Source: Sulfurimonas gotlandica GD1
Lineage (GTDB): Bacteria > Campylobacterota > Campylobacteria > Campylobacterales > Sulfurimonadaceae
NCBI RefSeq assembly: GCF_000242915.1
Contig: NZ_AFRZ01000001.1
Location: 310,001-374,000, forward strand
DNA: 64,000 nt
Direction of reading: 5' to 3'
The first letter of the stretch is position 1. Each line of letters opens with the position of its first letter. Under the pieces are notes generated by a model. The model saw nothing but the letters and a program-made list of their open reading frames with translations. It made no database searches and was not told where the DNA came from. Positions 1 to 64,000 of this stretch are shown one piece after another. The position numbers and the translations under genes are program-made.

Positions 1-921
1 CTTTAAATCAATACTCCAACTACCCACACGAGCAATTGACTGAGCTTCATTCATAGCAGTCTCTTTCTTTTGAAGCTCTTCTTCACGCTTTCTTGATTCA
101 TCTAAATCTTCATTTTTTTCTCGTATCGTTTTAAGCAGTGTCTCAAAGTATGCCCCATGAATTGTTTTGAGTACTTCATGACGATTAATGATTCCTATAA
201 TCTTTTCCTGAGAGTCTGCAACTACCAGTTGATGGATTCCATGCTCTTCCATCATTTGTGCTGCTTTTTGCAGAGGAATTGATTTTACAACGAAGTGTAA
301 ATCTTTTTGTATGATCTTTTTTACAGTTGAATCTAAAGAGAAATCTTTATGAGCATAATAACGTGTTACATCTCTTTCACGAACAACCCCATGAGCTTTA
401 AGGTTTTTCATAACGATTGCCGTATCAGCATGACGTTCACTCATCATCTTTGCCACATCAACAATAAGAGCATTTGAGTCTATCATCAATGGTGCTTCAT
501 TCATGATATCTTCAACTGCTTTTAATGCACCGACATCTATGTATCCGATATGTCTTAAAAAATCACCTTCACTTACAACACCTACAAACTCATCATTTTC
601 ATTTGTAACAATGATATGCCTATAGCCCTTATTTTGCATCATGATATAAGCATCATGCATATATATATCTTCTTTAATCATAAATAAATTACCAGCAATC
701 ACTTCTGATAAAAGAGTAGATTTTTGTAAAGAGTTTGCAATTGCTTTTAATGCGTCATGCTCAGTAAAAATACCTATAGGTTGATTATTAGCATCTACAA
801 TAACAATTGAGCTAACTGCATTGCTTTGCATATGATTTAGTGCGTCTTCAATAGTTTTATCTGGGCTTATACTTGCTATAGATTGAGATACGATAATGGA
901 GCCAATTTTTGTATGTTTCAT
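1..921 (-). CDS. CBS-domain/PAS signalling protein, 3' end beyond window
   Basis: The reading frame is open from an ATG at 921 to the left edge (307 codons, no stop), so the C-terminus is missing. Four CBS-type repeats in two tandem pairs fill about residues 7-260; CBS pairs usually bind adenine nucleotides and gate an output domain. A charged helical linker follows (about 265-290, rich in E/K/R), then the start of a PAS domain (ARVGSWSIDL at about 298-307). In this lineage such proteins commonly continue into a GGDEF or histidine kinase module, but that part is not visible here. AAGAGGAC precedes the ATG. Identification of the CBS and PAS modules is firm; the output is unknown. Confidence 0.8.
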   Translation of the reverse strand, partial: MKHTKIGSIIVSQSIASISPDKTIEDALNHMQSNAVSSIVIVDANNQPIGIFTEHDALKAIANSLQKSTLLSEVIAGNLFMIKEDIYMHDAYIMMQNKGYRHIIVTNENDEFVGVVSEGDFLRHIGYIDVGALKAVEDIMNEAPLMIDSNALIVDVAKMMSERHADTAIVMKNLKAHGVVRERDVTRYYAHKDFSLDSTVKKIIQKDLHFVVKSIPLQKAAQMMEEHGIHQLVVADSQEKIIGIINRHEVLKTIHGAYFETLLKTIREKNEDLDESRKREEELQKKETAMNEAQSIARVGSWSIDLK

Positions 922-1089
922 GCGGTCCTCTTTTAATGATAATAAAATCAAAAATAGTATATCACGTGTCCTTATAAAGTCTACTTTTATACTTCAAGCT
1001 TTTAAAATATAAAAATAACACAGCCTACTCTCAGACTATAAAGATAATATCAAACAAATAAAATATCTTACAAAATATAAGGCTCAAAA

Positions 1090-1944
1090 ATGAACAAACA
1101 AATATCCAACTCTATAATGGCTTCACTAGTGGCAGATGCTTATGCACTTGGTGCTCATTGGATTTATGAAGAAGCACACCTTAAAAGTCTACCAATAGAC
1201 TGGGAAACACTCAACAAAGCTCAGTCAATGTGGCATAAAGGCAAAGCAAAAGGTGACTTCACTCACTATGGAGATCAGACACTTTATCTTTTAGAGTATA
1301 TGTCTCAAAACAAAGAGTTTGATAAAAATGACTATTATCCATTTTGGAGTGAGAAGATGTCTAATTATGCCGGTTACGTAGATGGTGCTACACGCAGCGC
1401 TTTAGTTAAGATCGGTTCAGAGTCAAATGAACTTAGCATCTGTGGACATATCGCTCCTCTGCTTATAGATGCAGATACAAAAGAAATATTTCTATCTCGC
1501 TGTAAAGAATTTGCCGAGATAACACACAACTCTAAACTAGCCGTAAGCTCCACTCTATTTTTTGCAGAGCTTTTGTGGGACTCAAAAGAGAATAAAGATA
1601 TTAAAAAAAACATAGAGCTGCTAAAAAGTAAGTATCCAAAATTACTTACTTGGATAGATGCAGGAGTAAAAAGTAAAGATGCTGATACATTCAGTACTAT
1701 TAGAGAGTTTGGTCCTGCGTGTGGAATTGACGGCGGTTTTGCTGGAGTTATTCATCTTTTATCATTAGAAGATGATTTTAAAACTGTTATGCAAAAAAAT
1801 GCAAAAGCAGGTGGAGACTCTTCTGCAAGAGGTATGGTTGTCGCTATGATTTTAGCAACACAAGATGACTTTGAACTTCCAGATGAATGGATGAACGCTA
1901 TCAACACAATAGAAGATATAAAAAATTATCTATCCTTGGTATAA
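1090..1944 (+). CDS. ADP-ribosylglycohydrolase-family (J1 crystallin-like) protein
   Basis: This 284-residue protein has the ADP-ribosylglycohydrolase/DraG fold signature: an N-terminal Ala-Asp-Ala-x-x-x-Gly-Ala-His-Trp segment (residues 16-25) and a C-terminal Gly-Gly-Asp-Ser-Ser-Ala-Arg-Gly block near residue 243. Classical hydrolases carry G-D-T-D at the second site to hold two Mg ions; here it is GDSSARG, as in the J1-crystallin-like branch whose substrate is unclear. The protein is soluble, with no signal peptide. It stands alone on the + strand, followed 28 bases later by a secreted protein gene. The family is confident, but removal of ADP-ribose from a protein or small molecule is only an inference. 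Confidence 0.75.
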   Translation: MNKQISNSIMASLVADAYALGAHWIYEEAHLKSLPIDWETLNKAQSMWHKGKAKGDFTHYGDQTLYLLEYMSQNKEFDKNDYYPFWSEKMSNYAGYVDGATRSALVKIGSESNELSICGHIAPLLIDADTKEIFLSRCKEFAEITHNSKLAVSSTLFFAELLWDSKENKDIKKNIELLKSKYPKLLTWIDAGVKSKDADTFSTIREFGPACGIDGGFAGVIHLLSLEDDFKTVMQKNAKAGGDSSARGMVVAMILATQDDFELPDEWMNAINTIEDIKNYLSLV

Positions 1945-1972
1945 TACTCTAATAATTTTTCAAGGAATACTA

Positions 1973-2545
1973 ATGTTTAAAAAAATAATTATGGGCTTAT
2001 TAGCTACTCTTTTTCTTACTGCATCTTGCCATGCAAAAGATGCGGATGCTTATGATGTATATGAATGGATGGAATCACTTGAAGGCGAGTGGGTTCTATC
2101 TCCTGCGGACAAACAAACAGGAACTGACTCATACAAGCATAAAGATGTTTTACCGATGATCGGTACAAACAAGGCAGGAATATCATTTAAGTCTATTGGA
2201 AAAAAGAGCACTATACAAGAAGACCTGCTTCCAAACTCTCCTAAACAGATGGTGACTATGTACCACTGTAAAGACATTGAGTGTAATATGATAAAAGCTA
2301 CTCACTACTGTATAAAGCAAAACCAACCTGAGTTTATAGCAAATTTCAAAAAGAGTACACCGACTAAAATCGTATTTGACTGCGATATGACTACTGAAAT
2401 ATGTCAATCTGATGAAGATCATGTTCATACTATCATCCATGAAATCACAAACAACGGCAAGCATCTAAAGACTTCATACCTAAGCTGGGAAAATAAAAAA
2501 CCAAAGCAAAACAGCTCTATATATCACTTTGATAGGAAAAAATGA
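1973..2545 (+). CDS. Secreted hypothetical protein
   Basis: A 190-residue protein that I do not recognise. The N-terminus is a clear export signal: two lysines, then a hydrophobic stretch to about residue 18, with a likely signal peptidase I site after SCHA (residues 18-21). The T-A-S-C sequence is a poor lipobox, so a lipoprotein is less likely. The mature part has several cysteines (around residues 99-141, including YHCKDIEC) that could form periplasmic disulfides, and Trp/Asp/Glu-rich segments. CAAGGA lies 8 bases before the ATG. It follows the ADP-ribosylglycohydrolase-like gene by 28 bases and may be cotranscribed with it. Confidence 0.65.
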   Translation: MFKKIIMGLLATLFLTASCHAKDADAYDVYEWMESLEGEWVLSPADKQTGTDSYKHKDVLPMIGTNKAGISFKSIGKKSTIQEDLLPNSPKQMVTMYHCKDIECNMIKATHYCIKQNQPEFIANFKKSTPTKIVFDCDMTTEICQSDEDHVHTIIHEITNNGKHLKTSYLSWENKKPKQNSSIYHFDRKK

Positions 2546-2560
2546 GTCGAATGAAGTTTA

Positions 2561-2962
2561 TTAATTGTTAAGAAGTTTATCTTCTTTTCTGTTTTGTTTA
2601 AAATACATGCAATGTTTAAGCATACGGTTTAGCTTCTCATCACTACAATAAAAATCCATCTTTATATCTACAATAAATTCAGATGAGTCAAAACATGGCT
2701 CAACAAGTAAAACTGTTAATATATCTTTATGTTTTTTTGTAATCTTACTGATAAATTTTGTATTGAAAGGCCCATCAACATTTGTTGTGATTACTACATT
2801 AAATATTTGTGAGTCAACCATTTCATAAGCACTAGCCTCATCTTTTGCTATTCTAACATTTAAAAAAGAATCATAAAAATAGTTCAAATGAACATCAAAA
2901 TAAGATTTTTTTCCTATTAATAACAGGTTGTTATTTTGTAAAATACAATTAATCTCTTTCAT
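2561..2962 (-). CDS. Degenerate receiver-like protein
   Basis: A 133-residue protein. Its pattern of short hydrophobic strands (NLLLIG at 12-17, FNVVITT at 54-60, ILTVLLVE at 81-88) resembles the alternating strands of a response-regulator receiver. The acidic pair after strand 1 and the usual Asp after strand 3 are absent (ITTNVDG instead of a D-x-x-M-P motif). If the fold is right, it is a pseudo-receiver that cannot be phosphorylated in the normal way. AAAGGAATAAA precedes the ATG. It lies 11 bases downstream of the 2974-3963 gene on the same strand, so the two are probably one transcript. Function unknown. Confidence 0.5.
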   Translation of the reverse strand: MKEINCILQNNNLLLIGKKSYFDVHLNYFYDSFLNVRIAKDEASAYEMVDSQIFNVVITTNVDGPFNTKFISKITKKHKDILTVLLVEPCFDSSEFIVDIKMDFYCSDEKLNRMLKHCMYFKQNRKEDKLLNN

Positions 2963-2973
2963 TTTATTCCTTT

Positions 2974-3963
2974 CTAAAAAAATTCCATCTCACCCTCTTG
3001 AACTTCATGAGGTGCGAACATAGTAATTATTTGTTTGATGCTAAGTGTAGTTGGTGCATGTATTTGATGTACATTGTTCATAGCAATATTTTCTACGCTA
3101 AATCTTTGAATATAGCTATCCATATCACGCACAACAGCATCAAAAAGTTTCAACATATCATCGCCGCTGTGTGTTAATACTTCCATAAATAGTTTAGTAT
3201 TTACTATCATAGATTCTGATAGTTCTTTCATGCTAAAAGCAAGCTCGTCCAAATAAGGAGAGTAATGCAGTAAAACGTTAGAAGTTTTATGCAAGATTTT
3301 TGCTACTGAATTAATATCGTTTTGGTTAGAGTTAATCATAGCAAGTGACATATATTCTAATATTTCATTTAGATATTCAATCATATCATCAGCGTCGTCA
3401 GTACGAAATGTGATACTATCTTTGCCATCATCATTTTCGAGTGCAAAGTACTCTTCTAAGTTAACTTCACTTATTGTAGACTTTAAAAGCTCTTTTGATG
3501 AACATTTTTCACTAATATTGTTAGATATTTCTATATACTCTTTAATTACACCGGAAAAATTCATATCAAAGAGATCAATTGTTTCTTTAAAAAGAGTCTC
3601 TGAATGATGGATGTCATTTTCTATTAACACATCCACTACAGTATTTCGCATCCCAGAACATATTCTGTAAATTTCATCTAACATAAAGCCATGTTTAGAA
3701 AAAAACTTCAACATTACTATGATTACAGGACAGTGACCAGCTTCTTGCTCTTTACGTAAAACACCGATAAAATAGTCTAAAACACGAGAGCCAAAGTGTT
3801 TAATAAAAAAATCTGTATTAACATTATTGTGATTTAAAACTTCTTGAACACGTTTTTGCTCTTTCCACTTACTAAGTATCTCATTATGTTTTATAGTGAG
3901 TAAGTCAGCTATTACATCACTTTGAACAGACTCAAACTCTATACATTTTATTTCACTCATCAA
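2974..3963 (-). CDS. Hypothetical helical protein, possible sensor-like N-terminus
   Basis: A 329-residue, all-helical, soluble protein without a signal peptide or membrane segment. The first 150 residues (ILSKWKEQ near 29, then a long helical block with FFSKHGFMLDEIYRICSGMR near 108-127) recall the four-helix RsbR-type N-terminal sensor domains, but I cannot assign it firmly. The second half, after an acidic linker near residue 185, is also helical and ends in short acidic segments. It is divergent from the response regulator/hybrid kinase pair at 4112 and cotranscribed with a degenerate receiver, which suggests a signalling role. A second start one codon downstream is possible. Confidence 0.5.
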   Translation of the reverse strand: MMSEIKCIEFESVQSDVIADLLTIKHNEILSKWKEQKRVQEVLNHNNVNTDFFIKHFGSRVLDYFIGVLRKEQEAGHCPVIIVMLKFFSKHGFMLDEIYRICSGMRNTVVDVLIENDIHHSETLFKETIDLFDMNFSGVIKEYIEISNNISEKCSSKELLKSTISEVNLEEYFALENDDGKDSITFRTDDADDMIEYLNEILEYMSLAMINSNQNDINSVAKILHKTSNVLLHYSPYLDELAFSMKELSESMIVNTKLFMEVLTHSGDDMLKLFDAVVRDMDSYIQRFSVENIAMNNVHQIHAPTTLSIKQIITMFAPHEVQEGEMEFF

Positions 3964-4111
3964 ACCAACTTGTTATATTTTTTTATCTTATAATTATCTC
4001 GAAAAGTTGTCTCAAAAAAGTCTCACTATTTACTTGTACTATTCCATCAAGAGATTATCAGTTTAATTTTAGTGAGCTTGTCTTATAATTTTTGCATCTG
4101 TAAGGAGATAA

Positions 4112-4804
4112 ATGAATCCACTAAGTTTGAAAGTTCTAAAAAATCTAAATGTTCTGTATATAGAAGATGACCCTCTAGTCGCTAAACAAACTATTGGTTT
4201 GTTGGAGCATTATTTTTGCAATGTACTTCACAGTGATAATGCTGAAGATGCGTTAAAAATATTTAACACAGAGCATGTGCATATATTAATAACAGATATT
4301 GAACTGCCTGGGATTAGTGGTTTAGAACTCTGTGAAGAGATTAGAAAATTTAACTATCATATTCCTATCTTTATAACTTCAATTCACAATGACAAAGAGA
4401 TGCTAATGAAGGCCATAAAGCTAAACTTGGTCAATTATCTCGTTAAACCGGTAAGCACTACAAGTATTACTAAAACGCTTATTGAGAGCCTTGAACATTT
4501 AAATAGAGAGGGAGAGTTTTTAGTAAGACTCAATAATAGTGTTGATTATCATCCTCTTTCTAATGAACTTGTAGTTGAGGGAAAGACAATCTCTCTTAGT
4601 TTAAGTGAAGTAAAACTTCTTGATCTGCTAATCATTAACAAAAATAAAGTTGTGTATAAAAGCACTATTGAGCATGCGCTAAACCCAGATGAGACAATAT
4701 CTGACTCAGCATTTAGAAACATACTTTATAGAATGCGTAAAAAAATCGGAAAAGACTCAATAATCTCCGTATCACGTGTTGGTCTTAAGTTGTTGCTAAA
4801 ATAA
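4112..4804 (+). CDS. OmpR-like response regulator
   Basis: A 230-residue two-domain regulator. The receiver (residues 11-125) has acidic residues E18, D19 and D20, phosphoacceptor D62 in ITDIELPG, T89/S90 and K112 followed by P113. The C-terminal part (about 140-230) is a winged-helix DNA-binding domain of the OmpR type: LSLSEVKLLDLL for the first helices, AFRNILYRMRKKIG for the recognition helix and the SVSRVGLKLLLK wing. AAGGAGATAA precedes the ATG. Its stop overlaps the ATG of the following hybrid kinase by one base, so the kinase is the expected phosphodonor. Target promoters are not evident. Confidence 0.9.
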   Translation: MNPLSLKVLKNLNVLYIEDDPLVAKQTIGLLEHYFCNVLHSDNAEDALKIFNTEHVHILITDIELPGISGLELCEEIRKFNYHIPIFITSIHNDKEMLMKAIKLNLVNYLVKPVSTTSITKTLIESLEHLNREGEFLVRLNNSVDYHPLSNELVVEGKTISLSLSEVKLLDLLIINKNKVVYKSTIEHALNPDETISDSAFRNILYRMRKKIGKDSIISVSRVGLKLLLK

Positions 4805-7680
4805 TGAAGCACACTTTTTTATTTTTACTAATCACTCTGTGTTTCAACCAATATCTATTGGCCCAAATACCACTTCATCTAACTCAAGAGGAACAAGTCT
4901 GGATAAAAGAACATAAAACTGTTCGTGTCGCAGCAGGTTCTCATTCGGCACCGATAGAGTTCCGTGATGAAAATGGCAAATATCATGGAATCTCTATTGA
5001 TTACCTAAAACATATAGAAGCTTCAACCGGTATCACTTTTGAGATTGTAAGTAAATCATCATGGGACAAAGATTTAGAACTACTCCGCGATAAAAAAATA
5101 TCAATGATTTCTTCAACTAGAAATACACAAGAAGGAGAAGAAGTTGCCCTCTTCTCAAAACCATATCTATCTATGCCAATCAATATTTTTGCACGTAATG
5201 ACAGCTCATATATATCTAACTTAAATAAGCTCAATGGAAAACGTGTTGCTGTTGAAAAGGGTTATTCTCTAGCAAAGTTGTTAAAACGTGATTATCCAAA
5301 AATCATACAAGTTAGTGTTTCATCAAACAAACAGGCACTTAAAATGATTATAGATGGTGATGTAGATGCTTATATAGGAAATGTATCTACAGTTACTTAT
5401 AATATATTGAAGCTCCATATTACCAATGTAAATATCGTAGGTGAAACTCCCTACACTTGGAAAAGATCTATGGCAGTGCGTAAAGACTTGCCTTTGCTAA
5501 ATAGCATCATACAAAAAGCCTTAGATTTAATAGAACTTCCTGAAAAAGACGTAATGCACAATCGCTGGATGACAGTCCACTATGAACATGAAATAGACTA
5601 TATAATTCTTTTTTACTATTTAGGTTTTGTACTTTTAATTCTATTTTTTGCTATTTTGTGGAATATCAGCCTAAAGAGTAGAGTTGCCAAGCGCATACAT
5701 GAGTTAGAGCAACATGATGAGTACTATCACTCTCTTTTTAATAACTCAATTTATGCGATTGCTATAACTGGAGCAGATTTTAAATTTACACATGTCAATA
5801 AAGAATTTTGTGACTTGCTAGGCTATGATGAGAAAGAATTAATAAACACTTTTGGTATTTTAGATGTGACATATATCGAAGATTTAAACTACTCCAAGAG
5901 TATGATTGACAAATTAATAAGAGGTGCTTCAACCAAGTATAAGATAAAGAAAAGATACCTGACAAAATCAGCTAAAGTAGTAGATGCGGTAAGTTTTATC
6001 CACGCTATTTATGATGATAACAACACTTATATTGGTGCTACTATCTCTATCTTAGATATTAGTGACAAAAAACATGCCCAAGAAGAAGTCCTAAAACATA
6101 AAAGCCGTCTTGTTGAGTTAGTTGCTCAACGTACACAAGAACTTTCAAAAGCAAATAAACTCCTTGCAAAAGCTAAAGAATCAGCTGAATTAGCCAATAA
6201 ATCTAAAAATATATTTATCTCCAATATGAGCCACGAAATAAGAACTCCAATGAATGCTATATTAGGTTTTTCAAGGCTACTGTCACATACAAAGTTGAAC
6301 AATCAACAAAAAACATATCTCTCAAGAGCTAAAAAAGCCACAAAATCATTACTATCACTTCTAGAAGACACACTTGATCTCTCAAAAATAGAAGCCGGAA
6401 AATTAACAATTGAAAACATTCCATTTCAACCAAAAGTTATTGTAACAGAGATAACAGAACTTCTCGAACTAAACGCAAAAGAAAAAGGTCTTTTAATTGA
6501 GTATGAGATTGATGAACACCTTCCTAAGTATCTCTTAGGAGATCCAAATCGTATTAAACAGGTTCTTATAAATCTCATAAATAATGCTATAAAATTTACT
6601 CAAGACGGTTCTATCTATGTGAGTGTATTTGTTAACTCAAAGAACATACATAACTGTTGTGTAGAGTTTGTTGTATCAGATACAGGCATCGGTATAAAAA
6701 AAGAAAATCTAGCTGATATATTCGAACATTTTACTCAAGTTGATAATAGTACGACAAAAAAAGAAGATGGAACGGGCTTGGGACTTGCCATATCCAAAGA
6801 ACTTGTGAAGAGGATGGGTGGACAAATAGATGTACAAAGTGAATATAGAGAAGGCAGCACTTTCTCATTTGAGTTAACACTTGATATCTCCAAAGCAAAG
6901 TCTACTTCTGAAATTTCAGAGAATAACAATAACCCGCACTTCAAAGATATAAAAACGCTCTTAGTAGAAGATAATGAAGATAACCTTATTATTGCAATTG
7001 AACTATTAAAATTCATAGGAATAGAAGTCGATACAGCTAGGAATGGAGAGATTGCACTTGAGATGATTAGAAAAAATAATTATGATCTTGTTCTTATGGA
7101 TATACAGATGCCAATAATGGATGGGCTAACAGCTACTCGTATACTCCGAAAAGAAGGCTTTATCGACCTGCCTATCATAGCAGTTAGTGCTTATGCTTCT
7201 GCCAAAGAGCATCATCGCAGCATTGGGGCAGGACTAAATGCACATATAAATAAGCCTTTTAAACTAAAAGAAATTCAAGATATAATATTTGAGTATTTTC
7301 CAGATAAAGTAATAGATGCTACCCCAGTAAACCAAATAGAGCTTAATTGGATTCCTCAACTGCAACAGATTGATTCTCTGGAATTTACAGATGATCTCTA
7401 CTCTTACTGGTTAAACAAAGAAAGCTTTTTAATAGCATTAGAAAAATTTTTAAATAATATTTCAAAAGATAGAGAAGAAATTCATAATAACTACAACGAA
7501 AATAAACTCACTAAAGTTTTACAACTGCTTCATACTTTAAAAGGACATTTAAACCTTTTTGGTGCTAAAAAACTTTTTAATATTACTCAAGAATTAGAGC
7601 TTGCAATTCAAAGTGGTGATGAAACTATGATTTTAAGAAAATTTAGTGAATTTGACTCTGTTATTGATGAGCTGAAATAA
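4804..7680 (+). CDS. Hybrid sensor histidine kinase (SBP-PAS-HisKA-HATPase-REC-Hpt)
   Basis: A 958-residue inner-membrane phosphorelay kinase. The order is: signal peptide (1-20); a periplasmic solute-binding type 3 domain (about 30-255, with APIEFRDENGKYHGISIDYL at 40-59); a membrane segment near 262-284; a PAS domain (about 300-420); HisKA with H477 in NMSHEIRTPMNAILGF; an HATPase with N, G1 (DTGIGI) and G2 (GTGLGL) boxes; a receiver with D766 in LVLMDIQMP; and an Hpt domain with H910 in LLHTLKGHL. The binding domain probably senses an amino acid or similar small solute. It is fused by start/stop overlap to the OmpR-like regulator, a plausible final acceptor from H910. All phosphotransfer residues are intact. 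Confidence 0.93.
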   Translation: MKHTFLFLLITLCFNQYLLAQIPLHLTQEEQVWIKEHKTVRVAAGSHSAPIEFRDENGKYHGISIDYLKHIEASTGITFEIVSKSSWDKDLELLRDKKISMISSTRNTQEGEEVALFSKPYLSMPINIFARNDSSYISNLNKLNGKRVAVEKGYSLAKLLKRDYPKIIQVSVSSNKQALKMIIDGDVDAYIGNVSTVTYNILKLHITNVNIVGETPYTWKRSMAVRKDLPLLNSIIQKALDLIELPEKDVMHNRWMTVHYEHEIDYIILFYYLGFVLLILFFAILWNISLKSRVAKRIHELEQHDEYYHSLFNNSIYAIAITGADFKFTHVNKEFCDLLGYDEKELINTFGILDVTYIEDLNYSKSMIDKLIRGASTKYKIKKRYLTKSAKVVDAVSFIHAIYDDNNTYIGATISILDISDKKHAQEEVLKHKSRLVELVAQRTQELSKANKLLAKAKESAELANKSKNIFISNMSHEIRTPMNAILGFSRLLSHTKLNNQQKTYLSRAKKATKSLLSLLEDTLDLSKIEAGKLTIENIPFQPKVIVTEITELLELNAKEKGLLIEYEIDEHLPKYLLGDPNRIKQVLINLINNAIKFTQDGSIYVSVFVNSKNIHNCCVEFVVSDTGIGIKKENLADIFEHFTQVDNSTTKKEDGTGLGLAISKELVKRMGGQIDVQSEYREGSTFSFELTLDISKAKSTSEISENNNNPHFKDIKTLLVEDNEDNLIIAIELLKFIGIEVDTARNGEIALEMIRKNNYDLVLMDIQMPIMDGLTATRILRKEGFIDLPIIAVSAYASAKEHHRSIGAGLNAHINKPFKLKEIQDIIFEYFPDKVIDATPVNQIELNWIPQLQQIDSLEFTDDLYSYWLNKESFLIALEKFLNNISKDREEIHNNYNENKLTKVLQLLHTLKGHLNLFGAKKLFNITQELELAIQSGDETMILRKFSEFDSVIDELK

Positions 7681-7710
7681 GACTTTACCTTTTTTTAACC
7701 ACAAAAAAGA

Positions 7711-7716
7711 TATAAT
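7711..7716 (+). promoter_or_regulatory. -10 box upstream of guaB
   Basis: GATATAATCC lies 54 bases before the guaB ATG, after the stop of the hybrid kinase. No convincing -35 hexamer is seen, as is usual for the vegetative promoters of this phylum. The assignment rests on the match to TATAAT with a preceding GA and on its position. Confidence 0.5.
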
Positions 7717-7754
7717 CCAAAAATTATAAAGAAATAAGCATATTATATTCTTAG

Positions 7755-9215
<1,461 letters not shown>

Positions 9216-9226
9216 GGTATAAACTA

Positions 9227-9727
9227 ATGAATGAAGTAAGATACGCAGGATTTTGGATTCGCTTTGTTGCTTCATTTTTAGACACTCTCTTTCTTGCTCT
9301 GCCGGTAGCTATAGTCATCTACTTTTTAAGTGATGGCAACTGGTTTGACTTCTCACAATATCAACAAAATATAGCCTACGCAATGAGTGGAAATGCGAAT
9401 AAAGCTCTCTCATCTCAACCTCAGATGTCAATGAAATGGGAACTTCTTTTTGAAGCTGCCGTTTTAATCGTAACTATGGTCTTTTGGAGAAGATGGAGGG
9501 GTGCAACTCCTGGTAAGAAGTTTGTTCATATTAAAATAGTAGATGCTATTACACTTCAAGATATAGACAATAAACAAGCCATCACTCGCTCTATTGGTTA
9601 TATCGTTTCTACTTTAGCTCTTATGATAGGTTTTTTGATGGTGGCTTTTAGGGCCGACAAGAGAGGACTTCATGACCTCTTGGCTGGAACTGTAGTTATC
9701 TACGATGAAGAGCTTATAGAATCTTAG
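9227..9727 (+). CDS. RDD-family membrane protein
   Basis: A 166-residue inner-membrane protein of the RDD family. It begins with the family-defining segment (AGFWIRFVASFLDTLFLAL, containing the conserved Arg and Asp), followed by a membrane helix, a second helix near 70-88 and a third near 128-146; ATPGKKFVHIKIVD is the conserved cytoplasmic loop. RDD proteins are poorly understood; some have been linked to ion transport. The gene lies 11 bases after guaB and overlaps by 4 bases the convergent hemerythrin gene. The family call is confident; no function is claimed. Confidence 0.85.
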   Translation: MNEVRYAGFWIRFVASFLDTLFLALPVAIVIYFLSDGNWFDFSQYQQNIAYAMSGNANKALSSQPQMSMKWELLFEAAVLIVTMVFWRRWRGATPGKKFVHIKIVDAITLQDIDNKQAITRSIGYIVSTLALMIGFLMVAFRADKRGLHDLLAGTVVIYDEELIES

Positions 9728-10161
9728 AGATCTGAAAGATCAAAAATACCTTCATCTTCTTGCTCAACTAAAAATAGTTTTATTTTTGTATCTTCATGCA
9801 TGATATGATCTATAAGAGCACGCTTAGCTACAACTCTCATTTTCGATTTTATAATCCCTAGCTTTGCCGGTGTAACAACAACTAGTTTAATACTTTCAAT
9901 AATCTCTTCATGTAATTTTTTATGCTCTTGCAGAAGCGGATAATCTATAACAGACATATACGCTTCTTCATCTTCAAAATGTATTTGCATATAGCTATTA
10001 AACTCATATAAAATAACCCTAAGTTCTTCTTTTACATTTTTTGAATCTTCTAAATCGTAAAGTCTATTTACTAGTTCAAAAAGTTTTTTATGCTGAGTAT
10101 CTATCATGTCGATTCCCAATGCATATCTATCATCCCAAGGTATTTTTTGACTAGATGGCAT
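9724..10161 (-). CDS. Bacteriohemerythrin
   Basis: A 145-residue single-domain hemerythrin, an oxygen-binding di-iron four-helix bundle. All expected ligands are present: H24 (TQHKKLF), H61 and E65 (HFEDEE), H80 and H84 (EHKKLH), H119 and D124 (HIMHED). The N-terminal W9-D10-D11-x-Y segment is also typical. Such proteins are common in microaerophilic Campylobacterota, where they may store or deliver oxygen or protect iron-sulfur enzymes. The gene stands alone on the minus strand, convergent with the RDD gene. The acidic C-terminal tail (EQEDEGIFDLSDL) is unremarkable. Confidence 0.93.
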   Translation of the reverse strand: MPSSQKIPWDDRYALGIDMIDTQHKKLFELVNRLYDLEDSKNVKEELRVILYEFNSYMQIHFEDEEAYMSVIDYPLLQEHKKLHEEIIESIKLVVVTPAKLGIIKSKMRVVAKRALIDHIMHEDTKIKLFLVEQEDEGIFDLSDL

Positions 10162-10302
10162 TCACATGCTCCATTATTTTTATATTTCCTTATTCTACCA
10201 TATTGCCTTCATAAACTGAATGGGTATTTAATATTATTTTGGATATTATTTTAGGAAATTATTATTATTACTTCTGCGTAAGTTATTGTAAAAGGGAGAA
10301 CT

Positions 10303-13300
10303 ATGAAAGCCGAGTATTTACCAAAGAGAGAGGGTCTATATGATCCGGAGTTTGAGCATGATGCCTGCGGTGTAGGTTTTGTTGCTCATCTTAAGGGAGA
10401 AGCTTCTCATAACATCGTAAGCAAAGGTATTGAACTTTTAATAAATCTAGAGCATCGTGGTGCTGTCGGAGCTGAGAAAAATTCAGGTGACGGTGCGGGA
10501 ATCCTTACTCAGATGCCAGATAAATTTCTACGCAGAGTTTTAAAAGAAGATGATATCGACTTACCTGAGTTTGGTCACTATGGTGTCGGCGTTGTTTTTT
10601 TACCAAAAGATCCAGAGGCTTATGCAGAGTGTAAAACAATTGTTGAAAATACTATAGAAGAGCTTGGTCAAGAATTTCTAGGATGGAGAAGAGTCCCTAC
10701 TTCGAATGAGACTCTTGGATATACAGTAAAAAACGTTGAACCATACGTACATCAAGTTATTGTAAAACGAAACCCTGAACTCGAAGATGCAGAGGCTTTC
10801 GAGCGTAAACTTTTCGTAATCCGTAAATATGCACAATCAAAAGTAACAGCTTCACCAATAAACGGTACCGGGTACTTTTATATGCCTTCGATGTCATACA
10901 AGACTATCTCTTATAAAGGTCAGCTAATCACTGAGCAACTTCCTCTGTATTTTCCAGATTTAAGTGAGCCTGACTATGAGTCGGCTATTGCACTGGTTCA
11001 CAGTCGTTTTTCAACAAATACTTTCCCTTCATGGCCACTAGCACAGCCATTTAGATACATAGCTCACAATGGTGAGATTAATACACTTCGTGGAAATATA
11101 AACTGGATGAGAGCAAGACAGTCGATGCTCAAATCAAAACTTTTCAGCGAAGAAGAGTTAGAGATGATTTATCCTTACCTCATCAACGAAGCAAAGGGTT
11201 CAGACTCTTCAGTTTTAGATAATGTTGTAGAACTGCTTACACTTGCAGGTCGCCCTCTTGCTCACGTTATGATGATGATGATTCCAGAAGCTTGGAAAAA
11301 TGAAGAGATGGATGCAAAGCGCAGAGATTTTTACGAATACCATGCTACTTTCATGGAGCCATGGGATGGTCCTGCATCTGTAGCTTTTACTGATGGAAAG
11401 ATTGTTGGTGCGACACTAGACAGAAACGGTCTTCGCCCTTCTCGCTACTTTCTAACAAAAGATGACATCTTGGTTATGGCATCTGAGCAAGGTGCTTTAG
11501 AGTTCCCTACTGAGGACATAGTTCTAAAAGGAAGACTACAGCCTGGTAAGATGTTTCTTGCAGATTTAGAACAAGGTCGCATAATCAGTGATGATGAGAT
11601 AAAAGCAAATATCTCTGGAGTTCACAACTATGGAGAGTGGATAGAGAAACAAAAAATCAACATTGATGATTTAACTCTTAACAATGAAGTTAAACAACCA
11701 AACCATGATACTGTACTTCAGCGTCAAAAATGTTTTGGATATACACAAGAAGACCTCAAAGTAATCCTTACTCCAATGGCAAACACAGCTTACGAAGCAA
11801 CTGGTTCTATGGGTAACGATGCGGCACTTTCAGTTCTATCAAACGCATCTATAAACCTTTACAACTACTTCCACCAACTTTTTGCACAAGTTACAAACCC
11901 TCCAATCGATCCAATCAGAGAAGAGTCTGTAATGTCTCTTATCGCATACATCGGGCCACAAGGAAATCTATTCCAAGAAGTTGATGAAGACCGTAAGTTT
12001 ATTAAACTAAACTCTCCTATTTTAACTAATGAGCAGTTTGAAAAACTTAGCGGTGTTAATGAGTTTCATTTCCGTGCAAAGAAAATAAGCATTCTTTTTG
12101 ACTCCACTAAGAGCGGTTCAATGAAAGATGCTCTTGACTCTGTTATGAAACAAGCAAGCGATTCTGTTAGAGAAGGGTATGAAGTAATCATCCTCTCTAC
12201 AAGAGGAATCTCTATGACTAAGGCTGCTATCCCTACTCTACTAGCTACTAGTGCAGTTCATCATCACCTTATCTCAGAAGGTATCAGAACTAACTGTGGT
12301 CTTGTTGTAGAGACTGGAGAAGCAAGAGCAATCCATCACTTCGCAACACTTATCGGATATGGTGCCAATGCTATTAACCCTTACCTTGCATTTGAGACCA
12401 TAGAAGATATGCGTTCTCGTAAGTTAATAAATGAAGGCATCACTCAAGAGCAAGCTGTACAAAACTACATCACTGCTATTGGCAAAGGTATCTTCAAAGT
12501 AATGTCAAAAATGGGTATCTCAACTATTCGTTCATATACAGGCGCACAGATATTTGAGGCTGTTGGACTTTCTCAAAACCTTGTTGACAAATACTTCAAA
12601 GGAACAGCTACTCGTCTTGATGGAATAGACATAGACACTATCGAAGAAGAGACTCTTCTTTGTCACTCTATCGCTTACCCTAGTGAGATTATCGAAGCAA
12701 ACGACCTTCCAGTCGGTGGTCACTATGCATATCGTCAGCGTGGAGAAAATCACCTCTTTACGCCTGAGACTATTTTCCTGCTTCAAAATTCGACTAAGAC
12801 AAACAGCTATGAGACTTACAAGCAGTACGCTAAGCTTATCAACGAGCCTCAAGAAGCTTTTGTAACCCTGCGTTCACTTCTCGACTTTAAACGTCTAAGC
12901 CCTATTAATATAGACGATGTGGAGTCAGTTGATTCTATCATTACTCGTTTTGCAACTGGAGCTATGAGCTACGGTTCTATCTCAGAAGAAGCACACACTA
13001 CTCTTGCTATTGCTATGAACTCTATCGGTGCAAAAAGTAATACCGGTGAAGGTGGAGAAGATGCATCTAGATTTGGGACTAACAAAAATTCTAAAATCAA
13101 ACAAGTTGCATCTGGACGTTTTGGTGTAACTTCAAACTACCTTGTAAACGCTGAAGAGATTCAGATAAAACTGGCTCAAGGTGCAAAACCTGGTGAAGGC
13201 GGTCAGCTTCCGGGACATAAAGTAGATGAAATTATCGGTCGTACCCGTCACTCGACTCCTGGTGTTGGACTTATTTCTCCACCGCCACACCATGACATCT

Positions 13301-14814
13301 ACTCTATTGAAGACCTCAAACAATTGATTCATGACCTTAAAAATGCAAATACTAAAGCTCGTATAAACACTAAACTAGTTTCTGAAGTCGGTGTTGGTAC
13401 TATTGCCGCTGGTGTTGCAAAAGCTCACTCTGATGTTGTACTTATTTCTGGTTTTGACGGCGGTACTGGAGCATCTCCACAGACTTCTATCAAACACGCA
13501 GGTCTTCCTTGGGAGCTTGGTCTTGCTGAGACTCATCAGACTCTGGTAAAAAACGGTCTTCGCTCTCGCATCGTTGTTCAGACTGACGGTCAGCTTCGTA
13601 CAGGTCGTGATATTGCTATTGCTACTCTGCTTGGTGCTGAAGAGTGGGGAATCGCAACTGCTGCTTTAGTTGTTGAGGGCTGTATTATGATGCGTAAATG
13701 TCACTTAAACACTTGTCCTGTAGGAATCGCTACACAAGATAAAGAGTTAAGAGCAAAATACACAGGTAAACCTGAACACATTGTAAACTATGTTAAGTTC
13801 ATCGCTACAGAGTTACGTGAAATCATGGCGGAGCTTGGATTTAGAACTATTAACGAGATGGTCGGTCGTACAGATAAACTTAAAGCTCGCGAGGGTGTTA
13901 CTCACTGGAAAGCTAAGCATCTGCAACTGGATCAACTGCTTCATAAAGTGCATCTAAGAAGTGATGATACAGCTTATCAAACTACTGCGCAAGATCACGG
14001 CTTAGATAGTGCACTTGATAATCATTTGATTGATTTGGCACGTCCGGCAATTGCGGATGGCACACCAATAAAAGAAGAGATAAAACTTAGAAACATCAAC
14101 CGTACAGTTGGAACAATGCTCTCAGCTGAAGTTACTCGCAAGTATGGTGAAGCTGGTCTTCCAGATGACACTATCCACTTCAAAGCTACAGGAAGTGGCG
14201 GACAGAGTTTTGGTGCATTTTTAAACAGCGGTATTACTTTTGAGATAGAAGGCGATGCAAATGACTACTTCGGTAAAGGTCTTTGTGGTGGTAAACTGAT
14301 TTTATATCCTCCTCATAATGCGACTTACGAAGCAAATGAAAACGTAATCCTTGGAAATGTATCTTTCTATGGTGCAACAAGCGGTGAGTCTTACATCTAT
14401 GGTCTTGCAGGTGAGCGTTTTGCAGTTCGTAACTCTGGAGCAAATGTTGTTGTCGGTGCTATTGGTGACCACGGTTGTGAGTATATGACTGGTGGTCGTG
14501 TAGTTATCCTAGGCGAAATCGGGAAAAATTTTGCAGCTGGTATGAGTGGTGGTATCGCTTACATCTACGACAAAAACAACACTCTGTCTCAGCGTATTAA
14601 CAAAGGTAGTGTTGACCTTGACAGAGTTGAGAGTGATGAAGATGAAGCAGAGTTAAAAGCTATGATTAAAAAGTACATCAACTACACTGGTTCAAAAGAA
14701 GCTAACCAGATTTTAACTGACTGGAAGACATCTAAAGATGCTTTCATAAAAGTAATGCCTGTTGATTACAAACGAGTCTTGAAAGAACAAGCACAGAAAA
14801 AAGAGGAGGTGTAA
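10303..14814 (+). CDS. gltB: Glutamate synthase large subunit
   Basis: A 1503-residue NADPH-type glutamate synthase alpha subunit, converting glutamine plus 2-oxoglutarate to two glutamates with the small subunit. C22 in the sequence HDACGVGFVAHL is the expected N-terminal nucleophile of the glutaminase domain after removal of a 21-residue propeptide. The FMN/synthase domain is at about 880-1240, with the 3Fe-4S cysteines C1127, C1133 and C1138 in CX5CX4C spacing, and the C-terminal beta-helix (GXXG repeats, GATSGESYIYGLAGERF) at about 1270-1480. AAAGGGAGAACT precedes the ATG. gltD follows after one base. Confidence 0.98.
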   Translation: MKAEYLPKREGLYDPEFEHDACGVGFVAHLKGEASHNIVSKGIELLINLEHRGAVGAEKNSGDGAGILTQMPDKFLRRVLKEDDIDLPEFGHYGVGVVFLPKDPEAYAECKTIVENTIEELGQEFLGWRRVPTSNETLGYTVKNVEPYVHQVIVKRNPELEDAEAFERKLFVIRKYAQSKVTASPINGTGYFYMPSMSYKTISYKGQLITEQLPLYFPDLSEPDYESAIALVHSRFSTNTFPSWPLAQPFRYIAHNGEINTLRGNINWMRARQSMLKSKLFSEEELEMIYPYLINEAKGSDSSVLDNVVELLTLAGRPLAHVMMMMIPEAWKNEEMDAKRRDFYEYHATFMEPWDGPASVAFTDGKIVGATLDRNGLRPSRYFLTKDDILVMASEQGALEFPTEDIVLKGRLQPGKMFLADLEQGRIISDDEIKANISGVHNYGEWIEKQKINIDDLTLNNEVKQPNHDTVLQRQKCFGYTQEDLKVILTPMANTAYEATGSMGNDAALSVLSNASINLYNYFHQLFAQVTNPPIDPIREESVMSLIAYIGPQGNLFQEVDEDRKFIKLNSPILTNEQFEKLSGVNEFHFRAKKISILFDSTKSGSMKDALDSVMKQASDSVREGYEVIILSTRGISMTKAAIPTLLATSAVHHHLISEGIRTNCGLVVETGEARAIHHFATLIGYGANAINPYLAFETIEDMRSRKLINEGITQEQAVQNYITAIGKGIFKVMSKMGISTIRSYTGAQIFEAVGLSQNLVDKYFKGTATRLDGIDIDTIEEETLLCHSIAYPSEIIEANDLPVGGHYAYRQRGENHLFTPETIFLLQNSTKTNSYETYKQYAKLINEPQEAFVTLRSLLDFKRLSPINIDDVESVDSIITRFATGAMSYGSISEEAHTTLAIAMNSIGAKSNTGEGGEDASRFGTNKNSKIKQVASGRFGVTSNYLVNAEEIQIKLAQGAKPGEGGQLPGHKVDEIIGRTRHSTPGVGLISPPPHHDIYSIEDLKQLIHDLKNANTKARINTKLVSEVGVGTIAAGVAKAHSDVVLISGFDGGTGASPQTSIKHAGLPWELGLAETHQTLVKNGLRSRIVVQTDGQLRTGRDIAIATLLGAEEWGIATAALVVEGCIMMRKCHLNTCPVGIATQDKELRAKYTGKPEHIVNYVKFIATELREIMAELGFRTINEMVGRTDKLKAREGVTHWKAKHLQLDQLLHKVHLRSDDTAYQTTAQDHGLDSALDNHLIDLARPAIADGTPIKEEIKLRNINRTVGTMLSAEVTRKYGEAGLPDDTIHFKATGSGGQSFGAFLNSGITFEIEGDANDYFGKGLCGGKLILYPPHNATYEANENVILGNVSFYGATSGESYIYGLAGERFAVRNSGANVVVGAIGDHGCEYMTGGRVVILGEIGKNFAAGMSGGIAYIYDKNNTLSQRINKGSVDLDRVESDEDEAELKAMIKKYINYTGSKEANQILTDWKTSKDAFIKVMPVDYKRVLKEQAQKKEEV

Positions 14815-14815
14815 G

Positions 14816-16279
14816 ATGGGAAAAGTAACAGGTTTTAGAGAATACAAACGTCAGAACTTCTCACTAGCACCAGCTCATGAGCGCATTAAGCACAACAACG
14901 AGTTTGTAACTCCTCCAAGCAAGCCTGAGTTAGAAACTCAAGCCGCTAGATGCATGGACTGTGGTATTCCATTTTGTCATAGTAACTACGGCTGTCCTGT
15001 AGGTAACCTCATCCCTCAGTTTAACGACCAAATATATAAAGGCGAATGGGAGAGTGCATTCCGCTCACTTATGAGTACAAACAACTTTCCTGAGTTTACT
15101 GGTCGTGTATGTCCTGCAACTTGTGAAACTGCATGTGTACTTGGGATGAATGACGATGCAGTCAGCATCAAAGGTATCGAGTACTCAATCATCGAAAAAG
15201 CTTACGAAGAGGGCTGGATGAAAGCTCAGATGCCAAAGGTCTGTACTGGTAAAAAAGTGGCAGTTGTGGGTTCTGGTCCTGCAGGTCTTAGCGTTGCAAA
15301 TCAGCTTAACAAAGCTGGACATGCTGTAACAGTATATGAGAGAGATAAGCGTATCGGCGGACTTGTTCGTTATGGCATCCCTAACTTCAAACTAGACAAA
15401 GTAAAAGTAGTTCAACGTCGTGTTGATATCATGGCAGAAGAAGGCGTAGAGTTTATTACGGAAGCCCATATCGGTGTAGATATTCCTCTAAAAACACTAA
15501 GAAATGAGTACGATGCAGTAGTTCTTTGTGGTGGTGCTTCTCTTCCAAGAGACTTGCCAATAGAAAACAGAGATGCAAATAACATCCACTTCGCTATGGA
15601 GTTTTTATCTCAGTGTAACTCTCGCATCGAAGGCGAAGAGATACCAAAAGAAAAAGAGATACTAGCAACTGGTAAACACGTAGTAGTCATCGGTGGTGGT
15701 GATACTGGTAGTGACTGTGTTGGAAACTCTGTTCGTCAAGGTGCTGAGTCAATCATACAGATAGAACTAATGTCAAAAGCTCCACTAGAGCGTACAGATG
15801 CGATGCCATGGCCACTCTACCCAAGAGTGTTTAAACTATCTTCATCTCAAGAAGAGGGTTGTACACTTGACTATGACATCCTCTCAAAATCTTTCATCAA
15901 AGATGATGCAGGAAATGTAACTGGCATCAACTGTGTGAAAATCGAGTGGGGAGACAAAGGCTTCAATGAGATAGAAGGAAGTGACTTCATACTTAAAGCT
16001 GACGTCATCTTCTTAGCTATGGGTTTCCTAGGGCCTGAGCAGACTGGAATGATAGAAGAGCTTTCACTTGATACTGACCCAAGAAGCAACATAGCAACAA
16101 ATCACTACGCTACATCAGCAGAAGGTATCTTTAGTGCAGGAGATATGCGCAGAGGTCAATCACTTGTAGTATGGGCAATCCACGAAGGACGTGAATGTGC
16201 CATCGCTGTAGATGAGTTCCTATCTAAAAAACCAACACTGCTTAACGCTAGAAGTAAATCTCTTTACGAGAAGCGTTAA
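14816..16279 (+). CDS. gltD: Glutamate synthase small subunit
   Basis: A 487-residue flavoprotein that passes electrons from NADPH to the large subunit. The N-terminus has the two cysteine clusters for 4Fe-4S centres (CMDCGIPFCHSNYGCPVG and CPATCETAC). An FAD-binding GSGPAGLSVANQL motif and the NADPH-binding GGGDTGSDCVG motif follow in the order expected of the family, and a C-terminal ATG-type motif (EGIFSAGDMRRGQSLVVWAI) completes the FAD site. A strong GAGGAGGTG site lies at the end of gltB, one base separates the two genes, and both are clearly one operon. Length is standard. Confidence 0.97.
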   Translation: MGKVTGFREYKRQNFSLAPAHERIKHNNEFVTPPSKPELETQAARCMDCGIPFCHSNYGCPVGNLIPQFNDQIYKGEWESAFRSLMSTNNFPEFTGRVCPATCETACVLGMNDDAVSIKGIEYSIIEKAYEEGWMKAQMPKVCTGKKVAVVGSGPAGLSVANQLNKAGHAVTVYERDKRIGGLVRYGIPNFKLDKVKVVQRRVDIMAEEGVEFITEAHIGVDIPLKTLRNEYDAVVLCGGASLPRDLPIENRDANNIHFAMEFLSQCNSRIEGEEIPKEKEILATGKHVVVIGGGDTGSDCVGNSVRQGAESIIQIELMSKAPLERTDAMPWPLYPRVFKLSSSQEEGCTLDYDILSKSFIKDDAGNVTGINCVKIEWGDKGFNEIEGSDFILKADVIFLAMGFLGPEQTGMIEELSLDTDPRSNIATNHYATSAEGIFSAGDMRRGQSLVVWAIHEGRECAIAVDEFLSKKPTLLNARSKSLYEKR

Positions 16280-16292
16280 TTTAACTTCAAAA

Positions 16293-16314
16293 AAGTAAAG
16301 CTTTTGCTTTACTT
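16293..16314 (+). terminator. Hairpin after gltD
   Basis: AAGTAAAGC (16293-16301), loop TTTT and GCTTTACTT (16306-16314) form a perfect 9-bp stem 13 bases after the gltD stop. There is no clean T tract after it, so its strength as an intrinsic terminator is uncertain. Confidence 0.5.
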
Positions 16315-16341
16315 CCATACTTATTCTTCGATTAAGTAACA

Positions 16342-16383
16342 TTTTGTGTGTTATGTAAGATATTTGCGAAATAACGCACAAAA
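16342..16383. repeat. Long inverted repeat upstream of cassette 1
   Basis: TTTTGTGTGTTAT (16342-16354) and ATAACGCACAAAA (16371-16383) are complementary at 12 of 13 positions around a 16-base spacer. The left arm contains GTTATGT (16350-16356), the same heptamer that closes the second attC-like site at 17731-17737. It could be the recombination boundary upstream of cassette 1, or just a regulatory palindrome. Confidence 0.4.
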
Positions 16384-16527
16384 CAAACACTCAAACTTTA
16401 AGAATTCTATAGAATCTTTCTCTTTTTCATCAAAAAATATAACAATTAGACGTAAATTTAACAAGATGAACCTTTTTAACACGCAAATAATATGTGATTT
16501 ATTTATGTGATTTAAGATTGTTTTACA

Positions 16528-16533
16528 TATAAT
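16528..16533 (+). promoter_or_regulatory. -10 box upstream of the 16575 gene
   Basis: TATAAT within TTTACATATAATGTG, 41 bases before the ATG of the small membrane-protein gene. No clear -35 element is seen. It would allow the cassette gene to be expressed independently of gltBD. Confidence 0.45.
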
Positions 16534-16574
16534 GTGTTTGAATAAAGAGTCATCTTACACAAAAGGATTATTAT

Positions 16575-16907
16575 ATGGCAGCATGGCTTCCTGTATTGAA
16601 AACAGCTCTTCCGTATGTTACAGAAATTTTAAAAATAACTATTCCTGCTTTTACATCAAGAAGTAATGAGAAAAAAAGTAGTGATGTTATTCCTGATCAA
16701 ATTTTAGAGCTTCAGTCTGCTGCAACACAAAATGCAGAATCAGTTAAAGTATTGGCAACCCAACTGAAAGATACAATAGAAGTTATTGAGTCAAGTGGAA
16801 CAAAAATTGAAAAAGAACTTGTATTATTTAAACGAATATCAATCATTTCAATTATTATTGCAATAGTAAGTATTGGATTTTCAATTTTTGTTGTTTTAAA
16901 TAAATAA
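16575..16907 (+). CDS. Small cassette-borne membrane protein
   Basis: A 110-residue protein of unknown function. The N-terminal 30 residues are amphipathic/hydrophobic (MAAWLPVLKTALPYVTEILK). A central helical region (about 40-85, IPDQILELQSAATQNAESVK) should form a coiled coil, and residues 86-108 are a single C-terminal membrane helix ending in VVLNK, i.e. a tail-anchored arrangement. I recall similar short proteins with the ILELQ/QNAESVKVLA pattern among integron cassette ORFs, but could not check this. AAAGGATTATT precedes the ATG. An attC-like structure begins 17 bases after the stop. No catalytic motif is visible. Confidence 0.65.
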   Translation: MAAWLPVLKTALPYVTEILKITIPAFTSRSNEKKSSDVIPDQILELQSAATQNAESVKVLATQLKDTIEVIESSGTKIEKELVLFKRISIISIIIAIVSIGFSIFVVLNK

Positions 16908-16923
16908 AGTTCTTAAAAGTAAA

Positions 16924-16992
16924 AGATAACAAGTACGAAGAGAGCAATAGTTTTCCCTGCGGCAAAAATATTGCTCACAACAAACGTTAAAC
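16924..16992 (+). repeat. attC-like site 1
   Basis: A 69-base element opening with AGATAAC (16924-16930) and closing with GTTAAAC (16986-16992, an exact GTTRRRY). Between them GAGCAATA (16942-16949) pairs perfectly with TATTGCTC (16969-16976), and TTTT/AAAA extends the stem inwards around a CCCTGCGG tip. The outer boxes are complementary at TAAC/GTTA with unpaired spacers, the layout of integron attC sites (R'', L'', imperfect stem, L', R'). It follows one cassette ORF and precedes the next by 15 bases. Confidence 0.6.
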
Positions 16993-17731
16993 ATACAAAG
17001 GGAAAGTTTGCCTGAAACAGAAGAAGAACGTAAAAAACGAGTATTAAGAGAATTAGAAGGTAAAAATATTGCTCACTACTCTGTTTTGCTATCTGCTTGG
17101 ATACAGACTAAAATGGAGCGTGACAAAACACTTGTCACTTTGTCTTCAGCAGCGATAGGCTTATTAATTACTATTTTAACAACTGTTGGTGCAGAAAACT
17201 ATTGGATAATTTTATTATTCATTATTTCTATATGCTCTTTTATTATAACAATATGGAGTGCTCTAAAAATTTATGAATTAAATTCAGTTCACTTAGAAGA
17301 TTCGTTGCGAGGGAAAAATGGAAAAGACCCTAAACTAGAAAAATATGATAAACGTTCAATTAGAGCATTTGTAATAGGCTCTAGTTTTGCTTTATTAATT
17401 GGTGTAACATCTGCATATCAAAAAATTATTTTAAAGGAAGAAAAAATGGGAACACAAGAACAAAATGGAAGTAAGAAAGTAATGTTTAATGACAGTTTCA
17501 ATGGAATTGCTGGATTAAATCCTCAAAATATTGAAGCAAAAAGTATTAATGGTATCTCCAACTTAAATCCAGAAACAACACAACAACCTAAAGTTGAAAT
17601 TTCACAACCACAAGAACAAAACTCAACTAATAATGACTCCAACAATTCAAATGGATAATAAACTAAAGGTTTAACAAAATGCAGGATCCAATATGAACCA
17701 AAGAGCGAGTTCATATTGCTCTCCTTAAACG
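16987..17731 (+). mobile_element. Putative integron gene cassette 2
   Basis: A 745-base unit between the G/TT points of the two attC-like sites at 16986 and 17731. It has a very short leader, one gene (17008-17658) and a terminal attC-like site, which fits a typical circularisable gene cassette closely. It lies directly after cassette 1 in the same orientation, as in a cassette array. No integrase gene is visible, so this would be an integrase-less attC cluster or the distal end of an array. Confidence 0.55.
17008..17658 (+). CDS. Three-TM cassette-borne membrane protein with polar tail
   Basis: A 216-residue protein of unknown function. A charged N-terminus (MPETEEERKKRVL) is followed by an amphipathic segment with WIQTKMERDKTL, two closely spaced membrane helices (about 47-64 and 68-88), a cytoplasmic loop and a third helix (about 113-131). 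The last 70 residues are Asn/Gln/Ser-rich (AGLNPQNIEAKSINGISNLN) with a near-repeat of Gly-x-x-Asn-Leu-Asn-Pro. The first part recalls two-TM effector modules of bacterial conflict systems, but no enzyme is adjacent and I do not assign it. The start is TTG at 17008 after AAAGGGAAAG; there is no upstream ATG before the attC-like site. Confidence 0.6.
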   Translation: MPETEEERKKRVLRELEGKNIAHYSVLLSAWIQTKMERDKTLVTLSSAAIGLLITILTTVGAENYWIILLFIISICSFIITIWSALKIYELNSVHLEDSLRGKNGKDPKLEKYDKRSIRAFVIGSSFALLIGVTSAYQKIILKEEKMGTQEQNGSKKVMFNDSFNGIAGLNPQNIEAKSINGISNLNPETTQQPKVEISQPQEQNSTNNDSNNSNG

Positions 17732-17737
17732 TTATGT
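17669..17737 (+). repeat. attC-like site 2
   Basis: A 69-base element, the same length as attC-like site 1. It opens with GTTTAAC (17669-17675, an exact RYYYAAC) and closes with GTTATGT (17731-17737). CAATATGAAC (17689-17698) and GTTCATATTG (17709-17718) form a perfect 10-bp stem around a 10-base loop, and the 3' arm carries CTTAAACGTTATG. The first gene-free base after the cassette 2 stop is 10 bases before the site, as expected for cassettes. Confidence 0.6.
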
Positions 17738-17767
17738 TCCAAATTTACATCACTGTGAATGAATCTC

Positions 17768-17789
17768 CACTTTTATTAAGTTAAAAGTG
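17768..17789. terminator. Hairpin between cassette 2 and the rhodanese gene
   Basis: CACTTTTA (17768-17775), loop TTAAGT, TAAAAGTG (17782-17789): a perfect 8-bp stem just after the stop of the minus-strand rhodanese gene. An alternative stem TAAAAG/CTTTTA overlaps it. It probably serves as a transcription end for one or both directions. Confidence 0.45.
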
Positions 17790-17795
17790 ATGCTT

Positions 17796-18149
17796 TTACT
17801 TTATTTCTCTCTCCCAATCATCTTGTGTAGCGACATCATATACAGTCCAGCCTTTCTCTCTTAAAACCTTAGCACTCACACTACTGCGACTACCTGTTCT
17901 ACAATATAGAACAAGCTCTTTATCTTTTGGAAGGTTGATACTGCCTTTCATAATAGCCTCTATAGGTAAATTTATAGCGCCATCAATATGCTTTTGTATA
18001 AATTCTTCACGTGTTCTAACATCTACAATAATAGCACCATTTTTTACAGCTTCTCTAGCTATTATCAACTCTTCATCACTAACGCTTGAACAAGCTGTAA
18101 ATAGAGCTAAAGTCAATAACAGTATAAATATATTTATGATTTTTTTCAC
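17796..18149 (-). CDS. Rhodanese-domain lipoprotein
   Basis: A 117-residue exported protein. The N-terminus is a lipoprotein signal (hydrophobic 5-17, lipobox FTAC with the Cys at 20), so the mature protein should be membrane-anchored in the periplasm. A single rhodanese domain covers about 30-117: IIVDVRTREEF, HIDGAINLP and the active-site loop CRTGSRS with the catalytic Cys. Rhodaneses transfer sulfane sulfur, which fits a sulfur-metabolising organism, but no substrate can be inferred. It stands alone, divergent from metY. Confidence 0.9.
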   Translation of the reverse strand: MKKIINIFILLLTLALFTACSSVSDEELIIAREAVKNGAIIVDVRTREEFIQKHIDGAINLPIEAIMKGSINLPKDKELVLYCRTGSRSSVSAKVLREKGWTVYDVATQDDWEREIK

Positions 18150-18306
18150 ATTAATCCTATTATTATTTTAATTCGGAATTATACAAAAATAAAATGCAAA
18201 ATAAAGCCACTAGCTTTAATATCAACTTTTAATTATTACATATTCTGATATTAAGCAATTTTTGATAAAATTATCCCAATATTTTAAACTACTCATTGGA
18301 GACATT

Positions 18307-19572
18307 ATGGATTTACAAACAAAAGCACTGCACGCTGGTTATGAGAAAGATACACAAGGGACTATGGCTGTTCCTATTTATATGACGACAGCTTATGAGT
18401 TTCGTGATGTCCAACACGCTGCAAACTTGTTTTCTTTAAAAGAGTTAGGAAACATCTATACTCGTCTTAACAATCCTACTACTGATGTATTTGAAAAACG
18501 TTTTGCAGAGCTTGAAGGCGGTGCTGCGGCAATTGCTACTTCAAGTGGTATGAGTGCTATCTTTTTTGCTATTGCAAATGCTGCTGAATCCGGTGATAAC
18601 ATAGTATGTGCTAAACAGCTTTACGGTGGGAGTCTTACTCAAACAGCTCACACACTAAAGAGATTTGGCATCGAAGCTAGATATTTTGATGTTCATCAGC
18701 CAGAGCAGATAGAAGCACTTGTAGATGCTAAGACTAAAGTTATCTTTTTTGAGTCTTTAACTAACCCTAGTATCGACGTAGCAGACATAGAAGCTATTAC
18801 AGCTATCGCAAACAAGCATGGCATCTTGACAGTTGTAGATAACACTGTTGCTACTCCTGTTTTATGTCGTCCTTTTGAGTTTGGTGCAGACATCACTGTT
18901 CACAGTGCTTCTAAATACACAACTGGTCAGGGTCTTGCTATTGGTGGTATCATGGTTGAGAGAAACGGAATTGTTGATAAACTAAAAGGCAATGACAGAT
19001 ACGCTCACTTCAATGAACCGGATGCTTCTTACCATGGTTTAGTTTATACTGACATTCCTCTTCCTCCATTTAGCCTTAGAGCTAGACTTTCACTTCTTCG
19101 TGATATAGGTGCGGTTTCATCTCCGTTTAACTCATGGTTGTTTATCCAAGGTATGGAGCATCTATCTCTTCGTATGCGTGAACACTCTAAAAATGCTCTT
19201 GCACTTGCAGAGTTTTTAGAGGCTCATCCAAGAGTTAACAAAGTAAACTATCCGGGACTAAAAAGCAACTCAAACTATGAAATGGCTCAGAAGTATTTTG
19301 AAGATGGAGCTTGTTCTGGCCTTCTAAGTTTTGAAGTTGACTCTTTAGAAGAGGCTACGAAAATAGTAAATGCAACAGAGCTTTACTCTCTAGTTGTAAA
19401 TATCGGTGATAGTAAATCAATCATTACTCATCCAGCATCTACGACTCACCAACAACTAACTCCTGATGAGCTAATCGCTTGTGGTGTTCCTGCAGGACTT
19501 ATCCGCATCTCTTGTGGACTAGAGTCTATTAAAGATCTTATTGCAGATATCAAGCAGGCTTTAGAAGCATAA
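18307..19572 (+). CDS. metY: O-acetylhomoserine sulfhydrylase
   Basis: A 421-residue PLP enzyme of the Cys/Met metabolism family that makes homocysteine directly from O-acetylhomoserine and sulfide. The PLP lysine is K203 in HSASKYTTGQG. ATSSGMSAIF and the long C-terminal region with SLVVNIGDSKSIITHPASTT are typical of the MetY branch rather than MetB/MetC. I choose ATG 18307 because TTGGAGACATT precedes it; an in-frame upstream ATG at 18262 lacks such a site and adds 15 atypical residues. metX, the enzyme that makes its substrate, is encoded 1.9 kb downstream. Confidence 0.93.
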   Translation: MDLQTKALHAGYEKDTQGTMAVPIYMTTAYEFRDVQHAANLFSLKELGNIYTRLNNPTTDVFEKRFAELEGGAAAIATSSGMSAIFFAIANAAESGDNIVCAKQLYGGSLTQTAHTLKRFGIEARYFDVHQPEQIEALVDAKTKVIFFESLTNPSIDVADIEAITAIANKHGILTVVDNTVATPVLCRPFEFGADITVHSASKYTTGQGLAIGGIMVERNGIVDKLKGNDRYAHFNEPDASYHGLVYTDIPLPPFSLRARLSLLRDIGAVSSPFNSWLFIQGMEHLSLRMREHSKNALALAEFLEAHPRVNKVNYPGLKSNSNYEMAQKYFEDGACSGLLSFEVDSLEEATKIVNATELYSLVVNIGDSKSIITHPASTTHQQLTPDELIACGVPAGLIRISCGLESIKDLIADIKQALEA

Positions 19573-19579
19573 TAAAACA

Positions 19580-19610
19580 ACATAAAATATTATTTACTAA
19601 TATTTTATGT
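19580..19610 (+). terminator. Strong hairpin after metY
   Basis: ACATAAAATATTA (19580-19592), loop TTTAC, TAATATTTTATGT (19598-19610): a perfect 13-bp, AT-rich stem starting 8 bases after the metY stop, followed by ACTATTTCTTTT. Confidence 0.75.
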
Positions 19611-19670
19611 ACTATTTCTTTTAAGTTTTATAATATATAATTATCAAACTTTCAAAGGAAATAGCCACAA

Positions 19671-21368
19671 ATGCCCAGACTTACACTCTTTTTATTTCTT
19701 TTTTTCACAACACTTTTAACTGCTTCATTCATACTAACGAATCAAACTCAAAAAAACAAAAATTTCACACTAGAGTATCTTTACGATGATAGCTCTTCAC
19801 TTACTATAGATGAGATTCAAAAAACAGACTTCACACAAACTATACCAAGTCAATTTACAAAAGGCTACCACTCAGGCACTTCATGGTTTAAAATAACTCT
19901 AGAAAACAAAAGTAAAAACGAAGACTTCATACTCTACTTCACTGAACCTTTTTGGTCAAGCCTAGACCTATATACAAAAGAAAATGAAGAATGGAGTGTC
20001 CAAAAAAATGGACTAGATATTTTACTAAAAGATCGTTCCATTGAAGATAATAACCCTGCGTATCACTTGCATATTCACATGGGAGAAAAGCGTACATTTT
20101 ATGTAAAAGGCAAAACTGTATCTGGGCATATTGGAGAGTTTCAAATCTTTGATAAACAAGAATTCTTCAGACCAAGTCGTATAACTATTACGGAAGCCTA
20201 CACTATCTACGCATTCATTTTACTGGGTCTTGTTTTGCTAAATATCTACAATTTTATTATGACAAAAGAGAGAATATATATGTACTATATAGCCTATGTA
20301 TTCTCTTTTATTTTATTTACAAGTATGAAGAGTGGATCGTACTTAACTCTTGGACTTCACGGTTGGGATGAAGGACTACATGTCGTTGGTGCTTTTGTAA
20401 TTCTTTTTTTACTTCTCTTCTCTGGTAAATTTTTAAAACTTAATACATACATGCCGTATATGGACAGAGTTTTCAAAATATATGCTTCAGTATTCTTAGT
20501 TTTTGCACTTTTAATATCACTAAGTGTTCCTTATTCCAGCCTACTCTTTAACATATTCTCAGCACTCTTTTTTATCCTTCTCTTGTTCACAACGATTACA
20601 GTCTGGTCAAGAGGTTTTAGATGTGCAAGATACTATTTTCTGGCACTTACAATCTTTGCTCCAACGATGCTGCTCATGACACTTACATTTAATACTATTT
20701 TAGACAACACTGATATTACCCGTTACTCATTCTTAGCAGGTGCATTTATAGAGATAATATTTTTTACACTACTTCTTACAAATAGATATCTTGATACTTA
20801 CAGTGCAAATAAATGTTTAACAATGCAAACAAAAGAGCTCCAAGAGATAAAAGCTCAGCTAACTATAGAAGCAAAAACAGACCTTTTAAGTGGTTTACAT
20901 AATCGCAGATACTTTTCTGAGATGTCACAAAAGAGCTTTTTGCAAGCTAAAAGGTATGAAGAAAATCTCTCTATAATACTACTTGATCTTGATAAGTTTA
21001 AAAAAATAAACGACACATATGGACATCAAACTGGTGACATTGTTATTAAAGTAACTGCGGATATATTAAAATATCTAAATAGAGAAGATGACATAGTCGC
21101 TCGTTATGGTGGAGAAGAGTTTATCATTCTACTACCTCATACAAACCTATATGAAGCTTTAGTTATAGCTGAAAACATCAGAAAAAAAATTGAATCTACT
21201 GAGATCCACTCTGAGTCAGATGATATTTTTCATGTAACTGCGAGCATTGGTGTTGCTCAATTAGACACTATAAACGATGAAAATATAAGCAAAACCATAC
21301 AACGATGTGATAATGCTATGTATAAAGCTAAGCAGCGTGGAAGAAACAAAGTTTTTAGTTTATCATAG
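19671..21368 (+). CDS. 7TMR-DISM diguanylate cyclase
   Basis: A 565-residue inner-membrane c-di-GMP synthase. A signal peptide (1-20) is followed by a periplasmic 7TMR-DISM extracellular domain (about 30-170; SGTSWFKITLENKSK is characteristic), seven membrane helices (about 180-370), a short coiled linker and a C-terminal GGDEF domain (about 400-565). The active-site motif is intact (ARYGGEEFIILLP), as are LDLDKFKKINDTYGH for metal/substrate binding and the AMYKAKQRGRN end. DISM domains are thought to bind carbohydrate-like ligands. It lies between metY and metX with its own spacing on both sides. Confidence 0.93.
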   Translation: MPRLTLFLFLFFTTLLTASFILTNQTQKNKNFTLEYLYDDSSSLTIDEIQKTDFTQTIPSQFTKGYHSGTSWFKITLENKSKNEDFILYFTEPFWSSLDLYTKENEEWSVQKNGLDILLKDRSIEDNNPAYHLHIHMGEKRTFYVKGKTVSGHIGEFQIFDKQEFFRPSRITITEAYTIYAFILLGLVLLNIYNFIMTKERIYMYYIAYVFSFILFTSMKSGSYLTLGLHGWDEGLHVVGAFVILFLLLFSGKFLKLNTYMPYMDRVFKIYASVFLVFALLISLSVPYSSLLFNIFSALFFILLLFTTITVWSRGFRCARYYFLALTIFAPTMLLMTLTFNTILDNTDITRYSFLAGAFIEIIFFTLLLTNRYLDTYSANKCLTMQTKELQEIKAQLTIEAKTDLLSGLHNRRYFSEMSQKSFLQAKRYEENLSIILLDLDKFKKINDTYGHQTGDIVIKVTADILKYLNREDDIVARYGGEEFIILLPHTNLYEALVIAENIRKKIESTEIHSESDDIFHVTASIGVAQLDTINDENISKTIQRCDNAMYKAKQRGRNKVFSLS

Positions 21369-21441
21369 GCTCATTTTCAAGCCTTTTTGCTCCAATAAAA
21401 TTAGTATTAAGTCATTTTCGCTAAAATAGCATAATTATTTT

Positions 21442-22563
21442 ATGGAGAGTTATAAGTTGCCCTTGAACCTGCAAACACACACAGAACATTTTACTAATCC
21501 TCTCTACTTAGAAAGTGGTCGTATTTTAGAGCCTTATGACATTGCTTATGAGACATATGGTGAGCTAAATGATGATAAAAGCAATGTAGTTGTGGTTTGT
21601 CATGCGCTGACTGGTTCACACCACTGTGCAGGTGTTTATGAAGATGAGACAAAAGCTGGTTGGTGGGATGGATTTATAGGTCCAGGTAAAGCTATCGATA
21701 CTGACAAATATTTTGTAATCTGCTCAAACGTAATTGGTAGTTGTTTTGGTTCAACTGGTCCGATGAGTATGCAACACCATCACCATGACCACTATCGTTA
21801 CAAATTTCCTGTTGTAACTATCAAAGATATGGTAAAAGCTCAACGTATTCTTTTTGACAGATTAAATATTCATAGAGTTCACGCTATTGTCGGTGGTTCT
21901 ATGGGTGGAATGCAAGCCCTTCAGTTTGCTATTCACTATCCAAACTTCTCTGACAAGATTATCTCTATGGCGTCAACTCATGCAACACAGCCTTGGGCTA
22001 TTGCATTTAACAAAGTTGCTCAAGAATCAATCCTTAAAGACCCTGAATTTAAACAGGGATACTACGATCCTGAGGTTATTAAAGAGCAAGGATTGTCTGG
22101 TATGGCTGTTGGTCGAATGGCTGGACACATCAGCTTTTTATCTCATGAATCAATGGCGAGTAAATTTGGCAGAGAGTACAAAAGAACAGATGGTCTATAT
22201 GAGCTTTTTGGTAAGTTTCAAGTAGAGTCATATTTGGAATACAATGGCTATAACTTTACAAAATGGTTTGACCCTTTAGCTTATCTCTACATCACAAAAG
22301 CTATAAATATTTTTGATCTCTCCCGTGGTTTTGACTCTCTGCAAGAAGCTTTAAAAAAAATTACAGCAAAATTGCATCTAATAAGCTTTAGAGATGATTT
22401 ACTTTTTAAAAATACAGAGATGAAAGAGATAGCCGATACACTTAATGAAATCGGTAATGTCAACTATAACTATATAGATATTGACAGCGATTATGGGCAT
22501 GACGCCTTCTTGGTTGAACTTGATAAATTTGAAAACTATGTAAAGGACGCACTAGATGAGTAA
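21442..22563 (+). CDS. metX: Homoserine O-acetyltransferase
   Basis: A 373-residue alpha/beta hydrolase-fold enzyme that acetylates homoserine with acetyl-CoA, supplying MetY. The nucleophile is S153 in GGSMGGMQAL; the catalytic His is in DYGHDAFLVE near the C-terminus; SNVIGSCFGSTGP is the conserved oxyanion-region segment. The start is uncertain: ATG 21442 has no clear ribosome site, while GGAGAG inside it lies 9 bases before an in-frame TTG at 21457. Its stop overlaps the start of xseB by 8 bases. Confidence 0.95.
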   Translation: MESYKLPLNLQTHTEHFTNPLYLESGRILEPYDIAYETYGELNDDKSNVVVVCHALTGSHHCAGVYEDETKAGWWDGFIGPGKAIDTDKYFVICSNVIGSCFGSTGPMSMQHHHHDHYRYKFPVVTIKDMVKAQRILFDRLNIHRVHAIVGGSMGGMQALQFAIHYPNFSDKIISMASTHATQPWAIAFNKVAQESILKDPEFKQGYYDPEVIKEQGLSGMAVGRMAGHISFLSHESMASKFGREYKRTDGLYELFGKFQVESYLEYNGYNFTKWFDPLAYLYITKAINIFDLSRGFDSLQEALKKITAKLHLISFRDDLLFKNTEMKEIADTLNEIGNVNYNYIDIDSDYGHDAFLVELDKFENYVKDALDE

Positions 22564-22744
22564 GACAGACAATTTTGAAGCAAAACTAGAAGGTGCTAAA
22601 AAGATTTTAGAGACTCTAATGAACCCTGAAATCACACTGCAAAACAGCGTAAAAGCGTATGAAAAAGGTATGGGCGAATTGGCTGAGGCTCAAAAAATAC
22701 TCGAAGATGCCGTAATAAAAATAAAAGAAATAAAGAGTAGCTAA
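22556..22744 (+). CDS. xseB: Exodeoxyribonuclease VII small subunit
   Basis: A 62-residue XseB. With XseA it degrades single-stranded DNA to oligonucleotides. The family pattern is clear: NFEAKLEGAKKILETL in the first helix, LQNSVKAYEKGM at the turn and LAEAQKILEDAVIKIKEI in the second. AAGGAC precedes the ATG. It overlaps the end of metX by 8 bases and its stop overlaps the next ATG by one base, so the three genes are translationally linked. xseA is not in the window. Confidence 0.93.
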   Translation: MSKTDNFEAKLEGAKKILETLMNPEITLQNSVKAYEKGMGELAEAQKILEDAVIKIKEIKSS

Positions 22745-23541
22745 TGAGAGCAGCCGTACTACAACTTAGCGCGCAAGGAATGAGTAGTACAAAACTCTAC
22801 AACTACATTAGAATCGCGCATAATAAAGGTGTGAAAATTCTACTTCTTGGAGAATATATCCTAAACCCTTTTTTCAAAGAACTCGAAACTCTCTCTGCAT
22901 CGATGATAAAAGAACAAGCTGAGCATCAAAGTAAGGTTTTAAGAGAACTCTCTTCTACTTATAACATGACAATTATAGCTCCTCTTGTCATTGTAAAAAA
23001 GCAAAAAGTGTATAAAACAGTTGCAAAGTTTGCACCATCATCTACAGCCTACTATCAACAACAACTTCTCATAAACTACCCTCACTGGAATGAAGAGAAA
23101 TTTTTTGCAAATGAGATAAAAGAATTAGAATCACCATTGGTTTTTAAAGTAGATGGGTTTAAATTTGCCATCATAAGTGGATTTGAACTTCATTTTGATG
23201 AACTTTTTGCTGGGCTATCAGGCAAGAGTATTGACTGTGTTTTACTTCCAAGTGTATCTACTTTTGACTCTTTTGAGAGATGGAAAAACCTAATTCTTTC
23301 TCGTGCTTTTGTAAATAATTGCTACATTTTAAGAGCAAACCGTATAGGTGATTTCGCAGATAAAAATTTCAACTGGAAATTTTATGGTGACTCACTTTTA
23401 GCCTCTCCAAACGGTGAATTACTAGAGCATCTAGGAAATAAAGAAGAACTTATGATAGTTGATATGAGTCATACAGATGTGATTGCCGCTAGACGTTCTT
23501 GGGGATTTAAAGATATGATTAATAAACGGATATCAAACTAA
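22744..23541 (+). CDS. Nitrilase-superfamily protein, catalytic residues altered
   Basis: A 265-residue protein with the carbon-nitrogen hydrolase fold: E37 in LLLGEYIL fits the catalytic Glu, and the C-terminal half (SRAFVNNCYILRANRIG, GDSLLASPNGELLEHLG) is typical. However, the segment where active members have Lys (K-x-x-L) reads YYQQQLLIN, and the usual I-C-Y-D nucleophile motif reads IISGFELHF, with S145 where Cys is expected. If the alignment by eye is right, the enzyme lacks two of three triad residues and may be a pseudoenzyme or use a different chemistry. It is translationally coupled to xseB. Confidence 0.75.
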   Translation: MRAAVLQLSAQGMSSTKLYNYIRIAHNKGVKILLLGEYILNPFFKELETLSASMIKEQAEHQSKVLRELSSTYNMTIIAPLVIVKKQKVYKTVAKFAPSSTAYYQQQLLINYPHWNEEKFFANEIKELESPLVFKVDGFKFAIISGFELHFDELFAGLSGKSIDCVLLPSVSTFDSFERWKNLILSRAFVNNCYILRANRIGDFADKNFNWKFYGDSLLASPNGELLEHLGNKEELMIVDMSHTDVIAARRSWGFKDMINKRISN

Positions 23542-23558
23542 GATATAAGCTATTATGA

Positions 23559-23564
23559 TATAAT
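23559..23564 (+). promoter_or_regulatory. -10 box upstream of flagellin
   Basis: TATGATATAATAG precedes the flagellin ATG by about 37 bases. It could be a vegetative -10 box. A flagellar sigma-28 type promoter (TAA...GATAT) is also possible, because CTAAG occurs 13 bases upstream of TGATAT. Confidence 0.35.
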
Positions 23565-23601
23565 AGTCCTTTATGTATGACTCCAATCCAAAGGATTTAT
23601 T

Positions 23602-24435
23602 ATGGGTTTTAAAATAAACAGCAACATAGGTTCTATGAATGCAAATCTACATTCAAATCTAAACAATATGGGTGTAAATAAAAGCCTTAGCTCTTTAGCA
23701 TCTGGTTCAGCTATAAACTACGCTGCTTATGATTCTTCAGGTCTTGGTATTGCCAATCAACTCTCAGCACAAGTCTCAGGTCTCGGTCGTGCCATTATGA
23801 ACTCTAATGAGAGTATAGGTATGGTTCAAGTGGCAGATGGTGCTCTTCAAGAGTATGGAAACAATTTAGATAGAGTTCGTGTGCTAACACTTCAAGCGTC
23901 AAACGGAACTCTAAACTCAGATGACAGAGCTATAATCCAAAAAGAGATAGATGCTCTTATGGAGTCAGCTGATGATATCGCAAAAACTACTAAGTTTAAT
24001 GGTATAAACCTGCTAGACGGTACAGGTGGAAGTTCAGGAAACGGTACTTTTGTAACTCATACAGGGGCAGATGCAAATGAGACTCAAAGTCTATCTATTG
24101 GTGACGCACAGACTGCTTCACTACTTGGTGGAGTAATAGACGTAACAACACAAGCGGGAGCATCTGCATCTCTTAGCACTATTGATGATGCTATGAAGAG
24201 TATTGATGGTATGAGAGCTGACTTGGGTGCTGCTCAAAACCAACTTATGTCTAACATTAGAAATATTTCTGTGACACAAGTAAATGTAGCTTCAGCAGAA
24301 TCTCAAATCAGAGATATTGACTTTGCAGCAGAGAGTGCAAACTTCTCCAAAATGAACATAATGTCTCAAATTGGTTCATTTACTCAAGCTCAAGCAAATG
24401 CTTCTACAGCAAGCGTAACAAATCTCTTTAAGTAG
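23602..24435 (+). CDS. Short flagellin
   Basis: A 277-residue flagellin, secreted through the flagellar export system and polymerised into the filament. The D0/D1 N-terminal domain (INSNIGSMNANLHSNLN, LASGSAINYAAYDSSGLGIA, KTTKFNGINLLDG) and C-terminal domain (SAESQIRDIDFAAESANFSK) are both complete. The surface-exposed variable region is reduced to about 60 residues, so the protein is close to a minimal flagellin. No signal peptide is present, as expected. No other filament gene is adjacent; flgH is 37 kb away. AAAGGATTTATT precedes the ATG, and a strong hairpin follows the stop. Confidence 0.95.
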   Translation: MGFKINSNIGSMNANLHSNLNNMGVNKSLSSLASGSAINYAAYDSSGLGIANQLSAQVSGLGRAIMNSNESIGMVQVADGALQEYGNNLDRVRVLTLQASNGTLNSDDRAIIQKEIDALMESADDIAKTTKFNGINLLDGTGGSSGNGTFVTHTGADANETQSLSIGDAQTASLLGGVIDVTTQAGASASLSTIDDAMKSIDGMRADLGAAQNQLMSNIRNISVTQVNVASAESQIRDIDFAAESANFSKMNIMSQIGSFTQAQANASTASVTNLFK

Positions 24436-24458
24436 AAATGCCTAAGGCATTTCTACTT
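24430..24458 (+). terminator. Strong hairpin after flagellin
   Basis: AAGTAGAAATGCC (24430-24442), loop TAA, GGCATTTCTACTT (24446-24458): a perfect 13-bp stem beginning at the flagellin stop codon, fitting a highly expressed single-gene transcript. Confidence 0.8.
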
Positions 24459-24481
24459 CCATCTATTACCAACATTTGTGA

Positions 24482-24487
24482 TATAAT
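24482..24487 (+). promoter_or_regulatory. -10 box upstream of the ThiF-like gene
   Basis: GTGATATAATC lies 26 bases before the ATG at 24514 and after the flagellin terminator, so it probably starts a new transcript. Confidence 0.5.
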
Positions 24488-24513
24488 CATTTTTTTTTGA
24501 TAAAGGCTTAACT

Positions 24514-25185
24514 ATGATGAAATTTTTTCACCGTCAGGTGCAACTATGGGGAGAAGATACTCAAACTCTTCTGCAAACTAAGAAGATTGCTGTTATCGGC
24601 TCAGGCGGACTTGGAAGCTCTTTAGCTTTTGCTTTAGGTGCTAGTGGCATCGGTGAGATTCATATGGTTGACTTTGATGAAGTTTCACTTCACAACATTC
24701 ATCGCCAGATTGCTTTTAAAGTCGGTGATGAAGGTAAAAACAAAGCTGTGTTAAATGCCAAGCTTATAGAAGAAAGATGTCCTTATGTTAAGGCAATTGC
24801 TCATGAGTGTAACTTTGAAGAGTTTTCTAAAAAGAACATTGATGTTGATTTAATCATAGATGCTACTGATAATCTTCCTAGTAGAGCGGAGATTAATGAG
24901 TATGCAAAGAGTAAAAATATGCCTTGGCTTTATGGAAGTGTTGAAGCTTTTCATGGTCAGGTGTGTTTTATAGATGAGTCATCTTTTACAGATGCATTTA
25001 AAATTATTAAAAAAACACCGGCAGGTATTGCAGCTCCTATAGTAATGCATATAGCATCACTACAAGCAAACTTAGCTCTTAGATACCTAGCCGGTCTTAG
25101 TGTAAAAAAAGATACTTTATACTATCTATTTTTTAACGATGAGGGTGAGTTAATAACTCAAAAATTCGGACTTCCTAAGCTATAG
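24514..25185 (+). CDS. ThiF/MoeB/HesA-family adenylyltransferase-like protein
   Basis: A 223-residue E1-like protein. The nucleotide-binding glycine loop (GSGGLGSSLAFALGASGIG, residues 29-47), acidic DFDEV, the conserved Arg in NIHRQIAF, the Lys in GKNKA and IDATDN are all present, so ATP-dependent adenylation of a ubiquitin-like sulfur carrier is plausible. It is shorter than usual: the two C-x-x-C pairs that bind zinc in MoeB/ThiF are absent. No thiS, moaD or rhodanese domain is attached. Partner and pathway (thiamine, molybdopterin or other) cannot be told from context. Confidence 0.85.
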   Translation: MMKFFHRQVQLWGEDTQTLLQTKKIAVIGSGGLGSSLAFALGASGIGEIHMVDFDEVSLHNIHRQIAFKVGDEGKNKAVLNAKLIEERCPYVKAIAHECNFEEFSKKNIDVDLIIDATDNLPSRAEINEYAKSKNMPWLYGSVEAFHGQVCFIDESSFTDAFKIIKKTPAGIAAPIVMHIASLQANLALRYLAGLSVKKDTLYYLFFNDEGELITQKFGLPKL

Positions 25186-25620
25186 CTTAGAGATATAGTC
25201 CGACACCGCTTTAATCTTTTCGGCATCTAGTTTAGTAGCTTGACCTTTCATAACTGCTTTCATAGTCCCACCATAAGTCCCATCTTTGTATCCATTTAGT
25301 GCTTCTGTCACTTGAAGAGCAGCCCAACCTTTGATTACTTTAGATTTTCCAAGTGCCGCTTTTTCAGCATTTTGACCATGACAGGCAGCACATGCTTGAA
25401 AAATAGCTTTACCACTTACTTCAGATGCAACTACGGCTACTGATGTTTCTTTTACAACAACTTCCTTCTGTTTTTCAACAAGCTCTTGCAATGGAGTTTT
25501 TGTAATAGCTGCCACCTCTTTTGAAACTTGTTTTGGCTCAGCTTTTTGGACCTCTTTATTGGCTTCTTCACTACACCCAAGTATAAATAATGCTAATACC
25601 ATTGAAATAACTATTTTCAT
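25180..25620 (-). CDS. Cytochrome c lipoprotein
   Basis: A 146-residue exported mono-heme cytochrome c. The start is ATG 25620, preceded by AAAAAGGAG; an in-frame upstream start at 25650 would put polar residues before the signal. The signal ends in a lipobox (FILGC, Cys16), so the protein should be membrane-anchored in the periplasm. A charged Lys/Glu/Val-rich linker leads to the heme site CAACH, and MKGQATKLD probably provides the distal Met. The size and fold match class I cytochromes such as those in Sox or respiratory chains. The partner is unknown. Its end overlaps the convergent ThiF-like gene by 6 bases. Confidence 0.88.
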   Translation of the reverse strand: MKIVISMVLALFILGCSEEANKEVQKAEPKQVSKEVAAITKTPLQELVEKQKEVVVKETSVAVVASEVSGKAIFQACAACHGQNAEKAALGKSKVIKGWAALQVTEALNGYKDGTYGGTMKAVMKGQATKLDAEKIKAVSDYISKL

Positions 25621-25680
25621 GAAAAACTCCTTTTTATTTTGTATAAGCATAGCGTTAAAGTGCTTCTAATAGATTTAAGA

Positions 25681-25686
25681 TATAAT
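25681..25686 (+). promoter_or_regulatory. -10 box upstream of the aminotransferase gene
   Basis: AGATATAATTGC lies 27 bases before the ATG at 25714, in the divergent intergenic region with the cytochrome gene. Confidence 0.5.
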
Positions 25687-25713
25687 TGCATTAATTTAAA
25701 TAAGCGATAATAC

Positions 25714-26850
25714 ATGAATTTTGAACCATATCCATTTGAAAAACTTAATGATTTACTTAAAGATATCACGCCTAATAAGAACTATGCACCCTCAGCTTTA
25801 ACTATTGGTGAGCCTCAGTTTGAAACTCCGGCATTTATACAAAACACGCTTGCAGATAACGCGCATCTGCTAAAAAAATATCCAATGACTGCAGGTGAAA
25901 CAAATCTAAGAGAAGCTCAAAGAGGTTTTGTTAAAAAAAGATTTGGTGTTGAGTTAAAAGATGAAGAGATTATTCCAACATTTGGAACTCGTGAAGTACT
26001 TTTTAACTTTCCACAGTTTTTACTTTTTGATATAGAAAATCCAACTATGGCTTTTACAAACCCTTTTTACCAGATTTATGAAGGTGCTGCAATAGCTTCA
26101 AAAGCTAAGATGCTACTTATCAACATGGATGAGAGCAATAACTTCAAACCAGAAATTGATGAGAATGAACTCAGTAAATGTGATCTTGTAATCATTAACT
26201 TTCCAAACAACCCGACATCTTCAGTATTGACACTAAAAGAACTGGCTGAGTGGGTGAAACTAAGTATGAAACACAATTTTGTACTTCTAAATGATGAGTG
26301 CTATAGTGAGATCTATACAGATGAAAAAATTCCATCACTTTTAGAAGCTTCTATGTATGCTGGAAATCATAATTTTAAAAATATATTAGTAGTAAACTCT
26401 ATTTCAAAACGCTCATCAGCTCCAGGACTTCGTTCAGGATTTATCGCAGGCGATAAGATGATTTTAAAAGAGTATATGAAGTATAGAACTTATGTAGGTT
26501 GTGCGGCTCCTCTTCCACTTCAAAGTGCAGCAAGCGTTGCATGGAGAGAAGAGATACACGTAGAAGCAGCCAGAAAAATATACAAAAAAAACTTTGCTCT
26601 TGCAAAAGAGATACTTGGCACTGAGATACCGGCAGCTACTTTTTACCTCTGGTTAAAAGTTGAAAATCCATTAGAATTTACAAAAAAATTATATGAAGAG
26701 TACAATGTAAAAGTTCTTCCAGGAGAATACTTAGCAAGAGAAGATGCTAAAGGCGAAAACCCTGGAAAAGATTTCATAAGAATAGCCTTAGTTGAAGACG
26801 AAGAAAAAACAAGAAGTGCACTAATAAGAATCAAGGAGTGTTTAGCATGA
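25714..26850 (+). CDS. dapC: Class I/II aminotransferase, probable succinyl-DAP aminotransferase
   Basis: A 378-residue PLP-dependent aminotransferase. The PLP lysine is in NSISKRSSAPGLRSG, with INFPNNPTS and LNDECYSEIY at the usual cofactor-contact positions and a C-terminal FIRIALVED Arg for substrate carboxylate. The overall sequence matches the branch annotated in Campylobacterota as N-succinyldiaminopimelate aminotransferase (lysine and peptidoglycan precursor synthesis). The substrate is assigned by family resemblance only. A downstream gene of unknown function and then murC follow with overlaps, which fits a cell-wall precursor operon. Confidence 0.82.
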   Translation: MNFEPYPFEKLNDLLKDITPNKNYAPSALTIGEPQFETPAFIQNTLADNAHLLKKYPMTAGETNLREAQRGFVKKRFGVELKDEEIIPTFGTREVLFNFPQFLLFDIENPTMAFTNPFYQIYEGAAIASKAKMLLINMDESNNFKPEIDENELSKCDLVIINFPNNPTSSVLTLKELAEWVKLSMKHNFVLLNDECYSEIYTDEKIPSLLEASMYAGNHNFKNILVVNSISKRSSAPGLRSGFIAGDKMILKEYMKYRTYVGCAAPLPLQSAASVAWREEIHVEAARKIYKKNFALAKEILGTEIPAATFYLWLKVENPLEFTKKLYEEYNVKVLPGEYLAREDAKGENPGKDFIRIALVEDEEKTRSALIRIKECLA

Positions 26851-27347
26851 GCGTAGAAGATTTAAAAGCCAAGGTATTAGAGGCACAGAAGAACTCAGAT
26901 ATAGCCTCACTATATGTTTTAGAACAAAATGCACATGATACATTTGACGAAGAGACACTTCAAGGTTTTTATGCGAATATCTTAGATTTAGCACTTGAAA
27001 AACTTACGGACACACTTGAAGCTCATAGAGTCATGGATATGACTGAAGTTCAAGACTTTGCAACCATGAGAGCACTTTATGAGTATGCTATGGAATATTA
27101 CCACTCTGGAAACATCTCAGATGCAAGTGCACTTTTTGAAGTATTAAGTGGTCTTTCTAATGATGATAAATTTTCCAGTGCACTAAAGTTTCATTGGATA
27201 GCTTCTGCAGAAAACATCAATCTTGACGATTTTATGTCTAAGATTGCGGATATGGATGCAACTCAAGATGCTGGTACGTTTTACATTAGTGAATTTACAA
27301 AAGAGGCACAAAAATTGCTAGACAAATCCCAAATAGATGGGGAGTAA
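26847..27347 (+). CDS. Hypothetical helical (TPR-like) protein
   Basis: A 166-residue acidic, all-helical protein without signal peptide. Several segments look like helix-turn-helix repeats (residues 15-40, and near 85-110 with ALYEYAMEYYHSGNISDASA, a TPR-like pattern). I do not recognise the family. ATG 26847 is chosen because AAGGAG lies 8 bases upstream and it forms an ATGA overlap with the aminotransferase stop; a GTG at 26838 sits inside the ribosome site. It is translationally linked between dapC-like and murC. Confidence 0.7.
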   Translation: MSVEDLKAKVLEAQKNSDIASLYVLEQNAHDTFDEETLQGFYANILDLALEKLTDTLEAHRVMDMTEVQDFATMRALYEYAMEYYHSGNISDASALFEVLSGLSNDDKFSSALKFHWIASAENINLDDFMSKIADMDATQDAGTFYISEFTKEAQKLLDKSQIDGE

Positions 27348-27351
27348 GCGT

Positions 27352-28665
27352 ATGAAAATTCATTTTATCGGAATTGGTGGAATAGGTATCTCAGGACTGG
27401 CTCAGTATATGCATTATAAAGGTCACACAGTTAGTGGCTCAGATATAGCTGACACAATCATCACTGAAAAACTTCGTAACCTAGGCATAAAAGTTACTGT
27501 TCCACATAGCGCAGATGCTATAGATTCCCAAGATTTGGTAATTCACTCAGCAATCATTCGCCCTGATAATCCGGAAATCATAGCTGCAAAAGCAAAAGGC
27601 ATAGAAGTACTTGCTCGTCGTGAAGCTCTACTTCAAATCCTTGACACTTCAAAAGTTTACTCAGTTGCTGGCGCTCATGGTAAAAGTACAACTACTGCAA
27701 TTTTAACAGCCATCATGAGTGGTTCTGCTATTATCGGTGCAGAATCAAAAGCATTTGGCTCAAATGTCAGATATGATGATACAAATGATATTATGCTTTT
27801 TGAAGCTGATGAGAGTGATGGAAGTTTTATTAACTCAAATCCTCACTGTGCAATTGTTATCAATGCTGAACCTGAGCATATGGAGTATTATGACTACAAC
27901 TATGAGCTTTTTTATGACTCGTACAAAACTTTTATAAACTCTGCCCCGTGTCGTGTCTTAAATGCAGAAGATCCATTCTTAAGTACACTAAAAAATGATG
28001 TTGACGCTCATTGGTTATACCCTACTACTGATATTACAAATATTGAGTTCGTTCTTATAAACGATGAACCTCACACAAGATTTAATCTTAAAGACATGGG
28101 CTCATTTGATGTATGGGGATTTGGAAAGCATATCGCTTTAGATGCAGCATTGGCGATTTTAGCTGCAAATGAATCTATGGACATAGAAGAGATAAGAGCT
28201 AAGCTTCTTACTTTTAAAGGTATCAAAAAACGTTTTGATATAGTTGGAGCAGATGAAGGAAGCGTAATTATTGATGATTATGGTCATCATCCAACAGAGA
28301 TAAAAGCAACCTTTGAATCTGTTAAAGAATATGCTGAACTTAAAGGCTTTGACAAAATCACAGCTATTTGGCAGCCACATAAATACTCTCGCACAATTGA
28401 TAATCTTGAAGAATTCATAAAATGTTTTGAAGGTGCCGGGGAACTTATTATACTTCCAGTATGGTCAGCCGGTGAAGCGCCTCGTGATATCGACTTTAAA
28501 GAGAAGTTTAAGCACTATAACCTAACAATGGCAGATAATATTACCAGAGCAAATAACAACATCACTGTTATAAAAAATAAAGAAGCACTAAAAACTCTAG
28601 ACAAAGGTCTTATTATTGGTTTTGGCGCAGGAGATATAACTTATCAAATAAGAGGGACTGCTTAA
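27352..28665 (+). CDS. murC: UDP-N-acetylmuramate--L-alanine ligase
   Basis: A 437-residue cytosolic Mur ligase that adds L-alanine to UDP-MurNAc with ATP. The N-terminal Rossmann part (FIGIGGIGISGLAQYMHYKG) binds UDP-MurNAc. AGAHGKSTTTA is the ATP loop, FEADESDGSF the Mg-binding segment, and DDYGHHPTEIKAT plus WQPHKYSRT are diagnostic for MurC. ATG 27352 is preferred because GATGGGGAG lies just upstream; the in-frame ATG at 27337 is part of that site. Length is normal (slightly short). Cotranscribed with the two preceding genes and a small membrane protein. Confidence 0.95.
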   Translation: MKIHFIGIGGIGISGLAQYMHYKGHTVSGSDIADTIITEKLRNLGIKVTVPHSADAIDSQDLVIHSAIIRPDNPEIIAAKAKGIEVLARREALLQILDTSKVYSVAGAHGKSTTTAILTAIMSGSAIIGAESKAFGSNVRYDDTNDIMLFEADESDGSFINSNPHCAIVINAEPEHMEYYDYNYELFYDSYKTFINSAPCRVLNAEDPFLSTLKNDVDAHWLYPTTDITNIEFVLINDEPHTRFNLKDMGSFDVWGFGKHIALDAALAILAANESMDIEEIRAKLLTFKGIKKRFDIVGADEGSVIIDDYGHHPTEIKATFESVKEYAELKGFDKITAIWQPHKYSRTIDNLEEFIKCFEGAGELIILPVWSAGEAPRDIDFKEKFKHYNLTMADNITRANNNITVIKNKEALKTLDKGLIIGFGAGDITYQIRGTA

Positions 28666-28667
28666 AC

Positions 28668-28997
28668 ATGGCATATATTGCAGGACTGGTAATTGTAGGG
28701 TTTTTCTTTTTAGCTCTACACTACTTTACAGAATTAACACGTAAAGAAAAAACTATGATTACTGTAGTAATTTTAGTTCTAGTTTTAAGTGCGGTAGCTT
28801 TTAATGCTTACAGCAATACACAAAGAGACAATATGCTAAATGTTGTTATGAAATTTAATCAGAACAAGACTGTGCAATGTAACGGAATAGACATTAACAA
28901 CTCTAATTACACCATAAGTATAGGAACTTACACTTTCATAGGTAAAGAAAACACCCCCAATTATGGGCAAATGATTAGCGCTTCTTCTTGTGAATAG
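28668..28997 (+). CDS. Small membrane protein, hypothetical
   Basis: A 109-residue protein with two membrane helices at the N-terminus (about 3-21 and 30-48) and a periplasmic C-terminal half with two cysteines (residues 65 and 108) that might form a disulfide. No family recognised. It follows murC after 2 bases and is probably the last gene of that operon. Confidence 0.6.
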   Translation: MAYIAGLVIVGFFFLALHYFTELTRKEKTMITVVILVLVLSAVAFNAYSNTQRDNMLNVVMKFNQNKTVQCNGIDINNSNYTISIGTYTFIGKENTPNYGQMISASSCE

Positions 28998-29054
28998 TTA
29001 AATATCAATATTTAACAACACTTTTTGAATTATTCAGCTATACTGTCTTCAATG

Positions 29055-29172
29055 AAAGATGATTGTAGTTACATCTTTAGTATGCTTTGTATTGATGACT
29101 CCTTGTTGACAGTAAAATTCACCTAAAAATAAACTTATATATTAGATTTTCAACCACCTTAGTAATAAGGTG
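29055..29172 (+). promoter_or_regulatory. Structured 5' leader of the cold-shock gene
   Basis: Two short hairpins are seen in the 199-base leader: AAAGATG (29055-29061) with CATCTTT (29072-29078), and CACCTTA (29155-29161) with TAAGGTG (29166-29172). The second lies 15 bases before the AAGGA ribosome site. Long structured leaders are known to regulate cspA-type mRNAs by temperature. That this one does so is inference. Confidence 0.4.
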
Positions 29173-29196
29173 TAAACAAACACACAAGGATTCACA

Positions 29197-29415
29197 ATGG
29201 CAGAATTAGTAAATGGTACAGTTAAATGGTTTAATAGCGAAAAAGGTTTCGGATTTATAGAGCAAGAAAATGGTGGAAAAGATGTATTCGTACACTTCCG
29301 TCAAGTTAACAGCAATGGTTACGACCGTGTTTCACTAAACGAAGGTCAAAAAGTTACTTTCGAAATTGGTGAAGGCGAAAAAGGCCCTCAAGCAGAAAAC
29401 GTTACAGGTCTGTAA
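29197..29415 (+). CDS. Cold-shock domain protein
   Basis: A 72-residue CspA-type RNA chaperone that binds single-stranded RNA/DNA. The two RNP motifs are intact: [11 protein letters not shown] (RNP1) and DVFVHFRQV (RNP2), with the usual beta-barrel ending in [26 protein letters not shown] precedes the ATG. It is monocistronic, with a long 5' leader and a strong downstream hairpin. Which conditions induce it cannot be told from the sequence. Confidence 0.95.
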
Positions 29416-29423
29416 TCTTTCTC

Positions 29424-29448
29424 ATTGAGCAGATTTTTTCTGCTCAAT
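29424..29448 (+). terminator. Hairpin after the cold-shock gene
   Basis: ATTGAGCAGA (29424-29433), loop TTTTT, TCTGCTCAAT (29439-29448): a perfect 10-bp stem 9 bases after the stop. The T run lies in the loop rather than after the stem. Confidence 0.65.
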
Positions 29449-29556
29449 ACCCTTCAAACAACTTCTTTTTAAAACTCTCAAATTAATCTTACTAATAATA
29501 TAAATTTAGCTAAAATTGCAAACAGCAAAGCAATTAACTAGGTAAAACAATAAAAT

Positions 29557-31776
29557 ATGGCAACTGAAAAAACTTCTAAACTAGACTTACTAATAAATCA
29601 ACTTGATTTAACTGAACATATAGAACAATTTAAAAGCTTTTTCTCACGAGATAGTTCTCTCTACATCGAAGGTGATCAAGAGTTTCATTTTCGTTATATC
29701 AAAGCACTCGACAACATAGAGTTTAAAGCTCCTCCAAAAATATCTGACTTTTTTAACATAAAAGGACATCTAAAAAAACGTGGTGTTCTAAACTTTGAAC
29801 AAATTTTTGAAATAGTTAAGATAGTCAGATATTTTCGTTACTTTAAAAACCGTGAGCTTGATGGAATCATCGGTGAGTGGATGAATAAGTTTGAAGTTCC
29901 AGAGAAATTTCTTGAAGTTGAAAAGTATTTTGCAAACGATGGCAAGTTTGATGAAAATCTTGATGAGACTCTTTTTGGATTGAGTGCAAGAATTAAAGAG
30001 CATAAAAACAACATGAACACTTCTATGAAGAGAATGATGTCAAGTTCTAAACTTGCTGGTTACTTAGTAGATACTCAGGTTCACTATCTAAATGATGAGG
30101 AATGTCTTTTGGTTCGTGGTGGATTTAACCATGTACTAAAGGGTGCTGTAGTTGGAAGAAGTACTGGTGGTTTTTTCTATGTCTCACCCGATAGTATTCT
30201 AAAATCAAAAGAGCAGATTAGGTATATACAACAAGAGAGAGAAACAATCTTTTACACTTATGCTAAAGAATTTTCATCAACATTGGCTGAGATTCAGCCT
30301 TTTATAGCTTTTATAGATAAAGAGTTTACCAAATTTGACAATTATCAGGCCAGAGTTTTATTTGCCAAAAGTAAAAATCTTCAACTTGTAAAATCAAAAA
30401 ATGACTCAAAAATTATCTTAAGTGATTTTATCCACCCTGCTATTCACAAACCAAAACCTGTAAATGTTGACTTTAGTAAAAACATACTTATGGTTACTGG
30501 TGTAAATGCCGGTGGTAAAACAATGCTTCTAAAAGCGATACTTGCATCTGCATTTATGGCGAAGTACATCATTCCTATGGCTTTAAATGAGAACAAATCA
30601 CACATAGGAAGCTTTAAAGCTATTCTATCTATCATAGACGATCCTCAAAACGTAAAAAATGACATCTCAACATTTGCAGGACGTATGCAAGAATTCTCTA
30701 AAATCTTTGAGTTTAAATCTGCTTTAGTTGGTATAGACGAGATAGAACTTGGAACCGACAGTGACGAGGCGGCAGCTCTATTTAAAGTCATACTTGATGA
30801 CTTGATTAAAAGAGGACAAAAAGTCGTAGTAACAACTCACCACAAACGTCTAGCTGCACTGATGGCTGATCGTGATGATGTAGAGCTAATGGCTGCCCTA
30901 TATGATGAAGAACAGAGAATGCCAACTTATGAGTTTATGCAAGGAATAATCGGCAAGAGTTACGCTTTTGAGACAGCTAGCAGATATGGAATCTCGAATG
31001 TTATTGTTCAAGAGGCAAAAAGTGTCTACGGAGATAACAGTGAGAGACTAAATCTTCTAATAGAAAGAGGTTCACAACTAGAACGCGAATTAAAACAAAA
31101 ACATAAAAAAGTTGATGATAGACTTGAAGAGTTGAGACTCAAAGAGCTAGACTTAAAAGAGCAAAGAGAACTGCTTTTTAAAGAGATACAAGAGCAGAAA
31201 AATGAGCTAAAAAATAGTTATGCTCTAGCTATAGATGAAGCAAAAACTGCCGCAAAAGCAGGAGATACAAAAGCCATTCACAGAGCGATGAACAAAGCAA
31301 ATGAAAAGCTTCCAAAAGATAAAAAAGAACCAGTACTCAATAACTATTTCTTTAATGTTGGTGATTTTATAAAATACAGAAACAACAAAGGCAGTATAAT
31401 CTCTATAAAAGATAAAAAAGAGGCTCTTATAGAAGTTGGTGGAATGAGACTTAGAGTAAAAACAAAAGATCTCAAACCTACTAAAAATATAGATGTAAAG
31501 CCACAAACAACTCTCAAAGTAAGCGTAGAGAAAAAAGCAGGTCTAAATTGTGACTTGCACGGTATGAGAGCAGAAGAAGCTGAAGAGGTGCTGGACAAAT
31601 TTCTCTCAGATGCTCTCATTAACGGCTGGGACGAAGTTATTGTATATCATGGTATCGGAACAGGTAAACTCTCTTATGCAGTTAAAAACTTTCTATTATC
31701 TCATCCTAGAGTTAAAAAGTTCGAAGATGCACCACTGCATCTTGGTGGTTTTGGTGCTAAAATAGTTACTCTTTAA
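29557..31776 (+). CDS. mutS2: MutS2 endonuclease
   Basis: A 739-residue MutS2. After the core/lever region (1-300), the ATPase has Walker A GVNAGGKT at 315-322 and Walker B ALVGIDEIELGTD, followed by the VTTHHKRLA switch. A long coiled-coil (about 500-600, very rich in Lys/Glu/Leu) leads to a C-terminal Smr nuclease domain (about 660-739) with CDLHGMRAEEA and YHGIGTGKLS. MutS2 in Helicobacter suppresses homologous recombination and processes branched DNA; newer work in other bacteria links it to stalled ribosomes. It is not part of classical mismatch repair. Confidence 0.95.
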   Translation: MATEKTSKLDLLINQLDLTEHIEQFKSFFSRDSSLYIEGDQEFHFRYIKALDNIEFKAPPKISDFFNIKGHLKKRGVLNFEQIFEIVKIVRYFRYFKNRELDGIIGEWMNKFEVPEKFLEVEKYFANDGKFDENLDETLFGLSARIKEHKNNMNTSMKRMMSSSKLAGYLVDTQVHYLNDEECLLVRGGFNHVLKGAVVGRSTGGFFYVSPDSILKSKEQIRYIQQERETIFYTYAKEFSSTLAEIQPFIAFIDKEFTKFDNYQARVLFAKSKNLQLVKSKNDSKIILSDFIHPAIHKPKPVNVDFSKNILMVTGVNAGGKTMLLKAILASAFMAKYIIPMALNENKSHIGSFKAILSIIDDPQNVKNDISTFAGRMQEFSKIFEFKSALVGIDEIELGTDSDEAAALFKVILDDLIKRGQKVVVTTHHKRLAALMADRDDVELMAALYDEEQRMPTYEFMQGIIGKSYAFETASRYGISNVIVQEAKSVYGDNSERLNLLIERGSQLERELKQKHKKVDDRLEELRLKELDLKEQRELLFKEIQEQKNELKNSYALAIDEAKTAAKAGDTKAIHRAMNKANEKLPKDKKEPVLNNYFFNVGDFIKYRNNKGSIISIKDKKEALIEVGGMRLRVKTKDLKPTKNIDVKPQTTLKVSVEKKAGLNCDLHGMRAEEAEEVLDKFLSDALINGWDEVIVYHGIGTGKLSYAVKNFLLSHPRVKKFEDAPLHLGGFGAKIVTL

Positions 31777-31821
31777 ACAGTAATTATGATAATATTTTCT
31801 ATTACCATAAAGGCTTTTTAA

Positions 31822-32259
31822 ATGAAGATATTACTATCTATATTACTAACGTTTACATTTGCATTCTCGGCGCAGATAGATGAGTTTGCATCTGAGGTCA
31901 AATACTCAAGAGATTATAATTCTGCACTAAAACTGGCAAAGCAACAAAACAAGCCACTTATGCTTGTTGTTGTCGGTGACTACTGCCCTTGGTGTAAAAA
32001 GTTTGAGAGAAAAACTCTAAACTCTTCTTTAGTTCGAAGTCAAGTAAAAAAAGATTTTATACCTGTTATTATTGACAAAGCAAAAGACAAAGGGAAGTAT
32101 CCGCCTAAGTTCAACTCTAAACTTATTCCTACAGTATTCTTTATAAATCCTAATACACAAAAACATGTTTTCGAATCACTAGGCTACTCGAAGGAAGTAG
32201 TTTTTGCAATAGATATGGATTTGGCTTTAAAAGCTTATAAAAAAAGTGAGAAAAAATGA
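31822..32259 (+). CDS. Exported thioredoxin-like protein
   Basis: A 145-residue periplasmic protein. The signal peptide spans about 1-17 (LLTFTFAFSA). The thioredoxin fold carries the active site CPWC in GDYCPWCKKFERKTL, and a cis-Pro segment LIPTVFFINP. The pattern matches the DsbD-gamma/SoxW-like group of thiol reductases rather than DsbA. It overlaps by 4 bases the start of a secreted protein gene, which in turn overlaps a class D beta-lactamase gene, so all three exported proteins are cotranscribed. Its substrate is unknown; a partner among those neighbours is possible. Confidence 0.85.
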   Translation: MKILLSILLTFTFAFSAQIDEFASEVKYSRDYNSALKLAKQQNKPLMLVVVGDYCPWCKKFERKTLNSSLVRSQVKKDFIPVIIDKAKDKGKYPPKFNSKLIPTVFFINPNTQKHVFESLGYSKEVVFAIDMDLALKAYKKSEKK

Positions 32260-32702
32260 AAACTTTTAAAGCACTTATTATTTTTCTTTTAATCCTTAGC
32301 TCGCTTAATGCCCAATCTTTTTATACACTCGACAATATCAAATCACTTAGTTTGTATATGCCCAATAAAGTTGGCTTTATGGATAAAGAGCAAAAGGATA
32401 GCTTAAAAGAGAGTGTCATAGAAAAACTAAAAAAAGCCGGTTTTATATTCGGAAAGACAGATGCCACAACCTTCATGATAAAAATAGAATCAATAAATGT
32501 TAATGATACTGAAGTTATACACGTACAACTTGCTTTAGGAGAAGAAGTTTTAACTTCCCGTCCTGGTAATATACACAGCTTCGCCCTTACCTATTTGGCA
32601 ACTGATTTTATGGAGTCAGATGAACCAGTTAAAGATACAATAGAGTCAGTAGAGTCTTTGCTATCTGAGTTTCTAGAAGCTTACAAAGATGATAATGAGT
32701 AA
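32256..32702 (+). CDS. Secreted hypothetical protein
   Basis: A 148-residue protein of unknown function with a signal peptide (about 1-19, LLILSSLNA). The mature part has no cysteine and looks like a small alpha/beta fold (SVIEKLKKAGFIFG, TTFMIKIESINVND, EVIHVQLALGEEVL) ending in an acidic helix. It overlaps the upstream thioredoxin-like gene by 4 bases (ATGA) and the downstream beta-lactamase gene by 8-14 bases. Confidence 0.65.
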   Translation: MKTFKALIIFLLILSSLNAQSFYTLDNIKSLSLYMPNKVGFMDKEQKDSLKESVIEKLKKAGFIFGKTDATTFMIKIESINVNDTEVIHVQLALGEEVLTSRPGNIHSFALTYLATDFMESDEPVKDTIESVESLLSEFLEAYKDDNE

Positions 32703-33465
32703 AATAAACTATATTAATATCACTCTACTAATCTCACTTTTCTTTAGCTTTGCATCTGCAAATGATTCACAGTTTCAAAATATTTTTAAAGCAAGAGATG
32801 TTAAAGGTACACTTATCATCTCATCACTTAAGAATGATAAGAACTATGTGTACAATCAAGAAAGAGCGACGAAGAGATATCTTCCTGCATCAACTTTCAA
32901 GATTCCAAACACGCTTATCGCACTAGATGAGGGAGCAGTAAAAGATGAAAATGAAATCATCAAATGGGATGGTAAAATAAGAGCATATGATGCTTGGAAC
33001 AGAGACCAAAACCTTAAAACTGCACTTCCTAAGTCTTGTGTCTGGTTTTATCAAGAACTAGCACAAAGAGTTGGAAATGACAAATACTTAAAGCATCTAC
33101 AAAAGATAGCCTACGGCAATAAAAAAACAGGCTCCGATGTCTCTACTTTTTGGCTAGAGGGTGAGATAAAAATCTCTGCATCTGAGCAAATAGATTTTTT
33201 GAAAAAACTGTATAAAAATGAACTGCCATATAAAAAAGAGCATCTAGACATACTCAAAAAAATAATGCTAGTTAAAGCTGAATCAAACTACACAATAAGA
33301 GCAAAAACAGGACTCGTGGCAAAACATGGCTGGTATGTCGGATATGTTGAGACAAAAGTGCAAGTATGTTTTTTTGCACTAAATATAGATATAGATAAAA
33401 AAAGTGACATTAAATCTAGAAAAGAAATCGTTATGGAAGCCTTAAAAATTAAAAATATAATATAA
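32689..33465 (+). CDS. Class D (OXA-type) beta-lactamase
   Basis: A 258-residue periplasmic serine beta-lactamase. With ATG 32689 as residue 1, the nucleophile motif is S68-T-F-K71 (PASTFKIPN). The other class D motifs are all present: S-C-V (KSCVWFYQELAQRVG), Y-G-N (IAYGNKKTG), the omega-loop Trp (FWLEGEIKISASEQIDFLKKL) and K-T-G (RAKTGLVAKHGWYVGYVE). A signal peptide covers residues 1-24. An alternative ATG at 32695 removes two residues. It is likely an intrinsic chromosomal gene, as in other Campylobacterota, because no mobile element is near and base composition matches the neighbours. The spectrum cannot be predicted. Confidence 0.92.
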   Translation: MIMSKINYINITLLISLFFSFASANDSQFQNIFKARDVKGTLIISSLKNDKNYVYNQERATKRYLPASTFKIPNTLIALDEGAVKDENEIIKWDGKIRAYDAWNRDQNLKTALPKSCVWFYQELAQRVGNDKYLKHLQKIAYGNKKTGSDVSTFWLEGEIKISASEQIDFLKKLYKNELPYKKEHLDILKKIMLVKAESNYTIRAKTGLVAKHGWYVGYVETKVQVCFFALNIDIDKKSDIKSRKEIVMEALKIKNII

Positions 33466-33487
33466 TTGCTAAAAGGTAAATAAGAGA

Positions 33488-34681
33488 ATGAAAACTAAAA
33501 AAGTAGCGATTATCGGTGGTGGAGCTTCTGGACTTTTGTGTGCCATATTTTGTGCACGTAAGTCTCTTGAAGTAGATGTGTTTGAGCAAAACTCCAAGTG
33601 TGCTAAAAAGATTTTAGTATCTGGAAACGGTCGTTGTAACATTACTAACAGAAACCTTACTCCAAATGACTTCTTTAGTGATAATCCTTCTTTTGTAGTA
33701 GAAGCACTTGATAGCTTTGGTTTTGATGAGTTTAGCAAGTTTGCATCTAGCATCGGTCTTCTACTCGATGTAAAAGATGATGGAAGAGCTTACCCCCTTA
33801 GTAATGAATCTAAGAGCGTAGCTTCACTTCTTCTCTCTCACGCTACAAATCTAGGTGTAAAAATCCACACAGATGCAAAGATAACAGATATAAAAGAGCT
33901 ACTTAACAAATATGACTCCGTTGTAGTTGCATCTGGTTCAGAGGCAGCTGAACATCTAGGTGGAAATGGTGATGGATATGAGTTTGCAAAAGAGTTTGGA
34001 CATAACATAGTTCCAACATACCCTTCACTTGTACAGTTTCACCTAGACTCAAGCATCGCTCATAAGATGAGTGGAGTAAAAACTGTTGGGGATGTAACAC
34101 TTCTTATAAATAACAAAAAAGATATCTCGACTAATGGTGATGTCCTTTTTACAAACTATGGTGTCTCAGGCTTTGCAATACTCGACATCTCTCAAAGAGC
34201 AAGTGTAGCACTTATGGAGTATGCAAAGGTAGATATCTCTATAAACCTGCTTCCATCTTTTAACGCTCAAAAGCTTTCAACTCATATAAGCAACTTGGCT
34301 AAGGCTATACCTGACTTCTCAGCTCTTGATGTATTGGCAGGACTTGTTCCTCTAAAGATAGCTCAAGGACTACTTAAAAGTATAGAAATACCACAAGAGA
34401 CAAGTGCTAAAGATATCCACACCAAGCTTAGTAAAAAGATAGCTAACCAGATGCTAAACTGGCGTTTTGAAGTTACTGAGACTCATGGATTTCGTCATGC
34501 TGAAGTAAGTGGCGGTGGTGTAGATACACTAGAGATAAACCCAAAAACTATGGAATCTCTTAAACAGAAAAATCTATACTTCTGTGGTGAAGTATTGGAT
34601 GTTTTAGGTAAACGTGGTGGGTACAATTTCGCCTTTGCATGGGCTAGTGCATTTCTGTGTGCAAAGGATATAAGCAAGTAA
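33488..34681 (+). CDS. HI0933-family flavoprotein
   Basis: A 397-residue NAD(P)/FAD-dependent oxidoreductase of the HI0933/YhiN type. The FAD-binding loop GGGASGLLCAIFCARK is at the N-terminus, followed by the family-specific KKILVSGNGRCNITN and the C-terminal GGYNFAFAWASA helix. VTETHGFRHAEVSGGGV is another hallmark of this family. Its physiological substrate is unknown. It follows the beta-lactamase gene after 22 bases; an AAAGGTAAATAAGAG site precedes the ATG. Confidence 0.9.
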   Translation: MKTKKVAIIGGGASGLLCAIFCARKSLEVDVFEQNSKCAKKILVSGNGRCNITNRNLTPNDFFSDNPSFVVEALDSFGFDEFSKFASSIGLLLDVKDDGRAYPLSNESKSVASLLLSHATNLGVKIHTDAKITDIKELLNKYDSVVVASGSEAAEHLGGNGDGYEFAKEFGHNIVPTYPSLVQFHLDSSIAHKMSGVKTVGDVTLLINNKKDISTNGDVLFTNYGVSGFAILDISQRASVALMEYAKVDISINLLPSFNAQKLSTHISNLAKAIPDFSALDVLAGLVPLKIAQGLLKSIEIPQETSAKDIHTKLSKKIANQMLNWRFEVTETHGFRHAEVSGGGVDTLEINPKTMESLKQKNLYFCGEVLDVLGKRGGYNFAFAWASAFLCAKDISK

Positions 34682-34722
34682 AATGTCATTTTTGCTCTAT
34701 AATGATATGATAAACTCTGTTT

Positions 34723-36723
34723 ATGCAAAAAACTATTTTTATTCTACTTTTTTTTGTCACATTTGCTCAAGCACAAGAGAGAAATGTGACGTTAGTACTT
34801 CCTTGGAAACATCAGTTTCAATTTGCCGGTTACTATATAGCAAAAGAGTTGGGGTTCTATAAAGAAGCCGGCTTAAATGTACATATCAAAGAATACGATT
34901 TAAAAAGAGATAATACAAAAGCTGTCTCTACACAAGATGTTGATTTTGGTATTGGTCATTCTTCACTAATACTAGACAAGCTAAATAAATATCCCAATAT
35001 AGTTTTATTAACTGCAATACACCAATCATCCCCACTTGTTTTGTTATCTAGAAAAAGAGCAGATATAACTTCACTCAAAGATATTTCTGGCAAAAAAATC
35101 ATGATGAGCCGTGATCAAACCTATACAGCTTCTATAAATGCAATGTTATCATCCGAGAATCTAAAAGCAAATAGTTATAAAGTTATAGACACTAGTTTTA
35201 ACCCTATAGATTTAATCAATGGTAATGCAGATTTGATGATGTCATATTCATCAAATGAGCCTTTTGCTATGAAAGAAAAAGGTTTAGAGTATACTATTTT
35301 TGATCCAAAAGATTATGACTTCAACCTTTATAGTGACATACTCTTTACGTCATCTCAAATGATAAAAAATAATCCAGATACTGTTGAAGCTTTTTATCAA
35401 GCAACTATGGAGGGTTGGGAATACGCTTATTCACATATAGATGAAAGTATAGAAATAATTTTACAAAATTACAATACTCAATCTAGAAGCAAAAAGGCTT
35501 TAGCTTTTGAAGCAAATACTCTTAAGAAGTTGGCATACCAAGAGAAAATTCCTTTTGGCAATATATCTGATATAAAAGTAAAGGAAATAATAGATATTTA
35601 CCATATACTTGGATTAATTACAAAAGATCATAAAATAGATTATTCTAAATTTATATATCAATCATCAAATAATTTAAAATTTAAAGATACAAAAGAGATT
35701 GATAACTTTAATTTTATTTTTTTATATAGCATATATTTTAAGATTTTAATAATTGCTTTGCTTCTAACTATCTTTATTGGCTTTTATTTTAAACGTAGAA
35801 TGGATAAAGTTCTTGCTTTAAAAACTGCTCAACTAAACAAACAAAATAATATATTTAATAAAAATATATCTTCTTCAAAAGCAGATATAAATGGAAAAAT
35901 CACTTACGTTTCAGATGCTTTTTGTTACATTAGTGGATATACAAGAGAAGAAATAATTGGTAAAACACACAGTATATCAAGAGATAAAGAGATTCCCTCT
36001 GATATTTACAAAGATTTATGGATGACAATTAGCAGCGGACATTCATGGAGAGGTGAATTAAAAAATAGAAAAAAAGATGGTAGTCCATACTGGGTTGATA
36101 CTGTTATATCTCCCATCTTTGACAGCAAAAACAATATAATTGAATATGACTCTATTATAACGGATGTAACACTTAAAAAAGTACTAGAAGAGTTTAACAA
36201 AAAACTTGAAATAGAAGTAAAAGAAAGGACTATAGTATTAGAAAACTTGGCTATTACAGATAAACTAACAAATATCTATAATCGCCTTAGACTAGATCAA
36301 GAATTATCATACAACTACAAAAACTATCTTCGTTATGATAAAATTTATTCTATAATATTGATTGATATAGATTTCTTTAAAAAGGTCAATGACACTTATG
36401 GTCATCAAGTTGGAGATGAAGTTCTTCAGAAGGTATCATTTATTATGAAAGAGCTTATTAGATCTACAGACATTCTTGGTAGATGGGGCGGAGAAGAGTT
36501 TATGATTATATCTCCAAATACTGATTTAAATGGAGCATACACACTTACCCAAAATATTCGCTCAAACATAGAAAATACTATATTTGATAGTGTTAATAAG
36601 GTAACCATAAGTGCTGGTATAGCGCAGATAAACTCTAACTTAGATGAAAAAAGCATCATTACTAAAGCCGACGAAGCACTTTATAGAGCAAAAGACAATG
36701 GAAGGAATAGAGTTGAAAAATAA
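34723..36723 (+). CDS. NMT1/THI5-like sensor with PAS and GGDEF
   Basis: A 666-residue membrane diguanylate cyclase. A signal peptide (1-17) leads to a periplasmic NMT1/THI5-like binding domain (about 20-310; WKHQFQFAGYYIAKELGFY is typical of pyrimidine- or nitrate/sulfonate-type solute binders). A membrane helix at about 335-353 precedes a PAS domain (about 385-480, ISGYTREEIIGKTHSI) and GGDEF (about 505-666) with the intact motif RWGGEEFMIISP and LIDIDFFKKVNDTYGH. It is the first gene of a three-gene signalling cluster; the next gene begins inside its 3' end. Confidence 0.92.
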   Translation: MQKTIFILLFFVTFAQAQERNVTLVLPWKHQFQFAGYYIAKELGFYKEAGLNVHIKEYDLKRDNTKAVSTQDVDFGIGHSSLILDKLNKYPNIVLLTAIHQSSPLVLLSRKRADITSLKDISGKKIMMSRDQTYTASINAMLSSENLKANSYKVIDTSFNPIDLINGNADLMMSYSSNEPFAMKEKGLEYTIFDPKDYDFNLYSDILFTSSQMIKNNPDTVEAFYQATMEGWEYAYSHIDESIEIILQNYNTQSRSKKALAFEANTLKKLAYQEKIPFGNISDIKVKEIIDIYHILGLITKDHKIDYSKFIYQSSNNLKFKDTKEIDNFNFIFLYSIYFKILIIALLLTIFIGFYFKRRMDKVLALKTAQLNKQNNIFNKNISSSKADINGKITYVSDAFCYISGYTREEIIGKTHSISRDKEIPSDIYKDLWMTISSGHSWRGELKNRKKDGSPYWVDTVISPIFDSKNNIIEYDSIITDVTLKKVLEEFNKKLEIEVKERTIVLENLAITDKLTNIYNRLRLDQELSYNYKNYLRYDKIYSIILIDIDFFKKVNDTYGHQVGDEVLQKVSFIMKELIRSTDILGRWGGEEFMIISPNTDLNGAYTLTQNIRSNIENTIFDSVNKVTISAGIAQINSNLDEKSIITKADEALYRAKDNGRNRVEK

Positions 36724-38587
36724 ACTTATTTTACTTTTTTTTATATCAATATTCACTCTCCTAAATGCGTCTAACTTAATCACCATAAACTATGGTGAAA
36801 CTAAAATCAAAAACTTTAATATCGGCTTTATTAGAGACACTAATAATTCAATAAATATTAATAATATTCAAGACTCAAAATTCACTACCGTTGCTAATAT
36901 GCACTCATTTGGAAATACACCAGATACAGTATGGTTAAAATTAGATATAAAAAATGTTACTGATATTCAAAAAGAGATATTTGTGCATAATGATTTTGCC
37001 TATTTTTCCAAAGAAATAACGATATATGAATATAAAGATAAAAAGCTTATAGATCAAAATGTTTATAAAATATTTGATGATAAACAAGATAATAAATTAA
37101 CAGGAAGTGTTTTAGTTTACAAACTAAAACTTGAAGAACAAGCTAGTAAAACACTATATATGAAGATAGTTCCAAATGTTACACATATCTATAACCTAAA
37201 TATATATGATGATAAAACTCACCTAGAAGCACTTATAAATAAAGGTCTGATATCTAATAGCATCATTATAATTCTACTCTCTTTAGCTTTTTACAATATA
37301 TTTTTATACTTTTTTGTTAGAAAAAAAGAGCTTATTTTTTACTCTCTTTACCTTATAAATGCTTCTATTGGTCTTTCTTATATGTATGGTTCCATCTTTC
37401 ATAATTTAGGAGTTTATGGCGAGGAAGTTTACTGGATAAATATTACAGCTATTTTAGTCTCTGCATTTTTGGCACTTTTTGTAAAGTCAATTTTTAACTT
37501 TAAAAAAGAGAATAAACTTCTACATAATCTTCTTAACTCAATTATATACATAGCTATCATAGATGTTTTAATAGCAATTTTTATAGATTTACAACTTAGT
37601 ATTCATTTAGTTGCTATTGTATTTTTTTATTCATTTGTGGTTATCTATTTTGTTGGGTATACTCTTTATAAACAAGAGCATCCTCTTGTAAATATTTTTC
37701 TAACAGCATATACGATTTATATAGTAGGTTTTGCAATAACTATTCTATCTTTTAATGGTGTAACCCCCATAAGTACATATACATTCCATGCTTCTGGGAT
37801 TAGTCTAGTTTTAGAAGCACTTTTGTTTTCTTACCTAATTTATTACCATATAAAACTACTTGAAAATAGATTTTTAGAACAACAAAATATTCTAATACTC
37901 AAAAATCAAAAAGCTCAGATGGGAGATATGATTGAAGTAATCACCCATCAATGGAAACAGCCACTAAGTACTATAGGCTCTATCATTATGGTTTTGCAGT
38001 ACAAAATAAACGACAAGATTGAAATATCATCTGAGTATCTAAATGAAAAGCTAACTCAAGCTAATGAAAATGTTTATTTTTTATCTGAGACTATAGACGA
38101 TTTTAAAAACTTTTTTAACTCAACAAAAGTAAAAACAGAGTGTGATCTTAACAAACTTATTGAAAAAGCCATTTCACTTAGTAGGGATACTATTTTAGCA
38201 AATGAAATCACAATCAAGTATGACCTAAAGTTCACAAAAGAAGTATCTTTATTTGAAAATGAACTTCTTCATATTTTATTGAATATTATTCAAAACTCTA
38301 AAGAAGCATTTAGAGATAATAAAATAAACTCTAATAGTATTAAGATGATAAAGATTATCGGTAGAACTCAAGATGATATGACATACATAGATATTATAGA
38401 CAACGCTGGTGGTATATCTGAAGAGAATTTACCCTACATTTTCCATGAAAATTATACAACAAAAGAGAAAGAAAAAGGTACTGGCTTAGGACTTTATCTA
38501 TCTAAAGTAATCATAGAAGATCATATGAATGGATCGATTGAAGTTACTAATATCGGTGAGGGAACAATGTTTAGGATTATATTATGA
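36713..38587 (+). CDS. 7TMR-DISM sensor histidine kinase
   Basis: A membrane histidine kinase of about 624 residues. I choose TTG 36713 because GGAAGGA lies 6 bases upstream and the protein then starts directly with a signal peptide (LKNKLILLFFISIF); ATGs at 36644 and 36698 add polar residues. Order: periplasmic 7TMR-DISM domain (about 25-165), seven membrane helices (about 180-385), then the kinase core with the phosphoacceptor His in VITHQWKQPLSTIGSI, N box LLNIIQNSKEAF, DNAGGI and GTGLGLYLSKVI. It overlaps the preceding GGDEF gene by 11 bases and the following response regulator by 4 bases, so the three are coupled. Confidence 0.92.
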   Translation: MKNKLILLFFISIFTLLNASNLITINYGETKIKNFNIGFIRDTNNSININNIQDSKFTTVANMHSFGNTPDTVWLKLDIKNVTDIQKEIFVHNDFAYFSKEITIYEYKDKKLIDQNVYKIFDDKQDNKLTGSVLVYKLKLEEQASKTLYMKIVPNVTHIYNLNIYDDKTHLEALINKGLISNSIIIILLSLAFYNIFLYFFVRKKELIFYSLYLINASIGLSYMYGSIFHNLGVYGEEVYWINITAILVSAFLALFVKSIFNFKKENKLLHNLLNSIIYIAIIDVLIAIFIDLQLSIHLVAIVFFYSFVVIYFVGYTLYKQEHPLVNIFLTAYTIYIVGFAITILSFNGVTPISTYTFHASGISLVLEALLFSYLIYYHIKLLENRFLEQQNILILKNQKAQMGDMIEVITHQWKQPLSTIGSIIMVLQYKINDKIEISSEYLNEKLTQANENVYFLSETIDDFKNFFNSTKVKTECDLNKLIEKAISLSRDTILANEITIKYDLKFTKEVSLFENELLHILLNIIQNSKEAFRDNKINSNSIKMIKIIGRTQDDMTYIDIIDNAGGISEENLPYIFHENYTTKEKEKGTGLGLYLSKVIIEDHMNGSIEVTNIGEGTMFRIIL

Positions 38588-39273
38588 CAAATGATTTCAA
38601 GCTACTTTATGTAGAAGACAACAAGGTAGTAAGAGATAATTTTGTAGAAATATTCAGTCGATACTTTAAAGATATAACAACTGCAGACAATGGTAGAGAA
38701 GCATTGGAAATATATAAAAAAAATAACTTTGACATTGCTATACTCGACATATCTATTCCTGAAATCAATGGATTGAGCTTAGCTACAAAAATAAGAGAGA
38801 TGAATAGGGATATAGAGATAATAATGTTAACTGCATATGCCGATCAAGAAAAATTACTTCAAGCTATAAACCTAAGGCTATTCTCATATCTTGTAAAACC
38901 AATAAAGCAAAATGAGCTAGATATTACTCTTAAAGAACTTATTAGTAGACTTTCAAAAGGCTCTGCATTGGAGTTAAAAAATGGTTACACTTGGAATATT
39001 AAAATAGAAAAACTATATTACAACAATTCTGAAGTAAAAATAACCAAGAATGAAATATCTTTAGTTAAATTTTTATCTGCTAATTCACTTAGATATTATA
39101 GCGCTTGTGAAATAGCAGATGAAATATTTGGCGATAAAAAAGAGAGTGATGGTAAGTGCAATAACACCATTCAGCTCATCTCAAGATTTAAGAAAAAAAT
39201 GCTAAACTTATGCAATAAAGAGCACTTTTTTATAGATAACATTTATGGCCTTGGCTATAAAATAACTTCATAG
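38584..39273 (+). CDS. OmpR-like response regulator
   Basis: A 229-residue regulator. The receiver has VEDN near residue 10, phosphoacceptor Asp in IAILDISIPEING (about D57), a T in MLTAYAD and K in YLVKPIKQ. The C-terminal winged helix (about 130-229) contains ITKNEISLVKFL, NNTIQLISRFKKKM as recognition helix region and a wing ending IYGLGYKITS. Its ATG overlaps the stop of the 7TMR-DISM kinase, which should be its phosphodonor. Confidence 0.9.
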   Translation: MTNDFKLLYVEDNKVVRDNFVEIFSRYFKDITTADNGREALEIYKKNNFDIAILDISIPEINGLSLATKIREMNRDIEIIMLTAYADQEKLLQAINLRLFSYLVKPIKQNELDITLKELISRLSKGSALELKNGYTWNIKIEKLYYNNSEVKITKNEISLVKFLSANSLRYYSACEIADEIFGDKKESDGKCNNTIQLISRFKKKMLNLCNKEHFFIDNIYGLGYKITS

Positions 39274-39281
39274 GATTCAGT

Positions 39282-39839
39282 ATGTCTACATCTTTAATTA
39301 TCGTAATAGTAATTGCCCTAGTTTTAATTCTTATGTACAACTCTTTAGTTGCGAAGAAAAATCAAGTTGAAAATATCTTTGCCAGTGTTGATACCGTCCT
39401 AAAAAAACGTTATGACCTTATTCCAAATCTTGTAGCAACTGTTAGTAAGTATATGGAACATGAGAAGTCACTTCTAACTGAGGTTACTAAACTTCGCGCA
39501 GATGCAAATAAACCAAACATCAGTGATGAGCAAAAAATAGCTCTTGACGCTAAGATAAGTTCAGCTCTTGGCTCTATCATGATTGCTGTTGAGAACTATC
39601 CTGATCTTAAAGCAAATGAAAATGTTATGCACTTGCAAGGCACACTAAATGAGCTTGAAGAGCAGCTATCAGCAGCACGTCGTGCTTATAATCAAGCTGT
39701 AACTGACTACAACAACGCAATAGAGATGATACCTACAAACTTTATGGCATCTGCTATGGCTTACAAAAGAAAACAGGTATTTGAGATAGTTGAATCTGAA
39801 CGTAAAAACGTAAATGTTAAAGAGCTTTTTAACTCTTAA
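39282..39839 (+). CDS. LemA-family protein
   Basis: A 185-residue LemA protein. One N-terminal membrane helix (about 3-21) is followed by a helical domain with the family signature VLKKRYDLIPNLVATVSKYM and RRAYNQAVTDYNNAIEMIP. LemA proteins are widespread but of uncertain role; in several bacteria they sit beside DUF3137 or TPM-domain proteins in membrane-associated clusters, as here. It opens a four-gene membrane cluster (39282-42388) 8 bases after the response regulator. Confidence 0.92.
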   Translation: MSTSLIIVIVIALVLILMYNSLVAKKNQVENIFASVDTVLKKRYDLIPNLVATVSKYMEHEKSLLTEVTKLRADANKPNISDEQKIALDAKISSALGSIMIAVENYPDLKANENVMHLQGTLNELEEQLSAARRAYNQAVTDYNNAIEMIPTNFMASAMAYKRKQVFEIVESERKNVNVKELFNS

Positions 39840-39841
39840 TA

Positions 39842-40804
39842 ATGAAAAATGCAAGTGAACTGACTGACTTTTACTACAAAACACTCTACCCTACACTTCA
39901 AGAGTTAGAAGAGGATAGAAAACATTTACGCCACAGAATAGTTGTCGTAGGTATAATCTACTCTCTTGTGGTTGTATTAATAGCCTTTTCATTATCTTCC
40001 TTTATTGCTCAAAGTCCAGACTTTCTTTTTTTCATAGGTTTTGGTTACTTTGCTCTTGGTGCAATAATCTACAAATTTCTCATAAAAGACTACACAACTG
40101 AGTTTAAACAAAGTGTCATAAAACCACTCATACATGCCATTGACGATAAACTATCATATAACTCTAATCATCACGTTACTGAGCATATATTTACACGTTC
40201 AGACCTATTCTCTGAACCTGACAGGATGAATGGTAATGACTACGTTAGAGGAAATATAGATGGTACAAAGATAGAGTTCTCTGACATTCATGCCGAGAAA
40301 CGACATAAAAATTCTAAAGGTCAGGAGAGCTGGAGTACTATTTTTAAAGGGCTTTTTATAGTAGCGGAATTTAACAAGAACTTTCATGGAAAGACTCTGG
40401 TACTTCCAGACACTGCACAGAGTACTTTTGGGAATCTCATAGGAAACTGGTTACAGTCAAATAACTTTAGCAGGGATGAACTTGTAAAAATGGATGACAA
40501 CAACTTTGAGAAAGAATTTGTTGTTTACTCATCTGACCAAATAGAAGCTAGATATATTCTATCTCACTCACTTATGAAGAAGCTTCTTGATTTTAAAAAT
40601 AAATCTGAGCATCCGGTATATATCTCTTTTATAGGCAATCATATTCACATGGCTGTATACTATGACAAAGATCTTTTTGAGCCATCTGTATTTCGTTCAC
40701 TATTAGAGTATAAAATTGCAATGGAGTATGTAAAAACTCTTCACCTGGCTATCTCTATAGTAGATGAGCTAAAACTAAATCAAAAACTTTGGAGCAAACA
40801 ATGA
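39842..40804 (+). CDS. DUF3137-type membrane protein
   Basis: A 320-residue protein matching the DUF3137 pattern by eye: an N-terminal helix, two membrane segments (about 37-57 and 62-80), then a large cytoplasmic domain with HIFTRSDLFSEPDRMNGNDY, a GTKIEFSDIHAEKR strand pair and GLFIVAEFNKNFHGKTLVLP. The family has no established function, but frequently occurs next to lemA. It begins 2 bases after lemA, and its stop overlaps the next ATG. Confidence 0.8.
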   Translation: MKNASELTDFYYKTLYPTLQELEEDRKHLRHRIVVVGIIYSLVVVLIAFSLSSFIAQSPDFLFFIGFGYFALGAIIYKFLIKDYTTEFKQSVIKPLIHAIDDKLSYNSNHHVTEHIFTRSDLFSEPDRMNGNDYVRGNIDGTKIEFSDIHAEKRHKNSKGQESWSTIFKGLFIVAEFNKNFHGKTLVLPDTAQSTFGNLIGNWLQSNNFSRDELVKMDDNNFEKEFVVYSSDQIEARYILSHSLMKKLLDFKNKSEHPVYISFIGNHIHMAVYYDKDLFEPSVFRSLLEYKIAMEYVKTLHLAISIVDELKLNQKLWSKQ

Positions 40805-41592
40805 GTGAAAAAAATCTAATACTACTTAGTGTCAAAGACTTCTTTACAAAGCAGATGCTCAAATACTCTCTAGCGCCATTTATATTTACTATAGTAACTA
40901 TGTACATTTTGTTTTTTGTTGTTGCAGGAATAGGAGTAGAAAGCCTAGGTCAGATGCAAGTTCAAACAACAGAGACTACAATGCAAAATGGTGTCCCGCA
41001 TACTGAGAGTATAAGTACGCTTATAGAAGGAACTGCAATTATCCAGTTTTTAATGAGTTATGCAGTTACTTCATGGATTGCAACTTTCCTTATCTATGCG
41101 ATAGGGAGTTTCTTAGTTCTATATGCTTCTATATTTATAGCTATTCTTGTCATAGGCTTTTTAACTCCTTTTGTTCTTAAAGAACTACAGCGCAGACACT
41201 ATCAAGATGTAGAGATGATTGGATACTCAAATATTATTTCAGGCCTCTTTTTAGTTATGAAGTGGGCTACGATAATGCTTCTTCTGTTTATATTTTTAAT
41301 ACCATTTTATTTTATACCACTTCTGAATATAATTGCTTTTAATCTTCCTCTATATTACTTTTTTCATAAGATGATTACATTTGATATCTCTTCAAATATC
41401 TGTACAAAAGAAGAAAACAAGAAGATACACTATTTCTCTGCAAATAAGATAAGACTAAAAACATTAGTTCTGTATATCGTTTCTCTAATACCGTTTGCTA
41501 TATTTTTTGGTGCTATCTATTATGTAATATACTTAGGTCATACTTATTTTCTAGAAGTAAGAAAACTTCGCAGTGAGAATCATGCCAACTAA
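40801..41592 (+). CDS. EI24/CysZ-like membrane protein
   Basis: A 263-residue inner-membrane protein with five or six helices. The size and spacing (a helix near 22-42, a periplasmic loop rich in Thr/Glu, helices near 80-120, then WATIMLLLFIFLIPFYFIPL) match the EI24 domain, the family of the sulfate permease CysZ. Sulfate transport itself is not established here. ATG 40801 is chosen because TTGGAG lies 7 bases upstream and it forms an ATGA overlap with the DUF3137 stop; an in-frame ATG at 40789 is less likely. Confidence 0.75.
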   Translation: MSEKNLILLSVKDFFTKQMLKYSLAPFIFTIVTMYILFFVVAGIGVESLGQMQVQTTETTMQNGVPHTESISTLIEGTAIIQFLMSYAVTSWIATFLIYAIGSFLVLYASIFIAILVIGFLTPFVLKELQRRHYQDVEMIGYSNIISGLFLVMKWATIMLLLFIFLIPFYFIPLLNIIAFNLPLYYFFHKMITFDISSNICTKEENKKIHYFSANKIRLKTLVLYIVSLIPFAIFFGAIYYVIYLGHTYFLEVRKLRSENHAN

Positions 41593-42388
41593 AAGTATTT
41601 CGTCTGTTTCCATATCAATAATACTTCTTTTAATCATTGCCTTTATGGCTTCTCAGGCATATATGTACTCCATGAAGTACGATAAAGAGATGCTCTCTCA
41701 TGCTCAAAATAACAAGATAGAAAATAAAATAGACAACTATATACAAACTACAAGTAATTCAATACAAAAGTATTTATCAGACTATTTAGGAAGTGATTCT
41801 AAAGAAATAAAAAAACAAAGCTCTGCAGAAATTCAAATAAACAAAGAAAATACCAAACTCTATACTATGCTCTATTTTGTGGCATTAGGATTACTGCTTC
41901 TAACATACTTTTTCTCCTCAAAAGAGCTTTTTGTTATCTCCATTCTTAGTGCTGCTCTTATCTCTTGGTTAGTTGGAATATTGGCACCGATTATGACGAT
42001 TGAGATTTTTAAAGATCTGCCGATTTTTGGCTTTACTATATTTAAATATGAGTCAAAGGGAATCTGGACTACAGTTGAGAAACTGTGGCTTTTACAAAAC
42101 TATCTTCTGGCTGTTATGATTGGGCTCTTTAGTATAGTCATACCTATTGTTAAAACTATCTCTTTGTACTTTAGTGCCCTAATGAAGGTAAACGTGAAAT
42201 ATATAGATTTTATAGGTAAGTGGTCGATGGCGGATGTTTTTATTGTCTCACTACTACTTACAAATCTCTCTCTAAGTGCAGACGAGTTTACAGATGCTAA
42301 AGTTCAAGTAGCAATTTACTTCTTTTGTGCATATGTAATTCTTTCAATAATCTCTTCGTACATCATAAAAAAAGAGAGCCAAAAGTAA
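41582..42388 (+). CDS. Paraquat-inducible protein A-like membrane protein
   Basis: A 268-residue inner-membrane protein. One N-terminal helix and a periplasmic segment (about 25-80) precede four or five membrane helices. The segment IDFIGKWSMADVFIVSLLL is a hallmark of PqiA-family proteins, which in other bacteria work with MCE-domain proteins in lipid or envelope transport. No MCE gene is adjacent, so the partner is unknown. A GTG at 41573 would add three residues. It ends the LemA-DUF3137-EI24 cluster and is convergent with a helicase gene 5 bases away. Confidence 0.8.
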   Translation: MPTKSISSVSISIILLLIIAFMASQAYMYSMKYDKEMLSHAQNNKIENKIDNYIQTTSNSIQKYLSDYLGSDSKEIKKQSSAEIQINKENTKLYTMLYFVALGLLLLTYFFSSKELFVISILSAALISWLVGILAPIMTIEIFKDLPIFGFTIFKYESKGIWTTVEKLWLLQNYLLAVMIGLFSIVIPIVKTISLYFSALMKVNVKYIDFIGKWSMADVFIVSLLLTNLSLSADEFTDAKVQVAIYFFCAYVILSIISSYIIKKESQK

Positions 42389-42392
42389 AATT

Positions 42393-44477
42393 CTACTCTT
42401 CATTTTCTTTGTCTAACTCTTTTTGAATCAAGGCTTGATAGGCTTCATCTTTAGGAACAAGTCCAGCTTCATAGAGAAACTGAGAAGGCACAAAGTTTAT
42501 CTTTTTCACCTTGTCATATTTTGCATAACTAAGATAGAGAATATCTTTTGCACGAGTTACAGATACATAAAAAAGACGTCTTTCTTCATCTAGTGAACCA
42601 CCTCTTTGCATCAATTTTCTATTTGGAAACCTGCCATCCATTAAATCTATTATATAAACTTCTTTATACTCTAAACCTTTAGATGCATGGACACTTAGAA
42701 GGTTAACACCCTCCCCCTGAGTTAAGTCAGATGAGCCTAAGATCATAGCATTTAAAAATCTGTCATGTTCTACATATGGCTTGGAGAGTTCTTCTAAAAG
42801 CATCATCTTTCTTGTTATTCTTGTAAGTGACTCTGTCTTTTGCTTTTCATCTATAGAGCCGTCTTTTAACTGTGCTCTTTTGTTTGATAAGTGATCAGCA
42901 ATGTATTTAAATATAGCAGATGCAGCAATTTTTTTCACAACTGTTCTTGGCTGTTTAATACCTTTTAAATCACGATATAGAAGATAAAAATCATGTAAGA
43001 AAGTAGCACTGTCTTTGGTAAGTTTTGGGTGCTTTAAAATTGGATTTTTCATAAACTTTGCTTCAAAACCAAGCTTTGCAAACTTCCCGACAGCACCTAG
43101 TTCTAAGAAATCATCAAAGAGACCTAGTTGATGATTTAGTTTTCTCTTCTCAAATGGATTATTTATGGACTCATCAGGTGCATAAAGACCATAAAATATA
43201 CTTCCATGTCCTAGAGTTTTAAGTGCAATATATATCTCTTTTGCCATTGCACTTCCAATGCCACGAGCAAACTCAAAAAGATGTATGAAAGACATCATGT
43301 CAGACTCATTTACCAGCAAAGTATAAAAGTCTAATATCGCTTTTACTTCACGTGAGTCAAAGAAACTGGTCCCACCTTTTCTTTTACATGGAATATCAAG
43401 TTCACGAAGACCGACTTCAATGCCATCAGCAGAAGAGTTGTTTCTAAAAATTACTGCTATCTCTTCATGAGGTGTTTGTGTTGCTCTTATTTTTGCTGCT
43501 ATTGCATGATACTGATCGAAGAGTTCATCATAAGCAAGAAGTGTAGGAGCTTGTGAAGGTTGATTTCTTGTAACTTCGAGCTGTTTAGGATAGATGCGTT
43601 CATTATGTTCTATAACCTTTGTTGCAAGGGAGAGTATAGGTATAGTTGAACGATAATTTTTTGTAAGTGTATGCACAGTAGCATCTGGATATTTTGTAGC
43701 AAAAGAGCCAATGATAGAAATATCTGCACCATTAAAAGCGTAGATGCTTTGGTCATAGTCTCCAACACAAAAAAGAGATGGTGGATTCATTGTCTCAATA
43801 AGTGTTCCCTGAAGAGCATTTGTATCTTGATACTCATCTACAAGAACTTCTTTATAGCCCAAATCTTTTGTTTTACAAATATCTCTGAAATTAAGTAGCA
43901 AATCGTTAAAGTTTAAAAAACCATACTCTTTTTTCAAAGCTTCAAATTCATCAACTACATCTGCATATATAATAGCAAAAAGTTCGTGTTCAGGGTAAGT
44001 TTCAATTATCCAATCTTCAAAGTGCTTTTCTAACTCTGTGTTTTGATAAAAAGAGTATAGGTCATAGAGATAATTTCCGCCATATGGAGTTATTTCAGCC
44101 CCTATGTGATCAAATGAGCGCTTTTCAAAAACACTTCTAAATAGTGTTTTTAGTTCACGCTGTTGTTTTAGAACAACTCTTCCATCAAGTTTTTTTAGCC
44201 ACCTGTAACTAACTGCATGAAAAGTTCCTGCATCTATCTTAGATGCTACATCTTTACCAAAGTATTCAGCTACTCTCTCAACCATCTCTGCGGCTGCTTT
44301 ATTTGTAAAAGTAAGTAGTAATATTTCTTGCGGTTTTACACCATTTCCCAAGAGATGCCCGATGCGTCCAACTATCGTAGATGTCTTTCCAGTTCCAGCA
44401 GATGCAATGATTAGATTTTGTGCGTCATTTGAAGTTGCTGCAACATATTGTTCTTGATTTAGACGAGATAACGGCAA
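42393..44477 (-). CDS. UvrD/Rep-family DNA helicase
   Basis: A superfamily 1A helicase of about 694 residues that unwinds DNA 3' to 5' with ATP. Motifs in order: Q motif LNQEQYVAA, motif I ASAGTGKTSTI, motif II VDEYQDTN, motif III GDYDQSIYAFNGAD, motif IV NYRS, and the C-terminal VNLLSVHASKGLEY and RRLFYVSVTRAKD. I choose TTG 44477 because AGGAG lies 7 bases upstream inside the longer frame; the alternative TTG at 44495 has no such site. It is shorter than UvrD, nearer to Rep/PcrA, and lacks an extended C-terminal linker. Stands alone on the minus strand. Confidence 0.92.
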   Translation of the reverse strand: MPLSRLNQEQYVAATSNDAQNLIIASAGTGKTSTIVGRIGHLLGNGVKPQEILLLTFTNKAAAEMVERVAEYFGKDVASKIDAGTFHAVSYRWLKKLDGRVVLKQQRELKTLFRSVFEKRSFDHIGAEITPYGGNYLYDLYSFYQNTELEKHFEDWIIETYPEHELFAIIYADVVDEFEALKKEYGFLNFNDLLLNFRDICKTKDLGYKEVLVDEYQDTNALQGTLIETMNPPSLFCVGDYDQSIYAFNGADISIIGSFATKYPDATVHTLTKNYRSTIPILSLATKVIEHNERIYPKQLEVTRNQPSQAPTLLAYDELFDQYHAIAAKIRATQTPHEEIAVIFRNNSSADGIEVGLRELDIPCKRKGGTSFFDSREVKAILDFYTLLVNESDMMSFIHLFEFARGIGSAMAKEIYIALKTLGHGSIFYGLYAPDESINNPFEKRKLNHQLGLFDDFLELGAVGKFAKLGFEAKFMKNPILKHPKLTKDSATFLHDFYLLYRDLKGIKQPRTVVKKIAASAIFKYIADHLSNKRAQLKDGSIDEKQKTESLTRITRKMMLLEELSKPYVEHDRFLNAMILGSSDLTQGEGVNLLSVHASKGLEYKEVYIIDLMDGRFPNRKLMQRGGSLDEERRLFYVSVTRAKDILYLSYAKYDKVKKINFVPSQFLYEAGLVPKDEAYQALIQKELDKENEE

Positions 44478-44688
44478 ATATAAACTCCTGCACAAAAATT
44501 TAAGAGTGTGATTATACTCACAAAAGCTTTACTAGATTTTATCTCTTAAAATTATGCACAGATACTATAAGTTAAACTAATATTATATTTAAATATTTGT
44601 TTAATTTTTTAAGACTATAATAATAACAATTTATTATACACATGCCTAGAAATGTTTTAACTATAGTATTCTACCAAGGAGTGCGAAA

Positions 44689-45504
44689 ATGGAAAAACTA
44701 AACTCTTCCACAAGACGATCTTTCTTGCATAAAATCATGCAGGGAATCGGATATAGCGCATTTGGAGTAATAGCATGGAGTGCCTACCTCTCTCAATCAC
44801 AAGCTAAAAGTCTGATGCTCAGACCACCTGGAGCGATTGCTGAAAAAGATTTTGTTCTAAACTGCATTCGTTGTGGAATGTGTGTTGAAGCTTGCCCATA
44901 TGATGTACTAAAACTCTCTACAATATCAGATAAAATTTCTATCGGAACTCCTTACTTTACTCCAAGAGAAGACGCATGTAGACTTTGTTCAGATGCACCA
45001 TGTACCTCAGCATGTCCAACAAATACACTTGATATAAACGTATTAACAGTTGATGATAAACTTGACATAAACAGTGCAAGAATGGGTCTTGCAACAATCA
45101 ATACTCAGACTTGCTTGGCCTACTTGGGGCTACAATGCACTATGTGTATTCGAGCCTGCCCACTTGCTGACAAAGCGATTGTACTTTTAAGTGAGCGTAA
45201 TCCTCGTACAGATATGCATGCCTTTTTAAAACCAGTCGTAGAGCCTAATTACTGTACCGGATGCGGTATGTGTGAACATGCATGTCCTACAACAGTTGCA
45301 TCTATTAAAGTTCTTCCTCTTTCCATTTCTAAAGGCGATATAGGCTCGCACTATGTTGTCGGTTGGGAAGCAAAAGATGAGGAGAGATTAGATAAGGCTG
45401 TCTCAACGGAGATAAAGGTGGAGAGAACTAAAAGAAACGAGAAGAGTGCCATTGACAACGTCAACGATGTAGATGGAATTCTAAAGGGACTTTACAATGA
45501 ATAA
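44689..45504 (+). CDS. napG: NapG-like ferredoxin-type quinol dehydrogenase subunit
   Basis: A 271-residue periplasmic iron-sulfur protein. A twin-arginine signal (STRRSFLHK) opens it. Four 4Fe-4S sites follow: CIRCGMCVEACP, CRLCSDAPCTSACP, CLAYLGLQCTMCIRACP and CTGCGMCEHACP, the MauM/NapG arrangement. With NapH it should form a menaquinol dehydrogenase that feeds electrons to a periplasmic reductase. GGAGTGCGAAA precedes the ATG. napH overlaps it by 8 bases. The usual napA upstream is not here: the gene begins 211 bases after a divergent helicase. Confidence 0.9.
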   Translation: MEKLNSSTRRSFLHKIMQGIGYSAFGVIAWSAYLSQSQAKSLMLRPPGAIAEKDFVLNCIRCGMCVEACPYDVLKLSTISDKISIGTPYFTPREDACRLCSDAPCTSACPTNTLDINVLTVDDKLDINSARMGLATINTQTCLAYLGLQCTMCIRACPLADKAIVLLSERNPRTDMHAFLKPVVEPNYCTGCGMCEHACPTTVASIKVLPLSISKGDIGSHYVVGWEAKDEERLDKAVSTEIKVERTKRNEKSAIDNVNDVDGILKGLYNE

Positions 45505-46318
45505 TATTTTATATAAAAATCGTTTCTTGATTTCAAGAAGATTTACTCAACTATTTATACTCACACTATATTTTGGTGCAAATGCTTATGGATGGAATGT
45601 AGTTACAGGTAATCTAAGCAGTTCAATAATTTTTGGAGTAATTCCTCTCTCTGAGCCATATGCAGTACTTCAAATGTTTGCGGGTGGTGCTGTTATCTCA
45701 GCTGATATTTTAATGGGTGTACTTATTGTTTTATTTGCCTATGGAGTTGTAGGCGGTCGTTTTTTCTGCTCTTGGGTATGTCCAGTTAATATCATCACTG
45801 AAACTGCGACATGGTTTAGAAAGAAGCTTGGACTAAATCAAAAAGAAAACACTCTTGTCTTTAGCCGTAACATTCGATATTGGGTTATAGCTGTTTCGTT
45901 AATCTTGTCATTTGTATTTTCAATAGCTGCCTTTGATATGATAAGTCCTATTGGTATCGCGCACAGAGGTATTATATTTGGCTTCGGTTTTGGCTGGTTT
46001 TTTCTTCTGGCTATTTTTCTTTTTGACCTTTTCTCACAAGAGTATGGATGGTGTGGTCATATCTGCCCACTTGGTGGATTTAATGCGCTTATAGGAAAAT
46101 ACTCACTTGTTAAAGTCAGTCATGACAAGGACAAATGCCTCTATTCTATGGCTTGTTTTCAAGCATGTCCAGAAGTAGAAATACTAGGAATGGTAGGAAT
46201 GACAAGCAAGCCAATTACAGGTGCAGCTTGCATAAAGTGTGGGCAATGTATTGAAGCTTGTGAGAATGACGCATTTAAAGTTTCTATAGTAGGTTTGGCT
46301 CAACAACTTAAAGGATAA
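45497..46318 (+). CDS. napH: NapH-like quinol dehydrogenase membrane subunit
   Basis: A 273-residue inner-membrane protein with four helices (about 18-36, 60-90, 128-150, 160-182). CSWVCPVN and CGHICPLGG are the C-x-x-x-C-P motifs thought to sit near the quinol site. Two C-terminal 4Fe-4S sites (CLYSMACFQACPE and CIKCGQCIEACEND) face the cytoplasm in the family. Overlap with napG by 8 bases indicates a complex. NosH in nitrous-oxide reductase clusters is closely related, so the final acceptor could differ. Confidence 0.92.
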   Translation: MNNILYKNRFLISRRFTQLFILTLYFGANAYGWNVVTGNLSSSIIFGVIPLSEPYAVLQMFAGGAVISADILMGVLIVLFAYGVVGGRFFCSWVCPVNIITETATWFRKKLGLNQKENTLVFSRNIRYWVIAVSLILSFVFSIAAFDMISPIGIAHRGIIFGFGFGWFFLLAIFLFDLFSQEYGWCGHICPLGGFNALIGKYSLVKVSHDKDKCLYSMACFQACPEVEILGMVGMTSKPITGAACIKCGQCIEACENDAFKVSIVGLAQQLKG

Positions 46319-46321
46319 ATT

Positions 46322-47269
46322 ATGAAACTCTTAATATCTCTAATACTACTACTTAGTGTAAATACTTTTGCCAAAGATATAACTCCATATAAGTATATTA
46401 AAGCCAGTGAAGCAGTATCTGATTTTGTAAAAGTTGATGACACACTTATTATAGCAACAGAAGAAGGAATCATCGATATCTATAATTTAAAAACAGACAA
46501 ACTTATTGATAAAATTGTACTAAAAAAGCATAAAAATATTCTAGGAGATGATATACGTTCCCTTGTTGTAAGTGTAGACTACATGGATGGAAAACTCATC
46601 TTTATTGTGCGGTTGCTTAACACTTTGAGAGAATTTTATATTTACGAAAATCATAAAGTAACAAAAATTCTAGATAAGTCTCATAACTTAGCACTTCAAA
46701 AAATTAAGTTTGTAGATGCAGCCACTGTAATGATGGCGACAATGGATAATGCGTTAATACTATTTGATTTAAAAACTAAAAAAACTATCTACAAGAAACA
46801 ACTAAACCTCGCGAGTTTTTCAGACTTTACATTCAGTGAAGATAAAAAGTATCTTTTTACATCTGATGAAACACCGCAAATAAGCAAGATAGAGATTAAG
46901 ACTGGGAAGATAGTAGATATATACAATAAAGCCAACAAAAGAGATATCTTTTCAATTGATTATAAAAATGGTCTGCTAATTAGTGGTGGTAAAGATAGAC
47001 GTGTAATTCTCTATAAAACACCAAAAATCTACAAGATGACTAAAGGTGAATTTTTCATCTATAGTGTAGCCCTAAATCCAGATGCAACAATGGCTGCATT
47101 TGTAAAAAATGAAGATAGTGAAATTTCTGTTATTGACACAATAACTCTAGAAGAAAAGTATGTTCTAAAAGGTCATAAACAGACTTTATTAAAGATATAT
47201 TTTAACGCCTCCGACCAGTTAATAACAGCAGATGAGGCAGATAGATTGATGTTTTGGAAACTAAAATAA
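46322..47269 (+). CDS. napL: NapL-like beta-propeller protein
   Basis: A 315-residue exported WD40-like beta-propeller. The signal peptide ends near residue 17 (NTFA). Repeats of about 40 residues include DTLIIATEEGIIDIYNLKT, TMDNALILFDLKTKK and GKDRRVILYKTPKI, with a final ADRLMFWKLK blade. Its place 3 bases after napH matches NapL of Campylobacterota nap operons, a protein of uncertain role. The name rests on context and fold. It ends the cluster; napB, napF and napD are not seen. Confidence 0.75.
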   Translation: MKLLISLILLLSVNTFAKDITPYKYIKASEAVSDFVKVDDTLIIATEEGIIDIYNLKTDKLIDKIVLKKHKNILGDDIRSLVVSVDYMDGKLIFIVRLLNTLREFYIYENHKVTKILDKSHNLALQKIKFVDAATVMMATMDNALILFDLKTKKTIYKKQLNLASFSDFTFSEDKKYLFTSDETPQISKIEIKTGKIVDIYNKANKRDIFSIDYKNGLLISGGKDRRVILYKTPKIYKMTKGEFFIYSVALNPDATMAAFVKNEDSEISVIDTITLEEKYVLKGHKQTLLKIYFNASDQLITADEADRLMFWKLK

Positions 47270-47319
47270 TTTTGTATTTAAAATGTCAGTGCTTTAAATA
47301 TATACTTATTTTTATATGT

Positions 47320-47325
47320 TATAAT
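47320..47325 (+). promoter_or_regulatory. -10 box upstream of the 47361 diguanylate cyclase
   Basis: TATAAT in ATGTTATAATTGTG, 35 bases before the ATG, in the 91-base gap after the NapL-like gene. Confidence 0.45.
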
Positions 47326-47360
47326 TGTGTATTAAGTTATATAAATTAAGGTAGCACACA

Positions 47361-48182
47361 ATGCAAGCCCAACAAGACACTCTCAAAATAATATCTAATG
47401 AAACAAAAAATTCTATTGATCAACTATCTGTAGTAACTCCAAGCATGTATGCTTCTATTTTTTCAAAATTTGCTAACAACCATAATGCGGATATAAATAA
47501 TGAAAAAGAACTTGCAAAAGAACTGATGATTATGGAGTGTTCAAACCTAACCGACCTGCAAACTCAAGCTTCCAAAAGTGCTATGCAGTTAAGTGACAGT
47601 ACTACAAAAGCTATAAATGCAATCAAAGAAAAAGATGAGAAACTACTAAATATTGTACTACAAGAAACAGAAGCTCTTCGCCGTGAAGTAGAAAAACTTA
47701 AAGAATCAGTATATAAAGACGAACTTACAAATGTACAAAACAGAAAATGGCTACGTGACAACTTCTTAAAAGAAAACTCAGATACTCTTAAAGAAGCTGG
47801 AACATTAGCTATAATTGACTTAAACTATTTTAAAATTGTAAATGATACATTTGGTCATATAATAGGGGACAAAGTTCTTATCTTCATTGCTAACCAACTT
47901 AGAAAAACAAAGTACAGTGTAGTGAGATATGGTGGTGATGAGTTTATAATTATGTTCTCAAAAAAAGTTTCTTCAGCAAAAGCTATAGCAAATTTAAATA
48001 CTATTAGAGAAGATATTATTTCAAAGAAACTAAAAGCGCAAGATGATTCATTTCATGTGAGCTTTTCATTTGGGGTTTGTGAGTATAAAGCTGGCGCAAT
48101 TTTATCAGATGTTATTGAAGATGCTGATAAACATATGTATGAAGATAAAATTGAGATCAAAAAAAGAGTTACGGGAATCTAA
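47361..48182 (+). CDS. Soluble diguanylate cyclase
   Basis: A 273-residue cytosolic protein. A helical N-terminus (1-115, with a coiled-coil LQETEALRREVEKLKESV before the catalytic domain) would promote dimerisation. The GGDEF domain (about 118-270) has the intact motif VRYGGDEFIIMF, and LAIIDLNYFKIVNDTFGH for substrate/metal. The I-site R-x-x-D before the motif reads RKTKYS, so product inhibition by the usual site is unlikely. A small unknown protein follows after 25 bases. Confidence 0.92.
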   Translation: MQAQQDTLKIISNETKNSIDQLSVVTPSMYASIFSKFANNHNADINNEKELAKELMIMECSNLTDLQTQASKSAMQLSDSTTKAINAIKEKDEKLLNIVLQETEALRREVEKLKESVYKDELTNVQNRKWLRDNFLKENSDTLKEAGTLAIIDLNYFKIVNDTFGHIIGDKVLIFIANQLRKTKYSVVRYGGDEFIIMFSKKVSSAKAIANLNTIREDIISKKLKAQDDSFHVSFSFGVCEYKAGAILSDVIEDADKHMYEDKIEIKKRVTGI

Positions 48183-48207
48183 AACTCTTTCATATAAGGG
48201 AAATTAG

Positions 48208-48639
48208 ATGTCTAAAGATGAAGATACAAAACTGTTTTTAAACACAGGACTCTCACATATTGACGTAGCTAAAGCATTAGTTGAAGATATACAGTCTTCA
48301 ATTGAGTACCTGACATACAATATTAGACGTTATAAAGTACCTGTTACATTAGTTTTATTTTACTCACAAGAAGATATATCTCAAAGCCTAGAAGATAGCA
48401 TGAGATTAACAGATGTAATTCATACTATCAAGCTCGGTGATGCTTATTTAAGCTTTGTTTTTTTACTATTTACAGAAGAAGTGGATTGCTATTCTTTTGT
48501 AAAACATGTTGAACATACTAAACTAGAAGATATTAAAAATTTCTTCTATTTTGAGAAACTCCCCCATACTGTGCACAATTATTATAATTTTATAAACTCA
48601 TACCTTTTTGAAATAGAAAAAAAAGAAACCTTTTTCTAA
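48208..48639 (+). CDS. Small protein with GGDEF-like remnant
   Basis: A 143-residue acidic cytosolic protein. Residues 40-100 (NIRRYKVPVTLVLFYSQED through KLGDAYLSFVFLLFTEEVD) resemble the RYK-x-P-x-x-x-x-x-F...L-G-G-D-E-F core of a diguanylate cyclase, with every catalytic residue lost. It follows an intact diguanylate cyclase gene by 25 bases, so a regulatory or pseudoenzyme partner is conceivable. The resemblance is by eye and weak. GGGAAATTAG precedes the ATG. Confidence 0.5.
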   Translation: MSKDEDTKLFLNTGLSHIDVAKALVEDIQSSIEYLTYNIRRYKVPVTLVLFYSQEDISQSLEDSMRLTDVIHTIKLGDAYLSFVFLLFTEEVDCYSFVKHVEHTKLEDIKNFFYFEKLPHTVHNYYNFINSYLFEIEKKETFF

Positions 48640-48662
48640 GCAAATCATCACCTCTTTTAAGA

Positions 48663-48668
48663 TATAAT
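48663..48668 (+). promoter_or_regulatory. -10 box upstream of valS
   Basis: AAGATATAATCGCG lies 35 bases before the valS ATG. The same 13-base stretch (with one change further on) recurs upstream of the SulP gene at 55222. Confidence 0.55.
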
Positions 48669-48703
48669 CGCGCAATTTTAAGCACTCTTACAAGGCGATA
48701 TAT

Positions 48704-51325
48704 ATGTCAAACGGCTATGAACCAAGCAAAATAGAAAACGAAATTTATAAAATATGTGAAGATAGAAAGTACTTCGAAGTAGATGGCAACAAAGCTATCC
48801 AAGAAGAAGGAAAAAACTTCTCTATCATGATGCCACCACCAAATGTTACAGGTCGTCTGCACATTGGTCACGCACTTACATTTACACTTCAAGATATTAT
48901 CACTAGATATAAAAGAATGGATGGTTACAAAACTCTTTGGCAACCAGGAACAGACCACGCAGGTATCGCTACTCAAAATGTTGTTGAAAAACAACTTTTA
49001 GCAGAAGGAACAACTAAAGAAGAGTTAGGTCGTGAAAAGTTTTTAGAACGTGCATGGGCTTGGAAAGAAGAGTCTGCTGGAATCATGACAGACCAACTTC
49101 GTAAAATGGGTGTAACTCCTGCATGGGAACGTGAGCGTTTTACTATGGATGCTGGACTTCAAAAATCTGTAAAAGAGGCTTTTGTTCATCTTTACAACGA
49201 AGGTCTTATCATTCGTGGAAACTATATGGTTAACTGGTGTACTCACGATGGTGCTCTTAGTGACATAGAAGTTGAACACGAAGATCATGATGGTAAATTT
49301 TACCATATCAAGTACCCTTTTGCAGATGGAAGCGGACATGTAGAAGTTGCAACAACTAGACCAGAGACATACTTTGGTGATACTGCTGTTATGGTTCACC
49401 CTGATGATGAGCGTTACAAAGACCTAATAGGCAAAAAAATCCGTCTTCCTCTACTTCACAGAGAAGTAGCTATTATCGCTGATGAACATGTTGATATGGA
49501 CTTTGGAACTGGTGTTGTAAAGGTTACTCCTGCACATGACCAGAATGACTACGAAGTTGGAAAACGTCACGACTTAGAGTTCATTACTATTTTTGATGAA
49601 AAAGGTATTTTAAACGATTACGCTGAAGAGTTTAAAGGTCTAGAGCGCATGGAAGCTCGTGACATCATAGTTAAAAGACTTGATGAAGAAGGCTTTATTG
49701 TTAAGATTGAAGACCATAAACACCAAGTAGGACACTGCTACAGATGTAAAAATATTGTTGAACCTTACATCTCGAGACAATGGTTTGTTAGAAAAGAAGT
49801 AGCCGATAAATCTATAGAGAAAACAAATGCAGGTGAAGCTAAATTCTTCCCTCCTCACTGGATAAACTCTTATAACTCCTGGATGGGTGACTTAAGAGAC
49901 TGGTGTATTTCTCGTCAGCTTTGGTGGGGACATCAGATTCCAGTATTTTACTGTGATGACTGTGACCATGAGTTTGCATCTCAAGAAGAACGTCCTGAAG
50001 CCTGTCCAAAATGTGCATCAAAAAATCTGACTCAAGATCCTGATGTTCTTGACACTTGGTTCTCTTCAGCTCTATGGCCATTCTCAACTCTAGGTTGGGG
50101 TAATGGTGATTCTGAGATGGACAAACTTTTCCAATCAGATGACATGAAAGATTTTTATCCAAATACCCTTCTAATCACTGGTTTTGACATTCTTTTCTTC
50201 TGGGTAGCTAGAATGATGATGATGGGTGAGAACTTCAATGGTAAACTTCCTTTTAACCACATTTATCTTCATGCTCTTGTTCGTGATGAAAAAGGTGAAA
50301 AAATGAGTAAGTCTAAAGGAAATGTAATCGATCCTTTAGATATGGTCAACAAATACTCTGCTGACATATTAAGATTTACTCTTGCTATCTCTGCTGCTCA
50401 AGGTCGTGACATAAGAATGAGCCAAGAGAAGCTAGAGCTAAACCGTAATTTTACGAACAAACTTTACAATGCAACTAAGTACCTACAGATGAATGTAGAC
50501 ACTTTCCCTGACATAAAAGGTTTTTGTATTGAAACTACTTTAGGTCGTTATATGGTGTCTCGTCTAAACTTAGCTACAAAAGAGGTTCGCGCAGCTCTTG
50601 ATGAGTACAAATTCAACGATGCAGCAACTGTTATGTACAGATTTCTTTGGAACGAGTTTTGTGACTGGGGTATCGAGCTTTCTAAAGCTGACAAAGGTTC
50701 TATTGTAGAACTTGGAGCTATCTTTAAAGAGGCTATGAAACTTCTTCACCCATTTATGCCGTTTATTACTGAATATCTTTACCATGAATTATCTGGAACA
50801 TCTTTAGAGACTTCCGACTCTATTATGATTTCTTCATACCCAAGTAAGACTAAGCAGAGAAAAGAAGAGAAGAAATTTGAAATCATTATGGACGCTATCG
50901 TATCCATTAGACGTGCAAAAGTTCTTGTAGATTTAGCTAATCAAAAGATTGAAAAAGCATATGTGAAAATTGATGGCATCTCAGATGCTGACAAAGAGAT
51001 GATGCTTCCATTCATTGCCAGACTAGCTAAAGTTACAGAGGTTGAATTTACTGAGATAAAAATTGATAATGCAGTAAGTGATATAGCAGATACATGTGAG
51101 ACTTTCATACCAACTGATTCTATTGATTTAAGCTCAATCATCTCTAAACTCTCCAAACAAGATGAAAAACTACAAAAAGAGATAGACAAACTTAGCGGGA
51201 TGCTAAACAATGAGAGATTTGTTGCAAATGCTCCTGAGGACGTTCTGGTTAAAAATCGTGAAGCTCTAGCAGATGCACAAACGAAGCAAGTAAAAGTACA
51301 AGAACAATTAAACTCTCTTAAATAA
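48704..51325 (+). CDS. valS: Valyl-tRNA synthetase
   Basis: An 873-residue class I aminoacyl-tRNA synthetase. HIGH motif at H53 (RLHIGHALTF), KMSKS at 533-537, an editing domain between about 190 and 340, and the MMPPPNVTG segment specific to ValRS at the N-terminus. YCDDCDHEFASQEERPEACP with following CASK is a zinc-type cysteine cluster near 425-447. The C-terminal 65 residues form the usual coiled-coil arm (LSKQDEKLQKEIDKLSGML). AAGGCGATATAT precedes the ATG. Length is normal. Confidence 0.98.
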   Translation: MSNGYEPSKIENEIYKICEDRKYFEVDGNKAIQEEGKNFSIMMPPPNVTGRLHIGHALTFTLQDIITRYKRMDGYKTLWQPGTDHAGIATQNVVEKQLLAEGTTKEELGREKFLERAWAWKEESAGIMTDQLRKMGVTPAWERERFTMDAGLQKSVKEAFVHLYNEGLIIRGNYMVNWCTHDGALSDIEVEHEDHDGKFYHIKYPFADGSGHVEVATTRPETYFGDTAVMVHPDDERYKDLIGKKIRLPLLHREVAIIADEHVDMDFGTGVVKVTPAHDQNDYEVGKRHDLEFITIFDEKGILNDYAEEFKGLERMEARDIIVKRLDEEGFIVKIEDHKHQVGHCYRCKNIVEPYISRQWFVRKEVADKSIEKTNAGEAKFFPPHWINSYNSWMGDLRDWCISRQLWWGHQIPVFYCDDCDHEFASQEERPEACPKCASKNLTQDPDVLDTWFSSALWPFSTLGWGNGDSEMDKLFQSDDMKDFYPNTLLITGFDILFFWVARMMMMGENFNGKLPFNHIYLHALVRDEKGEKMSKSKGNVIDPLDMVNKYSADILRFTLAISAAQGRDIRMSQEKLELNRNFTNKLYNATKYLQMNVDTFPDIKGFCIETTLGRYMVSRLNLATKEVRAALDEYKFNDAATVMYRFLWNEFCDWGIELSKADKGSIVELGAIFKEAMKLLHPFMPFITEYLYHELSGTSLETSDSIMISSYPSKTKQRKEEKKFEIIMDAIVSIRRAKVLVDLANQKIEKAYVKIDGISDADKEMMLPFIARLAKVTEVEFTEIKIDNAVSDIADTCETFIPTDSIDLSSIISKLSKQDEKLQKEIDKLSGMLNNERFVANAPEDVLVKNREALADAQTKQVKVQEQLNSLK

Positions 51326-51342
51326 ATTTTAGGAGAGTTTAA
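51308..51342. terminator. Hairpin at the valS stop, probably bidirectional
   Basis: TTAAACTCTC (51308-51317) and GAGAGTTTAA (51333-51342) form a perfect 10-bp stem around a 15-base AT-rich loop. It covers the valS stop and lies 4 bases from the end of the convergent lipoprotein gene, so it could end both transcripts. Confidence 0.6.
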
Positions 51343-51346
51343 AAGA

Positions 51347-51910
51347 TCAATGCGCAGTTAATCTTGAAACAATATCATTTATACTATCTGAAAACAGCTC
51401 ATTTAAAAACGGTTCTAAATCTTTAGAACTGTATGATGGTGATATCCACTTTGATGCTGAAGGTTTAAAGTTCTGAGTTACAGTCTCCGTACCTTTTTTT
51501 ATAATAACTTCTAGCTCTATCTGACCCTTTAAGTTTTTATCAAAACTTTTATCATTATGAATAAGCTCTATATTTTTTATATTTATATTCATAACTAAAT
51601 CTGCATTTACATCTGAGCTAGCTTTAAATCCAGCCATACGAAGTGCACTACTTAATCCGTCTTTATATTTTTTCTCAAAATCTTCAGTACTAAAAAGATT
51701 TGTAGTTTTTTTACCATCTTTAAGTATATAACCTATAGTTCTTTTATCATCTCTAACATCTTTTACAGACTCAATATAGACACTCTTTTTCTCTTTTGAA
51801 GTCTCTCCTGTATACTCGGTATTATACGAAGAAAGATTTATTGACTCATTTTTATAAGAACACCCACCTAAGAACACTACAACTGCTAACATATAAAATA
51901 GATTTTTCAT
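51347..51910 (-). CDS. YajG-like lipoprotein
   Basis: A 187-residue lipoprotein: signal with lipobox FLGGC (Cys17). The mature part (SVYIESVKDVRDDKRTIGYIL, then YKDGLSSALRMAGFKA and ADLVMNINIKNIELI) resembles the YajG/LPS-assembly-like group of small outer-membrane lipoproteins with two similar alpha/beta halves. No partner is adjacent. AGGAGATATAGT precedes the ATG. The family link is tentative. Confidence 0.65.
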   Translation of the reverse strand: MKNLFYMLAVVVFLGGCSYKNESINLSSYNTEYTGETSKEKKSVYIESVKDVRDDKRTIGYILKDGKKTTNLFSTEDFEKKYKDGLSSALRMAGFKASSDVNADLVMNINIKNIELIHNDKSFDKNLKGQIELEVIIKKGTETVTQNFKPSASKWISPSYSSKDLEPFLNELFSDSINDIVSRLTAH

Positions 51911-52004
51911 ACTACTATATCTCCTAATTTAAATTGGTTTAGAGTATATCACAGAATGATTTCTAAACATAAAACTATCTAAAGTAATTCTCTTACATAT
52001 TCAT

Positions 52005-52814
52005 CTACTTTTTTACTAGATGCTCTGGTTTCCCCAAGTAAAATCCTTGAGAATAGTCTATTCCCATCTCTTTTACTATAGTATGTATCTCTTGGCTATA
52101 AACAAACTCAGCAATTGTTTCTATATTTAATCGTTTAGCAAAGTCTACAATCAGTTCTGTTACTATTTTTGCACCATTATCATGGTCTATATTTTTTATG
52201 ATTGAACCATCTATTTTAATAAAATCAACATTTAGCTTCATCAAATAATCAAAATTTGAATATCCTGTACCAAAGTCATCTATAGCTATTTTACAACCTA
52301 AACTTTTTACACTATCTATAAAAGTACTGACCTCATTATAGTTCTCAATACCTTCATCTTCAACTATTTCTATTATTAGTCTTTGTCCTAGACCATCATA
52401 CTTCTCAATCTGATCTTTTAATAAGTCTACTATATCTTGATTTAAAATATCTTCTAATGTAAGGTTGATTGAAAAAAAGTCTTCTTTATCTTTAAAATAA
52501 TCAATTGATTTTTCAATTACTATTTTTGTCAGCTCAGGATAGAGTCTTGATTTTTTTGCTATTGTTAAGAATTTAAATGGAGATATAACTGTTCCATCTG
52601 TATCTATCATACGAATCAAACACTCATACTTTTTTGCGCACGTAGATGTATTACATACTATTGGCTGAGCAAACATAACTATTCTGTCATCTTCTATCGC
52701 AGCTTTTAATTTTTTAGTCCAATTTACATTGTTCTCAAGTTGCTCTTTTATCTCTATATTTTCATCAAAAAATACAAACTCTTCATTATTTAACTTAGCA
52801 TGATTAGTCGCCAT
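52005..52814 (-). pseudogene. EAL-domain fragment, C-terminal part of an interrupted gene
   Basis: A 269-codon frame with the end of a GGDEF domain (1-40, ending NNEEFVFFDENIEI) and a complete EAL phosphodiesterase domain (about 40-269). Catalytic features are intact: YECLIRM (EAL variant), INLTLED, IEIVEDEG, IAIDDFGTGYS, FIKIDGS and SQGFYLGKP. It starts 8 bases from the IS3 left end and has no ribosome site of its own, so it is read as the 3' part of the gene at 54107-55117. It might still make an active c-di-GMP phosphodiesterase if transcribed and translated from within the junction. Confidence 0.8.
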
Positions 52815-52821
52815 TTCAAAT

Positions 52822-52851
52822 TGATGTGGCTACACTTATTCATACTTAGAA
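52822..52851. repeat. IS3 left inverted repeat
   Basis: Begins TGATGTGGCTACAC; 22 of 30 positions match the complement of the right end, with mismatches at positions 8, 10, 13, 16-18 and 25-26. Confidence 0.8.
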
Positions 52852-52880
52852 ATTAAATAAGTCTAAGCTAAAATAAAAGT

Positions 52881-53195
52881 ATGAAGAGAGTAGAAAATAT
52901 GAAAAATAGTCAGTATACAAGAGAGTTTAGAGATTCAACAATACAGTTGGTGTTAAACAGTGGCGACTCAGTTCTAAAAATTGCTAAAGATTTAAATGTA
53001 AATCCTAAGACAATTTATAACTGGATGAATGAATACAAAAAGACAAACCAAGATACAACTAAACCGATAGCTCAATCTCCTAAAGAGACTTTAGAACAAG
53101 AGAATAAAAGATTAAGAAGAGAAACCAAACTCCTTAGACAAGAGCGTGATATATTAAAAAAGGCAGCAGTATACTTTGCAAAAGAAGTTCAGTAA
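52881..53195 (+). CDS. IS3 transposase OrfA
   Basis: A 104-residue DNA-binding part of the transposase. A helix-turn-helix (about 10-55: [27 protein letters not shown]) is followed by a leucine-zipper-like helix ([20 protein letters not shown]). A second ATG six codons in (52899) is possible. The slippery heptamer A-AAA-AAG at 53156-53162 lies near its end, where -1 frameshifting would join it to OrfB. Confidence 0.93.
53156..53162 (+). promoter_or_regulatory. -1 frameshift heptamer A AAA AAG
   Basis: In the OrfA frame the codons read TTA-AAA-AAG, so the heptamer is in the correct phase for -1 slippage. The OrfB frame is open from here through to 54070, giving the OrfAB fusion transposase. 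Confidence 0.85.
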
Positions 53196-53242
53196 AGTAT
53201 GCGTGGATAAAAGATAATAAAACGAGCTTCAATATAAATATA

Positions 53243-54070
53243 ATGTGTAAAATTTTAAAAGTGAATCTATCAAGCTATTATCATTGGGTTAGAACTGGCT
53301 GTGTAGTTAAAAAAGTGGATAAAAAACTTAATGAACTGATAGAAACTACTTTTATGCAGAGTAGATGTAAATACGGCACAAGACGGTTAAAGGATAAGTT
53401 AGAACGATTATATGGGCTTGTTATCTCAAGAAAAAGAATTGGTAATATTATGAAAGATTTAAATCTTATCGCCAATAAAAAGAAAAAGTTTAAAATTAGT
53501 ACAACTGATTCAAATCATAACTTACCCATTGCACCTAATCTTTTAAATAGAGATTTTTATGCATCTGCCCCTGATAAAAAATATGTTGGAGATATAACAT
53601 ATATACCAACAAGCCAAGGATGGCTTTATCTTGCAACTGTTATAGATTTATACTCAAGAAAAATTGTTGGCTGGTCAATGGATGATAATATGAAAGTTAA
53701 TTTAGTTAATGATGCTCTCATTATGGCTTTAAAGAGTAGGAAGCCACCAAAAGGCTTGATATGGCATACCGATAGAGGAAGTCAATATGCTTCATACTCT
53801 CACAAAGATTTATTAACAGAAAATGATATTATTCAAAGTATGAGTAGAAAAGGTAATTGTTGGGATAATGCGGTTGCAGAAAGCTTTTTTCACACATTAA
53901 AAACTGAACTAACACATCATGAAATTTATGAGACTAAGGCTGCTGCTAATCAATCTATATTTGAATATATAGAAGTCTATTATAATCGGCAAAGAATGCA
54001 TAGCTCAAATAATAATTATTCTCCAGTTGAGTTTGAAGAGCTAATGCTACAAAATGAAATAGCTGCTTAG
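53243..54070 (+). CDS. IS3 transposase OrfB (catalytic part)
   Basis: The catalytic half of the transposase, 275 residues from ATG 53243, but the frame is open further upstream to the slippery site, so the natural product is the OrfAB fusion. An HTH_21 region (about 15-60) is followed by the DDE integrase core: first Asp in YVGDITYIP, second in [11 protein letters not shown], Glu in [21 protein letters not shown] and the C-terminal [20 protein letters not shown] are typical of the IS3 family. No internal stop or frameshift is seen, so the element may be active. Confidence 0.94.
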
Positions 54071-54079
54071 AATTTTATA

Positions 54080-54109
54080 TTCTTTGTATGATATAGGGTT
54101 GACACATCA
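54080..54109. repeat. IS3 right inverted repeat
   Basis: Ends GTTGACACATCA, the complement of the left end at its first seven positions, and matches it at 22 of 30 overall. Confidence 0.8.
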
Positions 54110-55117
54110 AATTTTTGAAAGCATTGTCGAGAGTTCTACAAGAAGTCTATCCCCTGTATCAAAACCATAATAATCATTTATCTCTTTAAACTTTTCTATA
54201 TTTATAATGGCAAGTTTTAGCTCTTTATTCTCTTGTAAATCTTCAATAAGCTTTTGTCTATTTGGCAATTGTGTCATGTCATCTGTAGTTTGGAACTTGA
54301 TTTTTTTCTCTTGAAGAATCAGATCAGTAACATCATGTCTAATGGCAAAAAACTCTTTTATCTCACCATCATAATCAAGAATAGGAACAATAGTAGATTT
54401 TACATAATATGTTTTTTTATCTTTAGTCCTATTTTTTATAACACCCTTCCAGATTTTTTTATCAAGTATGGTCTTCCATAAATTACTAAAAACTGAATTT
54501 GGATTTTGCGGATGCCTCACGATACTATGAGACTTACCAATAACATCTTCTCTAGCAAAACCAGACATTCTACAAAACTCATCATTTACATAAGTAATAA
54601 TTCCGTTTATATCTGTCTTAGTTACAATAGCACCTTCATCAACTGCTTTTTTGTATTCATCAAGTAGTGTTGAATTGACAAGAAGCTCTTTATCTTTTTT
54701 AGTTAACTCTGTTTGAAGTTCATCACTCTGTTTTTTTTGGTAAGTTATATCTGTGATGTAGCCCTCTATATCTACAACTTCACCGCTATCATTATATAGC
54801 CCTATTCCTTGTTCCCAAACCCACTTCAAACTGCCATCTTTAGTATATATTCTATATTCATAACTAAATGGTGTATTTGATTCTAAAGCTTTAGTTACTT
54901 CTATATATGTTAGGTTCAGATCATTTTCATGAATTATAGAAGCATATGACATGCTTTTATTATATAGTAGCTCCTCTATTTCATAGCCAGTCAACTCTTT
55001 ACAGCCTTCACTAACAAACTGCATTGTCCAGTCACTATCATACTTGCATCTATATAGCATTCCCGGTAATCTATTTAATAATTCTTCAACATTAGAATTT
55101 TTTAAATCATCGCTCAT
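54107..55117 (-). pseudogene. PAS-PAS-GGDEF fragment, N-terminal part of the interrupted gene
   Basis: 336 codons: a PAS/PAC pair (about 8-130; MLYRCKYDSDWTMQFVSEGC), a second PAS (about 160-265; GFAREDVIGKSHSIVRHPQN) and the first third of a GGDEF domain (TDDMTQLPNRQKLIEDL to LSTMLSKI). The frame then hits a stop at the IS3 edge. The GGDEF signature and about 80-100 residues after it are absent on both sides of the element. AAAGGACAGGTA precedes the ATG, so the sensory half is probably still made, without an output. Confidence 0.85.
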
Positions 55118-55224
55118 TACCTGTCCTTTAATAACTTATACATTAATTGTATCTAAAAAGTCACAAAACATATGTATTATATATGTATATATATTATACA
55201 AGCAAATCTTCATAACTCTTTAGA

Positions 55225-55230
55225 TATAAT
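55225..55230 (+). promoter_or_regulatory. -10 box upstream of the SulP gene
   Basis: TAGATATAATCGCG lies 40 bases before the TTG start, very similar to the box upstream of valS. Confidence 0.5.
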
Positions 55231-55270
55231 CGCGAAATTTTAAAAATACCACTTTTAAGGCTTCTCACAA

Positions 55271-56809
55271 TTGTTTGATTTAAAAAAATACACATCAGCC
55301 AATATCAAAAATGATATTCTCTCTGGTTTAGTTGTTGCTGTTGCACTGGTTCCTGAAGCTATTGCATTTAGTTTTATTGCTGGAGTTAGTCCTGTTGTTG
55401 GTCTCTACACTGCATTTATCTTAGGTCTAATCACTTCTCTTATCGGTGGTAAGCCTGGTATGATCTCTGGTGCTACCGGTGCTGTTGCTATCGTTTTAGT
55501 TGGTCTTGGTATTGAAGCCACTGCATTACTAGAAGCACAAGGTGCCTCAAGAGAAGCTATAGCAATGGGAGTTCTACACTACATACTACTTGCGACTGTT
55601 GTAGCTGGACTTATTCAAATATCTATTGGGGCATTAAAACTTGGTAAATTTATTCGTCTAGTTCCAACACCTGCAATTCATGGTTTTGTAAATGGTCTTG
55701 CTATTGTTATTGGAACTGCTCAGTTTAAATTTTTTGAAGGTCAAGGTTACATGATGTATGTTTTAGTATTTGTTACTATGGCTATCATGTATCTTCTTCC
55801 AAAAGTGACAAAAGCTGTTCCTGCCGGACTTGTTGCAATAATTGTAATAACGATAGGTGTCTATTTTACAAAAGCTGATACTCTTTTACTTAGTGGTCTT
55901 GATGATATGAGTAAATATGCAGGACAACTTCCAAGCTTTGGGATTCCTGAGTATATATTTAGCATAGATGCTATCATTATGGTTCTTCCATATGCTGTTA
56001 TCGTTGCTCTTGTTGGTATTATCGAGTCACTTCTTACACTTTCTGTTTTAGATGAACTTAGTAATACTCGTGGTTCTGCAAACAAAGAGTGTATAGCTCA
56101 GGGAACTGGAAACGTAACATGTGGTTTCTTTGGTGGTATGGCTGGTTGTGCAATGATTGGTCAAAGTATCATCAACTACACTTCCGGTGGTATCGGTAGA
56201 CTTTCATCATTTGTTGCAGCTGTAGGACTTATTATTTTAGTTGTATCAATGAGTGGCGTTTTAAATGCTATTCCGGTTGCTGTACTTGTTGGAATCATGT
56301 TTATGGTTAGTATCGGTACTTTTGAGTGGTCAAGCTTCTCTCGTTTGAGTCGTATGCCAAAAACTGATGCATTTGTAATGGTTGCAGTTACTGTTATTAC
56401 AGTTGTAGAAGATTTAGCTGTTGCAGTTATAGCTGGTGTGATTATCTCTGCGTTAGCTTTTGCCTGGAAACATGCAAGAATATTTGCACGTATTCATACC
56501 GAAGCTGATGGAACTAGAGTTTATGAGCTTGACGGTCCTCTTTTCTTTGGTTCTGCTACTACATTTGCAGATAACTTTGACATACCAAATGATCCTCCAA
56601 AAGTTGTAATTGACTTTAAAGATGCAAGAGTTATGGACTCTTCAGGTGTTGAAGCGATAGATGCAATAACAAAAAAATACGAAGATGCTGGTAAAAACCT
56701 ACTTCTTCGTCACCTCTCTGCTGACTGTAAAGCAATCCTTAAAAAAGCCGGTCCTCACTGTGCTTATGAAGAAGATGATCCAACATATAAAGTTGCATAT
56801 AACTACTAA
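55271..56809 (+). CDS. SulP-family anion transporter with STAS domain
   Basis: A 512-residue inner-membrane transporter with about 12 membrane segments (about 15-395). The early signature VALVPEAIAFSFIAGVSPVVGLYTA is characteristic of the SulP family. A C-terminal STAS domain (about 415-505) contains VVIDFKDARVMDSSGVEAI. Substrate could be sulfate, bicarbonate or another anion; the sequence does not decide. The start is TTG 55271 (AAGG 11 bases upstream); the first in-frame ATG lies far inside a membrane segment. It is divergent from the interrupted PAS gene. Confidence 0.9.
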   Translation: MFDLKKYTSANIKNDILSGLVVAVALVPEAIAFSFIAGVSPVVGLYTAFILGLITSLIGGKPGMISGATGAVAIVLVGLGIEATALLEAQGASREAIAMGVLHYILLATVVAGLIQISIGALKLGKFIRLVPTPAIHGFVNGLAIVIGTAQFKFFEGQGYMMYVLVFVTMAIMYLLPKVTKAVPAGLVAIIVITIGVYFTKADTLLLSGLDDMSKYAGQLPSFGIPEYIFSIDAIIMVLPYAVIVALVGIIESLLTLSVLDELSNTRGSANKECIAQGTGNVTCGFFGGMAGCAMIGQSIINYTSGGIGRLSSFVAAVGLIILVVSMSGVLNAIPVAVLVGIMFMVSIGTFEWSSFSRLSRMPKTDAFVMVAVTVITVVEDLAVAVIAGVIISALAFAWKHARIFARIHTEADGTRVYELDGPLFFGSATTFADNFDIPNDPPKVVIDFKDARVMDSSGVEAIDAITKKYEDAGKNLLLRHLSADCKAILKKAGPHCAYEEDDPTYKVAYNY

Positions 56810-56893
56810 ACTTTAATGTTTCATTGACAGACTAATGTATTTAGTTTGTCTTTGGTCAATAAATAAATCTGTTATTTTTGATAAAATCATTCT

Positions 56894-59593
56894 ATGAAAA
56901 ATAAATCTCTTAAATACAAAATATTTATAATATTTTATATTCCTGCAATTGCTCTTATATATTTTTCTTATACATCCGTAGTTCATGAGTTTAAACAGCT
57001 TAACTACAGTTCCGCATTCAAACTATCAGCACATGTCACAGACGTTTTAGCTAACTTTATTCATAACATACAGATAGAAAGAGGTTTAAGCGCTGGATAT
57101 ATAGTAATAGAAGATAAAAATCTATACAAAGAAAAACTAAAACAACAACATACTAAAACAGATAAAGCATATAATGAACTTCTAAAAATAATTAAACTAA
57201 AATCAGAATCTAAAAGAGAACTAGAGAGTATCGTCGACTATAAAGCCAAACCAGTCGTAAAAGAGATAATGCAAGACTTAAAAAGTTTAAAAGAAGTCAG
57301 AGAGAAAGTTTTAAACTCATCTATTAAATTTGATGATGAAATAAACTACTATACAGATATAAACAGAAAAATAATCCTCATTATAAAAATATTTAATATA
57401 TCATTTAAAGATATAAAACATGATACACAATCAATCATTGAGTTGCAAAAACTAAAAGAGTATGCGGGTTTAGAGAGAGCATATATATACAATCAACTAC
57501 TATATGACACCACTGATGATAAAATTATTCTAGAGCTAAAGAACTTTCAAGAAAAGCAGAATGAACTTACTGAAGATTTTTTTGCCAGTTCTTCCAACGA
57601 GTTAAATAAAATATATAACGAATCTTACAATATAGCTGTAGAAGATAAATTGAACTACTGTAGAAATAATATATTAAATTCCTCACTGCATAATACTAAG
57701 GAAGCCGATAAGTGTTTCAAAGCAAGTACAGAATATATAGAAATATTTGCCGGTATATCTACAAAAATATTAGATAGATATAAAGATAATGCAAATCAAA
57801 TGTATGACAAATCATTACACTCTCTCTATATAACTATCTTTTTATGGTCAATTTCTATTATAGCTCTAATATTTTTGACATATATATTAAAAAGATTAAT
57901 TACTAAAGAAGAAAAATACATACAAGAGTTAAGAATAGCAGGTTATGCATTTGATGCTCAAGAAGCCATGGTAATTACAGACTTATCCGGAACTATTGTA
58001 AAAGTCAATAAAGCATTTACAGATATTACAATGTATGAAGCTTCAGAAGCAATAGGGAAAAATCCAAAAATTCTAAAATCACATCTTAACGATGATAAAT
58101 TTTATAAAGCTATGTGGAATGAAATAATTAGCTTTGGCAAATGGAAAGGTGAAATATTTAACAAAAGAAAAAATGGAGAAATATACCCTGAAATATTATC
58201 TATTACTGCAATAAAAAATGAAGATAATAAAACTACTAACTATATAGCTCAATTTACTGATATAACATCAATTAAAAAAGCTCAAGAAGATGCACAGTAT
58301 CAAGCAAATCATGATTTTCTAACAGGTCTATTAAATAGAAATTCTCTTATAGAGAAACTACATGAAGAATTCATAAAAGCAAAAAGACATAACTTTACAC
58401 ATGCATTCTTATATATTGATATAGATGACTTTAAAAAAATAAATGATCAATATGGACATAATATTGGAGATATGTTGATAGTGGAAGTTTCACAAAGGCT
58501 AAAACATATTCTAAGAGAAGACGATGTAATAGCTAGAATCAGTGGTGATGAATTTGGAATCATGTTGCTAAACTTTGATAAAGAAAATTCAGATATTGCA
58601 AAATGTATAAAAGGAATATGTACAAAGATTTTAAAATCTATCTCAGAATCTTTTCTTATTTATGAACATAAAATAGATATAAGCTTAAGTATAGGGATAA
58701 AACTATTCCCAGATAATGAAGAGCTCAAGGACGAAGTTATAATACATGCAGATACAGCTATGAATCAATCAAAAGCTCAAGGAAAGAATCAGTATGTATT
58801 TTTTGACCGTCAAATTGACAATGAATTAAAGAAATATATTGCTCTTGAAAAAGAGATAAAGAATGCTCTTAAAAATAATGAATTTAAATTTTATTTTCAA
58901 CCAAAAGTAAATGTTAAAACTGAAAAAATAGATGGAGCAGAGATATTAATAAGATGGTTGCATCCAGATAAAGGCCTACTCTATCCAGGATCATTTTTAG
59001 ATGTAGCACAAGAAATTGGTGTTATACCGGATATTACCTCTCTTGCACTTAAAAAAGCATGTGAATTTTTAAAATCTTCTACAGAAATTTTTGATGGAGC
59101 AATCGCTATTAACATTAGTTCAGAAGAGCTTCTTAAAGCAGATTTTGAAGAAAATATCATATCAACTATTTTACACTACAAAGTAGACCCATCAAAAATA
59201 GAATTAGAGATAACAGAGAATGACATCATAAAAGATTTTGATTTAGCAATTATCAAAATAAAAAATCTACAAAAACTTGGAGTTAAGTTTTCCATAGATG
59301 ATTTTGGAACTGGTTATTCATCTATAACTTATCTTCAAAAACTACCAGTAAATACTCTTAAAATAGATAAATGCTTTTTTGATAATCTTTCCCTTGATTC
59401 AAACAAAGAACTTGTTAAAATTGTAATAAATATGGCAAAAACATTCAATATGAATATTATTTCAGAAGGCATAGAGAGTAATGAACAGTTAGAGTTTATA
59501 AAAGAGTGTGGATCAGACCAATACCAAGGATTTTACTTTAGTAAAGCAATTGATGAGGAGAGTTTCAACACACTCCTCAAAATTAAGAAATAG
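56894..59593 (+). CDS. NIT-PAS-GGDEF-EAL membrane sensor
   Basis: An 899-residue membrane protein. A helix (about 8-25), then a periplasmic helical domain (about 30-300) whose IQIERGLSAGYI segment matches the nitrate/nitrite-sensing NIT family, a second membrane helix (about 310-335), PAS (about 345-460), GGDEF (about 475-635) and EAL (about 650-899). The cyclase motif reads ARISGDEFGIML, with Ser for the first Gly, so it may be inactive. EAL residues look complete (GAEILIRW, INISSEE, ELEITEND, SIDDFGTGYSS, LKIDKCFF, SEGIES). Net c-di-GMP hydrolysis is the likelier outcome. Confidence 0.9.
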   Translation: MKNKSLKYKIFIIFYIPAIALIYFSYTSVVHEFKQLNYSSAFKLSAHVTDVLANFIHNIQIERGLSAGYIVIEDKNLYKEKLKQQHTKTDKAYNELLKIIKLKSESKRELESIVDYKAKPVVKEIMQDLKSLKEVREKVLNSSIKFDDEINYYTDINRKIILIIKIFNISFKDIKHDTQSIIELQKLKEYAGLERAYIYNQLLYDTTDDKIILELKNFQEKQNELTEDFFASSSNELNKIYNESYNIAVEDKLNYCRNNILNSSLHNTKEADKCFKASTEYIEIFAGISTKILDRYKDNANQMYDKSLHSLYITIFLWSISIIALIFLTYILKRLITKEEKYIQELRIAGYAFDAQEAMVITDLSGTIVKVNKAFTDITMYEASEAIGKNPKILKSHLNDDKFYKAMWNEIISFGKWKGEIFNKRKNGEIYPEILSITAIKNEDNKTTNYIAQFTDITSIKKAQEDAQYQANHDFLTGLLNRNSLIEKLHEEFIKAKRHNFTHAFLYIDIDDFKKINDQYGHNIGDMLIVEVSQRLKHILREDDVIARISGDEFGIMLLNFDKENSDIAKCIKGICTKILKSISESFLIYEHKIDISLSIGIKLFPDNEELKDEVIIHADTAMNQSKAQGKNQYVFFDRQIDNELKKYIALEKEIKNALKNNEFKFYFQPKVNVKTEKIDGAEILIRWLHPDKGLLYPGSFLDVAQEIGVIPDITSLALKKACEFLKSSTEIFDGAIAINISSEELLKADFEENIISTILHYKVDPSKIELEITENDIIKDFDLAIIKIKNLQKLGVKFSIDDFGTGYSSITYLQKLPVNTLKIDKCFFDNLSLDSNKELVKIVINMAKTFNMNIISEGIESNEQLEFIKECGSDQYQGFYFSKAIDEESFNTLLKIKK

Positions 59594-59596
59594 TAA

Positions 59597-61174
59597 TTAA
59601 TCTTTCTTTACAAGCACAAAACTCTCAGGTATTAAAGACTTATATTTGGGCATACTTTGCCCAATACTCGCATTAATATATGTAGGATCTGCTACAATCA
59701 GTTTTCTTTGACCTGCTTTCACACTGTCTCCTGACATAGGAACATATAGAGCAGTTGCCATGTGATCTTTGTATTTAACACCGACTACACTGACACCAAA
59801 TAGCTCTTTAACAAGATAAGAAAACAGAACTGCTCTGTCCTCACAATCTGATTTATCAAAGTATAGTGTTTCATTGGCAAACATGACTTTTTCTCTTCCA
59901 AATTGCTGATTATCTCTTTCATACTTAAAAGATTTTTGAACGAAATGAAGAACAAAGTTCATAGCATCTCCAGCCTTTTTGCCATCAACATACTTTTTAA
60001 GATCACTAGCAACAGATTGATAAGTTCTGCTGTCTATAGGGGCATTGAAATAAGTTTCATAGTCTGCCTGTGGATATGTAGCCATAAAATCTATAAGATT
60101 TTGGTTATACTCAAATGAAACATTATATGTTTTTCCAAAATCTTCAAATGAAAGAGTTTTTTTCTTCATTTTAGACGTTAAATTAGGAAGTGTATTTAAA
60201 GCCAAATCTAGTGGTTTTGTTGCACCAGGATAGTTTTGTTTATATGAGTATAATCTACCCACGCTACCTTTATTATAGTTAGATACTACATAAAACTTTT
60301 TATCAGAAAAATTATAGTTTGGAGTTGCATAAATTATTTTTTTAGAATAATGCATTAATATAATATGTCTTTGAGCAAGTCCAATTTTCACAGCATATCC
60401 AAGTTTATTAAAGATAAACCAACTAAGTAGATTTGAGTTATCTTGATTTGAATGTACACTATTTGATATATCTAAAACTAAAAGATAAATACCCCAATCA
60501 TTAAGATTCATTTCATTACTAACTCTTTTTATTTCACCTAAAAAGTTTTCATATTCACTTGAAGCTGCACTGTCAAAAAAGTTTGTTATACCTTCTTGAC
60601 TCTGAGGATAAAACTTTGCACTTTTAATACCTGTTGGCACATCAAAGCCCAGTGGAGTTCCATAAAAATTAAAGCTTATATCTTTTGAAACTACTTCGAC
60701 TTTTTTTGGTTCAACTTTAACAATTTCAACTTCCTTTTTTTTAGGAGTTATCACTTCTTTTTTAACAATCTCTTTTTGTGGTTCTACAACTTTTACTTTA
60801 ACTTCCGGTTCTTTGAAGATAATAAACTTTTGAACCGGTTTTGGCTCGACATGTATTACTTTTTTAACCTGAATACTTACTTTTGGTCCAACACTTTTGA
60901 TTTTTACAGGTTCTGCAGGAGGTATTTCTCTTGGTTTAGGTTTTTCATATAAAGGAGTGCCTTTATATACATTGTAAGCTTCCCATTGTTGTTTTAAGTA
61001 TTGGTTAAAAGCGTTATCTCTCTCATCTTTATACTTAGTAAATGATTCAGCTTGTGATCGTTTAAACTCTTCAAAGCTTTGAGCACTGAGTGCAGATGCA
61101 CTAAGTAAAAGTACTATACTAAAATGGCCAAGCAGCCTGAATAATTTTGGTTCCCCATCCTTGTTTTGTTGCAC
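59597..61174 (-). CDS. Exported transglutaminase-like protein
   Basis: A 525-residue exported protein. Signal peptide near residues 15-32 (LLLSASALSAQ). A repetitive region (about 75-165) is very rich in Lys, Val, Glu and Pro, like a periplasm-spanning linker. The C-terminal domain has a papain-like transglutaminase triad by eye: Cys in SDCEDRAVLFSYLV, His in YKDHMATALYV and Asp in IVADPTYINAS. The function is unknown; proteolysis or crosslinking are options for the fold. The start is a GTG 56 bases inside flgH; no later standard start precedes the signal, so it is uncertain. Cotranscribed with flgH. Confidence 0.75.
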   Translation of the reverse strand: MQQNKDGEPKLFRLLGHFSIVLLLSASALSAQSFEEFKRSQAESFTKYKDERDNAFNQYLKQQWEAYNVYKGTPLYEKPKPREIPPAEPVKIKSVGPKVSIQVKKVIHVEPKPVQKFIIFKEPEVKVKVVEPQKEIVKKEVITPKKKEVEIVKVEPKKVEVVSKDISFNFYGTPLGFDVPTGIKSAKFYPQSQEGITNFFDSAASSEYENFLGEIKRVSNEMNLNDWGIYLLVLDISNSVHSNQDNSNLLSWFIFNKLGYAVKIGLAQRHIILMHYSKKIIYATPNYNFSDKKFYVVSNYNKGSVGRLYSYKQNYPGATKPLDLALNTLPNLTSKMKKKTLSFEDFGKTYNVSFEYNQNLIDFMATYPQADYETYFNAPIDSRTYQSVASDLKKYVDGKKAGDAMNFVLHFVQKSFKYERDNQQFGREKVMFANETLYFDKSDCEDRAVLFSYLVKELFGVSVVGVKYKDHMATALYVPMSGDSVKAGQRKLIVADPTYINASIGQSMPKYKSLIPESFVLVKKD

Positions 61175-61841
61175 GGTCTACATCCCCTTGAGTTTGGTAA
61201 AGAATCTTAGCTTCGCTCATTTGAGCAGAATCTATTTTATTATATTGGTCAATATCGTATGGACGAATCACACCACTAATTTGAATAATCTGTTTTTGTT
61301 CATCAACTAAAATTTCTCTTTTTCCAGAGATAAAATAGTTTCCATTTTGCATTACTTTTACTATTCTAGCAGAAACTGTGGTAGTAAAAGACGCGTCTTT
61401 AGTTGCACTGCCAGCACCCTGATAAGTACTTGTAGAAGTACCTGTAAAACCAATATTTGAGAGTCCATTAAGCTTATTTGCATAAGAACTAACAGCAGGG
61501 TTTCCACCTGTTGCGGCAAAAGTTCCACCACCTAAAGCACTTGTGTCAGCTTCGCTTAGATCTTTAGCAGCAGTACTTGAACTCTGTGCATTTTCAGAAA
61601 TCACCACCCTAACAATGTCATTTACATGCATCGCCTTGTGGTCTGAAAATAGAGGATTATCACCTTGCCCAAAAATACTTCCAATTGAAGTATAATCCTG
61701 TTTATCTTCTTTACTTGGCATCTGTTCTACATACGCAGGGGGCTCAAAATTTATCTCTGGTTCTGTAAGGTTAGCTGTACATCCAGATAAAAAAAGTATA
61801 GCATAAAAAGACATGAAGAATATTAAAATTAGTTTTATCAT
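61119..61841 (-). CDS. flgH: Flagellar L-ring protein FlgH
   Basis: A 241-residue outer-membrane lipoprotein that forms the L ring of the flagellar basal body. The lipobox FLSGC follows a hydrophobic signal; the family patterns AMHVNDIVRVVISENAQSSS and the C-terminal IVKVMQNGNYFISGKREILVD and ISGVIRPYDI are clear. I choose ATG 61841 because it gives a normal signal peptide; a TTG at 61898 adds 19 residues. It is separated from other flagellar genes here, apart from the flagellin at 23.6 kb. A transglutaminase-like gene overlaps its 3' end. Confidence 0.95.
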   Translation of the reverse strand: MIKLILIFFMSFYAILFLSGCTANLTEPEINFEPPAYVEQMPSKEDKQDYTSIGSIFGQGDNPLFSDHKAMHVNDIVRVVISENAQSSSTAAKDLSEADTSALGGGTFAATGGNPAVSSYANKLNGLSNIGFTGTSTSTYQGAGSATKDASFTTTVSARIVKVMQNGNYFISGKREILVDEQKQIIQISGVIRPYDIDQYNKIDSAQMSEAKILYQTQGDVDRATKQGWGTKIIQAAWPF

Positions 61842-61872
61842 TATTGGCTCATTTATAGAGATTGGATTTAGA

Positions 61873-61878
61873 TATAAT
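61873..61878 (+). promoter_or_regulatory. -10 box upstream of the YqeY gene
   Basis: TTTAGATATAATACTAGC lies 29 bases before the ATG at 61908 and just upstream of the divergent flgH start. Confidence 0.55.
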
Positions 61879-61907
61879 ACTAGCAAAAATAGTTCCAAAG
61901 GATATTT

Positions 61908-62351
61908 ATGACTCTAAGAGAAACAATCAATCAGCATGTGAAAGATGCGATGAAAGCTAAAGATACAAAAACTAGAGATGCTCTTCGTCTTCTTACTAGT
62001 GCTTTTAAACAGGTTGAAGTTGATGAAAGAAAAGAGTTAAATGATGAAGATGTTATAAAAATTATTCAAACTCAAGTAAAAAAGAGAAATGACTCTGCAT
62101 CTCAGTATAGAGATGCAGGCCGTGATGATTTAATGCAAATAGAACTTTATGAGATTGCTACATATATGCCATATCTTCCTGCTCAACTAAGTGATGATGA
62201 ACTATCTTCTGCACTTAAAGATATAATCACAAAAGTTGGCGCTTCAACTATTAAAGATATGGGAAAAGTTATGGGAATCGCTTCAAAAGAGTTATCTGCT
62301 AAAGCTGATGGAAAAAGGATAAATGAGTGTGTTAAAGAACTACTTGCATAG
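61908..62351 (+). CDS. GatB/YqeY domain protein
   Basis: A 147-residue cytosolic YqeY-type protein: LRETINQHVKDAMKAKDTKT at the start, RLLTSAFKQVEVDER, IQTQVKKRNDSASQYRDAGR and the C-terminal GKVMGIASKELSAKADG segment shared with the tail of GatB. The family is thought to be tRNA-related, but its role is not established. AAAGGATATTT precedes the ATG. It is convergent with trpC, 11 bases away. Confidence 0.93.
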   Translation: MTLRETINQHVKDAMKAKDTKTRDALRLLTSAFKQVEVDERKELNDEDVIKIIQTQVKKRNDSASQYRDAGRDDLMQIELYEIATYMPYLPAQLSDDELSSALKDIITKVGASTIKDMGKVMGIASKELSAKADGKRINECVKELLA

Positions 62352-62362
62352 CAAGTAGTTTC

Positions 62363-63148
62363 TCAACCAAACTTTAATTTACGTAAAGCTGCTTCTTCAT
62401 CGTCTTGACGCATTAAAGATTCGCCAACAAGAAAAGCATCTACTCCAGCTTTACTCAGATCTTCTAACTGCCCGTGCTCATATATACCACTCTCTGCAAC
62501 GATAATTTTGCCATTTGGAATCATTGGTATCAATTCATATGAAAGATTCATATTCATCTCAAAAGTTTGTAGGTTCCTATGGTTAATACCTATGATATCA
62601 CTTCCAGCATATATTGCTTTAATTAAGTCTGATTTATCGTGAACTTCAACTAATGCTTCCATTCCAAGGTGTCTTGTGTATGCTAAAAGCTCTTTTAACT
62701 CTTTCTTGCTAAGGGCAGTTGCTATTAAAAGAATAAAATCAGCCCCATGAACCATAGCTTCTAAAATCTGATATTTTGAAACTATAAAATCTTTTCTTAA
62801 AAGTGGAATTCCAACATATCTTCTAATCCCACCAAGATAGTCTAGGGAACCTTGAAAAAAATGAGGTTCTGTAAGTATAGATATAGCACTAGCTCCTCCT
62901 CTTTCATATGCTTGAGCAATTGCTAGCGGATCAAAATTTTCACGGATAACACCCTTAGAAGGAGAAGCTTTTTTCACTTCTGCAATTATTCTATACGGAT
63001 CTTCCTCTGTAGCTTTTAAATATGGAAATACATCTCTTGGAACTCTTGCATTAAAAGCCAGTGAGCGACCAAGCCAATCTAGGGAGAACTCTTTTTCTCT
63101 TTTTACTAAATCTTCTTTTGTTTTTTTTATAATATCATCTAAAATCAT
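62363..63148 (-). CDS. trpC: Indole-3-glycerol phosphate synthase
   Basis: A 261-residue TIM-barrel enzyme of tryptophan synthesis that cyclises carboxyphenylamino-deoxyribulose phosphate. Diagnostic segments: [15 protein letters not shown] with the catalytic Lys, SVLTE-like [41 protein letters not shown] and [12 protein letters not shown]. The length is normal. Its ATG overlaps the stop of the TPR gene upstream (ATGA), so the two are translationally coupled, while other trp genes are not in the window. Confidence 0.97.
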
Positions 63149-64000
63149 TTTTTCTTTTTACCCTTAACCTTTTTATTTTTACATTTTTTTATAGCTTCAA
63201 CATGTATTAAAACTTCTGGATCATCTCCACCATCTAACTTTTTAACTTCAGAAATAATCTTATTGGCCTTGTTGCATTCTCCAAGTCTATAATATCCCCA
63301 AGCAAGTGAGTCAAGATAAAAAGCAGACTTTGGGTCTATTTTCAAAGCTTCTCTAACATAATTCATACCTGCTTTTACATCTATAGAATGATCTATAAGA
63401 AGATAACCAAGATAGTTTAAATAGAGTGGTTTTTTTTCAACGCTTACTACTTTTTTCAACTTCTTAATCACTGAGTTTTGCATCTTCTTGTCGTCTCTAT
63501 TTTTATAACTCTCATACTCAAAAATCGCACTTTGACCTAGATGATTAATATCACCAGTTTCATAGTAAAGTTTAGTTGCCAAGGCAGATGCTTGTTTATA
63601 ATTTTTAGCATTTATATATACTTGAAGCAGAAGTTCATCATCACTTCCACTCTTTTGTAAAAAGCTCATTAGTTTAATATACTCTTTTTGATACGCATAA
63701 ATTTGAACTATTTTTTTTGCTACATCATCACTTTTTTCTAATTCATACATTCTTAGATAAATAGACAAAAGACCATCTACATCATTTTCATTTGAGTAAA
63801 ATCCTATAAGTCTCGTACATATAACTTTAGAACATCCGTGCATTCTTGCATGAGTTTCCAGTTGTGCAATAGCTTCTTTGTTTCTTTGTAAATTTACATA
63901 TAGAATTATTGACATTCTATCTAATATTTTTTCATTATAGTCCCTAGTATAAGCGCTTTCTAAATACTTAAGAGCTGTATCATACTTTTTTTGTTTTACA
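63145..64000 (-). CDS. TPR-repeat protein, 5' end beyond window
   Basis: The frame is open from the stop at 63145 to the right edge, so the N-terminus is missing; a Met at 63915 is internal, because the preceding codons continue the same repeat pattern ([20 protein letters not shown]). The visible 285 residues are helical repeats of the TPR type, e.g. [20 protein letters not shown] and [20 protein letters not shown], ending in a Lys-rich tail. Such proteins act as protein-interaction scaffolds, often in the periplasm; a signal would lie outside the window. Coupled to trpC by a 4-base overlap. Confidence 0.8.

Follow-up and report, generated by a model that had tools for sequence, protein, structure and literature searches.

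Deletions linked to insertion sequences (ISs) are a common route of gene loss in bacteria, and what sets their far endpoint is seldom known. Studies of IS911 (Loot 2002, Turlan 2004, Rousseau 2008, Polard 1994) reportedly found that this element targets end-like sequences and is capable of one-ended insertion via surrogate ends; this work is said to have used laboratory plasmids, not natural copies. Host sequences resembling the terminal repeats were there reportedly treated by the transposase as ends or targets, which is what we propose for the locus described below.

Better described is the figure-eight and circle pathway of IS911, in which one end attacks the other asymmetrically and the ends of the resulting circle are separated by 3–4 bp of flanking DNA (PMC2909936). 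Our locus shares this spacing; however, host DNA would here supply one of the partners, and chromosomal sequence would be lost instead of an IS circle being formed. In the IR-targeting of IS30, junction reactions with terminal repeats or other sites likewise reshape replicons and give deletions (PMC9333248), but IS30 does not belong to the IS3 family and its IR-targeting uses real terminal repeats and no host mimics. As for IS3-family deletions in evolving bacteria, adjacent deletions made up 14 of 83 IS events in three populations of the E. coli LTEE; all 14 involved IS150 and none kept a target-site duplication (TSD; PMC11708052). There, as we suggest here, an insertion was followed by loss of neighbouring DNA with the IS at the junction, whereas our locus keeps a 3-bp duplication and has a far edge that mimics an IS end. 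We found no description of natural IS3 deletions that end at terminal-repeat mimics, a weak negative given incomplete coverage of the IS911 literature.

Results

An IS3-family element splits a PAS-PAS-GGDEF-EAL gene

We analysed 64,000 nt of the Sulfurimonas gotlandica GD1 genome (NZ_AFRZ01000001.1, positions 310,001–374,000; hereafter the window), in which a minus-strand PAS-PAS-GGDEF-EAL gene is split by a plus-strand IS3-family element (Table 1). A preliminary description of this DNA had reported the split, and open reading frames (ORFs), Pfam domains and the complete 1288-bp IS bear it out, with the EAL fragment, orfA, orfB and the PAS fragment located where it had placed them. The gene is broken in two pieces. 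Upstream of the IS, the frame encodes two PAS domains and ends, as had been claimed, in the first third of a GGDEF domain (positions 2–68 of the 161-position Pfam profile), its stop being the first codon of the IS. The EAL domain on the other side had been called complete, in agreement with a Pfam match to profile positions 3–236 of 236, and a Met codon that used to be internal now opens its frame. One gene away stands a complete NIT-PAS-GGDEF-EAL gene (56894–59593, plus strand, Pfam), separated from the broken gene by one at 55271–56809 that we take to be a SulP-like transporter gene.

Table 1. Features of the broken gene, the IS and their junctions (window coordinates unless a locus is given)
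Feature	Position	Strand	Basis or remark
Complete 1288-bp IS3-family element with TG...CA ends and TGATGTG(G/T)C terminal repeats	52822..54109	+	
Left terminal repeat, IRL	52822..52846	+	
Right terminal repeat, IRR	54085..54109	-	
orfA (HTH_Tnp_1)	52881..53195	+	ORF, Pfam
orfB (HTH_21, rve, rve_2 DDE integrase core)	53243..54070	+	ORF, Pfam
Putative A6G slippery site; -1 frame open into orfB	53156..53162	+	
EAL fragment ORF	52005-52814	-	open reading frame
PAS fragment ORF	54107-55117	-	open reading frame
5' part of broken gene: PAS-PAS and first third of GGDEF	54113..55117	-	ORF, Pfam, homologue alignment
3' part of broken gene: last GGDEF residues and complete EAL domain	52005..52818	-	ORF from Met at 52814, Pfam
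Candidate host surrogate end TGAAATGGCGAC	52807..52818	-	9/12 to IRL, 8/12 to IRR; far end of 209-bp deletion
AAT, target-site duplication copy, PAS side	54110..54112	.	could be native codon ATT (gene strand)
AAT, target-site duplication copy, EAL side (putative)	52819..52821	.	complement ATT vs homologues' TGC
Homologue with PSDEF motif	L128:9843-11870		
Homologue with PADEF motif	L129:1-1549		

The element has the two-ORF layout of the IS3 family, with a helix-turn-helix domain in orfA and the DDE integrase core in orfB, whose frame is open upstream across the end of orfA. An A6G run at 53156–53162, from which the -1 frame is open, is a candidate for the family's frameshift signal that would yield OrfAB. 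Its terminal repeats carry the TG...CA tips typical of the family, and the 3-bp repeat around the window copy falls within the family's short (3–4 bp) target duplication. Further copies, which the preliminary description had suggested looking for, number one full copy in the rest of the genome (2.95 Mb, single contig), 100% identical over 1288 bp. Because the element looks intact and has this identical second copy, it probably moved recently. In the predicted circle junction with a 3-bp spacer, TTGACA would lie 17 bases from TACACT (by eye); a junction promoter of this kind is known for IS911.

About 209 bp of the GGDEF region are missing

With the PAS part as query, six of 135 genomes in the genus, the strain's own among them, gave matches at E ≤ 1e-64, and the closest same-genus homologues were those of genomes G137 and G145. 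The G137 homologue occupies the same locus, neighboured by the same transporter gene, and its contig ends inside the EAL part; DNA identity is 81% over the PAS part and 84% over the EAL part (77% at the amino acid level over the PAS part). G145 encodes an intact 675-aa PAS-PAS-GGDEF-EAL protein with ~75% DNA identity and other neighbours. The missing GGDEF part is present in both.

Alignment with these homologues, which had been proposed as a way of sizing the deletion, matches the PAS side up to TCAAAA and the EAL side from about TGAAATGG (in G145 from the G). Between the aligned sides the homologues have 212 bases and the window a single ATT, giving a loss of ~209 bp. The earlier claim that a segment is missing from both frames therefore stands, while its size shrinks from the 80–100 residues then estimated to ~70 codons. 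A simple insertion loses no target DNA, and the statement that it would not produce this arrangement is borne out by the ~209 bp missing relative to G137 and G145, with an IS-linked deletion as the best reading. Since the number of missing bases cannot be divided by three, the deletion also destroys the reading frame; in-frame rejoining of the gene halves is ruled out by the alignment. Relocation of the segment was likewise rejected: when the strain's own genome was searched with homologue DNA, the segment had no match, whereas the neighbouring EAL stretch of that query did.

The GGDEF signature of the homologues is degenerate, reading PADEF in G137 and PSDEF in G145. In the window the motif itself is gone; judged from these homologues, it would have departed from the GG(D/E)EF of an active diguanylate cyclase. 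Because of this degeneracy, the deletion probably removed no active cyclase, and the ancestral protein was probably an EAL phosphodiesterase with a degenerate, non-catalytic GGDEF domain. A search of named homologues returned 43 loci and no intact same-species allele, records of the window's own genome possibly having been excluded; the best matches, at 54% and 60% identity, come from two MAGs whose labels read Campylobacteraceae and Campylobacterales.

A perfect 3-bp repeat on both sides of the IS

The same triplet, AAT, adjoins both IS ends, a repeat that the preliminary description had overlooked. On the EAL side, where the window reads ATT on the gene strand, both G137 and G145 have TGC. 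In the gene's frame this copy would place Phe at a residue that is Ala in 15, Val in two and Ser in one of 18 homologues, and Phe in none; a motif pattern selected these 18 among 42 locus ids, and four matches judged unrelated by eye were dropped. Because Phe would stand where the homologues have Ala, Val or Ser, the EAL-side copy of AAT looks foreign to the gene. A perfect 3-bp repeat flanks 6/20 complete copies of this IS group and 5/8 further copies, and L158 has none, which makes 11/29 with and 18/29 without a 3-bp duplication; by chance ~2.8% per copy would be expected, as judged from the window's own flanks. These counts indicate that the group genuinely duplicates 3 bp of target. The preliminary description would have been refuted by a precise 3-base duplication with no missing codons: the precise duplication is indeed there, and codons are nevertheless missing.

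The deletion edge resembles an IS end

Reading outward from the left end of the IS, the gene strand has ATT and then TGAAATGGCGAC. This host sequence matches the IS left end TGATGTGGCTAC at 9/12 positions and the right end TGATGTGTCAAC at 8/12. It lies exactly 3 bp outside the IS, the spacing of the IS3 circle junction, and at the deletion edge, as a deletion by means of a surrogate end would have it. In the rest of the window 9/12 to IRL is reached at 40 of 121,576 positions, and on the mimic's strand of the EAL flank at 2 of 806, mimic included. The chance of an 8/12 or 9/12 mimic at one given place is 0.5% or 0.08%, respectively, for a 12-base comparison length that was chosen after the match was known; with 10, 15 or 20 bases, an IRL match as good occurs at a rate of 0.4–0.7% of positions. 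Further in, the mimic matches weakly (10/18). An IS911 transposase fragment made no contact with the first ~10 bp of the ends (PMC7780238), and the weak inner match counts against the surrogate reading because the IS911 transposase is reported there to bind the inner terminal repeat. Without the IS, the junction would hold 7-bp inverted repeats forming a near-palindrome (chance 0.9%).

Related IS copies often adjoin end-like sequences at 3 bp

We gathered copies and relatives of the IS from the genus, from a 398-genome sample of the order and from another family. Both ends could be identified in 29 copies, which provided 57 usable sides because L064 is too short on one side. Omitted were copies with no recognisable second end (L056, L057, L059, L060, L063 and L144), duplicate listings of one place, and L061, L140, L154, L155 and L160. 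At each offset up to 400, flanks were scored against the ends of the copy they belong to. Among the first 50 offsets, the mean score peaked at offset 3 with 8, 12 and 15 bases; with 10 bases offset 3 came second, slightly below offset 21. At 12 bases, 5/57 sides scored at least 8/12 at offset 3 where 0.25 would be expected, and 0 of 20,000 random draws were as high; the draws treat sides as independent, while some genomes contribute more than one copy. Excluding the window copy leaves four such sides (p=5e-5). Lone 8/12 scores were also seen at offsets 2 and 6 (L149, L141). Flanks in this IS group thus resemble their own IS end at exactly 3 bp unusually often.

Scores of at least 8/12 were found on 4/35 TSD-less sides and 0/20 sides with a TSD (window copy excluded), a difference that is not significant (p=0.28), and with 4/35 the rule that every TSD-less copy has a mimic is not supported. 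As a separate observation, 6/7 of the end-like flanks scoring high at any length are on the left (IRL) side.

Three copies allow a closer view. L163 (G407:C1:352992-354076), from another family, interrupts a chemoreceptor gene from which, by comparison with homologues, ~414 bp are absent at the IS and whose downstream half has Pfam MCPsignal and CZB domains. This copy has no TSD, an 8/12 mimic lies exactly 3 bp outside its left end, and beside 14 homologues its 3-bp spacer fits native codons. L163 was picked by its mimic score and the deletion found afterwards, which makes it a supporting case and not an unbiased count; at the other high scorers (L053, L055, L137 and L139) no gene is visibly split.

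At L157, in the same genome (G407), a simple insertion left a 3-bp TSD and a 7/12 mimic lies at 3 bp, and L161 (also G407) is an uninterrupted version of its flanks, a natural empty site. Because L157 combines such a mimic with a deletion-free insertion, part of the excess at offset 3 may reflect an insertion preference of these elements.

The second copy in the S. gotlandica genome lies in comM (L051:4120-8134; genome C1:1201119-1205133), of which the C-terminal part remains and the first ~287 residues are missing from the locus; in 33/36 matching relatives the comM frame has 492–526 aa. The N-terminal part had no match in the genome, in a search run without a positive control. Its ChlI domain gave two genome matches in other frames (458 and 815 aa), presumably RadA- and Lon-like; the control of this ChlI search matched in 13/14 named genomes. 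The ~2 kb between the IS and def hold three ORFs, one DUF3465-like, one of 129 aa and one hydrolase-like (by eye). The best mimic in the flank is 6/12 at offset 3. We did not retain this copy as a second clear case: its flank resembles an IS end too little to be convincing, and the site also holds ~2 kb of other DNA.

Discussion

The break in the gene is itself ordinary; it is the signature of the deletion that is instructive. We favour a reading in which a recent IS3-family insertion was followed by an IS-linked deletion via a host surrogate end, and for this single locus we give it roughly an even chance of being correct. The IS would first have inserted at AAT on the PAS side of the stretch now deleted, creating the usual 3-bp duplication. 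Normal action of the transposase would be to join one IS end 3 nt outside the other, giving figure-eight and circle. In a second step the transposase would instead have paired the left IS end with the host mimic TGAAATGGCGAC ~210 bp away. The surrogate end would have been linked through its 3' CA to a point 3 nt beyond IRL, at the outer border of the target duplication, and replication of the joint would have fixed the deletion of the intervening 209 bp. Joining of this kind would leave the duplication perfect and place the deletion edge, with the surrogate at it, exactly 3 bp away from the IS.

The reaction could run in two polarities. When the surrogate end attacks outside the IS end, the duplication would be kept, as in the window; when the IS end attacks outside the surrogate end, the spacer would be native and the duplication lost, as at L163. 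The native 3-bp spacer of L163 supports the surrogate-end reading, because it is what this other polarity predicts.

The order of events may also have been the reverse, although we judge this unlikely: ordinary illegitimate recombination would have removed the 209 bp, and the resulting junction, through its end-like sequence or its near-palindrome, would afterwards have drawn in the IS, which made a normal 3-bp duplication there. The TSD would then be fully explained, a possible target would be at hand in the 7-bp inverted repeats of the uninterrupted junction (chance 0.9%), and copies of the group do adjoin end-like sequences above chance, with L157 as a deletion-free example. The IS would, however, have had to hit a ~2-kb gene within a few bases of a deletion junction that it had no part in, and L163, with a deletion and no TSD, would be left unexplained.

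Distinctly unlikely, in our view, is an ordinary IS-adjacent deletion that took one copy of the duplication with it, chance accounting for the match between the AAT triplets as well as for the mimic at 3 bp. Such deletions are common in the IS3 family (14 of 83 IS events; PMC11708052) and 18/29 related copies have no 3-bp TSD, but here AAT/AAT is kept. A chance 3-bp match (~2.8%) would have to coincide with a chance mimic of 8/12 or 9/12 (0.5% or 0.08%), and the EAL-side ATT would have to be native, yet Phe occurs in 0/18 homologues. Of the IS-adjacent deletion put forward in the preliminary description, the link to the IS is what survives as the best reading, whereas the ordinary adjacent form would fit the retained AAT/AAT only by a chance match.

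Homologous recombination between two same-orientation IS copies at both ends of the deleted stretch, also suggested there and made conceivable by the second identical copy in the genome, is very improbable. It should as a rule leave two differing triplets with the native one on the EAL side, whereas the same triplet is found on both sides and the EAL-side one does not fit native codons. Moreover, an element present in only two full copies in 2.95 Mb is unlikely to have inserted twice within 210 bp.

Extending surrogate-end joining beyond this locus, we suggest tentatively, and with more doubt than conviction, that IS3-family transposases routinely use terminal-repeat mimics as surrogate ends and that these mimics, and not random strand breaks, set many deletion endpoints, the mark being a 3-bp spacing in two polarities. 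If deletions do stop at look-alikes of IS tips with a fixed 3-bp spacing, their endpoints would become predictable, and a perfect target duplication would no longer be proof that nothing was lost.

What remains of the gene

The preliminary description had pictured the outcome as a sensor without output and a free EAL domain. In an alignment by eye to PA0861 (5xgb), the EAL fragment keeps the conserved E, N, E, DD, K, E and Q, which we take to be the catalytic residues, and this part of the picture holds. The remainder fits less well: the GGDEF of the homologues is degenerate, no Shine-Dalgarno sequence is visible before the Met at 52814, and no promoter is evident. The region 52700–55300 has 21 promoter-like sites against a mean of 15.1 (sd 4.2), not clearly above chance, and an IS-borne promoter for the EAL piece was set aside on this count. 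A working free EAL piece is possible. The genome has 39 EAL matches at E ≤ 1e-20, and for this reason loss of the PAS-PAS-GGDEF-EAL gene is probably tolerated, with a small physiological effect.
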